A stretch of DNA of 64,000 nt from the NCBI RefSeq assembly GCF_038404985.1, contig NZ_JBBKBA010000002.1, forward strand, positions 124,001 through 188,000, in the 5' to 3' direction. Origin of the DNA: Ferrovibrio sp. MS7. Lineage in GTDB: Bacteria > Pseudomonadota > Alphaproteobacteria > Ferrovibrionales > Ferrovibrionaceae. The position numbers and the translations under genes are program-made. The notes below the pieces were generated by a model. That model was not told where the DNA came from and did no database searches. It saw only the letters and a program-made list of their open reading frames with translations. Positions 1-64,000 of the stretch are shown here, one piece after another; position 1 is the first letter of the stretch; each line of letters begins with the position of its first letter.

Positions 1-118
1 CGGATTGCTGGCGCATATCCGCAACACTCTCGGCTGTTAACGAATGCTAAGAAGCTCGCCTCTTCAGCTACCTCGGCGGCGTGCTATAACCGATATACAT
101 CGTCCAGGGATAGCTGCC

Positions 119-340
119 ATGATCCGCGTTTTTCTCATGCTCGCGCTGCTTGCTGCTGCCGCGCCCGCCCTGGCACAGCAGGCCAAGCCTGGCCAACCAG
201 TACAGAAAACCCATGCCGAGCTGGTGCAGGAATGCATGTCCGACATCCAGAAGGGCCTGAAGACCGGCCAGACCATGACCTCGCATCAGCGCATGCAGGC
301 CGAGCAGCAATGCCGCGCCTATGCCGATAGCAAGAAGTAA
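119..340 (+). CDS. Small secreted protein, function unknown
   Basis: A 73-residue protein if translation starts at the ATG at 119, which follows an AGGGA motif by about 9 nt. An upstream in-frame start would put about 25 unrelated residues before the signal peptide. Residues 1-20 (MIRVFLMLALLAAAAPALAQ) are a clear Sec signal peptide ending in ALA|Q. The mature part is about 53 polar residues with two cysteines, which could form one disulfide in the periplasm. I do not recognise a family. The gene stands alone, upstream of a palindromic repeat and convergent with glcF. Confidence 0.65.
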   Translation: MIRVFLMLALLAAAAPALAQQAKPGQPVQKTHAELVQECMSDIQKGLKTGQTMTSHQRMQAEQQCRAYADSKK

Positions 341-376
341 AAGCTAGAGCGCCATATAAGTGCGAGCCTCATATAG

Positions 377-477
377 GTCGTCATGCCCGGACTTGATCCG
401 GGCATCTCATTTTTCGACTGTTTGTAAACATTTTCCCAGTGGAACAAGATGCGCGGATCAAGTCCGCGCATGACGAC
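377..477. repeat. Paired palindromic repeat element, copy 1
   Basis: Two 30-bp arms (377-406 and 448-477) are inverted copies of each other with two mismatches, separated by 41 bp. Each arm is itself a hairpin with a perfect 9-bp stem and a 5-nt loop: CTTGA in the left arm, TCAAG in the right. The two mismatches between arms are a matched swap (C-G in one stem, G-C in the other), so both stems stay perfect. A related pair lies at 36487-36590. This type of dispersed intergenic palindrome is common in alphaproteobacterial genomes; no coding function is seen. It may end transcription of either convergent neighbour, but lacks a clear T-run. Confidence 0.8.
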
Positions 478-506
478 GTGCCAGGTGTCGGGCCTGCAAT
501 CAGGCC

Positions 507-1808
507 CTAGTCCAGCCCCTCGGGCTTTGGCCCGCCGGTCGCCCAATCCAGCCATTGCACCGTATGCAGCACCGGCAGCTTGTTGCCGGTCGCCTCAGCA
601 CCATTGGCGATCTGCACCAGGCAGCCGATATTGCCCGCCGCTACCGCCGAGGCGCCGGTGCTCTGGATATTGCGCAGCTTGCGCTCGCGCAGTTGCCCGG
701 CGAGTTCGGGCTGCAGCAGATTGTAGGTGCCGGCCGAGCCACAGCAGAGATGCCCTTCCGGCACATCCTTGACCTGGAAGCCGGCGCGGCTGAGCAACTG
801 CTTCGGCGCCGTGGTGATCTTCTGGCCATGCTGCAAGGAGCAGGCCGAGTGATAGGCAATGGTCATCGCCGGCACGGCGCCGTTGGGCTGCAAGTCGAGA
901 TCGAGCAGCAATTCGGTGATGTCTTTCGCCAGACCGGAAACGCGCGCCGCCTTCTCCGCCCAGGCGGCATCGTTGCGCAGCATGAAGCCGTAATCCTTCA
1001 CCGTGGTGCCGCAGCCCGACGCATTAATCACGATGGCATCCAATCCCTCGCCATCGGCCTCGGCGCACCAGGCGGCGATATTCGCCTTGGCCTTCTGGTG
1101 CGCGTCATGCTCCTTGCCCATGTGATGCGTCAGCGCACCGCAGCAGCCCGCGCCCGGCGACACCACCACCTCGCAGCCATGGCGGTTCAGCAGGCGGATC
1201 GTTGCCTCGTTGATCGCCGGGTCCAACACCTGCTGCGCGCAGCCGGTCATCAGCGCCACGCGCTTCTTGCGTTCGCCATGGGCCTTGTAGATGCCGGGGC
1301 GATCCTGCGTCGAAGCCTTGGGCAGCCGCTTCGGGGCCATCTGCACCATGCCGCGCAGCTTCGCCGGCAGCAATCCAGCAAACGGCCGCGCCAGCATGGC
1401 GCCGCGCAAGGCCAGGCGGAAGCGGCCCGGATAGGGCAGCAGCCAGGCCAGCAGGCCGCGCAAGGCACGGTCGAGGAAGGGCCGCTTGTAGGTCTGCTCG
1501 ATATGAGCGCGGGCGTGATCCACCAGATGCATGTAATGCACGCTGCTCGGGCAGGTGGTCATGCAGGACAGGCAGGAGAGGCAACGGTCGACATGGCGCA
1601 CGGTTTCTTCCGTCGCCGCCTCGCCGCCTTCCAGCATCTGCTTGATCAGGTAGATACGGCCGCGCGGACTGTCGCGCTCATCGCCGAGCAAAGCATAGGT
1701 CGGGCAGGTCGCGGTGCAGAAGCCGCAATGCACGCATTTGCGCAGAATGGTATTGGCTTCGGCGATATTCGGATCGGCAAGCTGGGCGAGCGTGAAAGCG
1801 GTTTGCAT
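507..1808 (-). CDS. glcF: Glycolate oxidase iron-sulfur subunit GlcF
   Basis: A 433-residue protein, close to the usual GlcF length. Two ferredoxin-type 4Fe-4S motifs lie at the N terminus, with cysteines at 25, 28, 31, 35 and at 76, 79, 82, 86. Two CCG-type cysteine-rich domains follow (GAGCCGALTHHMGKEHD and GHLCCGSAGTYN). GlcF carries electrons from the flavin subunit during oxidation of glycolate to glyoxylate, passing them to the respiratory chain at the inner membrane. Its ATG overlaps the TGA of glcE (ATGA), so the two are translationally coupled. It is the last gene of the regulator-glcDEF operon. Confidence 0.95.
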   Translation of the reverse strand: MQTAFTLAQLADPNIAEANTILRKCVHCGFCTATCPTYALLGDERDSPRGRIYLIKQMLEGGEAATEETVRHVDRCLSCLSCMTTCPSSVHYMHLVDHARAHIEQTYKRPFLDRALRGLLAWLLPYPGRFRLALRGAMLARPFAGLLPAKLRGMVQMAPKRLPKASTQDRPGIYKAHGERKKRVALMTGCAQQVLDPAINEATIRLLNRHGCEVVVSPGAGCCGALTHHMGKEHDAHQKAKANIAAWCAEADGEGLDAIVINASGCGTTVKDYGFMLRNDAAWAEKAARVSGLAKDITELLLDLDLQPNGAVPAMTIAYHSACSLQHGQKITTAPKQLLSRAGFQVKDVPEGHLCCGSAGTYNLLQPELAGQLRERKLRNIQSTGASAVAAGNIGCLVQIANGAEATGNKLPVLHTVQWLDWATGGPKPEGLD

Positions 1809-3055
1809 CAGAGACCCGCCTCCATGCGGCCGGGATTGAGGATATGCTGGGGATCGAAGCTGTCCTTGACGCGGCGGCTCAAGGCCGCCAGCGCCGGCTC
1901 CTGCGGCTGGAACACGGAAACAGCGGCGCGCACGGCGTCATCGGCGCGGAACAGCGTGGCATGGCCGCCGCCGGCTTCGGCAACAGCACGGCGCAGATCG
2001 GCGGCGCCGGCATCGCGGCTCGGCAGGATGGCGAGCCAGATCAGGCCGCCAGCCCAGTCGTAGAAATACGCGATCTCGGGATGCCATTCGCGCAAGGCGG
2101 CAACCAGGGCCGGGCCTTTGCTCGGGGCGACACTGACCCGCCACAGCACGCGCTCCAGCGGCTGGGCGAGCAGGCTGGCATCGCGGATTTCGCGCCAGGC
2201 CCAGGATGAATTGAGCGAATGCAGTTCATCAAGTTCGCCATGCTTGCCCAACAGGTCGCGCAACGCATCGCAGCGCGCCGTCACCGATACATCGGTGCCT
2301 TCGACGCGGACCAGCGTGACGGCACGGCCTGAACTGGCGATGCGGCTGATGCCGGAGCGCGCCGCCAGCATGGCCGGCAGATGCGCCAGGCCGGAGACTT
2401 CATGCGGCGACTGCGCCGCTTCCGCCAGCGCACGGATGGCGGCGGCATCATCGAGGCCGAACACCACCACGGTGCGAGTCTTTTCAGGTGCCGGCAGCAC
2501 CTTCACATGCGCCTCGGTGACGGCGGCGAGCGTGCCGAAAGCGCCGCAGAGCAACTTGGAAAGATCGTAGCCGGTGACGTTCTTCACCACCTTGGCGCCA
2601 TTCTTCACCAGCTCGCCGCGCCCGGTGACGGCCTGGAAGCCGAGCAGATGGTCGCGCATGGCGCCGATCTTGAAGCGGCGCGGGCCGCCGAGGTTGGCGC
2701 CGATGGCACCGCCGAGCGTGCCACGCCCCGACGGCATGCCCCAGAGCGGGCCGAAATCCGGCGGCTCGAAGGCCAGTATCTGCCGTTGCTCAGCCAGCAA
2801 GGCTTCGATATCGCTGATCAACGTGCCGGGCCGGGCCGTAAGCACCAGTTCGGCAGGCTCATACTCCACCACGCCGGAGAGCTTGGAGAGATCGAGCAGA
2901 TGGGCGCTTTGCCCCCCTGTATTTGATGATAGGGGGCGGCCAAGCCGGGCCTTGCTGCCATGGCCGATCAGGCTGAGCGGTTTGCCCTCGTTGGCGGCCC
3001 AGGCAATTGCCTGGCGTACATCTTCAGCGGTGGCGGGAAGAAATGTGTCGGTCAT
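1808..3055 (-). CDS. glcE: Glycolate oxidase FAD-binding subunit GlcE
   Basis: About 415 residues with the PCMH-type FAD-binding fold: LSLIGHGSKARLGRP near the start, then the PPDFGPLWGMPSGRGTLGGA and VKNVTGYDLSKLLCGAFG segments typical of GlcE. It pairs with GlcD in the glycolate oxidase complex. I chose the ATG at 3055 because GGTGGGGG sits about 7 nt upstream; a GTG four codons earlier (3067) is possible and would lie only 3 nt from the glcD stop. The gene overlaps glcF by 4 nt. Confidence 0.93.
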   Translation of the reverse strand: MTDTFLPATAEDVRQAIAWAANEGKPLSLIGHGSKARLGRPLSSNTGGQSAHLLDLSKLSGVVEYEPAELVLTARPGTLISDIEALLAEQRQILAFEPPDFGPLWGMPSGRGTLGGAIGANLGGPRRFKIGAMRDHLLGFQAVTGRGELVKNGAKVVKNVTGYDLSKLLCGAFGTLAAVTEAHVKVLPAPEKTRTVVVFGLDDAAAIRALAEAAQSPHEVSGLAHLPAMLAARSGISRIASSGRAVTLVRVEGTDVSVTARCDALRDLLGKHGELDELHSLNSSWAWREIRDASLLAQPLERVLWRVSVAPSKGPALVAALREWHPEIAYFYDWAGGLIWLAILPSRDAGAADLRRAVAEAGGGHATLFRADDAVRAAVSVFQPQEPALAALSRRVKDSFDPQHILNPGRMEAGL

Positions 3056-3070
3056 TTTAGCCCCCACCCC

Positions 3071-4558
3071 TTAGAAACGCGGAATGTCGGGGAAGGCCAG
3101 CTTGCCGCGGCTGACATGCATGGCGCCCATATCGGCGCAGCGATGCAGCGTCGGAAACACCTTGCCGGGATTAAGCCGGTGATCGGGATCGAAGGCGCAT
3201 TTGACACGCTCCTGCTGCGCCAGGTCAGCCTCGTTGAACATCGCCGGCATCAGGTCGCGCTTCTCAACGCCGACGCCATGCTCGCCGGTGAGTACGCCGC
3301 CGACCTCGACGCAGAGCCGGAGAATATCGGCGCCGAATTCCTCCGCCTTCTCCAGTTCGCCAGGATTATTGGCATCGTAGAGGATCAGCGGATGCAGGTT
3401 GCCATCGCCGGCATGGAACACATTCGCCACCCGCAGGCCGTGGCGTTCGGAAAGCTGCGCCATGCGCGTCAGCACTTCGGGCAGCTTCTTGCGCGGAATT
3501 GTGCCGTCCATGCAGAGATAATCCGGTGAGATGCGGCCTACCGCCGGGAAGGCCGCCTTGCGTCCGGCCCAGAAGCGCAGCCGCTCCTCCTCGCTTTCGG
3601 AAACACGCAGCGACACCGCGCCGCAGCCGCGCGCGATCAGATCGACGCGGCTCAGCAGGTCATCCACTTCCGCCGGCGGGCCATCCAGTTCGATGATCAG
3701 CAGGGCCTCGACATCGCGCGGATAACCGGCATGAACAAAATCCTCCGCCGCATGGATCGCCGGACGGTCCATCATCTCCATGCCGCCCGGAATGATGCCG
3801 GCGGCGATCACCTTGGCGACGCAATCGCCAGCCGCTTCCGAGGTGGCGAAGCCGGCCAGCACGGCGCGCTGGGTGGTCGGCTTCGGCAGGATGCGCACGG
3901 TCACTTCCGTCACCACGCCGAGCAAACCTTCCGAACCGCAGACCACGCCGAGCAGGTCATAGCCTTCCGCATCGAGATGCTTGCCGCCAAGCCGGATCAC
4001 CTCGCCGGTGATCAGCACCATCTGCACGCCAAGGATATTGTTGGTGGTGAGGCCGTATTTCAGGCTATGCACGCCGCCGGAATTCTCCGCCACATTGCCG
4101 CCGATGGTGCAGGCGATCTGGCTGGAGGGATCCGGCGCGTAGTAGAAGCCGCGATGCTCCACGGCGCGGGTGATGCCGAGATTGGTGACGCCGGGCTGCA
4201 CCACGGCGCAGCGGTTATCCCAATCGACTTCCAGCACCTTGTTGAACTTGCCCATGCCGAGCAGCACGCCATCGGCCAGCGGCAATGCGCCACCCGAAAG
4301 CGAGGTGCCGGCGCCGCGCGGCACCACATTCACACCACGCTCATAGCAGAGCTTCAGCACCGCCGAGACCTGCTCAATATTGCTCGGCAGTACCGCCACT
4401 AGCGGCAATTGCCGGTAGGCCGTCAGCCCATCGCATTCATAGGCGCGCAAGGATCGCTCATCCACGATCACGCCCTCGCCCGGCACGATACGGCGCAGAT
4501 CAGCAATCAGCGCCTCGCGCTGTTCGAGGATTTTCGGGTCTGGGGCGGGCATCAGCAT
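3071..4558 (-). CDS. glcD: Glycolate oxidase catalytic FAD subunit GlcD
   Basis: About 495 residues from the ATG at 4558, matching the usual GlcD length; an in-frame extension to 4657 would run into the regulator gene and adds no family-like sequence. A PCMH FAD domain (PRGAGTSLSGGALPLADGVL, then CTIGGNVAENSGGVHSLKYG) is followed by a FAD-oxidase C domain with VFHAGDGNLHPLILYD and GVLTGEHGVGVEKRDLMP, whose histidines are the usual metal/substrate ligands. It oxidises glycolate (or D-lactate-like 2-hydroxy acids) to the 2-oxo acid. It starts 10 nt after the regulator gene. A D-2-hydroxyacid dehydrogenase with another substrate is possible, but glcE and glcF argue for glycolate. Confidence 0.94.
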   Translation of the reverse strand: MLMPAPDPKILEQREALIADLRRIVPGEGVIVDERSLRAYECDGLTAYRQLPLVAVLPSNIEQVSAVLKLCYERGVNVVPRGAGTSLSGGALPLADGVLLGMGKFNKVLEVDWDNRCAVVQPGVTNLGITRAVEHRGFYYAPDPSSQIACTIGGNVAENSGGVHSLKYGLTTNNILGVQMVLITGEVIRLGGKHLDAEGYDLLGVVCGSEGLLGVVTEVTVRILPKPTTQRAVLAGFATSEAAGDCVAKVIAAGIIPGGMEMMDRPAIHAAEDFVHAGYPRDVEALLIIELDGPPAEVDDLLSRVDLIARGCGAVSLRVSESEEERLRFWAGRKAAFPAVGRISPDYLCMDGTIPRKKLPEVLTRMAQLSERHGLRVANVFHAGDGNLHPLILYDANNPGELEKAEEFGADILRLCVEVGGVLTGEHGVGVEKRDLMPAMFNEADLAQQERVKCAFDPDHRLNPGKVFPTLHRCADMGAMHVSRGKLAFPDIPRF

Positions 4559-4568
4559 GGGGGCATCC

Positions 4569-5306
4569 TCAGTCAGAACCAAAGCCGAAACGCGCGGCGG
4601 CGGCGGCAACATGGGCCCGCGCGGCATCTGCGGCAGCAAAGGCATCGCCGGCCTCAATCGCGCGCAGCAATGCCTGGTGCTCGCCTTGTGCGGCGGCGGC
4701 CTTGCCTTGCTGACGCGCGGCCTCGCTCCAGGTGAGCTGGCGGGTTTCGGAAAACTGGTGCGCCAGGAAATCGCTGAATCGCTGGATCAGCGGATTGCCG
4801 GTGGCGGCGGCAATGGCGGCATGAAAGGCATCATCGGCTGCGGCCGCCTCGCGGCCTTCGGCCAGGGCTGCTTCCATTGCCGCGAAGGCCGCCGCAATGG
4901 CGGCGAGATCGGCGGGCTGGCGGCGGCGCGCGGCCAGTTCGGCGGCAGCTACCTCGATGGCGCCGCGCAACTCGAAGGCATGGCGCAGGTCGCCGGTCTC
5001 CATGCCATTCGGCGCGGTCAGGCGGAAACTGGTCTGTCCCGGCCGCGCCAGCACGAAGGCCCCCGCCCCCTGGCGGGTCTCGACATAGCCTTCGGATTTC
5101 AGCCGGGCGATGGCCTCGCGCACCACGGCGCGGCTCACCTTGTGGGCCTCGGCAAGCTGCTTCTCTGTCGGCAGCTTGTCGCCTGGCGCCAGGCCGCCCT
5201 CGCGAATCGCCGCCAACAACCTGTCGGCCAAAGCCGAGCCCAGGCCACTCGGGCGCGGCAGGTCGCCCGTCTGGCTCAGGCTATGGCTCTGGCTGAAATG
5301 CAGCAT
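4569..5306 (-). CDS. FadR/GntR-family transcriptional regulator of the glc operon
   Basis: A 245-residue regulator: an N-terminal winged helix (LADRLLAAIREGGLAPGDKL, KVSRAVVREAIARLKSEGYV) and an all-helical FCD ligand domain (FELRGAIEVAAAELAARR, then DDAFHAAIAAATGNPLI). FCD regulators usually sense small organic acids; position next to glcD suggests a glycolate-responsive regulator like GlcC. I chose the ATG at 5306, preceded by GGGAA, because the longer TTG-started frame would begin inside a palindromic operator (5321-5339). That operator is directly upstream of its own start, so it probably controls itself and glcDEF. Confidence 0.88.
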   Translation of the reverse strand: MLHFSQSHSLSQTGDLPRPSGLGSALADRLLAAIREGGLAPGDKLPTEKQLAEAHKVSRAVVREAIARLKSEGYVETRQGAGAFVLARPGQTSFRLTAPNGMETGDLRHAFELRGAIEVAAAELAARRRQPADLAAIAAAFAAMEAALAEGREAAAADDAFHAAIAAATGNPLIQRFSDFLAHQFSETRQLTWSEAARQQGKAAAAQGEHQALLRAIEAGDAFAAADAARAHVAAAAARFGFGSD

Positions 5307-5320
5307 CGATTCCCGAAAAT

Positions 5321-5339
5321 TTGTCAGACAAGCTGACAA
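5321..5339 (-). promoter_or_regulatory. FadR-type operator upstream of regulator-glcDEF
   Basis: The 19-bp sequence TTGTCAGACAAGCTGACAA contains two interlocked dyads. The first 11 bp (TTGTCAGACAA) fit the FadR-subfamily operator consensus TNGTNNNACNA exactly; the whole is a 7-bp inverted repeat (TTGTCAG / CTGACAA) with a 5-bp spacer. It ends about 14 bp before the regulator's ATG, a position where binding would block transcription of the operon. Confidence 0.75.
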
Positions 5340-5377
5340 CTATCCCGTGGAACCTTGCCCGTCAAGCCCCGAACGAC

Positions 5378-5411
5378 AAACGGCCCGGACGACGAATCGT
5401 CCAGGCCGTTT
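5378..5411 (-). terminator. Probable terminator of rpmJ
   Basis: A 15-position stem with one C/A mismatch: AAACGGCC and GGACGA pair with TCGTCC and GGCCGTTT around a CGAA loop. Read on the minus strand it lies about 50 nt past the rpmJ stop and ends in TTTG rather than a long T-run, so it is a modest terminator. It could also serve as a boundary before the glc operator. Confidence 0.55.
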
Positions 5412-5460
5412 ACGGAGAAACTCTTGAGCCAGCGCCAGAAATCCAGCGCCGCCGCAGCTA

Positions 5461-5586
5461 TTAGCCCTGGCGGGCCTTGAAGCGCGGGTTGGTCTTGTTG
5501 ATGACGTAGACGCGGCCCTTGCGGCGCACCACGCGGCAATCGCGATGGCGGGTCTTGGCGGACTTCAGCGAATTGATGACCTTCAT
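5461..5586 (-). CDS. rpmJ: 50S ribosomal protein L36
   Basis: A 41-residue protein reading [18 protein letters not shown] at the start and [14 protein letters not shown] at the end. This is the alphaproteobacterial L36 form with a single cysteine, lacking the CCCH zinc ribbon of type-A L36. It belongs to the large ribosomal subunit near the peptidyl-transferase centre. It is monocistronic, with a stem-loop downstream. Confidence 0.96.
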
Positions 5587-5792
5587 GACACGAACCCTAG
5601 ATCTCGTCGAACCCATACACGGGCAATGATAAAGCCGGCGCAGCTAGCCGCACCGGCGCGAAAAGCGGGCGGAACATACAAAGCCGGTCCGGGCCTGTCA
5701 ACGGCGAAAAAGCCCCCGGTTTCCGGCTGCGGCTTAATAAATCGGAAGGCTTTTTGCTACACTCCTAGGGTTGAATTACTTGGGAGAGGCCT

Positions 5793-7355
5793 GTGCAGCC
5801 TGACTGGACCGCCGGATACGTCGCGGAAATCGACTATACCTATGGCTATTACCGCGAATTGGCGCCGGCGCATCTGCGCTTTGCCCTGGCGTTGCGTGGC
5901 GTTGCGCCGCCGTCCTCAGGCCCGGTGAACTACCTGGAACTGGGCTTCGGCCAGGGCGTCAGCGTCAATATCCATGCCGCTTCCAACCGCGGCTCCTTCT
6001 GGGGCACCGATTTCAACCCGAATCAGGCCGCTGGCGCCCGCGCGCTGGCCAAGGCCGGCGGCAATGGCGCCAACCTGCTCGATGACGGCTTCGCCGAGCT
6101 GCTGGAACGCGACGACCTGCCGAAATTCGACTTCATCACCCTGCACGGCATCTGGACCTGGGTTTCGGACAAGCACCGCGACACGATCGTGGCGATCATC
6201 CGCAAGCATCTGGCGGTCGGCGGCGCGGTGTACATGTCCTACAACACCTTGCCCGGCTGGTCGGCCTCGATGCCGGTGCGCCACCTGATGAAGCTGCACG
6301 AGGATATCGCCGGCAGCGCCGAACAGGGCATCCAGAAGCGCATCCAGGCGGCGATTGCCTTCGGCGAGCAGGTGGATAATGCCGGCGCCGCCTATTTCCG
6401 CCAGGTGCCCGGCGCCCGCGACCGCCTCAAGGGCCTGAAGGACAAGCCGGCCAACTATCTGGCGCATGAGTATTTCAACGCCGACTGGAAGCCGATGTAT
6501 TTCGCCGATGCGGTGCGGCATCTGGAAACCGCCAAACTGAGCTTCGCGGCCTCGTCCAACCTGCTCGACCATATCGACAACGTGAATTTCAGCGAGCAGT
6601 CGCGGCAGATGCTGGTCGGCATCCAGAATCCGCTGCTGCGCGAAAGCACCCGCGATTTCATCGTCAACCAGGTGTTCCGCCGCGACATCTTCACCCGTGG
6701 CCAGCGCCTGCTGAACATGCCGGAACGCACCGCCCTGCTGATGCAGAGCCGCGTGGCGCTGACCGTGCTGGCCAATGAAGTGCCGCTGAAGCTGAATGCC
6801 GCGGTGGGCGAGGTGAACCTCAGTCCCGCCGTCTACACGCCGCTGATCGAGGCCCTGGCGGCGGATAACTACCGGCCCAAGACGCTCGGCGAACTGGTGC
6901 CGGTGCTGGCGCCGAAGAATATCAACCCGCTGCAGATCATCCAGGCGGTGACCTTGCTGGTTGGCGCCAACCATGCCACTGCGGCACAAAGCGCCGAGGA
7001 AGCCGCCGCAGCCGCCCCGGCCGCGCAGCAATTCAACGCTGCCCTGCTGAAGATGGCGCGCGAGCATACCGAGGTGATGTGCATGGCCTCGCCGGTGCTC
7101 GGCGCCGGCGTGCCGGTGCCGCGCCTGCAGCAGATGTTCCTGGCCGTGCTGGGCGAGCAGAAAAGTAAGAAGACGCCAGACGCCGCAGCGCTCGCCAAGG
7201 GTGCCTGGGCGATTATGACCAGCATCGGCCAGCGCGTGGTGAAGGACGGCAAGACGCTGCAGAGCGAGGATGAAAACATCGCCCAGCTTGCCGCCGACGC
7301 CAAAATCTTCCTCGACCGCCTGCCACTGCTGCAGGCGCTCGGGGTCGCTTCGTAA
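5793..7355 (+). CDS. Class I SAM methyltransferase with C-terminal regulatory domain
   Basis: A 520-residue protein starting at GTG 5793 behind GGGAGAGG. Residues about 45-160 are a Rossmann methyltransferase: motif I is YLELGFGQGVSVN, followed by FWGTDFNPNQA and FDFITLHGIWTWVS. The rest matches the 'methyltransferase regulatory domain' architecture (methyltransferase plus PF10119-like region) of large bacterial methyltransferases whose substrates are mostly unknown. The gene is single, with its own leader, convergent with the ThDP enzyme gene (2-nt gap between stops). Confidence 0.8.
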   Translation: MQPDWTAGYVAEIDYTYGYYRELAPAHLRFALALRGVAPPSSGPVNYLELGFGQGVSVNIHAASNRGSFWGTDFNPNQAAGARALAKAGGNGANLLDDGFAELLERDDLPKFDFITLHGIWTWVSDKHRDTIVAIIRKHLAVGGAVYMSYNTLPGWSASMPVRHLMKLHEDIAGSAEQGIQKRIQAAIAFGEQVDNAGAAYFRQVPGARDRLKGLKDKPANYLAHEYFNADWKPMYFADAVRHLETAKLSFAASSNLLDHIDNVNFSEQSRQMLVGIQNPLLRESTRDFIVNQVFRRDIFTRGQRLLNMPERTALLMQSRVALTVLANEVPLKLNAAVGEVNLSPAVYTPLIEALAADNYRPKTLGELVPVLAPKNINPLQIIQAVTLLVGANHATAAQSAEEAAAAAPAAQQFNAALLKMAREHTEVMCMASPVLGAGVPVPRLQQMFLAVLGEQKSKKTPDAAALAKGAWAIMTSIGQRVVKDGKTLQSEDENIAQLAADAKIFLDRLPLLQALGVAS

Positions 7356-7357
7356 GA

Positions 7358-8905
7358 CTAGAACACCAGTTCGATCAGGCGCGGGCCACGCTGCCCGAAA
7401 GCCCGCTTGAGCGCCGCCGCGAACCCGTCCAGGTCCGTGGCGCGCTCGGCGGCAACGCCATGGCCCTCGGCAAGCTTCACCCAGTCGGGATTGGGGCGGT
7501 CGAGGGTCAGCATATCGACGGCGCGCGGCCCCGGATTGCCAACGCCGACATTGGTCAGTTCGCCCTGCAGGATGGCATAGCGCCGGTTGGCGAAGATCAC
7601 CGCCGTGATATCGGCATTCTCGCGCGCGAAGCTCCACAATGCCTGCTCGGTGTAGAAGGCGCTGCCATCGCCGGTCAGCGCCACCACCTTGCGGTCGGGT
7701 GCCGCCAGTGCCGCGCCGAGCGCCACGGGCAGCGAATAGCCGATCGAGCCGCCCATATTCTGCAGCCAGTCATGGCGCGGGCCGGCAGCCAGGGCGGCGA
7801 AGATGCCGCGCCCGGTGGTGATCGATTCATCCACCACGATGGCGTTGTCCGGCATCAGGTTGGCCAGCACGGCGGCGATGCCATCCAGCGTCACCGGGCC
7901 GCTCGGCATCGCCGGCATCGCCGGCTTCGGCGCTATCGTGAAACGCTCCGGCGCGTTCAGCGCGGCGGCGATGCGCTCCAGCGCATCCTCCAGGTCGTCC
8001 TCGATGGCGGCCACCGGCACGCGCGCGCTGCCTTCGGGCAGCAATTCGCTGGGCTTGCCGGGGTAGGCGAAGAAAGCCACCGGATTGCGCGCACCGACCA
8101 TGACAAGCTGCTGCACATCCTTGAGATAGCCCAACGCCACTTCCAGCACATAGGGAATGCGGCCGACTTCCGGCAGATGCGGGCCGCGCTCGATCAGCGC
8201 GTTGCTGCCCTGGCCGGAGAGGCGGCAGCCAGTGGCGGCCTGGATGCGGCCGGCCAGCATGATGCCGCGCGCATGCAGCGCCTTGCCGCCGAGCAGCAGC
8301 ATGGCATTCTTGCCGCCTTTCTTGAGGGCCTCGGCACCGGCTCGAATAGCGGCATCGTCGACCTTGCGCCGCGCCGGCACCGCCACCTTCGGGGCCACAC
8401 CTTCCGCCTCGTTCCAGGCAGTATCGGCAGGCAGGATCATGGTGGCGACGCCGCCGGCGCCGGTCATCGCCGCAGCAACTGCCTGGGCACCCAGCGGCCC
8501 GACTTCTGAAGCCGTCTCGGCGCGACCGATCCAGGCCGAGACCGGCCGGGCGATGCCCTCGATATCGGAGGTCAGCGGCGCGTCGTATTGCAGATGGTAG
8601 GTGGCATGCTCGCCAACCACATTGACGATGGGCGAATTGGCCTTGCGCGCGTTATGCAGGTTGGACACGCCATTGGCGAGGCCGGGGCCGAGATGCAGCA
8701 GGGTGGCGGCGGGCTTGCCGGCAAGCCGGGCATAGCCATCGGCGGCACCCGTCACCACGCCTTCGGCCAGCGCCAGCACGCAGCGGATACCCGGCACATG
8801 GTCGAGTGCGGCGACGAAATGCATCTCCGACGTGCCGGGATTGGCGAAGCAGATTTCCACGCCGCTCGCCACCAGCGACCGCACCAGACTTTCCGCGCCG
8901 TTCAT
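7358..8905 (-). CDS. ThDP-dependent acetolactate synthase/benzoylformate decarboxylase-like enzyme
   Basis: A 515-residue three-domain ThDP enzyme. The N-terminal domain has FANPGTSEMHFVAALD and the catalytic glutamate in LALAEGVVTGAADGYAR; the C-terminal ThDP-binding motif runs from LTGDGSAFYTEQALWSFA to the downstream Asn in IFANRRY. It is shorter than true IlvB/IlvI (about 570) and has no ilvN partner nearby, so I expect a catabolic decarboxylase or carboligase acting on a 2-oxo acid rather than branched-chain synthesis. The start at 8905 has a strong GGAGAGGG site. The gene is monocistronic. Confidence 0.82.
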   Translation of the reverse strand: MNGAESLVRSLVASGVEICFANPGTSEMHFVAALDHVPGIRCVLALAEGVVTGAADGYARLAGKPAATLLHLGPGLANGVSNLHNARKANSPIVNVVGEHATYHLQYDAPLTSDIEGIARPVSAWIGRAETASEVGPLGAQAVAAAMTGAGGVATMILPADTAWNEAEGVAPKVAVPARRKVDDAAIRAGAEALKKGGKNAMLLLGGKALHARGIMLAGRIQAATGCRLSGQGSNALIERGPHLPEVGRIPYVLEVALGYLKDVQQLVMVGARNPVAFFAYPGKPSELLPEGSARVPVAAIEDDLEDALERIAAALNAPERFTIAPKPAMPAMPSGPVTLDGIAAVLANLMPDNAIVVDESITTGRGIFAALAAGPRHDWLQNMGGSIGYSLPVALGAALAAPDRKVVALTGDGSAFYTEQALWSFARENADITAVIFANRRYAILQGELTNVGVGNPGPRAVDMLTLDRPNPDWVKLAEGHGVAAERATDLDGFAAALKRAFGQRGPRLIELVF

Positions 8906-8955
8906 ACTGCACCCTCTCCTTCAGCTTGGGGAAGGAAAGGTGTAGCCGATCCGGC

Positions 8956-10857
8956 TCAGGTTTTGAAGAAGCGCACCAAGGCCGCGAGTTCCTGTGCCTG
9001 GGTGGTGAGCGACTGCGCCGCCGCCGTGGTTTCCTCGACCAGTGCCGCGTTCCGCTGGGTCATCTCGTCCATGCTGCCAACAGCGGTGTTGATCTGGTCC
9101 AGACCCGTCGCCTGCTCGCGGCTCGCGGCGGCGATCTCGGCGACAATATCCGACACCTTCTTGATCGCCGCGACGATATCGACCAGCGACTGACCGGCAC
9201 GGTTGACCAGGGTGGCGCCGGTCTTCACCTGGGCATTGGATTCGGAGATCAGCGCCTTGATGTCCTTCGAAGCGCTGGCGGAACGCTGCGCCAGCGCCCG
9301 CACTTCCTGCGCCACCACCGCAAATCCTTTACCGGCCTCGCCAGCCCGCGCCGCCTCGACGGAGGCATTGAGTGCCAGCAGGTTGGTCTGGAAAGCGATT
9401 TCGTCGATCAGTGCCACGATGTCGGAAATCTTCCGTGCGCTGGCCTCGATCTGGGTCACTGCCGCCACGGCATCGCCCACCACCTTGCCGCCGGTTTCGG
9501 CGGTGTCGCGCGCCGTGCTCGCCAACTGGTTGGCGGCCTGGGCATTGTCGGCATTCTGCTTCACCGTGGTGGTGATTTCATGCATCGACGCCGCCGTCTC
9601 CTCGATACTGGCGGCCTGACTTTCGGTGCGCTGCGCCAGATCCTGGCTGCCGGTGGAGATTTCCGCTGCTGCGCCATGTACCGCCTCGGTTGTCTGCAAC
9701 AGCCGACCGGCGAATTCGCGTAAGCGCGCCGCCATACCGTTGGCGCTGTTTTTCAACGTCGCGAACACCCCCTGGTATTCCCCATCGACCTGTCGCGTCA
9801 GGTCGCCATTGGCCATGGTCTCCATCACGCTGGCGAGCCCGCCGGTGACGGTGCCGAGCGTGCCCGAGAGGCGGTTGAGTTCCTGGCTCAAGGTGAGCAG
9901 GAAACCTTCCTTGTCGGTTTCATTGAGCCGCGTTGACAAGTCGCCGGCGGTGATGCGGCGGCAAAGCTCGGCAACTTCCGCCGCCGCCTGACGTTCGCGT
10001 GCTTCGCGCGCCTCACGCTGCGCCTCGGCCTCCTGGCGTCGCGCCGCGATCTCGGCTTCGGCGCGCTGCTTCTCCACGGCATTTTCCTTGAACACCGCCA
10101 GCGCCGCACCAATGCGACCGACCTCGTCAGTCTGCTGCAACACCGGCACCTGGGCATCGAGCCGACCATCGGCGAGGTGCTGCATCGCGGTGATCATGCG
10201 TTGCAACGGGCGGGTGACACCAATCAAGACAATACCCAGTGCAAGCATCAAGCCTGCAGCACAGCCGACAATGGCAACCACGATCAACTCGGTGCGCGTC
10301 ATCCTGGCTTCCGCCAGGGCCGCCTTCTGCACCTCCTCCTGCTGCTTGTTGTAGCGGTCTTCGATGTTGCGCAGGCTCTGACGCGCGGCATTGAACTGCG
10401 CCGATGCCGCGATGATGCCGGCTTCGGCAGTGGCGAAATCGCCCTTGTCGCTGGCTTCGCGCGCGGCACGGTAGAGCGGGATATACCGGTCCACTGCCGC
10501 CTGCATGTCGGCGAAATCCTTGCGGTCGGCATCGGTGTCGATCAGCGGCTTCAGCCGATCCATGCGGCTCTGGTAGCGGCGCAGTTCATCGTCGGCGGTC
10601 TTGATCACGGTATCGCGCAGGGCCGGGTCCAGCCGGCGGGTCATCGCTTCCGCCATGCGCACGAACTGCACCAGGTTCACCGTGCCGCGCCCGGCATGTT
10701 CCAGCCGAGTGGAAGCATCATCGATGCGGATCAGCGCCTGCTCCATCTTGCCAAGCGCGCTGACCCCGCCATAGGCCATCAGGCCGGCGGTGAAGATGAG
10801 GATACCGACAACGCCAAGCAGCTTGCTGAGCAGACCAAGATTCCGGAACCAGGCCAT
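8956..10857 (-). CDS. Methyl-accepting chemotaxis protein
   Basis: About 633 residues from the ATG at 10857 (GGGAGGTG 6 nt upstream). A transmembrane helix near residues 10-32 is followed by a mostly helical periplasmic domain of about 150 residues, a second helix ([20 protein letters not shown]), a HAMP domain, a long coiled coil and the signalling tip ([20 protein letters not shown]). The tip sequence binds CheA and CheW. No C-terminal receptor-tethering pentapeptide is seen; the protein ends LVRFFKT. The helical ligand domain gives no clue to the attractant. It stands alone, not in a che operon. Confidence 0.92.
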
Positions 10858-10994
10858 GACGCACCTCCCGTCTGTATTTGGCAAAAAGCTTACAGCAACG
10901 GTACGGATACGATGCGGAATCAGCTAGCGATTGTCTGTTGGTTCACGAACAAATGTAGAGACCAACCGAATTAGAGGTTGCGCACCCACGGCCA

Positions 10995-12044
10995 TTATAC
11001 CGTGGCAATGGGCGTCACCGGCGAGCCGACCGCGCCAGTCAGCCGGAGCGGTGGCGCGGTAAGCAGGAAGCGACTGCGGCCCGCCGCCTTGAGGTAAGCT
11101 GCGAGTTCGGAGAGATACCAGATTTCGCCCAGCGGCACGCCAAGCTTGAACAGGCAATGCTCATGCAGCGGCAGCGCGGCGTGGCTTTCCTCGCCGCCCT
11201 CTTTGGAGGGCAGGCCCTCGACGGCATAATTGTCGGCGATCAATGCCGCGATGCCGCTGTCGGTGATCCAGTTCAGCAGCCGGGCGTCGCGGCCATCGAT
11301 CACCGCATTGGAATTTTCCAGCCGTTGCCGGTCCGGCTTGGCCTGCATGCTCAGCAGCGTGTCGCCGAAGCCGGTATAAAGGCAGAGCATGTCGCCGCTC
11401 TCGACCATGACATTCTGCGCCTCGATGGCCCGCATCATGATGTCATAGCCGACCCATGTACGCGGCAGGCCCACCAGATCGAACAGGTTCACCAGCACGC
11501 CGCGCCCCTGCAGGCCATGGCGCGCGAAAGTCTCGATGCCGAGTGCCTTCACGCCGGATTGCTCGAAGCGGTCAGGGCGCCGCTCGCCTATTGCGCCCCG
11601 GTCGATGGCTTCCGGTATCTCCACGCCGCCGCGAAAGCCGTTGTAGAAACACGGCTCCGGCACGCCATCGCCATCGGCATCGAACATCTGGCCGGCATGG
11701 GCGAAGCTGTCCCATTGCGTCGAGTATTGCAGGTAGATCAGCGCCAGATCATCGCAGATCACATCGTTGTGGCGCACATCGTAGAGCGACAGGCGATGCA
11801 CCATGTTGCCGACATCGCCGCGCGAGGTGGCAAAAAGCTGCGGTGGGTGGCGGCGCGGGTTGAGGATATTGCCGCCGGGATATTCCAGCGGCAGCGACAG
11901 GCAGAAACGCCGCCCCTCGCGCACCTCGGCAATACCCTGGCGGGTCTTTTCCGGTGTGATCAGGTTGAGCCGGCCGAGTTGATCGTCCGGGCCGAAATCG
12001 CCCCAGGTCGACCCTGCGGGCCGACGCTTCCAGCGCGGATTCAT
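10995..12044 (-). CDS. Cyclase-family (kynurenine formamidase-like) metal hydrolase
   Basis: A 349-residue member of the cyclase family (PF04199 type). The metal-binding region appears as STQWDSFAHAGQMFD, a longer-form variant of the HxGTHxD motif, and the C-terminal part has HEHCLFKLGVPLGEIWYLSE. Enzymes of this longer subclass hydrolyse amide or lactone bonds, but substrates vary widely and none is implied here. It lies 21 nt downstream of the Mpo1-like gene on the same strand and is probably co-transcribed. Confidence 0.8.
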   Translation of the reverse strand: MNPRWKRRPAGSTWGDFGPDDQLGRLNLITPEKTRQGIAEVREGRRFCLSLPLEYPGGNILNPRRHPPQLFATSRGDVGNMVHRLSLYDVRHNDVICDDLALIYLQYSTQWDSFAHAGQMFDADGDGVPEPCFYNGFRGGVEIPEAIDRGAIGERRPDRFEQSGVKALGIETFARHGLQGRGVLVNLFDLVGLPRTWVGYDIMMRAIEAQNVMVESGDMLCLYTGFGDTLLSMQAKPDRQRLENSNAVIDGRDARLLNWITDSGIAALIADNYAVEGLPSKEGGEESHAALPLHEHCLFKLGVPLGEIWYLSELAAYLKAAGRSRFLLTAPPLRLTGAVGSPVTPIATV

Positions 12045-12065
12045 GCCAGCCTCAATTCGGGGGCG

Positions 12066-12608
12066 TCAATTCACAGCAGCAGCACGTTCCTGCATGGCAC
12101 CGACCGAGTAATGCTGCCAGCGCGCCTCCACCGCCTCATGCAGCTCCGGCTTGAGGCCGGCGGCGAAGGCGGTTTCAGCGACCAGGAACATCGGGCCGAT
12201 CAGCGCCTGCAGCAGATTGTCGGCCAGGGCCGGGCGGCGGCCCTCGAAGGCATGCCCGACAAGCTGGAACACCCAGCCGCCGACAAAGGCGATGGCGAAC
12301 ACGCTCCAGCCCATCATGCTGCCCAACATGGCGATCTGATGCGCGGCAGTGAGCAGTGCCAGGCTGACCAGCAGCATGAGGAAACCGAACAGGCGGTCGA
12401 GCCAGAGATAGAACACGCCAGTGACAGCCCAGAGCAGCACCGCGCCGGTGAGCGGCAGGCCCGCCACGCTGCCAAGATTGATCCAGGCCAGCGGCACGAA
12501 CAACGCAAAGACGATCGAGGGGATGCCGATGAAATGGGTGGCGCGGTTGCGCGCATCGCGGTGATAGGCGGAATACATTGCCATCTGCTCGACGAAGAAC
12601 GGATTCAT
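12066..12608 (-). CDS. Mpo1-like (DUF962) membrane protein
   Basis: A 180-residue multi-helix membrane protein with the DUF962/Mpo1 signature: MYSAYHRDARNRATHFIGIP at the N terminus and FQLVGHAFEGRRPAL later. In yeast, Mpo1 is an Fe(II)-dependent dioxygenase that shortens 2-hydroxy fatty acids; the conserved histidines (YHRD, THF, GHAFE) are retained. The bacterial role is inferred only. The start at 12608 has GGGAGAAG. It is the first gene of a likely pair with the cyclase-family hydrolase. Confidence 0.82.
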   Translation of the reverse strand: MNPFFVEQMAMYSAYHRDARNRATHFIGIPSIVFALFVPLAWINLGSVAGLPLTGAVLLWAVTGVFYLWLDRLFGFLMLLVSLALLTAAHQIAMLGSMMGWSVFAIAFVGGWVFQLVGHAFEGRRPALADNLLQALIGPMFLVAETAFAAGLKPELHEAVEARWQHYSVGAMQERAAAVN

Positions 12609-12788
12609 CTGACTTCTCCCGGCTTAAGCTTTATGGCCCCTGCCGAGTCGGCGGCGCGGGCTTGTGTATAACTCAACCCTACTCTGCCGTTTTTGCCTGT
12701 CAACCTGGGTTTTCCCCAGGCTTTTTGCGTTGCGGGGCGAAAGGGTTTGACTCGCTTGGCCGCCCGCCTATGCTCGCCCCATCGCTCA

Positions 12789-13025
12789 GATCCCGTGGGA
12801 GAGCCGTCGGCGGCTCCAGCTACTGGAACCCGAGCCCGACGCGCCGAAGGAGCAACCGCCCCGGAAACTCTCAGGCCGAAGGACCGTGGGATCGTTGCGA
12901 GGCTCTGGAAAGCGGTGTCAGGCCCGGCCTGCCGCCCACCGACGGAGTAAGTCGCGTCCCGAAAGGACACCTGTCCTTACGGAAAGCCGACGAATCTCTC
13001 AGGTCCACGGACAGAGGGGGCGCAG
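12789..13025 (+). ncRNA. Tandem glycine riboswitch controlling gcvTHPAPB
   Basis: Two glycine aptamers in series. Aptamer I: P1 is GATCCC (12789-12794) with GGGATC (12888-12893), with GGGAGAG at the 5' side, CGCCGAAGGAGCAA in the middle and the conserved CTCTCAGG at 12868-12875. Aptamer II: P1 is near 12929-12937/13018-13025, with CTCTCAGG at 12996-13003 followed by ACGGACAG. A small hairpin (ACGGG/CCCGT, 13026-13041) lies between the riboswitch and the gcvT start and may be part of the expression platform. The rest of the 12609-12788 gap shows no gene. Confidence 0.93.
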
Positions 13026-13074
13026 ACGGGTGAAAGCCCGTTTGCCGTACCGACTCTTTGCTCCGTGAGGACCC

Positions 13075-14193
13075 GTGGCGACACCAGGCGCAGATTCACA
13101 AGACCTCAAGCTCACGCCGCTCAACGCGCTGCACAAGGAATTGGGCGGCAAGATGGTGCCCTTCGCCGGCTACGAGATGCCGGTGCAGTATCCCACCGGC
13201 ATCCTCACCGAGCACAAGCATACGCGCGCCGCCGCCGGCCTGTTCGACGTGTCGCATATGGGCCAGGTGCTGATCACCGGCGCCGATCCGGCGAAGTCGC
13301 TGGAGCGGCTGGTGCCCGGCGACTTGGTGGCGCTGGAAGTCGGCCGCATGCGCTACACCGTGTTCACCAACGATGCCGCCGGCATCCTGGATGACCTGAT
13401 GGTGAACAAGCGGCCGAATGACCTGTTCGTCATCGTCAACGCCGCCTGTAAGGAGCAGGACATCGCCCTGCTCAAAAGCGGCCTGCCCGATTGCACAGTG
13501 GAATACCTGGCCGATCAGGCCTTGCTGGCTCTGCAGGGGCCGCAGGCCGTGGCAGTGCTGGCCCGGCTCAACCCGATGGTCAGCGACCTGCAATTCGGCC
13601 AAGGCGCTGAGATGAAGCTCGGGCCGCATGCCTGCTTCGTCACCCGCTCCGGCTATACCGGCGAGGATGGCTGCGAGATTTCGCTGGCCGCCCGTGAAGC
13701 CGAAGCCTTCGCGCGCTGGCTGCTGAGCCAGCCGGAAGTGAAGCCCATCGGCCTTGGTGCGCGTGACAGCCTGCGCCTCGAAGCCGGCCTCTGCCTCTAT
13801 GGCCACGACATCGACACCACCACGACACCGATCGAAGCCGGGCTGAACTGGACCATCTCGAAGCGCCGCCGCGCCGAGGGCGGCTTCCCTGGCGCCGCCG
13901 TGGTGCAGCAGCAACTCAGCAATGGCGTAAGCCGCAAACGCGTCGGCATCCAGCCGGAAGGCCGCGCCCCGGCCCGCGAGGGCACCGAGGTGCAGAATCT
14001 GGATGGCCGCAAGATCGGCATCGTCACCTCGGGCGGCTTCGGCCCCAGCGTCGATGCCCCGGTCGCCATGGGCTATGTCGAAACCGCCGCTGCCGCCGCC
14101 GGCACGCCGGTGCAGCTCATCGTGCGCGGCAAGCCGCTGCCGGCCAAGATCGTCACCCTTCCCTTCATCACCAAGCGTTACGCCAAAGCCTGA
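13075..14193 (+). CDS. gcvT: Glycine cleavage system T protein (aminomethyltransferase)
   Basis: A 372-residue T protein starting at GTG 13075 (GAGGA upstream). It carries [16 protein letters not shown] at the folate-binding entry, [14 protein letters not shown], and [20 protein letters not shown] with the catalytic aspartate. It transfers the methylene group from the aminomethyl-lipoyl H protein to tetrahydrofolate and releases ammonia. First gene of the operon, 49 nt below the riboswitch, so it should be induced by glycine. Confidence 0.97.
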
Positions 14194-14201
14194 GGAACCC
14201 C

Positions 14202-14576
14202 ATGCCCAATATTCGTTACTCCAAGGATCATGAATGGATCGCCGTGGACGGCAACACCGGCACCGTGGGCATCACCGATTACGCCCAGAGCCAGCTTGGC
14301 GACGTGGTGTTCGTTGAACTGCCGCAGGCCGGTCGCCAGGTGGATGCCGGCGGCGAGATCGCCGTGGTCGAATCCGTGAAGGCGGCGAGCGAAATCTACG
14401 CACCCGTCGGCGGCACCATCACCGAGAATAACAGCGCGCTGGAAGCCGATCCGGCGCTGGTGAATGCCGCCGCTGAAAGCGGTGCTTGGTTCTTCAAGAT
14501 GACCATCGCCAATCCGGCCGAACTGGATGCGCTGATGGACCGCGCCGCCTACGACGCCTATCTCGCCACGCTCTGA
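14202..14576 (+). CDS. gcvH: Glycine cleavage system H protein
   Basis: A 124-residue lipoyl carrier. The attachment lysine is K60 in [17 protein letters not shown] shuttles the aminomethyl group between the P, T and L proteins in the cytoplasm. It follows gcvT by 8 nt; the lipoamide dehydrogenase (L) is not in the window. Confidence 0.97.
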
Positions 14577-14585
14577 GGTTCTGTC

Positions 14586-15926
14586 ATGCGTTACCTGGGT
14601 CAGACCGCCGCCGACCGCCAAGCCATGCTGGCGGCCATCGGCGTCAGCGATATCGATGCTCTGTTCAAGGATGTGCCACCGGAGGCGCTGAATCCCGAGA
14701 TCGACCTGCCGCCGCATCGCGGCGAGCTGGAAGTGGAACGCCATATCGCGGCGCTGGCGGCGAGGAATCTCTCCCCCGCCGACGCGCCCTGCTTCCTTGG
14801 CGCCGGCGCCTATCGCCACCATATCCCGGCCGCCGCCGACCATCTGATCCAGCGCAGCGAATTCCTCACCTCCTACACGCCGTATCAGCCCGAGATCGCT
14901 CAAGGAACGCTGCAATATCTGTTTGAATTCCAGACCCAGGTGGCGCTGATCACCGGCATGGATGTGGCGAATGCCTCGCTCTACGACGGCGCCACTGCCT
15001 GCGGCGAGGCCGTGCTGATGGCGCAGCGCGTCACCAAGCGGCACAAGGCAGTGCTGTCCGGCGGCCTGCATCCGCATTACCGCGATGTCGTCACCACCCT
15101 GATGCGCCAGACCGACCAGCCCTTCGTCGCCGCGCCGATGGATGTGGCCGGCACGGAAGATCTGAGCACGCTGATCGACGACCAGACTGCCTGCGTGGTG
15201 GTGCAGAACCCGTCGCTGTTCGGCCATGTGCGCGACCTCACGGCGTTGTCCAAGGCTTGCCAGGCCAAGGGCGTGCTGCTGGTGGTGGCGGTAAGCGAAG
15301 TGGTGTCGCTGGGCCTGATCACGCCGCCGGGCGAGATGGGCGCTGACATTGTCGTCGCCGAGGGCCAGAGCATCGGCGTGCCGTTGAGCTTCGGCGGGCC
15401 GTATGTCGGCCTGTTCGCGGCGAAGGAAAAGTTCCTGCGCCAGATGCCGGGCCGGCTCTGTGGCGAGACCGTGGACCAGGACGGCAAGCGCGGCTTCGTG
15501 CTGACGCTTTCCGCCCGCGAGCAGCATATCCGCCGCGAGAAGGCGACCTCGAATATCTGCACCAACTCGGGCCTCTGCGCGCTCGCCTTCACCATCCATC
15601 TGAGCCTGCTCGGCGAGGCCGGGCTGGTGCGGCTGGCGGAGATCAATCATGGCAAGGCGGTCGAACTCGCCGAACGCCTGGATGGCCTCAAGGGCGCCAA
15701 AGTCGTGAACCAGGCTTTCTTCAACGAATTCACCCTGCGCTTGCCGAAGCCGGCCAAGGAAGTTGTCGAGGCGCTGGCGGCCAAGGGCATCCTTGGCGGC
15801 GTGCCGGCCTCGCGCCTGTGGCCCGACGAGCCGGAAGCGGAAAACCTGCTGCTGCTCGCCGCCACCGAGACCAACACGGATGAGGATGTCGAGGCGCTGG
15901 TCGCCGCGCTCGAGGAGGTGCTGTGA
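14586..15926 (+). CDS. gcvPA: Glycine dehydrogenase (decarboxylating) subunit 1
   Basis: A 446-residue N-terminal half of the split P protein, with [37 protein letters not shown] and [18 protein letters not shown]. With GcvPB it makes the PLP-dependent enzyme that decarboxylates glycine and loads the aminomethyl group on GcvH. This half adopts the PLP-transferase fold without the PLP lysine. Its TGA overlaps the gcvPB ATG. Confidence 0.96.
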
Positions 15927-17485
15927 TGCTGAACCGCCAGGGACGTCCCACCACCCCGAACGCCACCAGTGAAACCGCGCAGCTTGGCACCATTGGCGGT
16001 CATCGCGGCCTCGATCACGAAGAACCGCTGATCTTCGAGCAGGGCGAGGAAGGCCGCTGCGGCGTCGATCTGCCGGAGCCGCCGGCTGTAACCCAGCGCC
16101 TTGGCGGCCTGCGCCGCAAGGGCGCGATTGGTTTGCCCGGCCTTTCCGAACCGCAGGTGATCCGCCATTTCGTGCGGCTCAGCCGCAAGAACTACGCCAT
16201 CGACATGGGCGTGTTCCCGCTCGGCTCCTGCACCATGAAGCACAATCCGCGCCTCAACGAGAAGCTGGCGCGCTGGAAGGGCCTCGGCGACCTGCATCCG
16301 ATGCAGCCGGTGAGTACCGTGCAGGGTGCGCTGCAATTGATCGGTGAACTGGCCGACTGGCTGAAATGCCTCACCGGCATGCCGGCGGTGGCGATGAGCC
16401 CGGCTGCGGGCGCCCATGGCGAACTCTGCGGCCTTATGGCCATTCGCGCGGCGTTGATCGCGCGCGGCGATGCGCGCAAGCGGATTCTTGCACCAGAGTC
16501 CGCGCATGGGACAAATCCGGCCACGGCGGCGATGTGCGGCTATGAAGTCGATCCGATCCCGGCTACCGCCGATGGCCGCGTCGACCTGGAAGCGTTGAAG
16601 GCCAAGCTGGGGCCGGATGTGGCGGCGATCATGCTGACCAATCCGAATACCTGCGGCCTGTTCGAGCGCGAGATCAAGCAGGTGGCCGACCTGATCCATG
16701 GCGTCGGCGGCTTCTTCTACTGCGACGGCGCCAATTTCAACGCCATCGTCGGCAAGGTGCGGCCGGGCGATCTTGGCATCGATGCCATGCATATCAACCT
16801 GCACAAGACCTTCTCGACACCGCATGGCGGTGGCGGTCCCGGCTCGGGCCCGGTGGTGCTGTCGAAAGCGCTGGCCGATTTCGTGCCGCTGCCCTACGTG
16901 ATGCTGACCCAGGCCGGCTACAAGCTGGTGGAAATCGACATGAACGGCATGAGCTTCGGCCGCATGAAGGCGTTCCACGGCCAGATGGGCATGTTCATCC
17001 GCGCGCTGGCCTACATGCTCAGCCATGGCGGCGACGGCCTCAAGCGCGTGGCGGAAGATGCCGTGCTGGCGGCCAACTATGTGATGGCAACCTGCGGCGA
17101 CGTGATGAGCCCGGCCTTCGAAGGCCCCTGCATGCACGAAGCCCTGTTCGACGACGCCTTCCTGAAGGATACCGGCGTCACCACGCTGGATTTCGCCAAG
17201 GCGCTGATCGATGAGGGCTATCACCCGATGACCGTCTACTTCCCGCTGGTGGTGCATGGCGCACTGCTGGTGGAGCCGACGGAGAGCGAGAGCAAGGATG
17301 CGCTCGATCATTTCATCGGCGTGCTGCGCGGCCTCGCCGAACGCGCCCGCGCGGGCGGCAACGCGGAATACTTCCAGGGTGCACCGCGCCTGACCCCGCG
17401 CCGCCGCCTGGACGAAACCCAGGCCGCGCGCAAGCCGGTGCTGCGCTGGAAGCCGGCGCCGGACAGCAAGGCGGCGGCGGAGTAA
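15926..17485 (+). CDS. gcvPB: Glycine dehydrogenase (decarboxylating) subunit 2
   Basis: A 519-residue C-terminal half of the P protein carrying the PLP lysine at K294 in INLHKTFSTPHGGGGPGSGP. Other family segments are YAIDMGVFPLGSCTMKHNPR and AHGTNPATAAMCGYEV. I place the start at ATG 15926, which overlaps the gcvPA stop (TGATG) and sits behind GAGGAGGTG; a GTG one codon earlier is also in frame. The stop is 3 nt from the stop of the convergent kinase gene. Confidence 0.96.
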   Translation: MLNRQGRPTTPNATSETAQLGTIGGHRGLDHEEPLIFEQGEEGRCGVDLPEPPAVTQRLGGLRRKGAIGLPGLSEPQVIRHFVRLSRKNYAIDMGVFPLGSCTMKHNPRLNEKLARWKGLGDLHPMQPVSTVQGALQLIGELADWLKCLTGMPAVAMSPAAGAHGELCGLMAIRAALIARGDARKRILAPESAHGTNPATAAMCGYEVDPIPATADGRVDLEALKAKLGPDVAAIMLTNPNTCGLFEREIKQVADLIHGVGGFFYCDGANFNAIVGKVRPGDLGIDAMHINLHKTFSTPHGGGGPGSGPVVLSKALADFVPLPYVMLTQAGYKLVEIDMNGMSFGRMKAFHGQMGMFIRALAYMLSHGGDGLKRVAEDAVLAANYVMATCGDVMSPAFEGPCMHEALFDDAFLKDTGVTTLDFAKALIDEGYHPMTVYFPLVVHGALLVEPTESESKDALDHFIGVLRGLAERARAGGNAEYFQGAPRLTPRRRLDETQAARKPVLRWKPAPDSKAAAE

Positions 17486-17488
17486 ACG

Positions 17489-18991
17489 CTAGTCGAGATT
17501 AAGCCGCGCGGCGGCCTGGGCAGCTAGGTCGCCGCTTTTTTGTCCGGCATCGAGATGCAGCCAGTCGGCGGGCGGCTCGATCGCTTCGGCCTGGAAACGC
17601 ACCACGTCCGGGGTCGCATCCGAGGCATCGCCGCGTCGTGCCGCCACGCGCTGGCAGAGCAGATCGGTGCCGCCTTCCAGCCACAGGCCGCGGAACACGG
17701 CATTGCAGTGCAAGGCCAGCTTGGCCGCTGCATCGCGTTCGCCCGGCTTGCCGAATACCGCGTCCAGGATCACCGGCACACCGGCTGCAAGCAATTGATG
17801 GGCATGTTCCAGCAAGGCGGCATAAACCCGCATGCTGGCCTGCGGCGTGTAGCTTTCCGGCGGCAGGCGCGTACCGGCCGCAACACCTGCCAGCCGCTTG
17901 CGCAGCACATCGGAGCGTAGCACCACGGCGCCGCAGACCGCGTCGAAGCGCGGCGCCAGCGCGCGGGCCAGCGTGGTCTTGCCGGTGCCGGAGCGGCCGC
18001 CGATGGCAAGCAGCAGCGGTGTGGCCGGGCGCAACACGCGCCGCGCCAGCGCCAGGTAGCGCCGCGCTTCCGGCCATTGCTGCGGCTGCAGCCCGGCGAC
18101 ATGGGCGCGGATCGCGGCACGCAGCGAAATATAAAGTGGCAGCAGTGGCAGCGCGCCATCATCGCCGCTCTGCTCCAGGTAGCGGTTCAGCGCCCGGTTG
18201 GCGAGATCGGCGCGGTTATGCGCCAGCAGATCCATCAGCAGGAAAGCGATGTCGTACGCCGTATCGGTGCGCGCCAGCGCGGCATCGAATTCCAGGCAAT
18301 CGAACAGCAAAGGCTTGCCACCCAGCAGGCAGATGTTGCGCAGATGCAGGTCACCATGGCCGTGGCGGATACGGCCCTCGGCGCCCCGGCGCGATAACGG
18401 CACGGCCAGTTGTGCCAGCGCCTCCTCGGTTTCCTGGCGCAGGTCGGCAAGGAATATCTCCGGCAGCACTTCCGGATCGAGCCGCGCAAAGCTCTCCGTG
18501 TTCATTGCCGCCACGCGCCGCGCCGCCTCCAAGGCATCGCCATCCAGCGGCGCCAGGCCAGCATGGAAACCGGCAACCGCTTCTGCCGTCGCCTCGATCA
18601 GTGCCGGAGTCAGGCGGCCCATGCCAAGCTGGCGGTCGAGCGTCGCGTCATCCGGGAAACGCCGCATCTCCACCAGCCATTCGACCGCATGGGCCGGTTC
18701 GGCATCACGCGGCGCGAGCTGCAGCCGGCCTGCCGCATCCCGGATCACGGCGCGCAGCCCGAGATAGAGATCCGGCGCGGTGCGACGATTCAGCGCCAGT
18801 TCCTGGCACGCGGCGTCGTGGCGCTGTCGCAGCGTAGAGAAATCGACATAAGGCAGATGCACCGCCCGTTTCAGCTTGAACACGCGGTCGCCGCAGAGAA
18901 AGAGCCGGGAGATATGGGTCTCGACGACACGCTCCAAGGCTGGATCGGTGAACAGCAGGTCGAGATCGGACGGGTTCGGCTGGATGCGCAT
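17489..18991 (-). CDS. APH-like kinase fused to P-loop (zeta/AAA) kinase domain
   Basis: A 500-residue two-domain protein. Residues about 1-300 look like an aminoglycoside-phosphotransferase-type kinase, with HGDLHLRNICLL (212-223) and FDCLEFDAALARTDTAYDIA supplying the catalytic and metal-binding aspartates. Residues about 325-500 are a P-loop kinase with Walker A GGRSGTGKT (331-339), similar to the gluconate-kinase/zeta-toxin group. The fusion is found in many proteobacteria, with no established substrate known to me. An antibiotic-resistance role should not be inferred from the APH fold. Single gene, convergent with gcvPB. Confidence 0.82.
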   Translation of the reverse strand: MRIQPNPSDLDLLFTDPALERVVETHISRLFLCGDRVFKLKRAVHLPYVDFSTLRQRHDAACQELALNRRTAPDLYLGLRAVIRDAAGRLQLAPRDAEPAHAVEWLVEMRRFPDDATLDRQLGMGRLTPALIEATAEAVAGFHAGLAPLDGDALEAARRVAAMNTESFARLDPEVLPEIFLADLRQETEEALAQLAVPLSRRGAEGRIRHGHGDLHLRNICLLGGKPLLFDCLEFDAALARTDTAYDIAFLLMDLLAHNRADLANRALNRYLEQSGDDGALPLLPLYISLRAAIRAHVAGLQPQQWPEARRYLALARRVLRPATPLLLAIGGRSGTGKTTLARALAPRFDAVCGAVVLRSDVLRKRLAGVAAGTRLPPESYTPQASMRVYAALLEHAHQLLAAGVPVILDAVFGKPGERDAAAKLALHCNAVFRGLWLEGGTDLLCQRVAARRGDASDATPDVVRFQAEAIEPPADWLHLDAGQKSGDLAAQAAARLNLD

Positions 18992-19017
18992 GCGGCCATC
19001 CTACGCCCCGAAAATGA

Positions 19018-19058
19018 CCCCGCCTTGACCCAGAGCAAAAGCCGGGGCCAAGGCGGGG
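19018..19058 (-). terminator. Possible terminator after the DUF1328 gene
   Basis: A perfect 10-bp stem (CCCCGCCTTG with CAAGGCGGGG) around a 21-nt loop, lying 13 nt past the DUF1328 stop; on the minus strand it is followed by TCATTTT. The loop is long for an intrinsic terminator, so confidence is moderate. Confidence 0.45.
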
Positions 19059-19070
19059 CGGGTTATGGGG

Positions 19071-19250
19071 TTACGAGAGAGGCGGTCGGCGGCCGCTCAG
19101 CAGGCTCATCACCAAGGTAATGAAAAAGATTACCAGGAAGATGAAGAACAGGATCTGGGCGATGCTGGAAGCAGCGGCGGCGATGCCGCCGAAGCCGAAC
19201 AGGGCGGCCACCATGGCCAGAACGAAGAATACAACGGCCCAATACAGCAT
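19071..19250 (-). CDS. DUF1328 small membrane protein
   Basis: A 59-residue, very hydrophobic protein: [20 protein letters not shown] then [20 protein letters not shown], giving two transmembrane helices. It matches the DUF1328/YtjA family of small inner-membrane proteins. I chose the ATG at 19250, with AAGGAG 7 nt upstream, over a longer frame with 30 unrelated residues. Family members are often stress-induced; no function is established. It sits just below the parS pair. Confidence 0.88.
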
Positions 19251-19359
19251 GATCTTTCTCCTTGTTTCAGGAAACGACCAGGCCATCGGAACGGGGTAAT
19301 GGGGCAAGGGTGCGGGCAAAACAGGGCATTTCCGCCGCAAAGGTTAACTCAGGCGGCCG

Positions 19360-19375
19360 TGTTTCACGTGAAACA
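19360..19375. other. parS centromere site 1
   Basis: The 16-bp palindrome TGTTTCACGTGAAACA is an exact match to the bacterial parS consensus bound by ParB. ParB loads here and spreads, recruiting SMC and guiding origin segregation. It lies between the DUF1328 gene and ubiG. parS sites usually cluster within a few per cent of the chromosome around oriC. Confidence 0.88.
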
Positions 19376-19389
19376 CCCAGGGAACAATC

Positions 19390-19413
19390 ATCCTGTTTCA
19401 CGTGAAACAGGAT
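19390..19413. other. parS centromere site 2 in a 24-bp perfect palindrome
   Basis: A second exact TGTTTCACGTGAAACA (19394-19409) is extended by ATCC and GGAT into a 24-bp perfect palindrome. Its centre is 34 bp from that of site 1. It also lies 13 nt past the ubiG stop, but has no T-run, so parS explains it better than a terminator. Confidence 0.88.
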
Positions 19414-19426
19414 GGGAACACTATTT

Positions 19427-20185
19427 TTAGCGTTTCACCGCCACCATGAGGTAGTTCACATCGGTATCGCGGCTTATTGTCCAGCGTTCCGACAGAGGCG
19501 CATAGCTGGCGCCGGCGACCTGGGTGACGCTGAGCGAGGCATCGCGCAGCAGCTTGGCCAGCTCATGAGGTTTTAGGAATTTTTTCCAATCATGGGTGCC
19601 GGCAGGCAGCCAGCGCAGGATATATTCGGCGCCGACGATGGCGAGCGCATAGGCCTTGGGGGTGCGGTTCAGCGTCGCCGCGACCAATATCCCGCCCGGA
19701 TACCCGGCAGATGGGGGCTTCAGCATCTGGCCGAGTGCACGGCAGAAACCCGCCGGATCGGCGACATGTTCCACGACTTCCAAGGCCATGATGACATCGA
19801 AGCGCTCGCCCGCCGCCACCAGTTCCTCGGCTGCCGTGCAGCGGTAATCGATTTCCAGGCCGGATTCGGCGGCATGATGCCGGGCAACGCCGATATTCTT
19901 TTCCGAGGCATCAACGCCGATCACGCTGGCACCCAGCCGGGCCATGGGTTCCGAGACCAGGCCGCCGCCGCAGCCGATATCCAGCAGCCGCAGGCCGGCA
20001 AGCGGTGAGTCGCTGAGGGGATCGCGGCCGAAATGCCCGGCCACCGCATCGCGCACGAAGCCAAGCCGCACCGGATTGAACTTGTGCAGCGGGCGGAAAC
20101 TTCCCACTGGATTCCACCACTCGGCAGAAAGCGCGGAAAACCGCTCTATTTCGGCTGGATCGACACTGGCGGCCTGGACACTCAT
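19427..20185 (-). CDS. ubiG: Ubiquinone biosynthesis O-methyltransferase UbiG
   Basis: A 252-residue class I methyltransferase with the UbiG signature: FSALSAEWWNPVGSFRPLHK at the N terminus, SAM motif LLDIGCGGGLVSEPMARLGA, and LEVVEHVADPAGF. It performs the two O-methylations of ubiquinone synthesis on the cytoplasmic side of the membrane. The start at 20185 (MSVQAAS) gives the family length; the longer frame adds a basic, unrelated leader. It is divergent from lysC. Confidence 0.95.
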   Translation of the reverse strand: MSVQAASVDPAEIERFSALSAEWWNPVGSFRPLHKFNPVRLGFVRDAVAGHFGRDPLSDSPLAGLRLLDIGCGGGLVSEPMARLGASVIGVDASEKNIGVARHHAAESGLEIDYRCTAAEELVAAGERFDVIMALEVVEHVADPAGFCRALGQMLKPPSAGYPGGILVAATLNRTPKAYALAIVGAEYILRWLPAGTHDWKKFLKPHELAKLLRDASLSVTQVAGASYAPLSERWTISRDTDVNYLMVAVKR

Positions 20186-20370
20186 GCTGGCAACTTTATC
20201 TCGCCTCTCGGCTTGCTTAAACAGACGGCGCAAGCGTATTAATACGCGCCTTTTTCCGGCCCCTTCCCGTCTCCGTTTACGCTGCCCTTTCAGGGGCTTC
20301 GGCGCGGCGGCGGACGGGCCAGCCGGTGGGAGGGGAAGTCTATAACGGAACAAGACACGGGACGAGCCGC

Positions 20371-21591
20371 ATGGCGCGCTTGGTGATGAAATTCGGCGGC
20401 ACTTCGGTCGGCTCGGTGGAGCGGATCAAGAATGTCGCGCAAAAGGTGAAGCGCGAAGTCGAGGCCGGCCACCAGGTCGCGGTGGTGGTCTCCGCCATGT
20501 CGGGCGAAACCAACAAGCTGGTCGATCTGTGCAAAGCCATCGACCCGGTGCATGACCAGCGCGAATACGACGTGGTGGTGGCTTCCGGCGAGCAGGTGAC
20601 GACCGGCCTCTTGAGCATCGCGCTGCAGGCGGTGGGCGTGAAGGCGCGCTCCTGGCAGGGCTGGCAGATTCCGATCCGCACCAATGCCATGCATGGCCGG
20701 GCGCGCATCGAGAGCATCGAGGGCGAGCGCCTGCTGGCCGATATGGCCGGCGGCACCGTGGCCGTGGTGGCCGGTTTCCAGGGCATGGGCCCGGAAGACC
20801 GCATCGCCACCCTGGGCCGGGGCGGCTCGGATACCTCGGCGGTGGCGCTGGCCGCCGCTTTGCAGGCCGACCGCTGCGATATCTATACCGACGTGGACGG
20901 GGTCTATACCGCCGATCCGCGCATCGTGAAAAAAGCGCGCAAACTCGATAAGATCACCTACGAGGAGATGCTGGAGCTGGCGTCGCTGGGCGCCAAGGTG
21001 CTGCAGACCCGCTCGGTCGAGATGGCGATGAACCATCGGGTACGCACGCAGGTTCTGTCGAGCTTTGCCGATCAGCCCGGCACGCTCGTTGTGGATGAGG
21101 AAGAGATCGTGGAAAAGCAGATCGTATCGGGCGTCACCTATTCTGCCGACGAGGCCAAGATCACGCTGATCGGCGTGGCCGACCGGCCGGGCATCGCGGC
21201 TTCCATTTTCGGCCCGCTGTCGGATGCCGGCATCAATGTCGACATGATCGTGCAGAACATCTCGGAAGACGGCAAGAAAACCGACATGACCTTCACGCTC
21301 GGCCGTGCCGATCTCGACCGCGCCGTGGCGCAGCTTGAGAAGATGAAGGGCCAGCTCGACTGGGCCAAGCTGGTGCCGGACAAGAACGTGGTGAAGGTGA
21401 GCGTGGTGGGCGTGGGCATGCGCAGCCATGCCGGCGTGGCGCATACGATGTTCAAGGCCCTGGCCGACAAGGGCATCAACATCCAGGCGATCACCACATC
21501 TGAAATCAAGGTCAGCGTGCTGCTCGCCGCCGACTATACGGAACTGGCGGTGCGCTCGCTGCACACCGCTTTCGGTCTCGACGCCGAGTAA
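20371..21591 (+). CDS. lysC: Aspartate kinase
   Basis: A 406-residue monofunctional aspartokinase: KFGGTSVGS at the N terminus, [18 protein letters not shown] and [14 protein letters not shown] in the kinase domain, then two ACT domains (from about residue 265) with [20 protein letters not shown]. It phosphorylates aspartate at the entry to lysine, threonine and methionine synthesis, and the ACT domains give feedback control. The ATG at 20371 begins [10 protein letters not shown], the expected N terminus. Confidence 0.97.
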
Positions 21592-21690
21592 TATCGCGCC
21601 GAGCCATGCAGGGGGCTAGATGTATTTTGGGGGCGACGCCAGGCCGAGCGGAGTGATCCGGACGGGCGATCAGGACCGGGGAGACCCGGC

Positions 21691-23958
21691 ATGATCGCGC
21701 GCGCTCCATCGCCCGGCCCGCGCGGCCTGCTGCGCCGCCTCCGCGAGATCATGGCGGAGGCCGGCAGCGTCGACGAACGCCTTGCCCGCGTGGTGCGCTC
21801 CATCGCCGCCAACATGGTGGCGGAAGTCTGCTCGGTCTACCTGCTGCGCAACGACGAGCTGGAACTCTACGCCACCGAAGGTCTGAACCCGGAAGCGATC
21901 CACAAGACGCGGCTGAAGGTCGGCGAAGGCCTGGTCGGCGACATTGCCGCCCATGCCCGCCCGCTGGCGCTGGCGGACGCGCAGAACCACCCACAATTCG
22001 CCTACAAGCCGGAAACCGGCGAAGAGATCTACCATTCGCTGCTCGGCGTGCCGCTGCAGCGTGATGCCCGCGTGATCGGCGTGCTGGTGGTGCAGAACAA
22101 GACCCGCACCCAGTATTCTGAAGAGGAAGTCGAAGTCCTCGAAACCATCTCCATGGTGCTGGCCGAGATGGTGGCCTCGGGCCAGCTTATCGGCGCCGAG
22201 GATGTGGCCGCCGTGGCGCGGGCGCCGTCGCTGCCCTTCCGCGCCGATGGTCGCGTGCTTTCGGAAGGTCTCGCCATCGGCCAGGCGGTGCTGCACGAGC
22301 CGCGCATCCAGATCACCAAGACCATCGCCGACGACATTCCGCTGGAAAAGAGCCGACTGGATGCCGCCGTTGCCTCGATGCGAGATCAGGTGAACCAGAT
22401 GCTCGACGCGCCCGACGACGATATCGTCGGAGAGAGCCGCGACGTGCTGGAAACCTACAAGATGTTCGCGCATGACACCGGCTGGCTCGCCAAGCTGCAT
22501 GGCGCGGTGGAATCCGGGCTTACCGCCGAGGCGGCGGTGCTGCGCGTGCAGGGCGACACGCGCCACCGCATGCAGGCGATCACCGATCCCTACCTGCGCG
22601 AACGCCTGGCCGATCTCGACGATCTCGCCAACCGCCTGCTGCTACATCTTTCCGGCAAGACCGCCCGCACGGTGGCGGAAAACCTGCCCGATAACGCCAT
22701 CCTGTTCGCCAAGGCGATGGGCCCGGCCGAACTGCTGGATTATGACCGCCGCCGACTACAGGCGCTGGTGCTGGAGGAGGGCTCGGCGGCGAGCCATGTC
22801 GCCATCGTGGCGCGCGCCCTCGGCATCCCGGTGATCGGCGGCATCGGCGGCGCCATCGCCCGCGTCGAGCCCGGCGATCAGGTGGTGGTGGATGGCGACC
22901 ACGCGCAGATTTTCGTGCGTCCTGGCCCCGATGTGGTGCGCGCCTTCGAGCAGAGCCTGCATCTGCGCCAGGCGCGATTGGCGAAATACGCCGCGCAGCG
23001 CGACGAGCCGCCGATCACCCGCGACGGCAAGCGCATCGCGCTGCTGGTCAATGCCGGCCTGCTGATCGATCTGGCGCATCTGGACGAGACCAATGCCGAT
23101 GGCATCGGCCTCTACCGTACCGAATTGCAGTTCCTGGTGCGCCCGACCATGCCGAAGGCCGATGCGCAGCAGCAGATTTACCGCCGCGTGATCGAGCATG
23201 CCGGCGAACGCCCGGTGGTGTTCCGCACGCTCGATGTCGGCGGCGACAAGGTGCTACCCTATCTCGCCAAGCACCCGGAAGAAAACCCGGCCATGGGTTG
23301 GCGTGCCATCCGCATTTCGCTGGACCGTCCGGCTTTGCTGAAAGTGCAGCTCCGCGCCATGCTGCAGGCAGCGGAAGGCCATGTGCTGCATGTGATGTTC
23401 CCGATGATCGCCGAGGTGGACGAGTTCCGCCGCGCGCGCAAGATGCTGGACCGCGAGGTGGCGCGGCTGAAGGCGCTGAAGCGGCCGATGCCGCGCGATG
23501 TGAAGGTCGGCACCATGCTGGAAGTGCCGGCTTTGGCCTGGCAGTTGCCGGCCCTGCTGCCGCTGGTCGATTTCGTCTCGGTCGGTTCCAACGATCTGAT
23601 GCAGTTCCTGTTCGCCACCGACCGCGGCAATCCGCGCATGGTGGATCGCTACGATCCGTTGAGCCCGAGCATGGTCAGCTTCCTGCGCTGGGTGGTGCAG
23701 CAATGCAAAACGTATGAGAAGCCGCTCACCATGTGCGGCGAGATGGGCAGCCGGCCTTTGGAAGCAATGGCGCTGCTCGGTCTTGGCTTCGAACGCCTCT
23801 CCATGCCAGCCAATGCGATTGGCCCGGTGAAGGAAATGCTCCGTAGCCTGGATGTTCTCTCGCTTGCGGAATTTTTGGAGGGCCTCTACTATCTCCCCGA
23901 CCACAGCCTGCGTGCACGATTAGAAGAATTTGCGCGCGAAAACGGTGTGATAGTTTAA
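21691..23958 (+). CDS. ptsP: Phosphoenolpyruvate-protein phosphotransferase PtsP (EI-Ntr)
   Basis: A 755-residue nitrogen-PTS enzyme I. Residues about 20-165 form a GAF domain; the phospho-histidine is H369 in GSAASHVAIVARALGIPVIG; the C-terminal PEP-binding barrel has RTLDVGGDKVLPYL, VGSNDLMQFLFATDRGNPRM and LTMCGEMGSRP with the active cysteine. It moves phosphate from PEP to NPr and EIIA-Ntr, linking carbon and nitrogen status. It lies 99 nt below lysC, an association seen in many alphaproteobacteria. Confidence 0.96.
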   Translation: MIARAPSPGPRGLLRRLREIMAEAGSVDERLARVVRSIAANMVAEVCSVYLLRNDELELYATEGLNPEAIHKTRLKVGEGLVGDIAAHARPLALADAQNHPQFAYKPETGEEIYHSLLGVPLQRDARVIGVLVVQNKTRTQYSEEEVEVLETISMVLAEMVASGQLIGAEDVAAVARAPSLPFRADGRVLSEGLAIGQAVLHEPRIQITKTIADDIPLEKSRLDAAVASMRDQVNQMLDAPDDDIVGESRDVLETYKMFAHDTGWLAKLHGAVESGLTAEAAVLRVQGDTRHRMQAITDPYLRERLADLDDLANRLLLHLSGKTARTVAENLPDNAILFAKAMGPAELLDYDRRRLQALVLEEGSAASHVAIVARALGIPVIGGIGGAIARVEPGDQVVVDGDHAQIFVRPGPDVVRAFEQSLHLRQARLAKYAAQRDEPPITRDGKRIALLVNAGLLIDLAHLDETNADGIGLYRTELQFLVRPTMPKADAQQQIYRRVIEHAGERPVVFRTLDVGGDKVLPYLAKHPEENPAMGWRAIRISLDRPALLKVQLRAMLQAAEGHVLHVMFPMIAEVDEFRRARKMLDREVARLKALKRPMPRDVKVGTMLEVPALAWQLPALLPLVDFVSVGSNDLMQFLFATDRGNPRMVDRYDPLSPSMVSFLRWVVQQCKTYEKPLTMCGEMGSRPLEAMALLGLGFERLSMPANAIGPVKEMLRSLDVLSLAEFLEGLYYLPDHSLRARLEEFARENGVIV

Positions 23959-24090
23959 ATAATCCGCCCCGCTATTGGCAGTTGTGAATCGAGCCGAAAG
24001 TTTTCTTTTCGTTCGATTGAGTCGGGCCGTTTCACTGAAATCGGGCCACTTGCCGAAGCATGGCGCTGTAGAGTTAGGCGGTAGAGTTCA

Positions 24091-25212
24091 GTGTTGCGCA
24101 AGGGGATCAAGCCGGTCATGAGCGCAGAAGCCGGAGACAAGCCGGCCGCTTCTATCGCTGGGCCCTACGAGGGCGTCGGCCACAGCCTGAAGATCGTGCG
24201 CGAGCGACAGGGATTGTCACTCGTCGATGTAGCCGCGCGCACCCGCATCCGTCGCCAGCATCTTGATGCCATCGAAGGTGGCCGCTTCACCGAACTGCCC
24301 GGCCCGATCTATATCACCGGCTTCCTGCGCACCTATGCCGAAACGCTCGGCCTCGAGCCTGAGCAGGTGGTGCAGAATTTCCAGTCCGAAAGCGATATCG
24401 CGCGCCAGCGCAAGGAACTGGTTTTTCCAATGCCGCGCCCGGAACAGCGCACCCCGCGCCTGCTGCTGGTGCTGCTGGCCCTGGCTGTCGCCGCCGGCGC
24501 CTATGCGGTGTGGTATCGCTATCAGGAAACCTTCCGCAGCGGCGCCGAATTGGTGAAGGCGGTGCCCGGCCGCCTGGCCGATCTGGTGCCGCCGCCGACA
24601 CCGATCATGGCGGCGCCGCGTCCGGCCATGCCGCCGGTGGCCCCGATCGACGCGCCCCCGACGACATCATCCAGCCCAACGGCGCCTGCCGCCACCGCGC
24701 AGCCTGCTGCCGTGGCTTCCGTCGCGCCGCTGCCTGTGCCGCCCCCCAAATCGCCGGCACCGGCAACCTCTCAACCCATGCCCTCGTCGCAGCCAGCAGC
24801 CGCCGCAACCGTGCCGCCTGCGCCACCGGTTCCGCCTGTTGCGGCCCCCGCCCCTGTGGTGGCCGCCACGAGCCCAACTCCGGCAACAGCCCCGGCCACG
24901 CCGCCTGCTACAGGCGCCAGCACCATACGGTTCGGCAGCGATCCTGGCCGCGTGGTGATCCGGGCCGAAGCGCAAAGCTGGGTGCAGGTGCGCGGGCCGA
25001 ATAACGAGCCGCTGTTTACCCGGCTGATGGCGCCGGGCGAAACCTATGCCGTGCCGGGCCGCGAGGGCCTGACGCTGGCCACCGGGAATGCAGGCGGCAT
25101 CCTGTTGACGCTGGATGGCAAAGCCCTGCCGCGCTTAGGGGATACCGGCGAGGTGAAACGCGGCGTAACCCTGGATGCGGACGGCCTGAAAACCGCCCTG
25201 AAAGTCGAGTAG
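24091..25212 (+). CDS. RodZ-like helix-turn-helix membrane protein
   Basis: A 373-residue protein with a cytoplasmic HTH_25 domain (GHSLKIVRERQGLSLVDVAA, then YITGFLRTYAETLGLEPEQV), one transmembrane helix (RLLLVLLALAVAAGAYAVWY, about residues 122-141), a long Pro/Ala-rich periplasmic linker and a C-terminal DUF4115 domain. RodZ-type proteins link MreB to the cell-wall elongation machinery. The start is GTG 24091 or ATG 24118 (nine codons later, behind AGGGG); the HTH is unaffected. It precedes ispG, as rodZ does in many proteobacteria. Confidence 0.85.
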   Translation: MLRKGIKPVMSAEAGDKPAASIAGPYEGVGHSLKIVRERQGLSLVDVAARTRIRRQHLDAIEGGRFTELPGPIYITGFLRTYAETLGLEPEQVVQNFQSESDIARQRKELVFPMPRPEQRTPRLLLVLLALAVAAGAYAVWYRYQETFRSGAELVKAVPGRLADLVPPPTPIMAAPRPAMPPVAPIDAPPTTSSSPTAPAATAQPAAVASVAPLPVPPPKSPAPATSQPMPSSQPAAAATVPPAPPVPPVAAPAPVVAATSPTPATAPATPPATGASTIRFGSDPGRVVIRAEAQSWVQVRGPNNEPLFTRLMAPGETYAVPGREGLTLATGNAGGILLTLDGKALPRLGDTGEVKRGVTLDADGLKTALKVE

Positions 25213-25257
25213 GCGCTCTTGCGAGCGGCGCCCAAAGGCGCCATCTTACGCCCCATT

Positions 25258-26391
25258 ATGAGCATCCGCCCCTATCGCGATATCCAGCGGCGCAAGTCGC
25301 GGCAGATTTTCGTCGGCAAGGTGCCGGTGGGCGGCGACGCGCCGATCACCGTGCAGACCATGACGAACACGCTGACCAGCGACGTCAAGGCGACGGTGGA
25401 ACAGATCCGACGCTGCGAGGAAGCCGGCGCCGATATCGTGCGCGTCTCCTGCCCCGACGAAGCCTCGACGGCGGCGCTGAAGGAGATCGTGCGCCAGGCC
25501 CGGGTGCCGATCGTCGCCGACATCCATTTCCACTACAAGCGCGCTATCGAGGCGGCCGAAGCCGGCGCCGCCTGCCTGCGCATCAATCCGGGCAATATCG
25601 GCTCGGCCGAGCGCGTGCGCGAAGTGGTGAAGGCTGCCAAGGACCACGGCTGCTCCATGCGCATCGGCGTCAATGCCGGCTCGCTGGAAAAGCACCTGCT
25701 GGAAAAGTATGGCGAGCCCTGCCCGGAAGCCATGGTGGAAAGCGCCATGGACCATGCGCGCATCCTGGAAGACCATGACTTCCGCGAATTCAAGATCAGC
25801 GTGAAGGCAAGCGACGTGTTCCTCGCTGTCGCCGCCTATCAGGGCCTGGCGGAAGCCTGCGACTATCCGCTGCATATTGGCATCACCGAGGCCGGCGGCC
25901 AGCGTATCGGCACGGTGAAATCCTCCATCGGGCTGGGCATGCTGCTGTGGTCCGGCATCGGCGACACGCTGCGCGTTTCGCTCTCGGCGGCGCCGGAGGA
26001 AGAGGTCAAGGTCGGCTTCGACATGCTGAAGTCGATGAACCTGCGTCATCGCGGCGTCAACGTCATCTCCTGCCCGTCCTGCGCGCGGCAGCAATTCGAC
26101 GTCATCAAGACCGTGGAAGTGCTGGAACAGCGCCTGGCGCATATCACCACGCCGATGACCTTGAGCGTGATCGGCTGCGTGGTGAACGGCCCTGGCGAGG
26201 CGCGTGAAACCGATATCGGCTTCACCGGCGGCGGCAAGGGCTCGCATCAGGTCTATCTCGCCGGCCAGCCGGCGCACCGGCTGCAGAACGAAGATATCGT
26301 GCAGCATCTTGTGCGCCTGGTCGAGGCCAAGGCGCGCGAAATAGAGGCCGCGAAGGCCGACAAGGACACGGCCGCCGACGCGGCTGATTAG
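25258..26391 (+). CDS. ispG: 4-hydroxy-3-methylbut-2-en-1-yl diphosphate synthase IspG
   Basis: A 377-residue GcpE protein. The 4Fe-4S ligands lie in [12 protein letters not shown] and [20 protein letters not shown]; the barrel has [20 protein letters not shown]. It converts MEcPP to HMBPP in the non-mevalonate isoprenoid pathway. The ATG at 25258 gives the standard N terminus ([16 protein letters not shown]); an upstream in-frame extension is unlikely. Confidence 0.96.
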
Positions 26392-26422
26392 CTATCAATC
26401 CGTTTTACCCAAGGAGCGACCC

Positions 26423-27658
26423 GTGGCCCAGTTCCAGCCCGTGCGCGGCACCCATGATCTTCTGCCCGATGACTATGCCCGCTTCCGCAGCGTAGTCGAT
26501 ACCGCGCGGCTCGCGGCCAGCCTCTATGGCTACCGCGAGATGGCGACGCCGATCTTCGAATTCACCGATGTCTTCGCCCGCTCGATGGGCGAGACCTCGG
26601 ATGCCGTGTCGAAGGAGATGTATGCCATCAACGACCGCGGCGGCGAGAATCTGGCGCTGCGCCCGGAATACACCGCCGGCATCTGCCGCGCCTTCATCTC
26701 CAATGGCCTGCAGCAGCATGTGCCGTTCAAGGCTTTCGCCTGGGGCCCGATGTTCCGCTACGAACGGCCGCAGAAGGGCCGCCAGCGCCAGTTCCACCAG
26801 ATCGACGTGGAAGTGATCGGCGCCGCCGAACCGCAGGCCGATGTGGAAGTGATTTCGCTCGGTGCCGATATCCTGCGCCGCCTCGGCATCCTGGATAAAT
26901 GCACCCTGCAGCTCAATACGCTGGGCGACCCGGAAAGCCGCGCCGCCTACCGCGAGGCGCTGGTGGCGTATTTCTCCGTGCACAAGGCCAGCCTGTCGGA
27001 AGACAGCCTGAAGCGGCTGGAGAAGAATCCGCTGCGCATCCTCGACTCCAAGGATGAAGGCGACCGCAAACTGGTGGCCGATGCACCGCTGATCGACAAT
27101 TACCTGACCCAGGCCGCCGGCGATTTCTTCAGCGCCGTGAAGCAGGGCCTGACGCTCGCCGGTGTGCCCTTCGTGGTCGATCCCCGCCTGGTGCGCGGCC
27201 TGGATTACTACACCCACACGGCGTTCGAGTTTGTCACCACGCATCTCGGCGCCCAGGGCGCGGTGATTGCCGGCGGCCGCTATGATGGCCTGATCCAGCA
27301 GCTCGGCGGCCAGCCGACACCCGGCATCGGCTGGGCCGGCGGCATCGAGCGCCTGGTGCTGTTGAGCGATCCGCAGGTGGCGCCCGTCGAAGCCGTTGCC
27401 ATCGTGCCGATTGGCGAACAGGCGGAAGCGGAAGCCGTGAAGCTTGCCGCTGAACTGCGCGCTGCGAATATCGCGGTCGAACTCGGCTACAAGGGCAATG
27501 CCGGCAAACGCATGAAGCGTGCCGACAAGCTCGGTTGCCGCTTCGCCGTGATCTTCGGCGGCGATGAACTGGCCAAGGGTGTGGTGAAGCTGAAGGACCT
27601 CAAGGCCGGCAGCGAGGCGGAAGTGCCGCGCAACGATCTGGCGTCGCGGCTGAAATAA
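26423..27658 (+). CDS. hisS: Histidyl-tRNA synthetase
   Basis: A 411-residue class II synthetase: [33 protein letters not shown] (motif 2 region), [12 protein letters not shown], and a C-terminal anticodon-binding domain ([20 protein letters not shown]). The start is GTG 26423 with AAGGAG upstream. It is followed after 1 nt by prfA, forming hisS-prfA-prmC. Confidence 0.96.
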
Positions 27659-27659
27659 C

Positions 27660-28745
27660 ATGGATCTCCCTGCCCTGCCCGAGGCGAAGCTCGAGAAGGT
27701 GCTCGAGCGGTTCGACCGGCTGCAATCCGAGATGGCCTCGGGCAGCGCCGGCGAAGCCTTCGTCAAGCTGTCGAAGGAATATGCCGAGCTGGAGCCGCTG
27801 GTGGAGGGTATCCGCCATTGGCAGGCGAAGCGTGCCGAACTCACCGACCTCGCGGCGATGAAGGACGATCCGTCAGCCGATGCCGAGATGCGCGAGCTGG
27901 CGGAAGCCGAGTGGAAGGATGCCCAGGCGGCGATGCCGGAGATCGAGCGCGGCCTGCTGATCCTGCTGCTGCCGAAAGACGCCGCCGACGAAAAGAACGC
28001 GATTCTCGAAGTCCGCGCCGGCACCGGCGGCGATGAGGCGGCCCTGTTCGCCGCCGAGTTGTTCGCCATGTATCGCGGCTATGCGGCGCAGAAGGGCTGG
28101 CGTTTCGAGGTGATGAGTATTGCCGATACCGAACTCGGCGGCGTGCGCGAAGCCGTGGCGGAGATTTCCGGCCGTGGCGTCTATGCACGGCTGAAATTCG
28201 AGAGCGGCGTGCATCGCGTGCAGCGCGTGCCGGCCACGGAAGCCTCCGGCCGCATTCATACCTCGGCGGCCACCGTAGCGGTGTTGCCGGAAGCCGAGGA
28301 TGTGGACATCCACATCAATGAAAGCGACCTGCGCATCGATGTCTACCGCTCCTCGGGTGCCGGCGGCCAGCATGTCAACACCACGGACTCGGCGGTGCGC
28401 ATCACCCATATTCCCACCGGCATCGTGGTGGCGCAGCAGACCGAGCGCAGCCAGCACAAGAACAAGGCGCAGGCGATGAAGCTGCTGCGCGCCAAGCTGT
28501 TCGAGACCGAACGCGAGAAGCTGGCGTCAGCACGTGCCGCCGACCGCAAGGGCCAGGTCGGCTCCGGCGACCGCTCGGAGCGTATCCGCACCTACAATTT
28601 CCCACAGGGGCGCGTCACCGATCACCGCATCAACCTCACGCTCTATAAGATCGACCAGATCATCACCGGCGAGGCGCTGGACGAAGTGATCGAAGCGCTG
28701 GCGGCGGAAGACCAGGCCGGGCGGCTCGCCGCCCTCAACGATTGA
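27660..28745 (+). CDS. prfA: Peptide chain release factor 1
   Basis: A 361-residue class I release factor. The stop-codon recognition tripeptide reads PAT (191-193, [20 protein letters not shown]), matching the RF1 PxT form, so it reads UAA and UAG. The hydrolysis motif GGQ is at 235-237 ([20 protein letters not shown]). Its Gln is methylated by PrmC, whose TTG start overlaps the prfA stop by 4 nt. Confidence 0.97.
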
Positions 28746-29593
28746 GCAAGATAGATACAGCCCTGCGCCAGGCCACGGCGGCATTGAAAGCCGCTGGCTG
28801 CGACAGCCCGAGGCTGGACGCGGTGCTGTTGCTGGCCGAAGCCACCGGCCTTGCGCCCGACCGCGTGCGCATCGAGACGGATCGCGACATCGCACCCGAG
28901 GCCGAAGCCCGCTTCAAAGCCTTGCTGGTGCGCCGCGCCGCACGCCAGCCAATGGCGCAGATTCTGGGCCGGCGCGAATTCTGGAGCCTGACTTTTCGCG
29001 TCACGCCCGATGTGCTGGACCCGAGACCGGACAGCGAAACCCTGGTTGCCGCCGTGCTCGAGCGCGTGGCCGATCGCCAGGCAAAATTGCGATTGCTGGA
29101 TTTCGGCACCGGCTCGGGCTGCCTGCTGCTGAGCCTGTTGCATGAACTGCGCGAGGCGCACGGCCTTGGCATCGACCAGTCGGAGGCGGCACTGGTCGTG
29201 GCACGCGGCAATGCGGCGAGCCTCGGGCTTGAGGCCCGCGCCACCTTCCAGCTTGGCGACTGGGGCAGCGGCCTCGCAGGAGCTTTTGAGATCGTAATCA
29301 GCAATCCGCCATATATAGGGTCCGGCACGATTGCCGCTCTTGCACCGGAAGTTGCCCGCCATGAACCGCTCAGCGCATTGGATGGCGGGGCCGATGGTCT
29401 TGAGGCCTATCGCCGGCTGATACCCGATGCGGCAAGGCTGCTGGCCCCGGATGGCCTAGTGGCGCTGGAGATCGGCCAGGGCCAGGAAACGGCGGTGGCT
29501 GCCCTGCTGGAACGCGCCGGCTTCGGGGCGGTGGCCATGGCAGCCGACCTCGGCGGCACGATTCGGACCCTGCTGGCGCGCAAGTCCCGATAA
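28742..29593 (+). CDS. prmC: Release-factor glutamine methyltransferase PrmC
   Basis: A 283-residue methyltransferase with [19 protein letters not shown] (motif I) and the substrate-binding NPPY at 188-191 ([20 protein letters not shown]). It methylates the GGQ glutamine of RF1 and RF2. The start is a TTG inside the prfA stop (TTGA), so its synthesis should depend on prfA translation. Confidence 0.95.
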
Positions 29594-29939
29594 AAAAGCC
29601 CAATTTGGCTATTGGCAGGCTGCCCATAGCCGCTTATCTTGGGGCGCAGGGGTGGTGCTGCCCCCCGGGAATGATCCTTCGACATGAACCAGCGTACTGG
29701 TATCAGCCGGCCAATTGGCTAAGCCAAGGGCCGGTCGGAGAAGGGCCGATAATCTCGGCAGCGCCACCGCTCTCTCGATACAGACTCCTAAGGCCTGACC
29801 CGCCCTGGTATCGAAGCCCCGCCGGGAATCCGCGCCTGACCGCGCGGCTGGCGGATGTATCGAAAGGCCGACCATGCCGCCAATGCGGCCTGGCTGCCCA
29901 AGCAGCAACGCCCTATGCGATCCAGAGCGAGATGATCCT
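29594..29939 (+). other. 346-nt non-coding leader of the DUF4167 gene
   Basis: No convincing gene on either strand. The sequence is rich in local pairing. The clearest hairpin is 29706-29735: a 7-bp outer stem closed by a G-T pair (GCCGGCC with GGCCGGT), a small internal loop, a 5-bp inner stem (TTGGC with GCCAA) and a TAA loop. No T-run follows it. A structured 5' leader or a small RNA is possible; I cannot assign a family. Confidence 0.4.
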
Positions 29940-30449
29940 GTGAATAAAAATCGTCAACGCGGTGGCCGTCCCCAAGGCCGTCGTCCCCATGGTGGTGGCG
30001 GCGGCGGCGGTGGCAACAACGGCGGCATGAACAGCAACAATGCGCACCGCAATTTCGACAGCAATGGCCCGGACGTAAAGATCCGTGGCACTGCCAGCCA
30101 TATCTTCGAACGCTATTGCCAGCTCGCCCGCGACGCCAATTCCTCCGGCGACCGCGTGCAGGCGGAAAGCTTCCTGCAGCATGCGGAACACTATTACCGC
30201 ATCATGCTGGCCCAAGGCGTGGCCCCGGCGCAGCGCGCCGCCAATGCCGCCAATGGCCCGCAGCAGAACGGCAATGGTAACGGCCAGCCGCACCAGCAGC
30301 AGCCGCAGCAGCAGGCTGGTGGCGCTCCCTTCTCCGAAGGCGAGCCGCAGCCCAGCCTGGAAATGGAGCTGGAGCAGGTGCTGGAAAGCGCCCCCCGCGA
30401 AGGCCAGGGCGAGACCGAGGCCCGCGAGGATGCCTCGCAGCAGCACTGA
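29940..30449 (+). CDS. DUF4167 domain protein
   Basis: A 169-residue protein starting at GTG 29940. A basic N terminus (NKNRQRGGRPQGRRPHG) with a run of eight glycines resembles RNA-binding RGG-type tails. Residues about 50-105 are the DUF4167 domain (DVKIRGTASHIFERYCQLAR, then AESFLQHAEHYYRIM). The C terminus is Gln/Asn-rich and acidic. The family is essentially alphaproteobacterial; function unknown. The position after prmC is usual for the class. A strong terminator follows. Confidence 0.9.
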   Translation: MNKNRQRGGRPQGRRPHGGGGGGGGNNGGMNSNNAHRNFDSNGPDVKIRGTASHIFERYCQLARDANSSGDRVQAESFLQHAEHYYRIMLAQGVAPAQRAANAANGPQQNGNGNGQPHQQQPQQQAGGAPFSEGEPQPSLEMELEQVLESAPREGQGETEAREDASQQH

Positions 30450-30473
30450 TGCTTGGATATATTGAGTAGAAGC

Positions 30474-30504
30474 AGCCGCCGGCCTTCCAGCCGGCGGCTT
30501 TTTT
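30474..30504 (+). terminator. Rho-independent terminator of the DUF4167 gene
   Basis: A perfect 10-bp stem (AGCCGCCGGC with GCCGGCGGCT), a 6-nt loop (CTTCCA) and a run of six T. It separates the translation genes from the flagellar operon. Confidence 0.92.
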
Positions 30505-30511
30505 CATGCCC

Positions 30512-30562
30512 GGCAAAAGCTGCCCCGGCCTCCCGACGCCCTGCCGCCCGGCAATTTCTGCC
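30512..30562. promoter_or_regulatory. Two GGCA-N5-TGCC dyads, candidate sigma-54 activator sites
   Basis: GGCAAAAGCTGCC at 30512-30524 and GGCAATTTCTGCC at 30550-30562 share the same inverted repeat and spacer length, and both are preceded by CCC; their centres are 38 bp apart. They lie roughly 85-125 bp upstream of the transcription start expected from the flgE sigma-54 promoter, the usual range for an enhancer-binding protein such as FlbD. Confidence 0.5.
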
Positions 30563-30620
30563 TAGCGAGGTCGGCATGAAATATCAAACAGAATCAATAC
30601 ATTGAACCTCCAAAACGGCT

Positions 30621-30636
30621 TGGCACGGGGTTTGCT
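30621..30636 (+). promoter_or_regulatory. Sigma-54 promoter of flgE-flgK-flgL
   Basis: TGGCACGGGGTTTGCT has the -24 GG (30622-30623) and -12 GC (30634-30635) elements with the required 10-bp spacing, and matches the consensus TGGCACG-N4-TTGC at nearly every position. Transcription should start near 30647, about 32 nt before the flgE ATG. Hook genes in Caulobacter and relatives use sigma-54 in the same way. Confidence 0.85.
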
Positions 30637-30678
30637 TTTATCAGGCCAAACCGTACTACCCGCTGCCTGGAGGCAACA

Positions 30679-32028
30679 ATGACGATCAGTGGCGCTTTGC
30701 AAACCGCGATTACCGGCCTGAACGGCCAGTCGACCGCGATTGGCTTCATCTCCGACAACGTCGCCAACGCGACCACCAATGGCTACAAGAAGGTGGAATC
30801 GCGCTTCGCCACGCTGGTCACCCAGTCGTCTGCCCAGGCCAACACCCACTCGCCGGGCGGTGCGCTGAACTCTCCCTTCTTCGCCAACAATGCCCAGGGC
30901 GCCATCCAGCAGGTGAATTCCACCACCTCTGTCGCGGTGTCGGGCCAGGGCTTCATCCCGGTATCGAAGAAGACCGGCATCGACTCGAATACGGGCCTGC
31001 CGACCTTCGAAACCACTTCCTACTTCACCCGCGTGGGTGACTTCATCCAGAACGAGGATGGCTACCTGGTCAATTCCTCGGGCTACTTCCTGCGCGGCTT
31101 CGCCATCACCGAGGATCCGACTACCGGTGCGCTGACCACCTCTGCGACGCCGACCGAGGTGCGCGTCTCCAACCTGCTCGACAGCCCGGTGGCCACCACC
31201 TCGGTGGAATACTCGGCCAACCTGCCCTCCAACGTGCTGGACTCCACCGGCGCGCTGCCGGTGACGTTGCCGACCAGCTCGATCCAGATCTTTGACGCAC
31301 TCGGCAACCCGCAGACGCTGGAACTGGACTGGACCCGCACCGCCACCAATAGCTGGGACCTGACGGTCAACGCCGCCAACTCCACGCCGGCTACCTATGG
31401 CCCGATCACCGTGACCTTCGGCGGCACCATCGGCGCCACCACCGTGACCCCCGGCACCATCTCCGACATGACCACCGCTGACGGCAACATCACCCTGGTG
31501 GCCCCGGCCGCCGTGGGCGACAATGCCAACTTCACCCTGGCGATGGATTTCGGCTCCGGCGCCCAGGCGGTCGGCATCGACTTCGGTTCCTATGGCGAAA
31601 CCATCGGCACCACGCAGTTCGCCGGCACCACCCTGAGCCTGAACGACTTCAGCCAGAACGGCGTGCCGCGCGGCAACTTCAAGAGCCTGGCGATCGACAA
31701 TAACGGCCAGGTCTCGGTGACCTTCGACAACGGCAACGTGAAGCCCTTCTACCAGCTTCAGCTCGCCAAGTTCCGCGATCCGACCGAGCTTGACCGCGTG
31801 GATGGCAACGCCTTCCTCGAAACCCCCGGTTCCGGTTCGCCGGTGCTGACCCAGGTGGGCGGCTCTGGCGTCGGCAATCTGGTTTCCGCCGCCATCGAAC
31901 AGTCCAACGTCGATATCGCGGAGGAATTCTCCAAGATGATCGTTGCCCAGCGCGCCTACTCGGCCAACGCCCGCCTGATCACGGTGGCCGACGAACTGCT
32001 GCAGGAAACGATCAATATCCGCCGCTAA
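30679..32028 (+). CDS. flgE: Flagellar hook protein FlgE
   Basis: A 449-residue axial protein. The N terminus (MTISGALQTAITGLNGQSTA, NVANATTNGYKK) and C terminus (SNVDIAEEFSKMIVAQRAYS, then LLQETINIRR) are the coiled-coil segments shared by rod and hook proteins; the centre has the FlgE D1/D2 region. FlgE polymerises into the hook outside the cell. It is first in a three-gene operon with flgK and flgL. Confidence 0.93.
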   Translation: MTISGALQTAITGLNGQSTAIGFISDNVANATTNGYKKVESRFATLVTQSSAQANTHSPGGALNSPFFANNAQGAIQQVNSTTSVAVSGQGFIPVSKKTGIDSNTGLPTFETTSYFTRVGDFIQNEDGYLVNSSGYFLRGFAITEDPTTGALTTSATPTEVRVSNLLDSPVATTSVEYSANLPSNVLDSTGALPVTLPTSSIQIFDALGNPQTLELDWTRTATNSWDLTVNAANSTPATYGPITVTFGGTIGATTVTPGTISDMTTADGNITLVAPAAVGDNANFTLAMDFGSGAQAVGIDFGSYGETIGTTQFAGTTLSLNDFSQNGVPRGNFKSLAIDNNGQVSVTFDNGNVKPFYQLQLAKFRDPTELDRVDGNAFLETPGSGSPVLTQVGGSGVGNLVSAAIEQSNVDIAEEFSKMIVAQRAYSANARLITVADELLQETINIRR

Positions 32029-32083
32029 TTCCGTACCGGGGGCGGCCCAGAACGGGCCGTCCGCTTAAGGAAGGAACTCCACC

Positions 32084-33538
32084 ATGTCGCTCACCGCCGC
32101 CCTGTCCTCTTCTGTCGCCGCCCTTGGCACCCTGCAGCAGCAGACCCGTCTGCTGTCGGCAAACGTCGCCAACGCGCAGAACCCGGACTACACGCGCAAG
32201 GTGGCGACGCTGACCACGCCGGCCATCGATGGCCTGCCGGGCTCGCCGCTGATCTCGCAGATCAGCCGCGTCGCGGCGCCGGAAGTGCAGCAGGATCTCT
32301 ACACCGCCCGCGCCGATTACGGCCGCACCGGTACGCAGAAGACGCTGACCGCCGATCTGGCGGAAATCCTCGATGCCACCATCACCACCGGCGAACAGCC
32401 GGCGATGGCGCGTCTGTTGTCGCAATTCGAGGCTGCCTGGAAGAACCTGGAAGCCAATCCGGAAAATTCCGACCTTGCCAACGAAGTAATCCGCCGCGGC
32501 CAGGATGTGGCGGTGTACATCAATCAGCTCAACGCCAAGCAGACCCAGCTCCGCACCCGCGCCGATGACGCGGTGCAGACCTCGGTCAACACGCTGAACG
32601 ATGCCTCGGTGCAGATCCAGAAGCTGAACGTGCAGATCGCCTCGGCGCTCGGTTCGGGCCAGCCGACCGGCGACCTGGAAGACCTGCGCGACAAGGAAGT
32701 GTCGCGCATCGCCGAACTGGTCAGCATCCGCACGCTGACCAATGATCGCGGCGAGATGACGGTTTATACCGAAGCCGGCGTGCAGATCACCGGCACCATC
32801 GCGCAGCAATTCACCTACACGCCCTCCTCCACCGGCTCGGCCGGCACCATCACCTATCAGGGCGCCACCACCTCGCTGAACGGCGGCTTCCTCAACGGCT
32901 CGATCCGCGCCGCGCTGGATTATCTCGATCCGAGCACGACGGCGGTCAGCTCCAGCGATCCCAATCTCGGCACGCTGGCCAAGTATGTGAACCAGCTTGA
33001 TGCGATCGCCTACAACCTGGTGACCATCGTTAACAACGCCTACAACGCGGCGGAAGCCGCCATACCGGCACCCGTGCCGCCGGAAGGCACCGACTTCTTC
33101 ACCTTCGGCGGCCTGACCAGCCAGGAAGCCCAGGGCATCGCGGTGAACGCGAACCTGCTGAACGGCACCGAAAGCCTGAAGGTGCTGGCCGCCGGCGACG
33201 TGCAGCAGGCGATGCGCAACACGCAGATCAGCGCCGCCGACGTCAACCGCCTCGGCGCCGAGAGCAACGGCCTGACCACCGGCAACCTCACCATCTTCGG
33301 CCTGGTCGACAATGTGCTGGCCTATCACGCGCGCAATGCCGCCGTGAATGCCGAAAATTCCGACAGCGCCGAGCAGATCCAGCACACGATGGATCAGAAG
33401 CTGCGCAACCTCACCGGCGTCGATATTGATACCGAACTCGCCAATTTGCAGATCCTGCAGAACAATTATGCCGCCATGGCCAACGTGCTGAACAACATCA
33501 CCCAGATGTTCGACACGCTGGTCAATATCGGGAGGTAA
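32084..33538 (+). CDS. flgK: Flagellar hook-associated protein FlgK
   Basis: A 484-residue protein with the FlgK N terminus (LGTLQQQTRLLSANVANAQN, then PDYTRK) and the C-terminal segment NLQILQNNYAAMANVLNNIT, then MFDTLVNIGR. FlgK is the first junction protein between hook and filament. The internal DLEDLRDKEVSRIAELVSIR is typical of the family. 55 nt after flgE and 2 nt before flgL. Confidence 0.93.
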   Translation: MSLTAALSSSVAALGTLQQQTRLLSANVANAQNPDYTRKVATLTTPAIDGLPGSPLISQISRVAAPEVQQDLYTARADYGRTGTQKTLTADLAEILDATITTGEQPAMARLLSQFEAAWKNLEANPENSDLANEVIRRGQDVAVYINQLNAKQTQLRTRADDAVQTSVNTLNDASVQIQKLNVQIASALGSGQPTGDLEDLRDKEVSRIAELVSIRTLTNDRGEMTVYTEAGVQITGTIAQQFTYTPSSTGSAGTITYQGATTSLNGGFLNGSIRAALDYLDPSTTAVSSSDPNLGTLAKYVNQLDAIAYNLVTIVNNAYNAAEAAIPAPVPPEGTDFFTFGGLTSQEAQGIAVNANLLNGTESLKVLAAGDVQQAMRNTQISAADVNRLGAESNGLTTGNLTIFGLVDNVLAYHARNAAVNAENSDSAEQIQHTMDQKLRNLTGVDIDTELANLQILQNNYAAMANVLNNITQMFDTLVNIGR

Positions 33539-33540
33539 TC

Positions 33541-34581
33541 ATGGTCGCTATCACTGGCTCCACCCAATTTGCCCGCATCCTCGACCAGACCCGCCTGATC
33601 CGGAACCTGAACCAGGAACTTACCAATCAGCAGGCTCAGTTTTCCTCTGGCCGCATCCTTGGCGGTCTGGTCGGCGTTTCCACTCGCGCGCAGGAACTCG
33701 GCGATCTCAAGGCGGAATTGCAGAGCGCCAACGCCTACAAGAGCGCCGTCACCACGGCGCAGAACCGCGTGCGCCTCTACTCCATCACCATGGAGCAGCT
33801 CATCGAGGTGGCTACCGAGGCGCAGGATCTGATGATCAAGAACCGCGATTCGTTCTTTGCCTCGACCTCGGCGCCAACAGCGCAGATCAACGTGCTGCTC
33901 GACCGCGTCGGCACCTTCCTGCAGACCAAGGACAGCGAACGCTACCTCTTCGCCGGCCGCAATTATGGCACCAACCCGGTGCTGTCGCCGCTTTCCAACG
34001 TGGTCGCCGACAGCCCGGCGGGCGCCGTGCCGCCGGCCCTCACGGTATCGAATGAAGGCAGCGGCGTCGGCGGCCAGCCCCTGTGGCTGAACGTCACCAA
34101 CACCGACGAACTGGACAACTACTATTTCGACACGACAGGCACCAACGGTGCCCCGGAAGACAACTTCATCTCGGTCTATGCCGACGACAACGAGCGTGTG
34201 CAGTATGGCATCAGCGCCACCGATCCCGGCATCCAGCAGCTTGTCGACTCCCTGACCCGCTTCCGCTCGGCGATCCAGGATATTTCGGACCCGACGCTGT
34301 ATGCCCAGCGCGTCGACGACGCCCTGGCCTCGCTCCGCAGCTCGCTGCAGAGCCTCAAGACCACCGCCTCGACCAACGGCCATACCGAGCAGCGCCTGGT
34401 GGAACTGCAGGCCCGCCATGACCGTTCCGTCGATGTGCTGAAAAAGCGCATCGGCAGCATCGAGGATGCCGACCCGGCCGAGACCGCCACCCTGATCAAG
34501 GCGCTGCAGACCTCGCTGGAAGCCACCTACACCATCACCCGCGACACCCTGCAGCTCTCGCTGGTGAATTACCTGCGGTAA
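33541..34581 (+). CDS. flgL: Flagellar hook-associated protein FlgL (flagellin-like)
   Basis: A 346-residue flagellin-fold protein: the N-terminal helix ([20 protein letters not shown]) and C-terminal helix ([20 protein letters not shown]) are the conserved D0/D1 parts. Length and position after flgK identify FlgL, the second junction protein, rather than filament flagellin. No flagellin or export genes are in the window, so this late-assembly trio is detached from the main flagellar clusters. Confidence 0.88.
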
Positions 34582-34634
34582 GCGGGGCTTTCAGACGGTT
34601 GCACTGTATCGCCATAGCCCTATATTCCGGGGCC

Positions 34635-36017
34635 ATGGCGATCCAGATCTACAATACCCTCAGCCGCCGCAAGGAGGCCTTCACCCCGCTCGATCCGAAC
34701 CGGGTGACGATGTATGTCTGCGGCCCGACGGTCTACAACTTCGCCCATATCGGCAATGCCCGGCCGGCGGTGGCCTTCGACGTGCTCTACCGCCTGCTGC
34801 AGCGGCAGTATCCGTCTGTGGTCTATGCCCGCAACGTCACCGACGTGGACGACAAGATCAACAATGCCGCCAAGGCCGAAGGCGTGCCGATCGGCACCAT
34901 CACCGAGCGCTACCTCGCCGCCTACCATGCCGATATGGGCGCGCTGGGGGTGCTGCCGCCGGTGATCGAGCCGAAGGTGACGCAGCATATCGCCGCTATC
35001 ATCGCCATGATCGAACGACTGATCGGCAACGGCCATGCCTATGCGGCGGATGGCCATGTGCTGTTCAATGTGCCGAGCTTCAAGGAATATGGCGCCCTGT
35101 CGCGCCGTGATCGCGACGAGATGATCGCTGGTGCCCGCATTGATGTGGCACCCTACAAGCAGGACCCGGCCGATTTCGTGCTGTGGAAGCCGTCGCCCGA
35201 TGACATGCCGGGCTGGGACAGCCCCTGGGGCCGCGGCCGCCCCGGCTGGCATATCGAATGCTCGGCGATGATCGACCGCAATCTCGGCTCCGGCCCGATC
35301 GACATCCATGGCGGCGGGCACGACCTGATCTTCCCGCATCATGAAAACGAGATCGCCCAGAGCACTTGCGCCAACAAGGGCACGCTGGGCGGCCAACCCT
35401 TCGCGCGCTACTGGCTGCATAACGGCTTCGTCAATGTTGATGCCGAGAAGATGTCGAAGTCGCTCGGCAACGTGCTGCTGGTGCGCGACCTGATCGGCAT
35501 TGCGCCCGGCGAAGCGATCCGCCTCGCCCTGCTCTCGGCGCATTACCGCCAGCCGCTGGATTGGACCGAGGCCGGCATGCGCGAAGCCAAGGCGCAGCTC
35601 GATCGCCTCTACCGCACGCTGGATGGCCTGAAGGATGTGGCTGCCGCCGATGTGGCGGCACCGGCGGCCTTCGTCGAGGCGCTCTCCGACGATCTCAACA
35701 CGCCCAAGGCGCTGGCCGAACTGCATGCCATCGCCAATGCCGCCAACAAGTCGGTGGAGCCGGCCGAACGGGCCCGCCTGAAGGGCGAGCTGGTTGCCGC
35801 CGGTTGGCTGCTCGGCCTGCTGCAGCAGGAGCCGGCGGCTTGGCTGCAAGGCGGCGATGCCGATGAGGCTGCCGCCATCGAGGCCGCGATTGCCGCCCGC
35901 AAGGCGGCGCGCGCCGCGAAGAACTGGGCCGAAAGCGACCGCATCCGCGACGAATGGGCGGCCCGCGGTATCCTGCTCGAGGACAAAGGCGGCGAAACCA
36001 CCTGGCGGCGTGCCTGA
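34635..36017 (+). CDS. cysS: Cysteinyl-tRNA synthetase
   Basis: A 460-residue class I synthetase. Cys29 in [10 protein letters not shown] is a zinc ligand, HIGN (38-41) is the HIGH box, KMSKS is at 272-276, and [18 protein letters not shown] supplies further zinc ligands. The ATG at 34635 gives the family N terminus ([16 protein letters not shown]). sufE begins 2 nt after the stop. Confidence 0.97.
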
Positions 36018-36019
36018 CG

Positions 36020-36442
36020 ATGGCGGAGATGGCCGACATCAAGGCAGCGCAGGAAGAGATCGTCGACGACTTCTCGCTGTTCGACGACTGGATGGACCGC
36101 TACCGCTACCTGATTGATCTGGGCCGCGCCCTGCCGCCCTATCCGGACGAATTGCGCACCGATGAATGGCGCGTGAAGGGCTGCATCAACCGCGCCTGGC
36201 TGCATGGCGCGGCACGCGATGGCCGCGTCTATTATCAGGCCAGCAGCGAGAGCGAGATCGTCGCCGGCCTGATCGCCCTGCTGCTCAAGGTCTATTCCGG
36301 CCGCACGCCACGCGAAATCATCGACAACCCGCCGGATTTCCTGGAGCGCATTGGCGTGTGGGAGAATATCACGTCGAACCGCATCAACGGCCTCAAAGGC
36401 ATGATCAATCTGATCCAGAGCGTCGCCAAGGCGGCGGCTTGA
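36020..36442 (+). CDS. sufE: Cysteine desulfuration protein SufE
   Basis: A 140-residue sulfur acceptor with the persulfide cysteine at C55 in WRVKGCINRAWLHG. It takes sulfur from SufS and passes it to the SufBCD scaffold in the cytoplasm. The start at 36020 is 2 nt after cysS, so the pair, both concerned with cysteine use, may be co-transcribed. Confidence 0.92.
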   Translation: MAEMADIKAAQEEIVDDFSLFDDWMDRYRYLIDLGRALPPYPDELRTDEWRVKGCINRAWLHGAARDGRVYYQASSESEIVAGLIALLLKVYSGRTPREIIDNPPDFLERIGVWENITSNRINGLKGMINLIQSVAKAAA

Positions 36443-36486
36443 AGGCCAAGGCGTGAATTGAGAAGGGGCGCACCCCTTCCCTAGGC

Positions 36487-36590
36487 CGTCATCCTCGGGC
36501 TTGACCCGAGGATCTCAAGCAGAAATGGTCTCTTGCATCGATACTGCCGCCATCCCGGCATGAGACCCGCGGCTCAAGTCCGCGGGTGAC
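36487..36590. repeat. Paired palindromic repeat element, copy 2
   Basis: Arm one is a perfect hairpin (ATCCTCGGG, loop CTTGA, CCCGAGGAT; 36491-36513). Arm two is the inverted counterpart (36565-36587) with loop TCAAG and an 8-bp stem. Flanks GTC...TCTCA match the element at 377-477, while the stem sequences differ, so structure is conserved more than sequence. It lies between the convergent sufE and NifU-like genes. Confidence 0.78.
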
Positions 36591-36629
36591 GAACCCTGCG
36601 GTGTGTGGCCTCTCGCGTATCCAGCAAGC

Positions 36630-37085
36630 TCACCCCGCCTGGCGCTTGGCCTCGATCTGGTCGATGGCCTTCACCGTGGCTTCGAAAGGCAACAGCACGG
36701 CATTGTGACGGGCCTTGTGGTCGCGCACCGGGGTCAGCACTTCCAGATCGGTGAATTCGCCGCCAGCGAATTCGGCATCGGGGGCCGGGCCGCCTTCTTT
36801 CAGCATCGCCCGCATCCGCGCCAGCAATTGCCGCAGCGTGGCGGCATCCTGGCCCACCACATGCTGGCCGAAGATCGAGGCTGAAGCCTGGCCGAGCGCA
36901 CAGGCCTTCACCAACTGGCCATAGCCGACCACCCGGTCGCCCTCCATCTTGAGGTCCACGGTGATGCGGCTGCCGCAGAGCGGGCTTTGCTGGGTGACCG
37001 TGGCATCGGGGTCGGCCAAGCGCTCGGTCTGGCCGATATGTGCCGCGAATCCAAGGATTTTCTCGTTATACAGGGCATTCAGCAT
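36630..37085 (-). CDS. NifU-like iron-sulfur cluster scaffold protein
   Basis: A 151-residue IscU/SufU-fold protein. Two ligand cysteines are present (C37 in SPLCGSRITVDL, C62 in VKACALGQASASIFGQHVVG). The third, expected in an RxxCxLLPW-type segment, is replaced: the protein reads RHNAVLLPFEA with alanine at 129. Some alphaproteobacterial members share this, so it may be a subfamily trait, but it questions a classic three-cysteine scaffold role. Convergent with sufE, which supports an Fe-S link. Confidence 0.85.
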   Translation of the reverse strand: MLNALYNEKILGFAAHIGQTERLADPDATVTQQSPLCGSRITVDLKMEGDRVVGYGQLVKACALGQASASIFGQHVVGQDAATLRQLLARMRAMLKEGGPAPDAEFAGGEFTDLEVLTPVRDHKARHNAVLLPFEATVKAIDQIEAKRQAG

Positions 37086-37201
37086 GGGGCGGTCCGGAAC
37101 CCTTCCTGGGGTGCGGGTTGAACACCGGGGGTCTGAACGATATATAACGGCCCAATTCCCCAGGACAACTGGTCCTGGACATCCGGTCAGGAGAGAAAGC
37201 C

Positions 37202-37675
37202 GTGTTCGCCAAGCGCATCAGCATCGAGCAGGTCGAAGAAGGCAACGAACTAGCGCCGAAATTCGACGCCGACGGGCTGCTGCCCTGCGTCACCACCGCC
37301 GCCGATACCGGCGAGGTGCTGATGCTCGGCTACATGAACGAGGAAGCCCTCAAGCGCACCATCGCCACCGGTGAGGCGCATTACTACAGCCGCAGCCGCA
37401 AGACCCTGTGGCACAAGGGCGCCACTTCCGGCCTGGTGCAGAAGGTGGTGGAACTGCGCATCGACGACGATCAGGATGCCGTGTGGCTGCGCGTGCGCAT
37501 CCCGGGCGATGCGAGCTGCCATGTCGGCTACCGCTCCTGCTTCTACCGCTCGGTACCGACCGGCCCGGAACAGTCTGCGGGAGAGGCCCCGGTGGCCCTG
37601 ACCTTCGAGGAGAAGGAAAAGACCTTCGACCCGAAGGCGGTGTATGGCGACGCGCCGAACCCGACCATCCTGTGA
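37202..37675 (+). CDS. hisI: Phosphoribosyl-AMP cyclohydrolase
   Basis: A 157-residue HisI with [38 protein letters not shown] and the zinc-binding region [14 protein letters not shown]. It opens the purine ring of phosphoribosyl-AMP, the third step of histidine synthesis. It starts at GTG 37202 and is longer than the core domain by a C-terminal tail of about 35 residues. No other his genes of the pathway are adjacent. Confidence 0.95.
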
Positions 37676-37803
37676 TTTTCTGCTAATCGGGCGGATTTTC
37701 CCGGTTTCGTAGTGCTAAATTTCGTTAATACCGGTTTATCCGCACTGGCGGTTGCATAAACTGGGTATAGGCTGACGTTGATCTATAGGTCACGGTCAGC
37801 GAG

Positions 37804-39333
37804 ATGAGCCACTCAGACCAGAAATCCCTGCTAGATCGCCTGGGCGATCTACTGTTCGGCGAGGATGAGCCGCCGGCCCAGAAGCCGCTGGCTGTGCCGC
37901 CGCGCCCGCGCCAGGCGGCACAGCCAGAGCCGGCGGTGGAGGTGCAGCCCGCTCATCCGGCCAGCGTCAAGGTGCCGGCCGGCACCATGCAATTGATCGG
38001 CCTCGATGGCCTGAGGCAACGGCTGGGCGAGAAATGGCAGCAGAGTGCCGAACGCATCGCATCAGTTGTGGAGAATGTGCTGCGCCGACGCCTTGATGTC
38101 ACCGATGCGCATTACCGTGTCGGGGCGGATACCTATCTCATATTGTTTACGCGGCTGGACCGCCGTGCAGCCGGTTTCAAGGCCAAGGTGATCGCCGACG
38201 AGATCGAAAAGCTGGTGCTTGGCGATATACCCGAAGGCAGCGGCGTGACGGTGCTGTCAGCTGTGGCGGAAGTGGATCGCGGCATCATCCTGGAGAAGAT
38301 CCACAGCCTGCCGGACCTCGTGCAATATGTGCGCTCGGCAGCGGAAGCCGAGGCACTGCACCCGGCGCTGCCGAGCCCGCCGCCAGGCGATGTGCTGCTG
38401 TTCGAGGATGAACCACCGCTAGCGCCAGGCAGCCTGCCGCAGGAAGCGCGGCGCGGCCCGGTGGCGACCGGCGCCGGCCCGGACCTCGCCGACCTGGACC
38501 AGCCGCTCGGTGGCCTGTTCCAGCACAAGACGCTGGCCGCTTTCCTCAAGGAATGCCGTGCCGGCTTCTATCCCGCCTACAGCATCAAGCGCCATTCCTT
38601 CTCGCCCTATTTCGCCATTGCCATCCATGATCCCAGCAGCCGGCCAGCGCATCTGGTGCAGGATCCGCTGGTCGAGGATGCCGAGGATCTGCTCTTCCAG
38701 ATCGACCGCTACGTGCTCACTTCCGCCCTGCTCGGTCTGCACCGCATGCTCAGCAGCGGCGGCCGCGGCATAGTGGTGGCCAATGTCAGTTATGGCACCC
38801 TGTCGGTACCGCGCCACCGCGAAGCCTATTTCACCCGCCTGCGCGAAATCCCGAGTGCCGTGGCCAAATATATCGGCTTCGCATTGCATGACATTCCCAC
38901 CGGCACACCGGGCAGCCGCATCGCCGAGATCATGGCCTATCTGCAACCTTTCGGCGGCACCCGCATCCTGCAATTGCCGCCGGATTCCCGCCTCGTGGAC
39001 CTGTTCGCCGATACCGGCTGCCATGCCTTCTCCACCAGCCTGCTGCTCTGCGACAGCGACCCGGCACGGCGCCAGCAGGCCCTGGCCAATTTCGCCAAGC
39101 GGGTGCATCTGCATCACCTGGAAAGTGTGCTGTCCGATGTCGAGCGGCCGGAAGACATTACGGCGGGCAGCAGCGCTGGCTTCACCTACCTTGTCGGCAA
39201 GGCGGTGGCCGACCTGATCGACACCCCGGGACAGACGGATAGCCGGCTATTGGCCCAGCTCGCCATTGCCACGGGCCATCTGCACAGCGTCAACCAGCAT
39301 GGCGCCGGCCCAATACAACTAGCGCAGAAGTGA
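37804..39333 (+). CDS. Degenerate GGDEF-EAL protein, probably catalytically inactive
   Basis: A 509-residue protein, not obviously named by simple motif search. Residues 62-155 look like a GGDEF domain: MQLIGLDGLRQRL, then HYRVGADTYLILF at 103-115, where the GGDEF signature has become VGADTY. Residues about 255-470 resemble an EAL domain: FYPAYSIKRH for the YQPI entry, AIAIHD where EAL should be, VVANVSYGTLS for the VNVS strand, and HHLESVLSDVERPEDI for the AEGVE segment. None of the cyclase or phosphodiesterase catalytic residues are kept. It could bind c-di-GMP or a protein partner. No signal peptide or membrane helix; a Pro-rich linker spans residues 22-50. Fold assignment is my inference. 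Confidence 0.6.
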   Translation: MSHSDQKSLLDRLGDLLFGEDEPPAQKPLAVPPRPRQAAQPEPAVEVQPAHPASVKVPAGTMQLIGLDGLRQRLGEKWQQSAERIASVVENVLRRRLDVTDAHYRVGADTYLILFTRLDRRAAGFKAKVIADEIEKLVLGDIPEGSGVTVLSAVAEVDRGIILEKIHSLPDLVQYVRSAAEAEALHPALPSPPPGDVLLFEDEPPLAPGSLPQEARRGPVATGAGPDLADLDQPLGGLFQHKTLAAFLKECRAGFYPAYSIKRHSFSPYFAIAIHDPSSRPAHLVQDPLVEDAEDLLFQIDRYVLTSALLGLHRMLSSGGRGIVVANVSYGTLSVPRHREAYFTRLREIPSAVAKYIGFALHDIPTGTPGSRIAEIMAYLQPFGGTRILQLPPDSRLVDLFADTGCHAFSTSLLLCDSDPARRQQALANFAKRVHLHHLESVLSDVERPEDITAGSSAGFTYLVGKAVADLIDTPGQTDSRLLAQLAIATGHLHSVNQHGAGPIQLAQK

Positions 39334-39441
39334 CGCGGTTTTATGGCAATTTTACCTGCCTTTTGCACTGCACAATATTAGGCTCCGGCTGCATGTCATG
39401 GCGTGGATCCGGTCGGGAACACGCCCCACGGGACAACGATC

Positions 39442-40023
39442 TTGCGCCGCTTGAACCGCCTGTTTCTGCTGCTGCTCGCGCCGCTGGCCTCGGCCTGCGC
39501 GATGGATGATGCCGTGCCCCAGTTCGCTAGCGGCGCAACCACGGCAACGACGGTGCGCGCGGTGGCAAATAACAACAGCGAGCCGCCGCTGCCACTCAAT
39601 CCCGATGCCTCGGCGGAAGCGAAACTGACGCAGCAATACGCCAATGCCCTGGTGAACCAGCTCAATGTCGAGCGCGAACAGCGCCGCCGCGAACTGGCCG
39701 AGATGAAGCGCCGCGCCCAGATGGAGCGGCGCCTTGCCGATCTTGCCCGCCGCAAGCCGCAGCAGGCCAAGCAGGAGCGGCAGCCGATACCGGCCAAGCC
39801 GGCAATCGTGGCACCGACAGCCCTGGCCAGTGCGCCCGCTGGCGCCTTGCCGCCAAACCCGCAGGCACAGCCCCCCGCCCAGACCTTGGCGGCCGAGGCG
39901 CCGGAATTCGAATCGACCGCCAGCATTCCGCTGCCGAAGCCGCTGCGGCCAGAACGGGCCGAGGGCACACGGCGCCAGCCCGAACCGGTGCTGTTCGATC
40001 CGGAAAGCCGCAAGGGGGGCTGA
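39442..40023 (+). CDS. Probable lipoprotein with charged coiled coil, unknown
   Basis: The signal segment LNRLFLLLLAPLASAC resembles a lipoprotein signal with the acylated cysteine after ASA. I start at TTG 39442, which places that cysteine at about residue 19; a GTG at 39403 is also in frame and adds 13 residues. A strongly charged helix follows (NVEREQRRRELAEMKRRAQM), then a Pro/Ala-rich tail. I recognise no family. Its stop overlaps the ATG of the next gene (TGATG), so the two are coupled and probably act together in the envelope. Confidence 0.6.
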   Translation: MRRLNRLFLLLLAPLASACAMDDAVPQFASGATTATTVRAVANNNSEPPLPLNPDASAEAKLTQQYANALVNQLNVEREQRRRELAEMKRRAQMERRLADLARRKPQQAKQERQPIPAKPAIVAPTALASAPAGALPPNPQAQPPAQTLAAEAPEFESTASIPLPKPLRPERAEGTRRQPEPVLFDPESRKGG

Positions 40024-41567
40024 TGCCCTCCCCCGCCCGAGCGTCGCAAGCGAAGAACCAAGGCGGTCGGCTCGCGATCTTCCGCCAGCCGATCCTGTGG
40101 CTCACCCTGCTCTATCTCGCCTTCGAACTCGGCTTTTCGGCGCGACTGCTTGATGTGTCGAGCGGCACCGTGTCGCCCGAGATGCTCAAGGATGTCGAGC
40201 GCATTGGCCGCAGCCTGTCCGGCCTGGCGCTGGCGCTGGCGCTGCTGCCCCTGCTGCTCAACCGCGCCGACCTGTCCTGGCGGGCCAAGCTCGGCGGCGC
40301 GCTGCTGCTCACCGCGCTTTGCATCGGCGGCATGTTCTGGTTCCAGAGCTGGCTGGTGCGCGAACTCACCGAGGAACTCGATGCCCGCGACCGCCGCAAC
40401 GCGGTTTTCCTCTCGCTCGCCGCCGTGGCCTTGAGCAATGGCGAAATGCGCGTGGCACGACTCGATCTTGGGCCGGAAGGCAGCGGCTCGCCCTCGGCCA
40501 AGGCTTTCGTCGCCGCCTTCCCGGCCCTGGCGCTGACCAAGCCCGACCTGGAGCAGGACGCGCTGAGCGTGATGCGGCAATTGCTGCGCCGGCGCATCAC
40601 GGAAGCCTGCGAACCAGGGACGCCGGGCTGCTTCGGCACGGCGGCGGATTTTCACGATATGGTATGGCTGCCGCTTTATCTGCGCGTGGTCGAGAGCTAT
40701 GCCCGCTACAGCGATGGCGCCCAGGCCTATCACGCCGCGCGGCGTTTGATCCCGGAGCGCCAGGAAGCCGCCTGGCGCGAATACCTCGCCAGCCGCAAGA
40801 TCCGCCAGGGCAGCGCCGCCGAGCGCGCCGCCATCGACCTGGCGGTGCGCAACCGTGTGGAGCAGGAAGCCGACCATGCGGCACAGAGCATCATGCGCGA
40901 CAGTTTCGGCGCTGACCTGCCGCTGAACCTGGTGCGGTTTGAGGATTTCTTCCGCCATCCGACGATCCAGGCACGCATGCATACGCTGCTGCCGCAGCCC
41001 TTTCAGGCGCTGGCGGCGTCGCTCCCCATGCTGCCGGCGGTGGCTGATGAAAACGAGGTGCAAAGCCGCGTGTTCGAACCGCTGCTGCAGCCGCTGATCG
41101 AGGCACAGATGGAGCCGTTGCTGGCACCGCTGGCCGATTACGAGGACGAAGGCCGGCTCGGCGAACGCGGCCGCGAAGCCGCTGAACGCGTTATCGTGCC
41201 ACCGGTTGCACTCGGCTTCTCGCTGGCCGGCGGCCTCGGGCACCTGTTCAAGCTCGGCTTCCTGCTGCTGCTGATCATCTTCCCGCGCCGGCAGGGCAAA
41301 CCGGCCTGGCATTCAGGCCTGCCACGCGCGGCGCTGATGGGTTCAGGCGTTGCACTGCTGGTGATCGTGACCCTGGCGCAGCCCAACAGCGTGGTGGAAA
41401 GCCCGGCCTATCCAGTGCTGCACCGCTATGCCACGGAACGCTTCACGGCGGCCGGCGCCACCACGATTGAATGGATCATCCGCATGCAGGCCTATGCCTA
41501 TCCCTGCAACGAGGCGATCCGTCGCCACCTGCTGTTCGATCTCAGCTATGGCTACCAGGCCGCCTAG
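40023..41567 (+). CDS. Uncharacterised multi-pass inner-membrane protein
   Basis: A 514-residue protein I do not recognise. Predicted membrane helices by eye: about 23-42, 65-80, 88-110, 395-425 and 440-458. Between the third and fourth is a soluble region of about 280 residues containing two cysteines (ACEPGTPGCFG) that could form a disulfide, and many charged helices. This suggests N- and C-terminal membrane clusters with a large periplasmic domain. Translation is coupled to the upstream lipoprotein gene. Confidence 0.65.
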   Translation: MPSPARASQAKNQGGRLAIFRQPILWLTLLYLAFELGFSARLLDVSSGTVSPEMLKDVERIGRSLSGLALALALLPLLLNRADLSWRAKLGGALLLTALCIGGMFWFQSWLVRELTEELDARDRRNAVFLSLAAVALSNGEMRVARLDLGPEGSGSPSAKAFVAAFPALALTKPDLEQDALSVMRQLLRRRITEACEPGTPGCFGTAADFHDMVWLPLYLRVVESYARYSDGAQAYHAARRLIPERQEAAWREYLASRKIRQGSAAERAAIDLAVRNRVEQEADHAAQSIMRDSFGADLPLNLVRFEDFFRHPTIQARMHTLLPQPFQALAASLPMLPAVADENEVQSRVFEPLLQPLIEAQMEPLLAPLADYEDEGRLGERGREAAERVIVPPVALGFSLAGGLGHLFKLGFLLLLIIFPRRQGKPAWHSGLPRAALMGSGVALLVIVTLAQPNSVVESPAYPVLHRYATERFTAAGATTIEWIIRMQAYAYPCNEAIRRHLLFDLSYGYQAA

Positions 41568-41582
41568 AGCAGGCTATTGCGA

Positions 41583-42125
41583 CTAAGTGCCTTGCTTCAG
41601 CTTGCGCCAGGGCTGCGCAGCGCCGGCCGCCGCTGAACGGCACCAGGCGACGATGAAATCGGCAATGCCGGCTGTATCGTCGATATCCAGGCGCGGCGCG
41701 GTGAGATGCGGCGGCTCGGCATCGCAGGCAACGGCGATGATCGCCGGGTCATCAGGCTGCAACAGCGGCTTGCCGGTACCCTGGCGCCAGATCTCGATCT
41801 TGGCATGGGTATCGCGCTTGAAGCCTTCCACCAGCACAAGGTCCACCGGACTCAGATGCTGCAGCAGCTCCGCCAGGCCGGGCTCGGCATCGCCGCGATG
41901 CTCATGCATCAGCGCAAAGCGCTGCGCGGAAGCAATCAGCACTTCGCTGGCGCCGGCCTCGCGGTGGCGGTAGCTGTCCTTGCCCGGCACGTCAACATCG
42001 AAAGCATGATGCGCATGCTTGATGGTGGAAACCTTGAGGCCGCGCTGGATCAGCAACGGGATCAGCTTCTCCAGCAGGGTGGTCTTGCCCGCCCCGCTCC
42101 AGCCGGCGATGCCCAGCACATTCAT
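41583..42125 (-). CDS. mobB: Molybdopterin-guanine dinucleotide biosynthesis adaptor MobB
   Basis: A 180-residue P-loop GTPase with Walker A GIAGWSGAGKTTLLEKLIPL and VDLVLVEGFKRDTHAKIEIW, typical of MobB. It assists MobA in making the Mo-bis-MGD cofactor. The ATG at 42125 gives the usual N terminus; a GTG 11 codons earlier is in frame. mobA lies about 11 kb away at 53340. Confidence 0.92.
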   Translation of the reverse strand: MNVLGIAGWSGAGKTTLLEKLIPLLIQRGLKVSTIKHAHHAFDVDVPGKDSYRHREAGASEVLIASAQRFALMHEHRGDAEPGLAELLQHLSPVDLVLVEGFKRDTHAKIEIWRQGTGKPLLQPDDPAIIAVACDAEPPHLTAPRLDIDDTAGIADFIVAWCRSAAAGAAQPWRKLKQGT

Positions 42126-42401
42126 GCCACTGCCCGTACTTTCATGGACACCGCCCACTCACCGAGGATCCGGTTTCATAGCAACGAAACATAGGACTTT
42201 CGCGGCATCAGAACCAGCCATGAGGGTGCAAAGCGCCGGACCTCGCCTGCTCCGTGCCGAGGCATCGTATTTCAAGGCCAGGAACCGGCAATTTTTCACC
42301 CCTGGAACAGTTTCATCCCACAGCCAGCGCGCTATCTTCCCCCTCGCCGCCAGACCTTCCCTCTGGACCAGACGACTGGCAAAAAATAAAGGACGGAACC
42401 T

Positions 42402-43007
42402 ATGACTGCCCCCTTCTCGATGAAGCCCCTCCCCTATGCCGATGACGCGCTGAGCCCGGTGGTGAATGCCGGCACGATCGGCTTTCACTATGGCAAGCAC
42501 CACACCACCTACCTCAACAACCTGAACAAGTTCGCCGCCGACGACGCCTCGCTGCAGGGCAAGAGCCTGGAGCAGATCATCAAGGAGAGCGCCGGCAAGG
42601 CCGACAAGGTGGCGGTGTTCAACAACGCCGCCCAGGTCTGGAACCATGACTTCTACTGGGATTCGCTGGCGCCGAAGGCCGGCGGCAAGCCGACCGGCCG
42701 CATCGCCGACCTGATCAAGGACAGCTTCGGCGGCTATGACAAGTTCAAGGCTGATTTCGCCGCCGCCGCCGTTGGCCAGTTCGGCTCCGGCTGGGCCTGG
42801 CTGTGCCTCGAGAATGGCAAGCTGACCATCCGCAAGACCCCGAATGCCGAAACCCCGCTGACCGTCACCGGCGTGAAGCCGCTGCTCACCATCGACGTGT
42901 GGGAGCATGCCTATTACCTCGACTGGCAGAACCGCCGCCCGGATTATGCCAACGCAGTGATCGACCAGTTGCTGAACTGGAGCTTCGCCGAAAAGAACCT
43001 CGGCTGA
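42402..43007 (+). CDS. sodB: Iron superoxide dismutase
   Basis: A 201-residue Fe/Mn SOD. Metal ligands are H29, H82, D165 and H169 (the last two in TIDVWEHAYYLDW). QFGSGWAWL and NHDFYWDSL favour iron. It removes superoxide in the cytoplasm. The 243-nt upstream gap holds no gene. A strong terminator follows. Confidence 0.95.
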   Translation: MTAPFSMKPLPYADDALSPVVNAGTIGFHYGKHHTTYLNNLNKFAADDASLQGKSLEQIIKESAGKADKVAVFNNAAQVWNHDFYWDSLAPKAGGKPTGRIADLIKDSFGGYDKFKADFAAAAVGQFGSGWAWLCLENGKLTIRKTPNAETPLTVTGVKPLLTIDVWEHAYYLDWQNRRPDYANAVIDQLLNWSFAEKNLG

Positions 43008-43030
43008 TCCGGAACCATCGCTAAAACAAA

Positions 43031-43062
43031 AGCGGCGGCCTCACGGCCGCCGCTTCTTTTTT
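43031..43062. terminator. Bidirectional terminator between sodB and phaB
   Basis: A perfect 10-bp stem (AGCGGCGGCC with GGCCGCCGCT) and a TCAC loop, followed by TCTTTTTTTT on the plus strand and preceded by AAAACAAA, which reads as a T-run on the minus strand. It can end both sodB and phaB transcripts. Confidence 0.9.
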
Positions 43063-43080
43063 TGCCTGCTTCAGGCCGGA

Positions 43081-43803
43081 TCAATACATATGCTGGCCGC
43101 CGTTGATGCTGAGTGTCGAGCCGGTGATGAACCCCCCCTCATCAGCGACCAGGAACAGCACGCCGCGGGCGATTTCCTCGGCGCGGCCAAGGCGGCCGAC
43201 CGGGATCTTGGCGACGATCTTCTCCAGCACGTTGGCCGGCACGGCGGCAACCATGTCGGTGTCGATATAGCCCGGCGCGATGGCGTTCACGGTGATGCCG
43301 CGGGCCGCACCTTCCTGCGCCAGCGCCTTGGTGAAGCCATGGATGCCGGACTTGGCGGCGGCATAGTTCACCTGGCCATACTGGCCGGCCTGGCCGTTGA
43401 TCGAGCCGATATTGACGATGCGGCCAAAGCCGCGCTCGCGCATGCCGTCGATGGTGGCGCGGCACATGTTGAAGCAGCCGCCAAGGTTGGTGTCGATCAC
43501 TTCCTGCCATTGCGGCTCGCTCATGCGGTGCATGGTGCCGTCCCGCGTGATGCCGGCATTGTTGACCACGATGTCGACCGGGCCGAGTTCGCGCTCCACC
43601 TTCTTCACGCCCTCGGCGCAGGCGGTGAAATCAGCCACACTCCACTTGTAGGCCTTGATCCCGGTCTCGGCTTCGAAGGCGCGCGCCTTCTCCTCGTTGC
43701 CGGCATAATTGGCGGCAACCTTGTACCCCGACTGGTGCAGCAGTTTGGAAATCGCAGCCCCGATGCCTCGGGTACCACCGGTAACGATTGCTACGCGCGA
43801 CAT
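43081..43803 (-). CDS. phaB: Acetoacetyl-CoA reductase PhaB
   Basis: A 240-residue short-chain dehydrogenase: IVTGGTRGIGAAI (NADPH site), NNAGITRDG, and the catalytic Ser/Tyr/Lys in NIGSINGQAGQYGQVNYAAA, then KSG. It reduces acetoacetyl-CoA to (R)-3-hydroxybutyryl-CoA for PHB synthesis. The ATG at 43803 begins MSRVAIVTGG. Last gene of the pha operon, 97 nt after phaA. Confidence 0.95.
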   Translation of the reverse strand: MSRVAIVTGGTRGIGAAISKLLHQSGYKVAANYAGNEEKARAFEAETGIKAYKWSVADFTACAEGVKKVERELGPVDIVVNNAGITRDGTMHRMSEPQWQEVIDTNLGGCFNMCRATIDGMRERGFGRIVNIGSINGQAGQYGQVNYAAAKSGIHGFTKALAQEGAARGITVNAIAPGYIDTDMVAAVPANVLEKIVAKIPVGRLGRAEEIARGVLFLVADEGGFITGSTLSINGGQHMY

Positions 43804-43900
43804 GATGAGCCTCCTCGGTTTTTTTATGTGCCGCCTGAACTGAAACAAAAAGCAGATACTAAAACGGCGCGGGCTTTGTGACCCGCGCCGCTTGGAACAA

Positions 43901-46532
<2,632 letters not shown>

Positions 46533-46779
46533 GCAGGCCTACCTGGCCCATCTTGTGCCACATCGCCATCCACATGCCGGAGAGTTCCGCCAGTTTCGGG
46601 TCGGTAGCGATGAGGCTGGCCTGCTCCTGCCACAGGTCGAGGAAGCGCTTGGCAAGCGCGCCCGCGTCGGGTTTGGCATCGGAAGGGCCATCGGCTTTGT
46701 CATCCATGGTCAGAGTATAGCCGAGCATGCCCGTGCCGCCAGCTTTTCCGCACCGCACCTCAGGGACGTTCCCTGGCTC

Positions 46780-46790
46780 TTGCGCTGCAA
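46780..46790. promoter_or_regulatory. Candidate PhaR operator
   Basis: TTGCGCTGCAA is an inverted repeat (TTGC, 3 nt, GCAA) in the 141-bp divergent region between the pha operon and phaR. PhaR proteins are known to bind TGC-rich dyads near phasin and phaR promoters. Only one copy is seen. Confidence 0.35.
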
Positions 46791-46848
46791 CGTAAATACG
46801 AGTGATATATGTGATGTCAGGGTGGATAATCAGCGGAGCAACGCAAAC

Positions 46849-47472
46849 GTGGCGACCAGCGATAACCAGAATGCGACCGGCGCGGCCCCTGCAATCAAGA
46901 TCAAGAAATACGCCAACCGCCGCCTCTACAACACCGCCACCTCCTCGTATGTGACGCTGGAGAACCTGTGCCAGATGGTGAAGGACGGCCAGGATTTCGT
47001 CGTTGAGGATGCCAAGACCGGCGAGGACATCACCCGTTCCGTCCTTACCCAGATCATCTTCGAGGAAGAAGGCAAGACCGGGCAGAACCTGCTGCCCATC
47101 GGTTTCCTGCGCCGCCTGATCTCGTTCTACGGCGACAGCCTGCAGAGCCTGGTGCCGAGCTATCTCGATGTCTCGATGGCCTCGTTCCAGCGCAACCAGG
47201 AACACATGCGGCAATACATGGCCGAAGCCTTCGGCGAGATGTTCCCGTTCCGCAGCCTGGAAGAAATGGGTCGCCAGAACATCGCCATGTTCCAGCGCGC
47301 CATGACCATGTTCAATCCCTTTGGCATGCCCGATGGCAGCAGCGCCGAGGGCAAGCCGATGCAACCGCCGGCAAGCGCCGGCAATGCCACGCCCACCGAT
47401 GCCGAGATGCTGCAGCGCCAGCTCGAGGAACTGCGCAAGCAGGTGGAAGCGCTGGCGCGCAACAAGACGTAA
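46849..47472 (+). CDS. phaR: PHA synthesis repressor PhaR
   Basis: A 207-residue protein starting at GTG 46849 (GGAG about 10 nt upstream). The N-terminal DNA/PHB-binding domain is clear: IKIKKYANRRLYNTATSSYV, then LCQMVKDGQDFVVEDAKTGE and DITRSVLTQIIFEEE. The second half has a membrane-like amphipathic region and a C-terminal coiled coil (LQRQLEELRKQVEALARNK). PhaR senses PHB granules and represses phasin and its own gene. It is divergent from the pha operon. Confidence 0.95.
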   Translation: MATSDNQNATGAAPAIKIKKYANRRLYNTATSSYVTLENLCQMVKDGQDFVVEDAKTGEDITRSVLTQIIFEEEGKTGQNLLPIGFLRRLISFYGDSLQSLVPSYLDVSMASFQRNQEHMRQYMAEAFGEMFPFRSLEEMGRQNIAMFQRAMTMFNPFGMPDGSSAEGKPMQPPASAGNATPTDAEMLQRQLEELRKQVEALARNKT

Positions 47473-47485
47473 AAGCCCTGGTTTA

Positions 47486-49378
47486 ATGGCCGCTCTTCGG
47501 TTCGTCCGTGTGCGCCCGAGCATCGCTCAGGCGCTGGTGCTGGGTATCGGCCTGTTGGTGACCCTGGCCGGCATTGCCTATGGCATCGCCATGCTGTCTG
47601 GTCGCGCCAATACCGTGGAGCTGCTGCGCGACCGCAACCAGCGCATCATCGAGCGCTCGATGGAGCGCATCCGCGGCAAGCTGGAGCCGGTGCGCCAGCA
47701 TCTCGAGGGCCTGCGCGACCGCATAGAGCATGGCGGCCTCTCGATCGATGATCCGAAACGTGTCGGCGATTATCTGACCGCCATGCTCGATGGCGTGCCG
47801 CAGCTCGATGCTGTCGGCGTGGTGAAGAAGGACCTCAGCGCCACGCGGGCTGCCCGCATCAAGGGTCGTGTGTATGTGCTGCAGGATAGCCTTCTTGGCG
47901 TGCCCGGCACGGCGGAGCGGATGCGCAGCGGCGAGCAGATCGTGGACGCACTCCGGGCCAAAGGCGAGACCACCAAGCTGCTGCTTTGGGGCGACTTGAT
48001 CTGGGAACAGGAATTACGCCAGGCATTGGTGAACCTGCGCGCGCCGTTGCTGGTGAATAATGAATTCGTCGGCGGCATGGCGGCGCTGGTCTCGCTCGGC
48101 TCACTATCGAAGGCGCTCAAAGACGATGCCGAAGGGCATAACTGGCTCGATGGCGAGGGCCAAAGCTTCATCCTCTACGACGACAATTACGTACTGGCCC
48201 ATGCCAGCCTGGTGACCGACGAATACTATCTCTCCTATGAGAAGCCGCTGCCCTTCCTGGAGGAAGTTCATGATCCGGTACTGCACCGCATCTGGAGCGG
48301 GCGCAAGGACAGCCTGCTGGCGCGCTCGATGATGCGCGACCAGGATGCGCATCTGGTGGAGGCCGAGGGCCGCACCTGGATTTTCCTCTATCAGAAACTG
48401 GAAGGCTATGGTGAACGGCCCTGGCTGGTCGGGCGCTATTTCCCATTCGACGAGATCGAGAATGAAGTGAAGCGCCTGCAATTCGCAGGCGCTATCGGCG
48501 GTGTCACACTGATCCTGTCGCTGCTGATCGCCTGGCGCTTGGGCCGCATCATTGGCCAGCCGGTGCGCGAACTGGCTGCCGCGGCGCATCGCCTGCAGGC
48601 GCTGGATTTCGATGGGCCGCTGCTGCAGCGCCAGCGCCTGCGCGAACTGGATGAAGCGGCGCAGGCGGTGAATGCCGCTACGTCAGCGCTGAACTGGTTC
48701 GGCCATTACGTGCCGCGCCGCCTGGTCAGCCGCCTGATGCGCGAGGGCGAGGATGCGGTGAATCTGTCAAAGCAGCGCGAGGTGACGGTGATGTTCACCG
48801 ACATCGTCGGCTTCACCTCGCTGGCCGAACACCTCACCGCGCCGGAAGTGGCCGAATTGCTGAACCACCATTTCGCCCTGCTGGCCGGCCATATCGAGGC
48901 CGATGGCGGCGTAATCGACAAGTTCATCGGCGATTCCGTGATGGCGGTGTGGGGCGCGATCAAGCGCGACGAGAACCATGCCAAGAATGCCTGCCGCGCC
49001 GTGCTGAACGCCGCCGCCGCCCTGGCCGAGGATAACCGGCTGCGCCGTGCCGCCGGGCTGCCGGCCCTGCGCATCCGCGTCGGCCTGCATTCCGGCCCCG
49101 TGGTGGTGGGCAATATCGGCGCCCCTGGTCGGATCAACTACACCGTGGTGGGCGACACGGTGAATATCGCCCAGCGCCTGGAACAATTGGGCCGCGAGCA
49201 TATGGCGGCAACCGACGATGTGGTGGTGCTGGCCAGCCATGCCACCGTGGAACTGGCCGAACTGGACAGCCTGCCGCCGGAAATCGGCAGCATCGCTGTG
49301 AAGGGCCGCGCCGCCGAGGTCGAGATCTACCGCCTGGCGTCGATTCCGGCCTTGCCGCCCGAGGATGGCGCCTCTTAA
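47486..49378 (+). CDS. Membrane adenylate/guanylate cyclase with HAMP linker
   Basis: A 630-residue class III cyclase. One membrane helix at about 14-38, a periplasmic sensor domain of about 290 residues, a second helix (FAGAIGGVTLILSLLIAWRL), a HAMP-like linker and the cyclase domain from about residue 430. Metal-binding aspartates are in TVMFTDIVGFTSLAEHL and KFIGDSVMAVWG; GRINYTVVGDTVNIAQRLE contains the transition-state asparagine/arginine region. cAMP is the likely product. It starts 13 nt after phaR. Confidence 0.9.
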   Translation: MAALRFVRVRPSIAQALVLGIGLLVTLAGIAYGIAMLSGRANTVELLRDRNQRIIERSMERIRGKLEPVRQHLEGLRDRIEHGGLSIDDPKRVGDYLTAMLDGVPQLDAVGVVKKDLSATRAARIKGRVYVLQDSLLGVPGTAERMRSGEQIVDALRAKGETTKLLLWGDLIWEQELRQALVNLRAPLLVNNEFVGGMAALVSLGSLSKALKDDAEGHNWLDGEGQSFILYDDNYVLAHASLVTDEYYLSYEKPLPFLEEVHDPVLHRIWSGRKDSLLARSMMRDQDAHLVEAEGRTWIFLYQKLEGYGERPWLVGRYFPFDEIENEVKRLQFAGAIGGVTLILSLLIAWRLGRIIGQPVRELAAAAHRLQALDFDGPLLQRQRLRELDEAAQAVNAATSALNWFGHYVPRRLVSRLMREGEDAVNLSKQREVTVMFTDIVGFTSLAEHLTAPEVAELLNHHFALLAGHIEADGGVIDKFIGDSVMAVWGAIKRDENHAKNACRAVLNAAAALAEDNRLRRAAGLPALRIRVGLHSGPVVVGNIGAPGRINYTVVGDTVNIAQRLEQLGREHMAATDDVVVLASHATVELAELDSLPPEIGSIAVKGRAAEVEIYRLASIPALPPEDGAS

Positions 49379-49401
49379 CCGGCTTTTAAGCTTTGGGCGT
49401 C

Positions 49402-49899
49402 ATGAGTCAGGCTGTGAGCAGCAGCGTGATCATCACCCCTTCGCCCGGGTCCAGACCCGATGCCGTTGACCCCCGCAACCGCCGGACCAGCGATGCGGCG
49501 GACCGCGCTGCCGAACGCAACAATACCGCTCCCCGTACCGATTTCGCCGCCGCCGCCAGCGAGGCCAGTGCCGGCCAGCAGGCCGACCGCAAGGCCGCCG
49601 AGGCGGTGGTGGAGCGCCGCGCCGAGGCGGCAGAGGCCGGCATCCCGAAGCTGCGCCGCCGCACCGACGCTGGCGGCCCGCCGGCGCCGGGTATCGAATT
49701 GCCGGCTCATATGGAGCGCCGTCGCGCCTGGCGCGAGGCCAAGGGCCTGAACACCTTCCATACCCAAAGCCTGGCCCAGACCGAGGAAACCACCCCCGAC
49801 AGCGAGACGCGCAAGGCCGCCACGCTCGCCTACCGGGAGAATGGCGGGCGCGGCAAGCTGGACATCGACCTTGCGCAGAAGTTCAGCCTAACCGTATAA
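49402..49899 (+). CDS. Hypothetical protein
   Basis: A 165-residue soluble, low-complexity protein rich in Ala, Arg and Glu. There is no signal peptide or membrane helix. The middle is probably helical (ADRKAAEAVVERRAEAAEAG); the C-terminal part has HMERRRAWREAKGLNTFHTQ. I do not recognise a family. The ATG at 49402 is preferred over TTG 49393. It starts 23 nt after the cyclase gene and may share its transcript. Confidence 0.6.
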   Translation: MSQAVSSSVIITPSPGSRPDAVDPRNRRTSDAADRAAERNNTAPRTDFAAAASEASAGQQADRKAAEAVVERRAEAAEAGIPKLRRRTDAGGPPAPGIELPAHMERRRAWREAKGLNTFHTQSLAQTEETTPDSETRKAATLAYRENGGRGKLDIDLAQKFSLTV

Positions 49900-49941
49900 A
49901 ACACGGTCGATTTCACAGCACCTGAGTGGTTGTTTTCCCCC

Positions 49942-51456
49942 ATGCAGCAGCCCCCTGCTGACCTTCTGGTCATTGGCGGCGGCGTCAACGGCACCGGCAT
50001 CGCCCGGGATGCCGCCGGCCGCGGCCTCAGCGTCATCCTGGCCGAACGCGGCGACCTTGCCGGCGCCACCTCCTCGGCAGCCACCAAACTGATCCATGGT
50101 GGCCTGCGCTACCTGGAGCAATACGAGTTCCGCCTGGTGCGCGAGGCCCTGGCCGAGCGCGAGGTGCTGCTGCGCCTGGCGCCGCATATCATCTGGCCGC
50201 TGCGTTTCGTGCTGCCGCATCATCCCGGCCTGCGCCCAGCCTGGATGATCCGCATTGGCCTGTTCCTCTACGATCATCTCGCCAGCCGGGTCAGTCTTCC
50301 GGGTTCGGTTGGTATCTCGCTCAGAAATGATCCGCGCGGCGCACCGCTGAAACCCAGCTTCACGCGCGGCTTTGAATACAGCGACGGCTGGGTCGATGAT
50401 TCCCGCCTGGTGGTGCTGAACGCCATGAGCGCGCGCGAGCTTGGCGCCGAGGTGCATACCCGCACCGCCGTTACCGCCGCGCGGCGCGAGAACAGCCTGT
50501 GGCACGCCACTCTGGTGGACCAGGATAGCGGCCAGAGCCGCGAGGTGACGGCGCGCGGCATCGTCAATGCCGCCGGCCCCTGGGTGCGCGACCTGCTGGT
50601 GGGCGGCTTTGGCCGCAACCCGAAGAATGCCGTGCGCCTGATCAAGGGCAGCCATATCGTGACACGCAGGCTGTTCGAGGGCGAGCATTGCTACATCTTC
50701 CAGAATGCCGATGGCCGCGTGCTGTTCGCTGTTCCCTACGAACAGGATTACACGCTGATCGGCACCACCGATGTGGCGCTGCAAAGCCTGGATGGCCCGC
50801 CGCGCATCAGCGAGGAAGAAATCGACTACCTGCTGGCTTCGGCTTCTGAGTATTTCGCCAAGCCGGTGCAGCGCGACGACATCGTGTGGTCCTATGCCGG
50901 CGTGCGCCCGCTCTATGACGATGGCGAGAACGATCCTTCCGCCATCACCCGCGATTACGTGCTGGATCTTGAAGCCGATGCGGCACCTTTGCTCTCGGTC
51001 TATGGCGGCAAGCTGACCACCTACCGGCGCCTGGCCGAACACGCCATGGACAAGCTCAAACCCTTCTACCCCGCCATGCGCAGCGGCTGGACCGCCACCG
51101 GCATCCTGCCCGGCGGCAATGTAGGCGAATTCAGCGGTTTCGCCGCCGAACTGGCACGGCGCCATGCCGGCCTCGACCAGCCCTGGCTGCACAGCCTGGC
51201 CCGGCGCCATGGCAGCCATTGCGATGCCATCCTCGGCGATGCCAAAGCGATGAGCGATCTGGGTGAGCATTTCGGCGGCGGGCTCTATGCGGCGGAAGTC
51301 TCCTGGCTGATGCGCCAGGAATGGGCACGCGAAGCCGATGACGTGATCTGGCGCCGCACCAAATGCGGCCTGCGCATGAGCGCGGTGCAACGCGAGCGGC
51401 TGCAAACCTGGATGGCCGCCAACCGGCCGAACCTGACGGAGACACCTTCGGCATGA
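49942..51456 (+). CDS. glpD: Glycerol-3-phosphate dehydrogenase (aerobic)
   Basis: About 504 residues. FAD-binding VIGGGVNGTGIARDAAGRG, TSSAATKLIHGGLRYLEQYE and PYEQDYTLIGTTD are typical of GlpD, with the C-terminal DAO domain present. It oxidises glycerol-3-phosphate to DHAP at the inner membrane. I chose ATG 49942; a TTG at 49930 is in frame. Its stop overlaps the next start (ATGA). No glpF, glpK or glpR is nearby. Confidence 0.93.
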   Translation: MQQPPADLLVIGGGVNGTGIARDAAGRGLSVILAERGDLAGATSSAATKLIHGGLRYLEQYEFRLVREALAEREVLLRLAPHIIWPLRFVLPHHPGLRPAWMIRIGLFLYDHLASRVSLPGSVGISLRNDPRGAPLKPSFTRGFEYSDGWVDDSRLVVLNAMSARELGAEVHTRTAVTAARRENSLWHATLVDQDSGQSREVTARGIVNAAGPWVRDLLVGGFGRNPKNAVRLIKGSHIVTRRLFEGEHCYIFQNADGRVLFAVPYEQDYTLIGTTDVALQSLDGPPRISEEEIDYLLASASEYFAKPVQRDDIVWSYAGVRPLYDDGENDPSAITRDYVLDLEADAAPLLSVYGGKLTTYRRLAEHAMDKLKPFYPAMRSGWTATGILPGGNVGEFSGFAAELARRHAGLDQPWLHSLARRHGSHCDAILGDAKAMSDLGEHFGGGLYAAEVSWLMRQEWAREADDVIWRRTKCGLRMSAVQRERLQTWMAANRPNLTETPSA

Positions 51457-52448
51457 GGATTGCCATTATCGGTGCCGGCGCCATCGGCGGCTATATCGGC
51501 GGCATGCTGGCGCGCTCGGCACAGCAGGGCGCCGATCTGGAAGTAAGCCTGCTGGCGCGCGGTGCGCATCTGGCGGCGATCCAGGCCAAGGGCCTGACCG
51601 TGGAGCTTCCGACCGAGGATGGCGGCATCGACCGCTTCACCGTGCAGCCTAAAGCCAGCGACGATCCGGCCGCGCTGGGGCCGCAGGATGCGCTGCTGAT
51701 CACCGTGAAGGCCCCCGCCCTGCCCGCACTGGCGCCGCGCCTGAAACCGATGATCGGCCCCGATACCGCCTGGGTGACGGCGATGAACGGTATTCCGTAT
51801 TGGTATTTCTACGGCCAGGGCGGCCAGCATGACGGCAAGACGTTGCTGAGCTGCGACCCCACCGGCACCCTGTGGCGCGACCTGCCGCCGGCGCAAGCCA
51901 TCGGCGGCGTGCTGTGGCTGCCATCCAGCGTGCCCGAGCCGGGACTGGTGCGGCGCGAACACGGCAACCGCGTCTCGCTCGGCGAACCGGATGGCAGCAT
52001 ATCGGCGCGCGTGCAGGCGATTGCCGCTGCGCTGATCAAGGCCGGCATCGAAGCGCCGTTGCGAGCCGATATCCGCCAGGAGATCTGGCACAAGCTGTGG
52101 GGCAACCTGAGTTTCAGCCCGCTGGCGGTGCTGACGCTGTCGACCTTGGGCCAGCTTGCCGGCGATCCGGCCACCCGCGCCGTGGCGCGCGCCATGATGG
52201 TGGAGGCGCAAGCCGTGGCCGAAGCGCTCGGCGTCCGGCTTCCTGGCACGGTGGACGAACGCATCGCCCATTCCGCCGCCATCGGCGCGCATAAGCCGAG
52301 CATGCTGCAGGACCTGGAAGCGCACCGGCCGATGGAAATTGAGTCGATCACCGGCGTGATCAGCGAACTCGGCCGCATGGTGGGCCTTGAGACACCGACC
52401 ATCGACCTGGTGCTGGCGCTGGCGCGGCGCCGTGCGGCGGTGAACTGA
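51453..52448 (+). CDS. 2-dehydropantoate 2-reductase family protein
   Basis: A 331-residue NADP reductase of the ApbA/PanE family: RIAIIGAGAIGGYIGGMLAR at the N terminus, then QEIWHKLWGNLSFSPLAVLT with the catalytic lysine and SMLQDLEAHRPMEIESITGV near the C terminus. Pantothenate synthesis or reduction of another 2-oxo acid is possible; many genomes carry several paralogues. It overlaps glpD by 4 nt and is followed 28 nt later by a hydrolase. Confidence 0.85.
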   Translation: MRIAIIGAGAIGGYIGGMLARSAQQGADLEVSLLARGAHLAAIQAKGLTVELPTEDGGIDRFTVQPKASDDPAALGPQDALLITVKAPALPALAPRLKPMIGPDTAWVTAMNGIPYWYFYGQGGQHDGKTLLSCDPTGTLWRDLPPAQAIGGVLWLPSSVPEPGLVRREHGNRVSLGEPDGSISARVQAIAAALIKAGIEAPLRADIRQEIWHKLWGNLSFSPLAVLTLSTLGQLAGDPATRAVARAMMVEAQAVAEALGVRLPGTVDERIAHSAAIGAHKPSMLQDLEAHRPMEIESITGVISELGRMVGLETPTIDLVLALARRRAAVN

Positions 52449-52476
52449 AACAGCGACGAGCAACGGAGCGAACGGC

Positions 52477-53328
52477 ATGGAATGGCGTGGCCTGACAGCG
52501 GATGAGCTTGAAGCGCAATACAATCCGCGCCGCGCGGTGCCGGATTTCGAGATCCATTTCAAGGCCTACAAGGAGCGTTCGGAGCAGACCCGCGCCAAGC
52601 ATCTCGGGCGCTACGACATCCGCTATGGCACAGGGCCGCTGCAGACCTACGATCTCTATCCGGGGGCGAAGCCCGGTGCGCCGCTCTTCGTGATCGTGCA
52701 TGGCGGCTACTGGCGCGGGCTGGACAAGAACCTGCACAGCTTCATGATCGAGCCTTATCTCGCCGCCGGCTGCGCGGTGGCGAATATCAATTACGATCTC
52801 TGCCCGGCGGTGACGGTGGACCAGATCGTGCGCCAGACCCAGGAGGCCGTGGCGCATCTGGCGAAACATGCCGGCGAATACAATGCCGATGCCGGGAAGC
52901 TGGTGCTGTTTGGCCATTCCGCCGGCGCGCATCTCGCCGCTGCCGCCTATGCCCTGCCCTGGCCCGCGGATCTTGGCACCCGCCCTGATCCCGCCGGCCT
53001 GGCGCTGGTTTCCGGCGTCTATGACCTGGAGCCGGTGCTGCATATCAGCGTGAACCAGGAAGTGCGGCTGGATGGCGCCATGGCGGCGCGCAATTCGTTG
53101 CTGCGCCAGCCGCTGAAGCTGAAGGCCAGGACCCTGGTGGCGGTCGGCGGCCTGGAGCCGCAGGCCTGGCTGGACCAGAGCCTTGCCTTTCATGCCGCCT
53201 GCCGCGATGCCGGCACCCCGGCCCATGCCATGACCATTGCCGGCACCAACCATTTCTCGGTGCTGTATGCCGCGAGCGACGCGCGCCAGCCGCTTACAGG
53301 CGCCATCCTGGAGATGCTGCGAGGCTAA
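52477..53328 (+). CDS. Alpha/beta hydrolase (esterase/arylformamidase-like)
   Basis: A 283-residue hydrolase with the oxyanion motif FVIVHGGYWRGLDKNL (HGGYW) and nucleophile elbow LFGHSAGAHLAAAA. C-terminal AGTNHFSVLYA carries the histidine. This pattern is typical of arylformamidase-like esterases in the BD-FAE/HSL group. No tryptophan-catabolic genes are nearby, so kynurenine formamidase activity is only one option. Third gene after glpD and the reductase. Confidence 0.82.
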   Translation: MEWRGLTADELEAQYNPRRAVPDFEIHFKAYKERSEQTRAKHLGRYDIRYGTGPLQTYDLYPGAKPGAPLFVIVHGGYWRGLDKNLHSFMIEPYLAAGCAVANINYDLCPAVTVDQIVRQTQEAVAHLAKHAGEYNADAGKLVLFGHSAGAHLAAAAYALPWPADLGTRPDPAGLALVSGVYDLEPVLHISVNQEVRLDGAMAARNSLLRQPLKLKARTLVAVGGLEPQAWLDQSLAFHAACRDAGTPAHAMTIAGTNHFSVLYAASDARQPLTGAILEMLRG

Positions 53329-53339
53329 AGACTGGCAGC

Positions 53340-53963
53340 CTAAAGATTGGCACCAAAGCGCTGCCAGAGCGCTTCGGCTTCCGCCAGTTCCTCGGGCGTA
53401 TTGGCATTGAAGAAGGGATCGACCGGGTCGGTGACGAAATCGGTGACGCCCAGGCGGTGCCGTGCGGTCCAGATATCCACCTTGCGGATGCCGTCACGCG
53501 TTACTGCCGCGTGCAGATCGCCATAGAGCGCCAGCGGCCACAGCCCGACCACCGGATTGGGCTGGCCGCCAGAAGCGACGCAGGCCAGTTCGGCCCCCAT
53601 CGCTTCGCAAACCTGCTCCAGCCGCGCCACCAGGTCGCGCGGCAGGAACGGGCCATCGCCCGGCACCGTGACAATATGCGTGATTTCCGGCTGGTTCTCT
53701 CGCGCCCAGTGCATGCCGGCCAGCACACCAGCCAATGGTCCGGAGTAATCCGGCGCCAGGTCGGGGGCCACGGGCAAGTCATAGGCCGCGAAACGCGCCG
53801 GATCGCCATTGGCATTGAGGATGGTATCCTGCACCTGCGGCCGCAGGCGTTCGATGATGATCTCAAGCAAGGGCCGGCCGCCAAGCAGCTTCAGCCCCTT
53901 GTCGCCGCCGCCCATGCGCCGCGCCATGCCACCGGCCAGGATCACCCCCAGGATGCGGCGCAT
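53340..53963 (-). CDS. mobA: Molybdenum cofactor guanylyltransferase MobA
   Basis: A 207-residue nucleotidyltransferase with GVILAGGMARRMGGGDKGLK, VAPDLAPDYSGPLAGVLAGM and VTVPGDGPFLPRDLVARLE. It transfers GMP from GTP to molybdopterin. The ATG at 53963 sits 6 nt from GGGAGG; a GTG one codon earlier is too close. Convergent with the esterase gene, 11 nt between stops. Confidence 0.94.
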   Translation of the reverse strand: MRRILGVILAGGMARRMGGGDKGLKLLGGRPLLEIIIERLRPQVQDTILNANGDPARFAAYDLPVAPDLAPDYSGPLAGVLAGMHWARENQPEITHIVTVPGDGPFLPRDLVARLEQVCEAMGAELACVASGGQPNPVVGLWPLALYGDLHAAVTRDGIRKVDIWTARHRLGVTDFVTDPVDPFFNANTPEELAEAEALWQRFGANL

Positions 53964-54124
53964 CACGGCCCTCCCACGCCCAGGCGATCAACACCTGGCG
54001 GGTCGCGGCGCGCAACAATCGCGGATACACCCTGTTTCATCGGCATCTTATAGCGTAAGCCCGCCTGCGCAGCCATCCCGACCTTCGGCGAAGCGCCCAG
54101 TAAAGCTATCAGCCAGACAACCTA

Positions 54125-54556
54125 TCAGCCGGTGGCAATATACTGGCGCAACGCTTCGGCTTCCAATTCGGTATCGGCAATGCGGCGCTTCACCACGTCG
54201 CCGATCGAGATCATGCCGACCAGCCGATTTTCCTCCACCACCGGCAGATGGCGGATGCGCCGCTTGGTCATCACATGCATCACATCTTCAATCGTATCGC
54301 CGGGCGAGCAGACCATGACATTGCGTGTCATCAAGACATCGACATCGCGCTCGAGCAGGCTGGCACCATACTGCGCCAGGCCGCGCACCACATCACGCTC
54401 CGACAGGATGCCGGCGATGGCACCATCGGGATTGAGGATCAGCACTGCACCGATGCCATGCCCGGCAAGCAGCCGGCAGGCAGCGGCAACGGTATCTCCT
54501 GGACGGGCCGAGATCATGGCCCCACCCTTGTCCTTCAGGATCATCGCGACATTCAT
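54125..54556 (-). CDS. Two-CBS-domain protein
   Basis: A 143-residue protein made of a CBS pair: VAAACRLLAGHGIGAVLIL, GILSERDVVRGLAQYG, then TIEDVMHVMTKRRIRHLPVV and LVGMISIGDVVKRRI. Such stand-alone pairs bind adenine nucleotides and act as energy or redox sensors. The target is unknown. It lies about 50 nt below the DHH phosphoesterase gene on the same strand. Confidence 0.9.
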   Translation of the reverse strand: MNVAMILKDKGGAMISARPGDTVAAACRLLAGHGIGAVLILNPDGAIAGILSERDVVRGLAQYGASLLERDVDVLMTRNVMVCSPGDTIEDVMHVMTKRRIRHLPVVEENRLVGMISIGDVVKRRIADTELEAEALRQYIATG

Positions 54557-54606
54557 GACGCTTCCTCCTCGCTCTCTATGGTTTCCCGGCTAAACGTGAT
54601 GGACGG

Positions 54607-55542
54607 CTACAAATCCTCCCGCAAACTGGTAACGATCTCGCGCAGCACGCGGTCGGCTTCCGCATTCTCGACCTGGCAGGTGCCGGCCCCGGCATGGCCG
54701 CCGCCGCCGTAATGCAGCAGCAGCGGACCGATCTCGAGGCCCGGCGCACGGCCGAAAATGGTCTTGCCCACGGCAAGCACGGTGTTCTGGCGGTTCACCC
54801 CCCACAGCACATGTACCGAAACGGAACAGCGCAGGTATAACGCATAGACCATGAAACGGTTCCCCGCCCAGATGGTCTCCTCGTTGCGCAGATCCAGCAC
54901 CACCACATTGCCCTGCACCTGGCCGCAGCGCAGCAATTGCTCGCGGAACGGCGCTTCATGCTCGAAAAACAGCGTGGCGCGCTCGGCCACATCGGGCTGC
55001 GCCAGGATTTCATCGATACCGGTGCTGGAGCGGCAAAGCTCGATCAGGTCCAGCATCAACTGGTAGTTGGAGATGCGGAACTGCTTGAAGCGGCCAAGCC
55101 CGGTACGCGCATCCATCAGGAAGGAAAGCAGCGCCCAGCCCTTCGGCTCGAGCACATCTTCCACCGTGAAAGCGGCGGAATCGGCTTTGTCCACCGCCGC
55201 CATCATGGCATCGAATTTCACTGGAAAGCGCTGGTGACCGCCGAAATGCTCCCACACCACGCGGGCGGCAGAGGCCGCCGCCGGGTGAATGATATGGTTG
55301 GCCGGCGCCTTGCCAACGCGGAAGGCTTCGCTCAGGTGATGGTCGAAGCAAAGGTGGCAATCGGGCTGATAGGGCAGATTGGTGATGATATCGCGCGGCC
55401 CGATGGCGATCAGGCCATCCTGCATATCCTTCGGATGCACGAACTTGATCTCATCGACCAGCCCAAGCTCCTTGAGCAGCACGGCGCTGGCCAGGCCATC
55501 GAAGTCGCTGCGCGTCACCAGCCGGTATGTTCCGCCACCCAT
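54607..55542 (-). CDS. DHH-family phosphoesterase
   Basis: A 311-residue protein. The DHH domain has VTRSDFDGLASAVLLKEL and LCFDHHLSEAFR, with the metal-binding aspartates and histidines; the DHHA1-type C terminus has LLLHYGGGGHAGAGTCQVE. Related enzymes cleave short polyphosphate, oligoribonucleotides or pAp. No more precise substrate is visible. It is 62 nt below the GST gene. Confidence 0.85.
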   Translation of the reverse strand: MGGGTYRLVTRSDFDGLASAVLLKELGLVDEIKFVHPKDMQDGLIAIGPRDIITNLPYQPDCHLCFDHHLSEAFRVGKAPANHIIHPAAASAARVVWEHFGGHQRFPVKFDAMMAAVDKADSAAFTVEDVLEPKGWALLSFLMDARTGLGRFKQFRISNYQLMLDLIELCRSSTGIDEILAQPDVAERATLFFEHEAPFREQLLRCGQVQGNVVVLDLRNEETIWAGNRFMVYALYLRCSVSVHVLWGVNRQNTVLAVGKTIFGRAPGLEIGPLLLHYGGGGHAGAGTCQVENAEADRVLREIVTSLREDL

Positions 55543-55604
55543 GGCTTTCCCTCCCGGAAATGCGCCGTTAAGTCTCGGTCAAGCCGCGCCGGCTGGCAAG
55601 AGGA

Positions 55605-56249
55605 TCATTTCGCCAGCATCTTGCGGGCGCCGTAATCCAGTTCCGCGAGCACCTTGGCACTGACCGCATCGGCCTGCAGGGCCGCCCAGTAGGCCGCCAG
55701 CCGAGGCGTGGCGAAGCAGCTTTCGAGGCCAATATGTTCGGCCATCAGCGCGGCAAAGAACAGCACCGGCAGCAGCGAACAATCGGCCAGCGTGTAGCCA
55801 TCACCCACCGCAAACGGTCCCGGCCCAAGCCAGTTTTCCACCAGCCCGAGGGCGCGGCGCATTTCAGCATCGGCCTTGGCGACGGCCTCCGCATCGCGCT
55901 TGGCCGGATTGGCCTGGCGGAACAGCTTGCCGATTGCCGCGAACAGGTAGAGGTCGCCGACCTGCATCAAGAGCCGCATGCGGGCGCGTGCCTCCGCCGC
56001 CTCGGGCCGCAGGGATGGCTCGGGAAATTTGTCCTCCAGGTATTCCAGGATGGCATGGGATTCCGGCAGCGGCGTGCCATCATCGAGCAACAGCAGCGGA
56101 ATCTTGCCGATCGGATTGAGATTGAGGAATTCCGCCGACTTCAGGCCGCTCTGGGGCGGGAAGATGACCTCGACCGGCAGATTCTTGCGATAGATCTGCA
56201 GCCGCACGCGGGCGGCATAGGGCGAACCCTTCACCGACATCAATTGCAT
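55605..56249 (-). CDS. Glutathione S-transferase family protein
   Basis: A 214-residue GST: thioredoxin-fold N domain (LMSVKGSPYAARVRLQIYRK, LNPIGKIPLLLLDDGTPLPE, SHAILEYL) and helical C domain (DGYTLADCSLLPVLFF). It uses glutathione as co-substrate or reductant. The active-site Ser/Tyr region (SPYAAR) suits a beta/zeta-like bacterial class. 28 nt below the CoA-transferase gene and probably co-transcribed. Confidence 0.9.
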   Translation of the reverse strand: MQLMSVKGSPYAARVRLQIYRKNLPVEVIFPPQSGLKSAEFLNLNPIGKIPLLLLDDGTPLPESHAILEYLEDKFPEPSLRPEAAEARARMRLLMQVGDLYLFAAIGKLFRQANPAKRDAEAVAKADAEMRRALGLVENWLGPGPFAVGDGYTLADCSLLPVLFFAALMAEHIGLESCFATPRLAAYWAALQADAVSAKVLAELDYGARKMLAK

Positions 56250-56277
56250 GGTTTCCTCCCCTTCCCGATGGTCTTTT

Positions 56278-57498
56278 TTATATCACGCCACGCTCGCGCA
56301 GACTTTTCAGCTTGCCGGCATCGAAACCAAGCTGTTCGGCCAGCACCTCGTCGGTATGCTCGCCCAGCAGCGGTGGGCCGCGGTCATAGGCCACCGGCGA
56401 ATCCGACAGCCGCAGCGGGCTCGCCACGCTCGGCACGTGGCCCAAGCGGCTATGCGGCACATCGCGGCGCAATTGCCGCGCCTGCACATGCGGATCGGCA
56501 AACACCTTATCCACGGTGTTGATCGGGCCGCAGGGCACGCCGCGCTTTTCCATCGCCAGGATCAGGTCGTCCATGCTGCGCTTGGCGGTCTCGGCGGCAA
56601 TCAGCGGAATGAGTGCATCGCGGTTCACCACCCGCGCCCCGGGCGACTTGAAGCGCTCATCCGTGGCCCATTCCGGGTGCCCAAGCTCGGCGGCAAGCTT
56701 GGCGAACTGGCCATCATTGCCCACCGCGATGATCACGAAGCCATCGCTGGTCGGGAAGCTCTGATATGGCACCACGGTGGGATGGCCGTTGCCGAACCGC
56801 ACCGGCGGCTTGCCACCGACGAGATAGAACAAAGCCTGGTTGGCGAGCGTGCCGACCTGCACATCCAGCAAAGCCATGTCGAGATACTGCCCCCGGCCCG
56901 AGCGCGCCCGCTGGTGCAGCGCGCCGAGGATGGCGATGGTGGAGTAAAGCCCGGTCATCACATCGGCCAAGGCCACGCCGGCCTTCTGTGGCCCGCCACC
57001 CGGCAGGTCGTCGCGCTCGCCGGTGATGCTCATCAGGCCGCCCATGCCCTGGATCAGGAAATCGTAGCCGGCACGCGGCGCATAGGGGCCGGTCTGGCCG
57101 AAGCCAGTGATGGAGCAATAGACCAGGCGCGGGTTCAGTGTGCTGAGGCTCTCGTAATCGAGGCCGTATTTCTTCAGGCCGCCGAACTTGTAGTTCTCCA
57201 CCAGCACATCGGCCTTGGCGGCCAGCGCGCGGATGATCTCCTGGCCCTCGGGCGTCGCCATGTCCACCGTCACCGAGCGCTTGCCGCGGTTGGCCGAGAG
57301 ATAATAGGCGGCATCGCCCGGCTCGCCGGTTTCCGGGTCGGTGAGGAAGGGCGGGCCCCAGCGGCGGGTGTCGTCGCCCTCGCCGGGCTTTTCCACCTTG
57401 ATCACCGTGGCGCCCAGATCGGCCAGATTCTGCGTCGCCCAGGGGCCGGCCAGCACCCGGCTCAGGTCCAGCACCACGATATCGTCCAGCGCCTGCAT
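56278..57498 (-). CDS. Class III (CaiB/BaiF) CoA-transferase
   Basis: A 406-residue family III CoA-transferase: VLDLSRVLAGPWATQNLADL, GATVIKVEKPGEGDDTR, LSANRGKRSVTVDMATPEG and GVALADVMTGLYSTIAILGA, with the catalytic aspartate in LADVMTG. It moves CoA between carboxylic acids such as dicarboxylates or carnitine derivatives. Substrate not deducible. First gene of a likely run with the GST gene. Confidence 0.92.
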   Translation of the reverse strand: MQALDDIVVLDLSRVLAGPWATQNLADLGATVIKVEKPGEGDDTRRWGPPFLTDPETGEPGDAAYYLSANRGKRSVTVDMATPEGQEIIRALAAKADVLVENYKFGGLKKYGLDYESLSTLNPRLVYCSITGFGQTGPYAPRAGYDFLIQGMGGLMSITGERDDLPGGGPQKAGVALADVMTGLYSTIAILGALHQRARSGRGQYLDMALLDVQVGTLANQALFYLVGGKPPVRFGNGHPTVVPYQSFPTSDGFVIIAVGNDGQFAKLAAELGHPEWATDERFKSPGARVVNRDALIPLIAAETAKRSMDDLILAMEKRGVPCGPINTVDKVFADPHVQARQLRRDVPHSRLGHVPSVASPLRLSDSPVAYDRGPPLLGEHTDEVLAEQLGFDAGKLKSLRERGVI

Positions 57499-57683
57499 TT
57501 ACCCCGTCTCTCCCTGTCCCTAGCGGCCTGCCAAGGCCTTGATTCCAGGGGCCGATCCTAGCCGGAAACGGGGTGCAGCTTAACCCCCGGACAAGCCTTG
57601 CGGGGGCGGGTGGCTTACGTTAAGGTCCGCGCCGCTTTCGACCCCGTCCGGCCACCCAGCCGGACCCAGTAGGTCCCCCTTGC

Positions 57684-57773
57684 GGAGAGGTGCCAGAGTG
57701 GTCGATCGGGGCGGTCTCGAAAACCGTTGAGCGTGCAAGCGTTCCGTGGGTTCGAATCCCACCCTCTCCGCCA
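57684..57773 (+). tRNA. tRNA-Ser(CGA)
   Basis: A 90-nt tRNA with encoded CCA. Acceptor stem GGAGAGG (57684-57690) pairs with CCTCTCC (57763-57769), discriminator G, CCA at 57771-57773. The anticodon loop CTCGAAA gives anticodon CGA, reading UCG. The long variable arm (GAGCGTGCAAGCGTTC region) is typical of serine tRNAs, and TTCGAATC marks the T loop. Confidence 0.97.
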
Positions 57774-57873
57774 TACATTCCCACAGCCTATTGAATTATT
57801 TGGATTTTCGACAATCCATCGGCGCAAGCAGAGTCCTGCTGGCAAATAACAGCGGTATCAGTATTTCTGGTGC

Positions 57874-60800
57874 TTAGAATTGTTGCGGTCTGCCCGGCCC
57901 GTCCAGGGTCAACTCGATCAGGCCGAAGAAAAAGCTCTCTTTCTTGTAGATGCCCGCTTTCCTCAATAAATGCGGCATGAAGCCCATCGCGACGGCATCG
58001 TCATAACTGACGTCCGCAGTCGCCAATGCGCTGTACATCGAGTTGTAACTTGGGAAAAGCTGCGACATTTCACTGACGTTAAGCTTCAGCGGCAGCAAGA
58101 ACTTCATCAGGTTGTTCTCCGGCCCCTTATCTGGCCGCATGATTCGGCCGAGATCGGCAGAGAATTCACTGATCTGCTTCAATGTGATGCCCGAATCCAG
58201 GACTTGCTGGACGGAATAGCCGGCAGCAAGCACATCACCAACGGTGAAACCAGCCTTCAGCATCGCAGCCGGCGGGAAGCCGGCCTTGCGGATATCCTGC
58301 ACCGGCCTCACCGCCAAGGCGGCATCGGCCTCCGGCACGCCGAGATTCATCAATGCCGCCTTGTCGAGGCCCGCCGCCGCCAGCTTCGGCGCCGAGACGC
58401 CTTGCTGCAACAAGTCCTTCGGGGTGAAACCGAGAGCGCTCAACTGCGCCAAAGACACACCGTTCTGGAACAGACTGCCGGCCGTGTGGCCAACCGCCAG
58501 CAATGTCGGCAGGGAAATACCGTCCTTCAGCAACTGCGCCAGACTCGTACGGCTTTTAGGGCCGATGGCACCGACCGGCCAGCCAGCGGACTGCATGCCA
58601 CTGGTTACTTCGGCCTGGGTGTAGCCAGCTTTGAGCATACTGGTAACGACCTCATCATAGCGGGCCGCACTCTCGTAGGTACGCCGAAGGTTTAGGTATA
58701 GATAATCGTAGGCGGGCACATTGGCCGCTTTGAGATCCGGTAGCGGATAGCCAGCGCCGACGATGTCTTGAATGTGATACCCCGCGTCGCGCAGTAATGT
58801 CGCGGGAGCACCATTCGCCCGCATTTCGTCAGCGGGATAGCCAGCCTTCGCCACGACCGAAATATCAGCGCCCGCCTTGATCAGGTCGCTGGCGGAATAA
58901 CCAGCCTGCGTGCGCAATTCGCTGAGTGGAAAGCCTGCTGCCAGCAGGTCGCTCAGACTGTAACCCGCATTCCGCAGATCAGCCGAATTGTAGCCTGCAT
59001 TGCGCAGGTCGGAAGATGAGTAATCCAGCCCTTTGAGGGTCTTGGCATCAACACCGGCTGCCCGCTGCTCTTTCGGGGTATAGCCGTTGGCCTTCAACAT
59101 GGCGCTGTCGAATCCGGCCGCCAGCACTTCCTTGGCTGAATAGCCAGCGCCTCTCAATTCAGCCGCAGGATAGCTACCTTTAAGGAAGTCGGACACGCCA
59201 TAGCCGGCCTTGCGGATATCTCCAGCAGGATAGCCACCGAGCCGCAGGTCGCTCAGGCTATATCCGCCCGCCGCCATCTCGGACACAGTCAGGCCGATTG
59301 CGCGCTGATCCTGCACGGGTATGCCATTGGCCTTGAAGTCCTTCGGGCCATAGCCAGCGCCGCGGGTTTCCGCCAGGGGATAGCCCGCCTGCAGCAACTC
59401 CTTCAGATCGGCGCCCGCTCCCCTCACTTCGGCAGCGGAATAACCGACGCCGCGCAAATCGCTGTAGCTGGCACCAACCGTCACCAGGTCTCTCGCTGGA
59501 TAGCCACCGCTGCGCAAATCACCGAATGAATAACCGAGCGGCGCCACTTCCGTGATCGGGAAGCGCGCCTTGCGGAAATCGCTTGCCTCGAAGCCCTGAT
59601 CTTTCAGCGATTGCGGCGTTAGGCCTGCCGCCTTCAACTCGTCGGCATATTTCACCCCAGGGCCGATGGCATAGCGGTTTGTCCTCAGGATATCGGCGAC
59701 GCTGGTAAGCCCCAGATCCAGCATTTCTGCAACAGGGAAAGCAAACTGAAGCAACTGCTTCTGCTCTTGTGTGATTGTTTCCGGCGTAACACCACGCAGG
59801 AACAGGATTGCATTGGCCCCCGGCAGCATCCACAGGTCATCGAAGCTGTAGCCGCTGCGCCACAATGTACCTACGGAATAACCGGCTTGGATGATCTGGT
59901 TGCGGTCGTAGCCAAAACTCGCCAGGTCAGCAACGGAGTAGCCGGCATTGCGTAATTCGCTAGCTGGCGCCCCCATTTTACGCAGATCTTCAGGGCTGAA
60001 TCCGGCAGCCAGCAACGCTGCTGTATTGCGCCCGGCCTGCTGCAAATCCCCATAGCTGAAATTCAATGCCTTCAAGGTTGAAAGGTCATATCCGGCATCG
60101 AGCAAGTCACGTGCGCTATAGCCAGCCTGTTTCAAATCGGCCGGGCCATAGCCCGCCGATGCCAGTTGGCCGATGCTATATCCCTGGCGGCGCAAATCCG
60201 TGGCGGAATAGCCGGCGCCGCGCAAATCCTGCAGCGGGAAACCCGCCTTTACCAGATCACCGAGAGGATAGCCGGCGCTGCGAAGCTGAACGATATCAAG
60301 ACCGGCGGTGCGCAATTCGCTCGCAGGGTAGCCCGAGCGCCGCAGTTCGGTGGCGGTGAATTGCGATTCCAGAAGCTCTGCCAGTGGGAAGCCGGCGGCT
60401 TTGAGCTCGGCGAGCGGAACGCCAACGGATTTCAGTTGCGATGCTGTGTAGCCAATATTGCGCAACTCCGGGGTACCAAAACCGATTTGCCGTAACGTCT
60501 GCAGCGGCGTGCCGGTATCGCGCAATTCGGTCACATCATAGCCGGCCTGCTTCAAACTGGCCGGATCGAAGCCCTCGCTTTTCAGATCAGCAGCGGAAAA
60601 GCCGGAGCGTTTCAGTTCAGAGGGGGGGTAGCCCAGGGCGAGGAGTTCGCGCGCCTTGAAGCCAATATCATGCAGAGCGGTCGCATTGTAACCGGCCTGT
60701 TGGAAATAGCGGCCAGGCAAACCAGCAAAATGCAACTCGCTGTCGGTCAGGTCGAGCGATTGTCTTAGGTCTGCGAGCGAGTAGCCGGCATCAAGCAATT

Positions 60801-63800
60801 GCGCGGAGGAATAGCCCTGTTGAGCCAACTCTGCCGGCTCGTAGCCAGCCTGGCGCAAATCGGCGAGCGGATAGCCAGCGGCCAGCAAGTCTGCCAGGGG
60901 ATAGCCATTCGCCTTCAGGGTGGTGAGCGGGATGCCATCTGCCTTCAGGTCAGACAGCGAATAACCGGCAGCATTCAGGTCTTTGATATTATACCCGGCA
61001 GCCAGCATGTCATTGATGCTGTATCCGGCTTCCCTGATAAAGACCGGGGAATACCGCCCTTCCCTGATTTCGGCCAGGGGAATGCCGGCGGCGCGCAAAT
61101 CCTCGACGGTATAGCCGGCGGAACGCAGATTGCTGATCGTGTAGCCAAACTCAAGCGCGATGAGCGGCGACTGACCAAGCGCCAGCAAGTCGGAGAGCCT
61201 GGGGCGGCCATCATCCGGCAGCGACAGCGAAGCCACCTGCACAGCGTTGCCAACATCCCGGCTGATCGAGGCGCTATCGGTAGAAGCCTGAGTACGCCGC
61301 GCTTGGTCGGCTACGGAATCGCTCGAGCTTGACCCACCGCCGCCGCCGCCCAGATTGCCGACATCCGTGCCGGCAATGGTATAGGTGAAGCCGTTACCAC
61401 TGGCCGGGACATTCGAGCAATTGGTGGTCGGGAAATTCGAGCAGCTATAGCGCTCAAAGCCGGTCAATGCGCCGCGCGTATCATTCGCCGGATTGACGGA
61501 ACGGATCAGCCAGCGCCCGTTGGTCGCATCGACCGTGCCGCCGTTATTGATGAAGCTGGCGCCAGCAAGCGTGATCGCGGTGCCCGTGGCGGTGCTGCTG
61601 ATGGCGGCGCCATTATCCAGTGTGATGGCGCCGCTGCTCATGATCCGCACTGGCGTAGTGAAAGCCGACAGCGTGCCGCCAATGGTGACTGGGCCATTGG
61701 ACATGCCGCCAATATTCAGCAAGGTGGAGGTCTGGAACCGACTCAGCACCGCATCGCTGATGCTCAGCAATCCGGCGCCGGTGCCAATGCCGATGCTGCC
61801 GGGGAAGGTGGACGGATAAATCGTCGCCTGCGTGCTTGCCGTCGCCGTCGTGGTGCTGCTGACAGCGAGGCTGTTGGCGCTGATATTGACGTTTGCGGCC
61901 TTCAGCGTCACGGCTCTTGTCGAGTCGAGCTGAACATCGCTGGCGGTCAAATTGACATAGTTGGTGGTTGGGCTGCTGCTGACGCCATCCCAACCCAGCG
62001 CGACTGTGGCGCTGCCATTCGGCGTCGAGAACCCGATCTTGCCACCCGTGGCGGTCAGGCCGATGCCGCCACTGCCAGAATAGATCGCGGTCTGCTGGGT
62101 GCCGCCATCGAAGGAAATGCCATAGGCCGGATTGGTGCTGGTGGTGGCCTGCGTGCCCGAGATGGTAATGGCCTGCGTGGTGGTGGAAATCTCCACGCCA
62201 CTGCCGATATTGATGCCGGAGCTGAAGCCATTTGGGCCACCGGTGCTATCGCCGCCGATACCGGTAAGCTGGATCTGGCCGCTGCCGCTGGTGGAAATCT
62301 GCGAGCCGCTGGCGATATCGATGCCGATGGACGTGGCAACGCCATCCGCGCCCTTGCCGCGCAGGTTCAACGAACCGCCACCGGCATTAATGATGCTGCC
62401 ATTGATGAACAGGCCGCGACCGCCATTGCTGCCGGCAACACCTTGCGCGGTGCTGGAGGTGCCACCGCCGGTCATGATCACGCCGCCGCCTCGGGTGATG
62501 ATCGAGGAGTTGCTGCCGATATAAATGCCGCCGCTATTGCCGGCCTGGAATTGCACCGTCAGGGGGTTGCTGCCCGAGGTGGCGGCAATGGACGTATTGT
62601 CGGCTAATGATACGCCACCATCGGCCCGCACGGTGAAGACGGTGTTGCCGGCTGTCACTGTCGGGGTGATGCTGGAATTTATGGACACATTACCGGTGCC
62701 GGAAACGCAGGAGGCATAGGCGCTGGGACAGCCGCTGGTGTTCAGCGTGACATTGGTGGTGGCCAGCGCCGTGCTAAGCGCGGCGGCGCCAGTCGAGCCA
62801 ATCGTCAGATCATTCGGGTCCAGCAGCCATTCGCCGGCCTGGCCCCTGGCTGCGCTGGCATCGACTGCCGCGCCGGCACCAATATCCAGCAGGATGCCGG
62901 AGGTTTCGATAAAGCCGCCATCGCCTCCCTGGCTGCCACCGCGAGCCAGCGCCCGGCCGCTGAAGCGGGTATCCTGGCTGAACAGGGTAATGCTGCCGCC
63001 ATCACCATTCTGCCCTGCCGAGGCCGAGAGCAGGGTGCCGGCATTGACCGTGGTGGCGGATGTAGCCCAACTGCCGATTTCGATCTTGCCACCAGCACCC
63101 TGGCTGCCATCGGCGGTGATGCTGGCATCGGTCAGTGTGATCGGGCCGTTGGCGCTGGCTGTCACCGTGCCGCCACTGGTACCGCTGGCGGAGACAATGC
63201 CGCTGACATTCAGCGAGCCGCTGGCCTCCAGCACGATCTCGCCGCCACGTTCCACCAGACTGTCGGCGCGGATGACACCGGAGGTATTGATGGCGCTGCT
63301 GGTCAATGCATCCAGCGCCTTGGCGGTGAGGATCACGCGACCGCCTTCCGCCACCACCATGGCGCGGTTGTCGATCAGCGTCTGGATCGTCGCCGGCTCC
63401 ACCTGCAGCAAGACATTCTGGCCGATCTGCATGACCACGGTCTCGCCGGCGGCGAGCGCCACCGTGCCGAGGCGAGCCGAAATCAGGCCCTCGTTACGCA
63501 GTTCCGGTGCCAGCAGGGCGATATAGCCGCGTTCACTGGCGGTCAGGCTGCCCTGGTTGATGATCTGCCCGGTGCTGCCATTACGCTGGAAGCGGTAATT
63601 GCCGGCCATGAAGTCGTCATCGCGGATGCTCATGGTCGACCCGACCAGACCACCGACATTGATCTGGGCATCGCGCCCGAACACGATACCGGATGGGTTG
63701 ACCAGGAATACCTGGCCATTGGCGGTCAGCTTGCCGAGAATCTCCGAAACATTGCCGCCGGTAACGCGGTTGAGCGTCACGGCATTGCTGTTCGGCTGGT

Positions 63801-64000
63801 TGAAGTTCACCCAGGCCTGGCTGCCGATATTGAAGCTCTGCCAGTTGATGATGCCGCGCTGGCTGCTCTGCGTCACATCCATGCGGCTGCCGGATTGAGT
63901 GATTGTGGCGGCACCGGCGGCCACGCTGCCGCCAGTCGGCAGTGTGGTCGGCTGCGTCTGGGCCTGCACCGTAGCTGAAGCCAGTAATGCCGTGGTGGCG
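57874..64000 (-). CDS. Giant two-partner-secretion exoprotein with ten-residue repeats (5' end outside window)
   Basis: At least 2041 residues. The GTG at 63969 is not the true start: the frame stays open to the window edge and encodes ATTALLASATVQAQTQP, the end of a signal peptide cut at VQA|Q. Numbering from that GTG: residues 1-250 are a TPS secretion domain (INWQSFNIGSQAWVNFNQPN, VFLVNPSGIVFGRDAQINVG); about 250-900 is a Ser/Thr/Gly-rich beta-helix of the filamentous haemagglutinin type with two cysteine pairs; 941-1381, 1448-1748 and 1816-1935 are decapeptide repeats; 1936-2031 is a unique C terminus with no toxin or anchor motif I recognise. A TpsB transporter should lie beyond 64000. 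It is probably a secreted surface adhesin or structural protein; the repeat region's role is unknown. Confidence 0.85.
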   Translation of the reverse strand, partial: ATTALLASATVQAQTQPTTLPTGGSVAAGAATITQSGSRMDVTQSSQRGIINWQSFNIGSQAWVNFNQPNSNAVTLNRVTGGNVSEILGKLTANGQVFLVNPSGIVFGRDAQINVGGLVGSTMSIRDDDFMAGNYRFQRNGSTGQIINQGSLTASERGYIALLAPELRNEGLISARLGTVALAAGETVVMQIGQNVLLQVEPATIQTLIDNRAMVVAEGGRVILTAKALDALTSSAINTSGVIRADSLVERGGEIVLEASGSLNVSGIVSASGTSGGTVTASANGPITLTDASITADGSQGAGGKIEIGSWATSATTVNAGTLLSASAGQNGDGGSITLFSQDTRFSGRALARGGSQGGDGGFIETSGILLDIGAGAAVDASAARGQAGEWLLDPNDLTIGSTGAAALSTALATTNVTLNTSGCPSAYASCVSGTGNVSINSSITPTVTAGNTVFTVRADGGVSLADNTSIAATSGSNPLTVQFQAGNSGGIYIGSNSSIITRGGGVIMTGGGTSSTAQGVAGSNGGRGLFINGSIINAGGGSLNLRGKGADGVATSIGIDIASGSQISTSGSGQIQLTGIGGDSTGGPNGFSSGINIGSGVEISTTTQAITISGTQATTSTNPAYGISFDGGTQQTAIYSGSGGIGLTATGGKIGFSTPNGSATVALGWDGVSSSPTTNYVNLTASDVQLDSTRAVTLKAANVNISANSLAVSSTTTATASTQATIYPSTFPGSIGIGTGAGLLSISDAVLSRFQTSTLLNIGGMSNGPVTIGGTLSAFTTPVRIMSSGAITLDNGAAISSTATGTAITLAGASFINNGGTVDATNGRWLIRSVNPANDTRGALTGFERYSCSNFPTTNCSNVPASGNGFTYTIAGTDVGNLGGGGGGSSSSDSVADQARRTQASTDSASISRDVGNAVQVASLSLPDDGRPRLSDLLALGQSPLIALEFGYTISNLRSAGYTVEDLRAAGIPLAEIREGRYSPVFIREAGYSINDMLAAGYNIKDLNAAGYSLSDLKADGIPLTTLKANGYPLADLLAAGYPLADLRQAGYEPAELAQQGYSSAQLLDAGYSLADLRQSLDLTDSELHFAGLPGRYFQQAGYNATALHDIGFKARELLALGYPPSELKRSGFSAADLKSEGFDPASLKQAGYDVTELRDTGTPLQTLRQIGFGTPELRNIGYTASQLKSVGVPLAELKAAGFPLAELLESQFTATELRRSGYPASELRTAGLDIVQLRSAGYPLGDLVKAGFPLQDLRGAGYSATDLRRQGYSIGQLASAGYGPADLKQAGYSARDLLDAGYDLSTLKALNFSYGDLQQAGRNTAALLAAGFSPEDLRKMGAPASELRNAGYSVADLASFGYDRNQIIQAGYSVGTLWRSGYSFDDLWMLPGANAILFLRGVTPETITQEQKQLLQFAFPVAEMLDLGLTSVADILRTNRYAIGPGVKYADELKAAGLTPQSLKDQGFEASDFRKARFPITEVAPLGYSFGDLRSGGYPARDLVTVGASYSDLRGVGYSAAEVRGAGADLKELLQAGYPLAETRGAGYGPKDFKANGIPVQDQRAIGLTVSEMAAGGYSLSDLRLGGYPAGDIRKAGYGVSDFLKGSYPAAELRGAGYSAKEVLAAGFDSAMLKANGYTPKEQRAAGVDAKTLKGLDYSSSDLRNAGYNSADLRNAGYSLSDLLAAGFPLSELRTQAGYSASDLIKAGADISVVAKAGYPADEMRANGAPATLLRDAGYHIQDIVGAGYPLPDLKAANVPAYDYLYLNLRRTYESAARYDEVVTSMLKAGYTQAEVTSGMQSAGWPVGAIGPKSRTSLAQLLKDGISLPTLLAVGHTAGSLFQNGVSLAQLSALGFTPKDLLQQGVSAPKLAAAGLDKAALMNLGVPEADAALAVRPVQDIRKAGFPPAAMLKAGFTVGDVLAAGYSVQQVLDSGITLKQISEFSADLGRIMRPDKGPENNLMKFLLPLKLNVSEMSQLFPSYNSMYSALATADVSYDDAVAMGFMPHLLRKAGIYKKESFFFGLIELTLDGPGRPQQF
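58165..58524 (-). repeat. Decapeptide repeat block 3 (12 units)
   Basis: 120 residues, exactly 12 units of ten, the most diverged block: for example NGVSLAQLSA, LGFTPKDLLQ, AGFTVGDVLA, AGYSVQQVLD. Gly at position 2 and a hydrophobic residue at position 8 are kept, while the aromatic at position 3 is often I, V or L. Confidence 0.85.
58726..59628 (-). repeat. Decapeptide repeat block 2 (30 units)
   Basis: 301 residues: 30 units of ten with one single-residue insertion (AGFPLSELRTQ). Typical units are AGYPLAETRG, GGYSLSDLRL, AGYNSADLRN, AGYSLSDLLA. It is separated from block 1 by a 66-residue linker and from block 3 by a 67-residue linker, each containing a few decayed units. Confidence 0.92.
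59827..61149 (-). repeat. Decapeptide repeat block 1 (44 units)
   Basis: 441 residues: 44 units of ten with one single-residue insertion. Hand count gives Gly at position 2 in about 40 of 44, Tyr or Phe at position 3 in about 35, and Leu at position 8 in about 38 (the rest Ile, Met or Phe). Position 4 is mostly S or P, position 7 mostly D or E, position 9 often R or K. DNA copies are well diverged, so the period is kept by selection rather than recent duplication. Confidence 0.95.

Follow-up and report, generated by a model that had tools for sequence, protein, structure and literature searches.

ParB-parS complexes are the places where ParA pulls and SMC loads, and the prevailing view is for this reason that parS stays within the origin region. 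The Noc-binding sites (NBS) of Firmicutes have a core sequence that differs from parS, are read by a ParB paralogue, and avoid the terminus. In the centromere of plasmid P1, the A-box palindromes and the B-boxes are read by different domains of ParB. The great majority of known parS sites lie in the ori domain, which spans about 20% of the chromosome around oriC; this is a usual, not a strict, feature (PMC7022226). Caulobacter tolerates a second parS cluster within approximately 500 kb around the native one, whereas positions in the middle of the arm are disfavored (PMC5815017), and ParB nucleation at distal positions should therefore be costly.

Here we report the analysis of a tandem pair of parS palindromes in a Ferrovibrio genome, its position relative to the parAB locus, and the occurrence of related sites in the genus and in other Alphaproteobacteria. 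Our literature search found no papers describing a box flanking parS, or parS in Ferrovibrio.

The tandem parS element and its neighbors

The window, a stretch of 64,000 nucleotides (G000:C2:124001-188000), belongs to the 4.58-Mb genome of a Ferrovibrio sp. (Alphaproteobacteria), which comprises five contigs and is designated here G000; its sequence was read as samples of the genome. A preliminary description of the window had noted two perfect parS copies, 34 bp apart, between ubiG and a DUF1328 gene. Both 16-mers are indeed exact at these positions and their start-to-start distance is 34 bp, while the palindrome enclosing the second copy, which had been given as 24 bp, measures 26 bp. Each copy is followed after six nucleotides by a GAACA box that had escaped mention, so that what is repeated directly is in fact a 27-bp unit. 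The features are as follows, in window coordinates.

19071..19250, minus strand: DUF1328 small-protein gene (PF07043, E 1.2e-12), start codon facing the element
19360..19420, plus strand: entire element, parS-N6-GAACA present twice as a 27-nt direct repeat with a period of 34 bp
19360..19375, plus strand: parS palindrome copy 1, TGTTTCACGTGAAACA, exact match
19382..19386, plus strand: accessory box 1, GAACA, 6 bp from copy 1
19389..19414, no strand: 26-bp perfect palindrome with copy 2 inside
19394..19409, plus strand: parS palindrome copy 2, TGTTTCACGTGAAACA, exact match
19416..19420, plus strand: accessory box 2, GAACA, 6 bp from copy 2
19427..20185, minus strand: UbiG-like methyltransferase gene (Methyltransf_11/23), 3' end just past the second box

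The pair occupies the intergenic slot that separates the 3' end of ubiG from the 5' end of the DUF1328 gene, both encoded on the minus strand. Its chance origin is ruled out by shuffle statistics: shuffled windows contained 0.47 matches to TGTTTCACGTGAAACA per window even at three mismatches, and five matches were reached in none of 100. Neither an intrinsic terminator of ubiG (a GC-rich hairpin followed by a T run) at the site nor a promoter at the element was found. The UbiG-like protein has one strong best match per genome in 18 genomes of the family; its named relatives are Ferrovibrio species, with a 100% match in the metagenome-assembled genome Gw_Bodden_bin_214. Elsewhere in the window, a 500-aa protein with an AAA_33/zeta-toxin-like kinase domain (17489-18991) adjoins the DUF1328 gene, and a 2031-aa open reading frame lies on the minus strand at 57874-63969.

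The assignment of the palindromes to the parS type stands. Together with the 16-bp palindrome TGTTTCACGTGAAACA, the genome encodes a canonical chromosomal ParB with ParB_N, HTH_ParB, and ParB_C domains, closest to the Caulobacter ParB structures 6t1f/7bm8. It is the only full-length TIGR00180 match in G000, the other match having a 93-aa frame, and this search revealed no second full-length ParB/Noc-type protein. With a canonical ParB as the single full-length family member, the simplest assumption is that this protein binds the cores.

Position of the element on the chromosome

In the preliminary description, the pair was interpreted as a centromere cluster away from parAB that marks the window as likely origin-proximal. 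The absence of parAB and gidA from its vicinity was correctly noted, as the canonical gidA-parAB cluster and dnaA are both located on contig C1. The parB gene is at G000:C1:706211, on another contig than the window, beside a gene that we take to be gidA from gene order, and four exact and one single-mismatch parS sites flank this gene or lie inside it. The dnaA gene (G000:C1:2122728-2124185) is found approximately 1.4 Mb from parAB.

In a relative with a closed genome (G013), both GC skew and the orientation of KOPS-like octamers switch near parB, at 1.34 Mb, and again near 3.43 Mb, and a dif-like 17-mer is identical in G013 (3425155) and G000 (C3:81700). The KOPS-like polarity is 0:12 in the window, with no flip, and 0:18 in all samples of contig C2. 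The best contig order, which is inferred, joins the ends of C1 through C3 and C2 and gives arms of 2.15 and 2.13 Mb; under this order contig C4 (293 kb) would be a separate replicon. The pair then lies 1.60 Mb from parAB, 75% of the way along the arm, with approximately 0.53 Mb remaining to dif, and the minimum distance to parAB that is independent of the order is 704 + 143 kb. The pair is thus located outside the ori domain.

An origin-proximal centromere cluster would agree with the perfect parS pair at its core. However, the parAB-associated parS sites belong to a different contig and are separated from the pair by at least 0.85 Mb whichever way the contigs are ordered, and in the best order the pair is nearer to dif. 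Copies of the 16-mer are scattered over three contigs, and GC skew, KOPS-like polarity, and the dif-like site put the window towards the terminus; these are the two kinds of outcome that the preliminary description had named as contrary to its reading. Unless the assembly is wrong, the origin-proximal reading is refuted by the contig map, the KOPS-like polarity, and the position of dif, and we find it scarcely credible.

Distal parS sites in the genus Ferrovibrio

Genome-wide, G000 possesses nine exact and three one-mismatch parS sites, five of them at gidA-parAB and the rest distributed among six ori-distal loci on C1, C2, and C3. Besides the window pair, these are the exact or one-mismatch sites at C1:1891949, C1:2389488, C3:112878 (31 kb from dif), C3:341515, and C2:979475. 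For the genus as a whole we analyzed 22 non-redundant distal loci, using one representative per independent locus. Exact sites number 18 in the G010 genome, 9 in G000, and one in the closed G013, where the single exact site is at parAB and the distal sites are remnants with one or two mismatches; genomes from other genera of the family have at most two parS sites. Because the site sets differ so greatly between species, and G013 is almost devoid of exact sites, the genus does not depend on the distal set. The window pair itself was seen only in its own species.

Almost all of the distal sites fall between genes, the non-coding share of DNA being 10.7% according to a home-made gene finder. Their arm positions range from 0.36 to 1.0, leaving the origin-proximal third empty (P 3e-4 under a uniform distribution); of the 18 positions, 12 were mapped through synteny with G013, which rearranges.

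An accessory box distinguishes distal from parAB-proximal sites

The pattern TGTTTCACGTGAAACA-N6-GAAC(A/G) was found in 14 of the 22 distal loci, window pair included, as compared to 0 of 23 parAB-proximal sites; no 4-mer at any of the offsets scanned is more common than GAAC at +6 (Fisher P 1.9e-6, distal versus proximal), and about a third of the distal loci have no box at exactly this offset. As it carries the GAAC box, the window site falls in another sequence class than the parAB-proximal sites. The C3:112878 site in G000 has a box on both sides of the palindrome, and a tandem period of 33-34 bp is common to the window pair and the arrays of G010. The AACA of the box repeats the AACA of the adjacent half-site at a distance of exactly 11 bp, one helical turn, and GGAACA is similar to the outer portion of GTGGAACA, the half-parS bound by Pseudomonas ParB (PMC7022226).

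A possible but unlikely explanation is that the boxed palindrome represents an operator of another DNA-binding protein, such as a Noc-like protein, a terminus-organizing factor, or a local regulator, which shares the parS core, with ParB binding incidental. The lack of the box at every parAB-proximal site would fit such an operator, as would the frequent location of sites near gene starts (aroQ, rpmG, and the BASS transporter) and of one site approximately 66 bp from the dif core. However, the core keeps the parS consensus at 15 or more of its 16 positions in 14/14 boxed distal representatives (all 16 in 11 of them), and the genome has yielded no second full-length protein of the ParB/Noc type. 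In addition, the neighboring genes are unrelated and the sites turn over between species, hence no clear regulon emerges. The LexA (SOS) box of Alphaproteobacteria, GTTC-N7-GTTC, was found at 0 of 24 boxed sites, and the EcfG general-stress promoter, GGAAC-N16/17-GTT, at one of 24 with a -10 element at about the right spacing; neither of them fits.

Alternatively, these may be ordinary secondary parS sites that provide weak ParB loading and local transcriptional silencing, the box merely raising the affinity for ParB. In Pseudomonas aeruginosa, parS sites exist outside the core cluster and ParB binds half-parS motifs genome-wide (PMC7022226), and ParB represses promoters near parS (PMC7022226; in part also PMC5521831). 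This explanation leaves unaccounted for both the confinement of the box to distal sites and the absence of further sites from the origin-proximal third of the arms, and we judge it decidedly unlikely.

Conservation of distal sites between species

Five distal loci are common to more than one species. The element upstream of aroQ is kept in four species within otherwise unalignable DNA, with one mismatch in G013. Three other shared sites neighbor a gene encoding 405 aa (64-67% identity), a gene for a BASS-type transporter, and rpmG, the last at 116 bp in both species (names taken from sequence reading, not from a family search), and one further shared locus is inside a hydrolase gene.

In G007 (L156, G007:C22:71000-90900, locus position 10005), a boxed parS sits about 66 bp from a dif-like core, between an SMP-30-like gene and mazG, both named from sequence reading, and in G010 (L150, G010:C25:47713) another one lies between a cas9-like gene and alaS. 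In G009, a repeat of at least 963 bp is present in three identical copies (L165, L167, and L168), each with a boxed parS, which carry phage-like small genes and are located at or near contig ends; this triplicate is one repeat and was counted once.

Relative to G013, the window pair sits at a rearrangement breakpoint: around window positions 17489-19436, the left flank has its syntenic counterpart near 110 kb of G013, and that of the right flank is near 2.337 Mb. Such a breakpoint, as well as the triplicate in G009, could point to inert relics or hitch-hikers, spread as copies by a mobile element or left behind by inversions. We regard this as very improbable, for the cores are intact and are kept between species in diverged intergenic DNA, and the sampled G013 stretches that hold the two flanking blocks contain no parS remnants with two or fewer mismatches. 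Copying by a mobile element was rejected, since the flanks of different distal sites have nothing in common beyond the box and the G009 triplicate amounts to a single repeat.

Boxed sites in other Alphaproteobacteria

As the motif had been found post hoc in G000, it was tested in other genomes. Of 386 alphaproteobacterial genomes, 13 have an exact match to the boxed pattern, in a search that misses many box-less sites; eight copies are in the single-contig genome G216 from another family. As predicted beforehand, parB of G216 lies 1.6 to 6 kb from three box-less palindromes, and all eight boxed sites are at least 0.5 Mb from parB, at 0.35-0.92 of the half-chromosome distance (using a rounded genome length). 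Single boxed copies in G260, G174, and G333 are also found within 5 kb of parB, thus the separation of boxed and proximal sites is not absolute outside Ferrovibrio.

Viruses were considered as a source of the sites; the boxed pattern is present in 70 viral contigs versus 51 and 38 for two control patterns, without clear enrichment. A search for plasmid records similar to the site returned nothing meaningful.

Discussion

These results suggest that the preliminary description recognized a real feature and assigned it to the wrong location, and that the pair belongs to a previously unnoticed class of distal boxed parS sites. We give about an even chance to the reading that, in Ferrovibrio, it represents one of a class of ori-distal sites that are bound by ParB and have a half-site-like accessory box. 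In the proposed mechanism, the palindrome would be bound by the sole chromosomal ParB of the cell, and the box would provide a third, half-site-like contact for a second ParB dimer or for a partner protein. This contact may alter the action of ParB at such sites, via clamp release, sliding, or the recruitment of SMC or ParA, and the distal sites might then serve local or terminus-half chromosome organization without acting as a second centromere. A third contact could also account for the tolerance of distal parS despite the disfavored ectopic parS in Caulobacter. More tentatively, and with less confidence than for Ferrovibrio itself, several alphaproteobacterial families may keep a second class of ParB-family sites, parS-N6-GAAC, off the centromere and reaching the terminus, which would be read by ParB and a partner as a dedicated system for ori-distal organization or terminus marking that makes distal parS tolerable.

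A distal boxed parS conflicts with the rule of origin-proximal parS. If our reading is true, natural, conserved sites of this kind would show how cells use ParB elsewhere on the chromosome, and they make testable the question of what tells ParB that a given parS is not a centromere.

Comparison with the described systems places the Ferrovibrio sites closest to the chromosomal parS of ParABS (16-bp TGTTNCACGTGAAACA, bound by Spo0J/ParB), with which they share the core palindrome, a canonical ParB, and multiple copies per chromosome. In contrast to these, the distal sites occupy the ori-distal two thirds rather than the ori domain, and they have the N6-GAAC box and a 33-34 bp tandem period, whereas no box accompanies the parAB-proximal sites in the same genomes. 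Like NBS, they are ParB-family palindromes dispersed away from the centromere; however, the window pair has a true parS core instead of the NBS core, no full-length ParB paralogue of the Noc type was found in its genome, and the sites extend to dif. The two-box centromere of P1 similarly combines a palindrome with a second short motif at fixed spacing, and a second contact of the same protein is plausible here, but the Ferrovibrio box has a different sequence, the sites are chromosomal and dispersed, and reading of the box by ParB is putative. The matS sites bound by MatP in the terminus macrodomain are likewise dispersed short palindromes in the terminus half of the chromosome, although their sequence is unrelated, and the Ferrovibrio sites are few and extend towards the origin as far as about 36% of the arm. 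Finally, by its likeness to the half-parS of Pseudomonas (PMC7022226), the GGAACA sequence could be a ParB contact, which in Ferrovibrio is held at a fixed spacing from a full palindrome.
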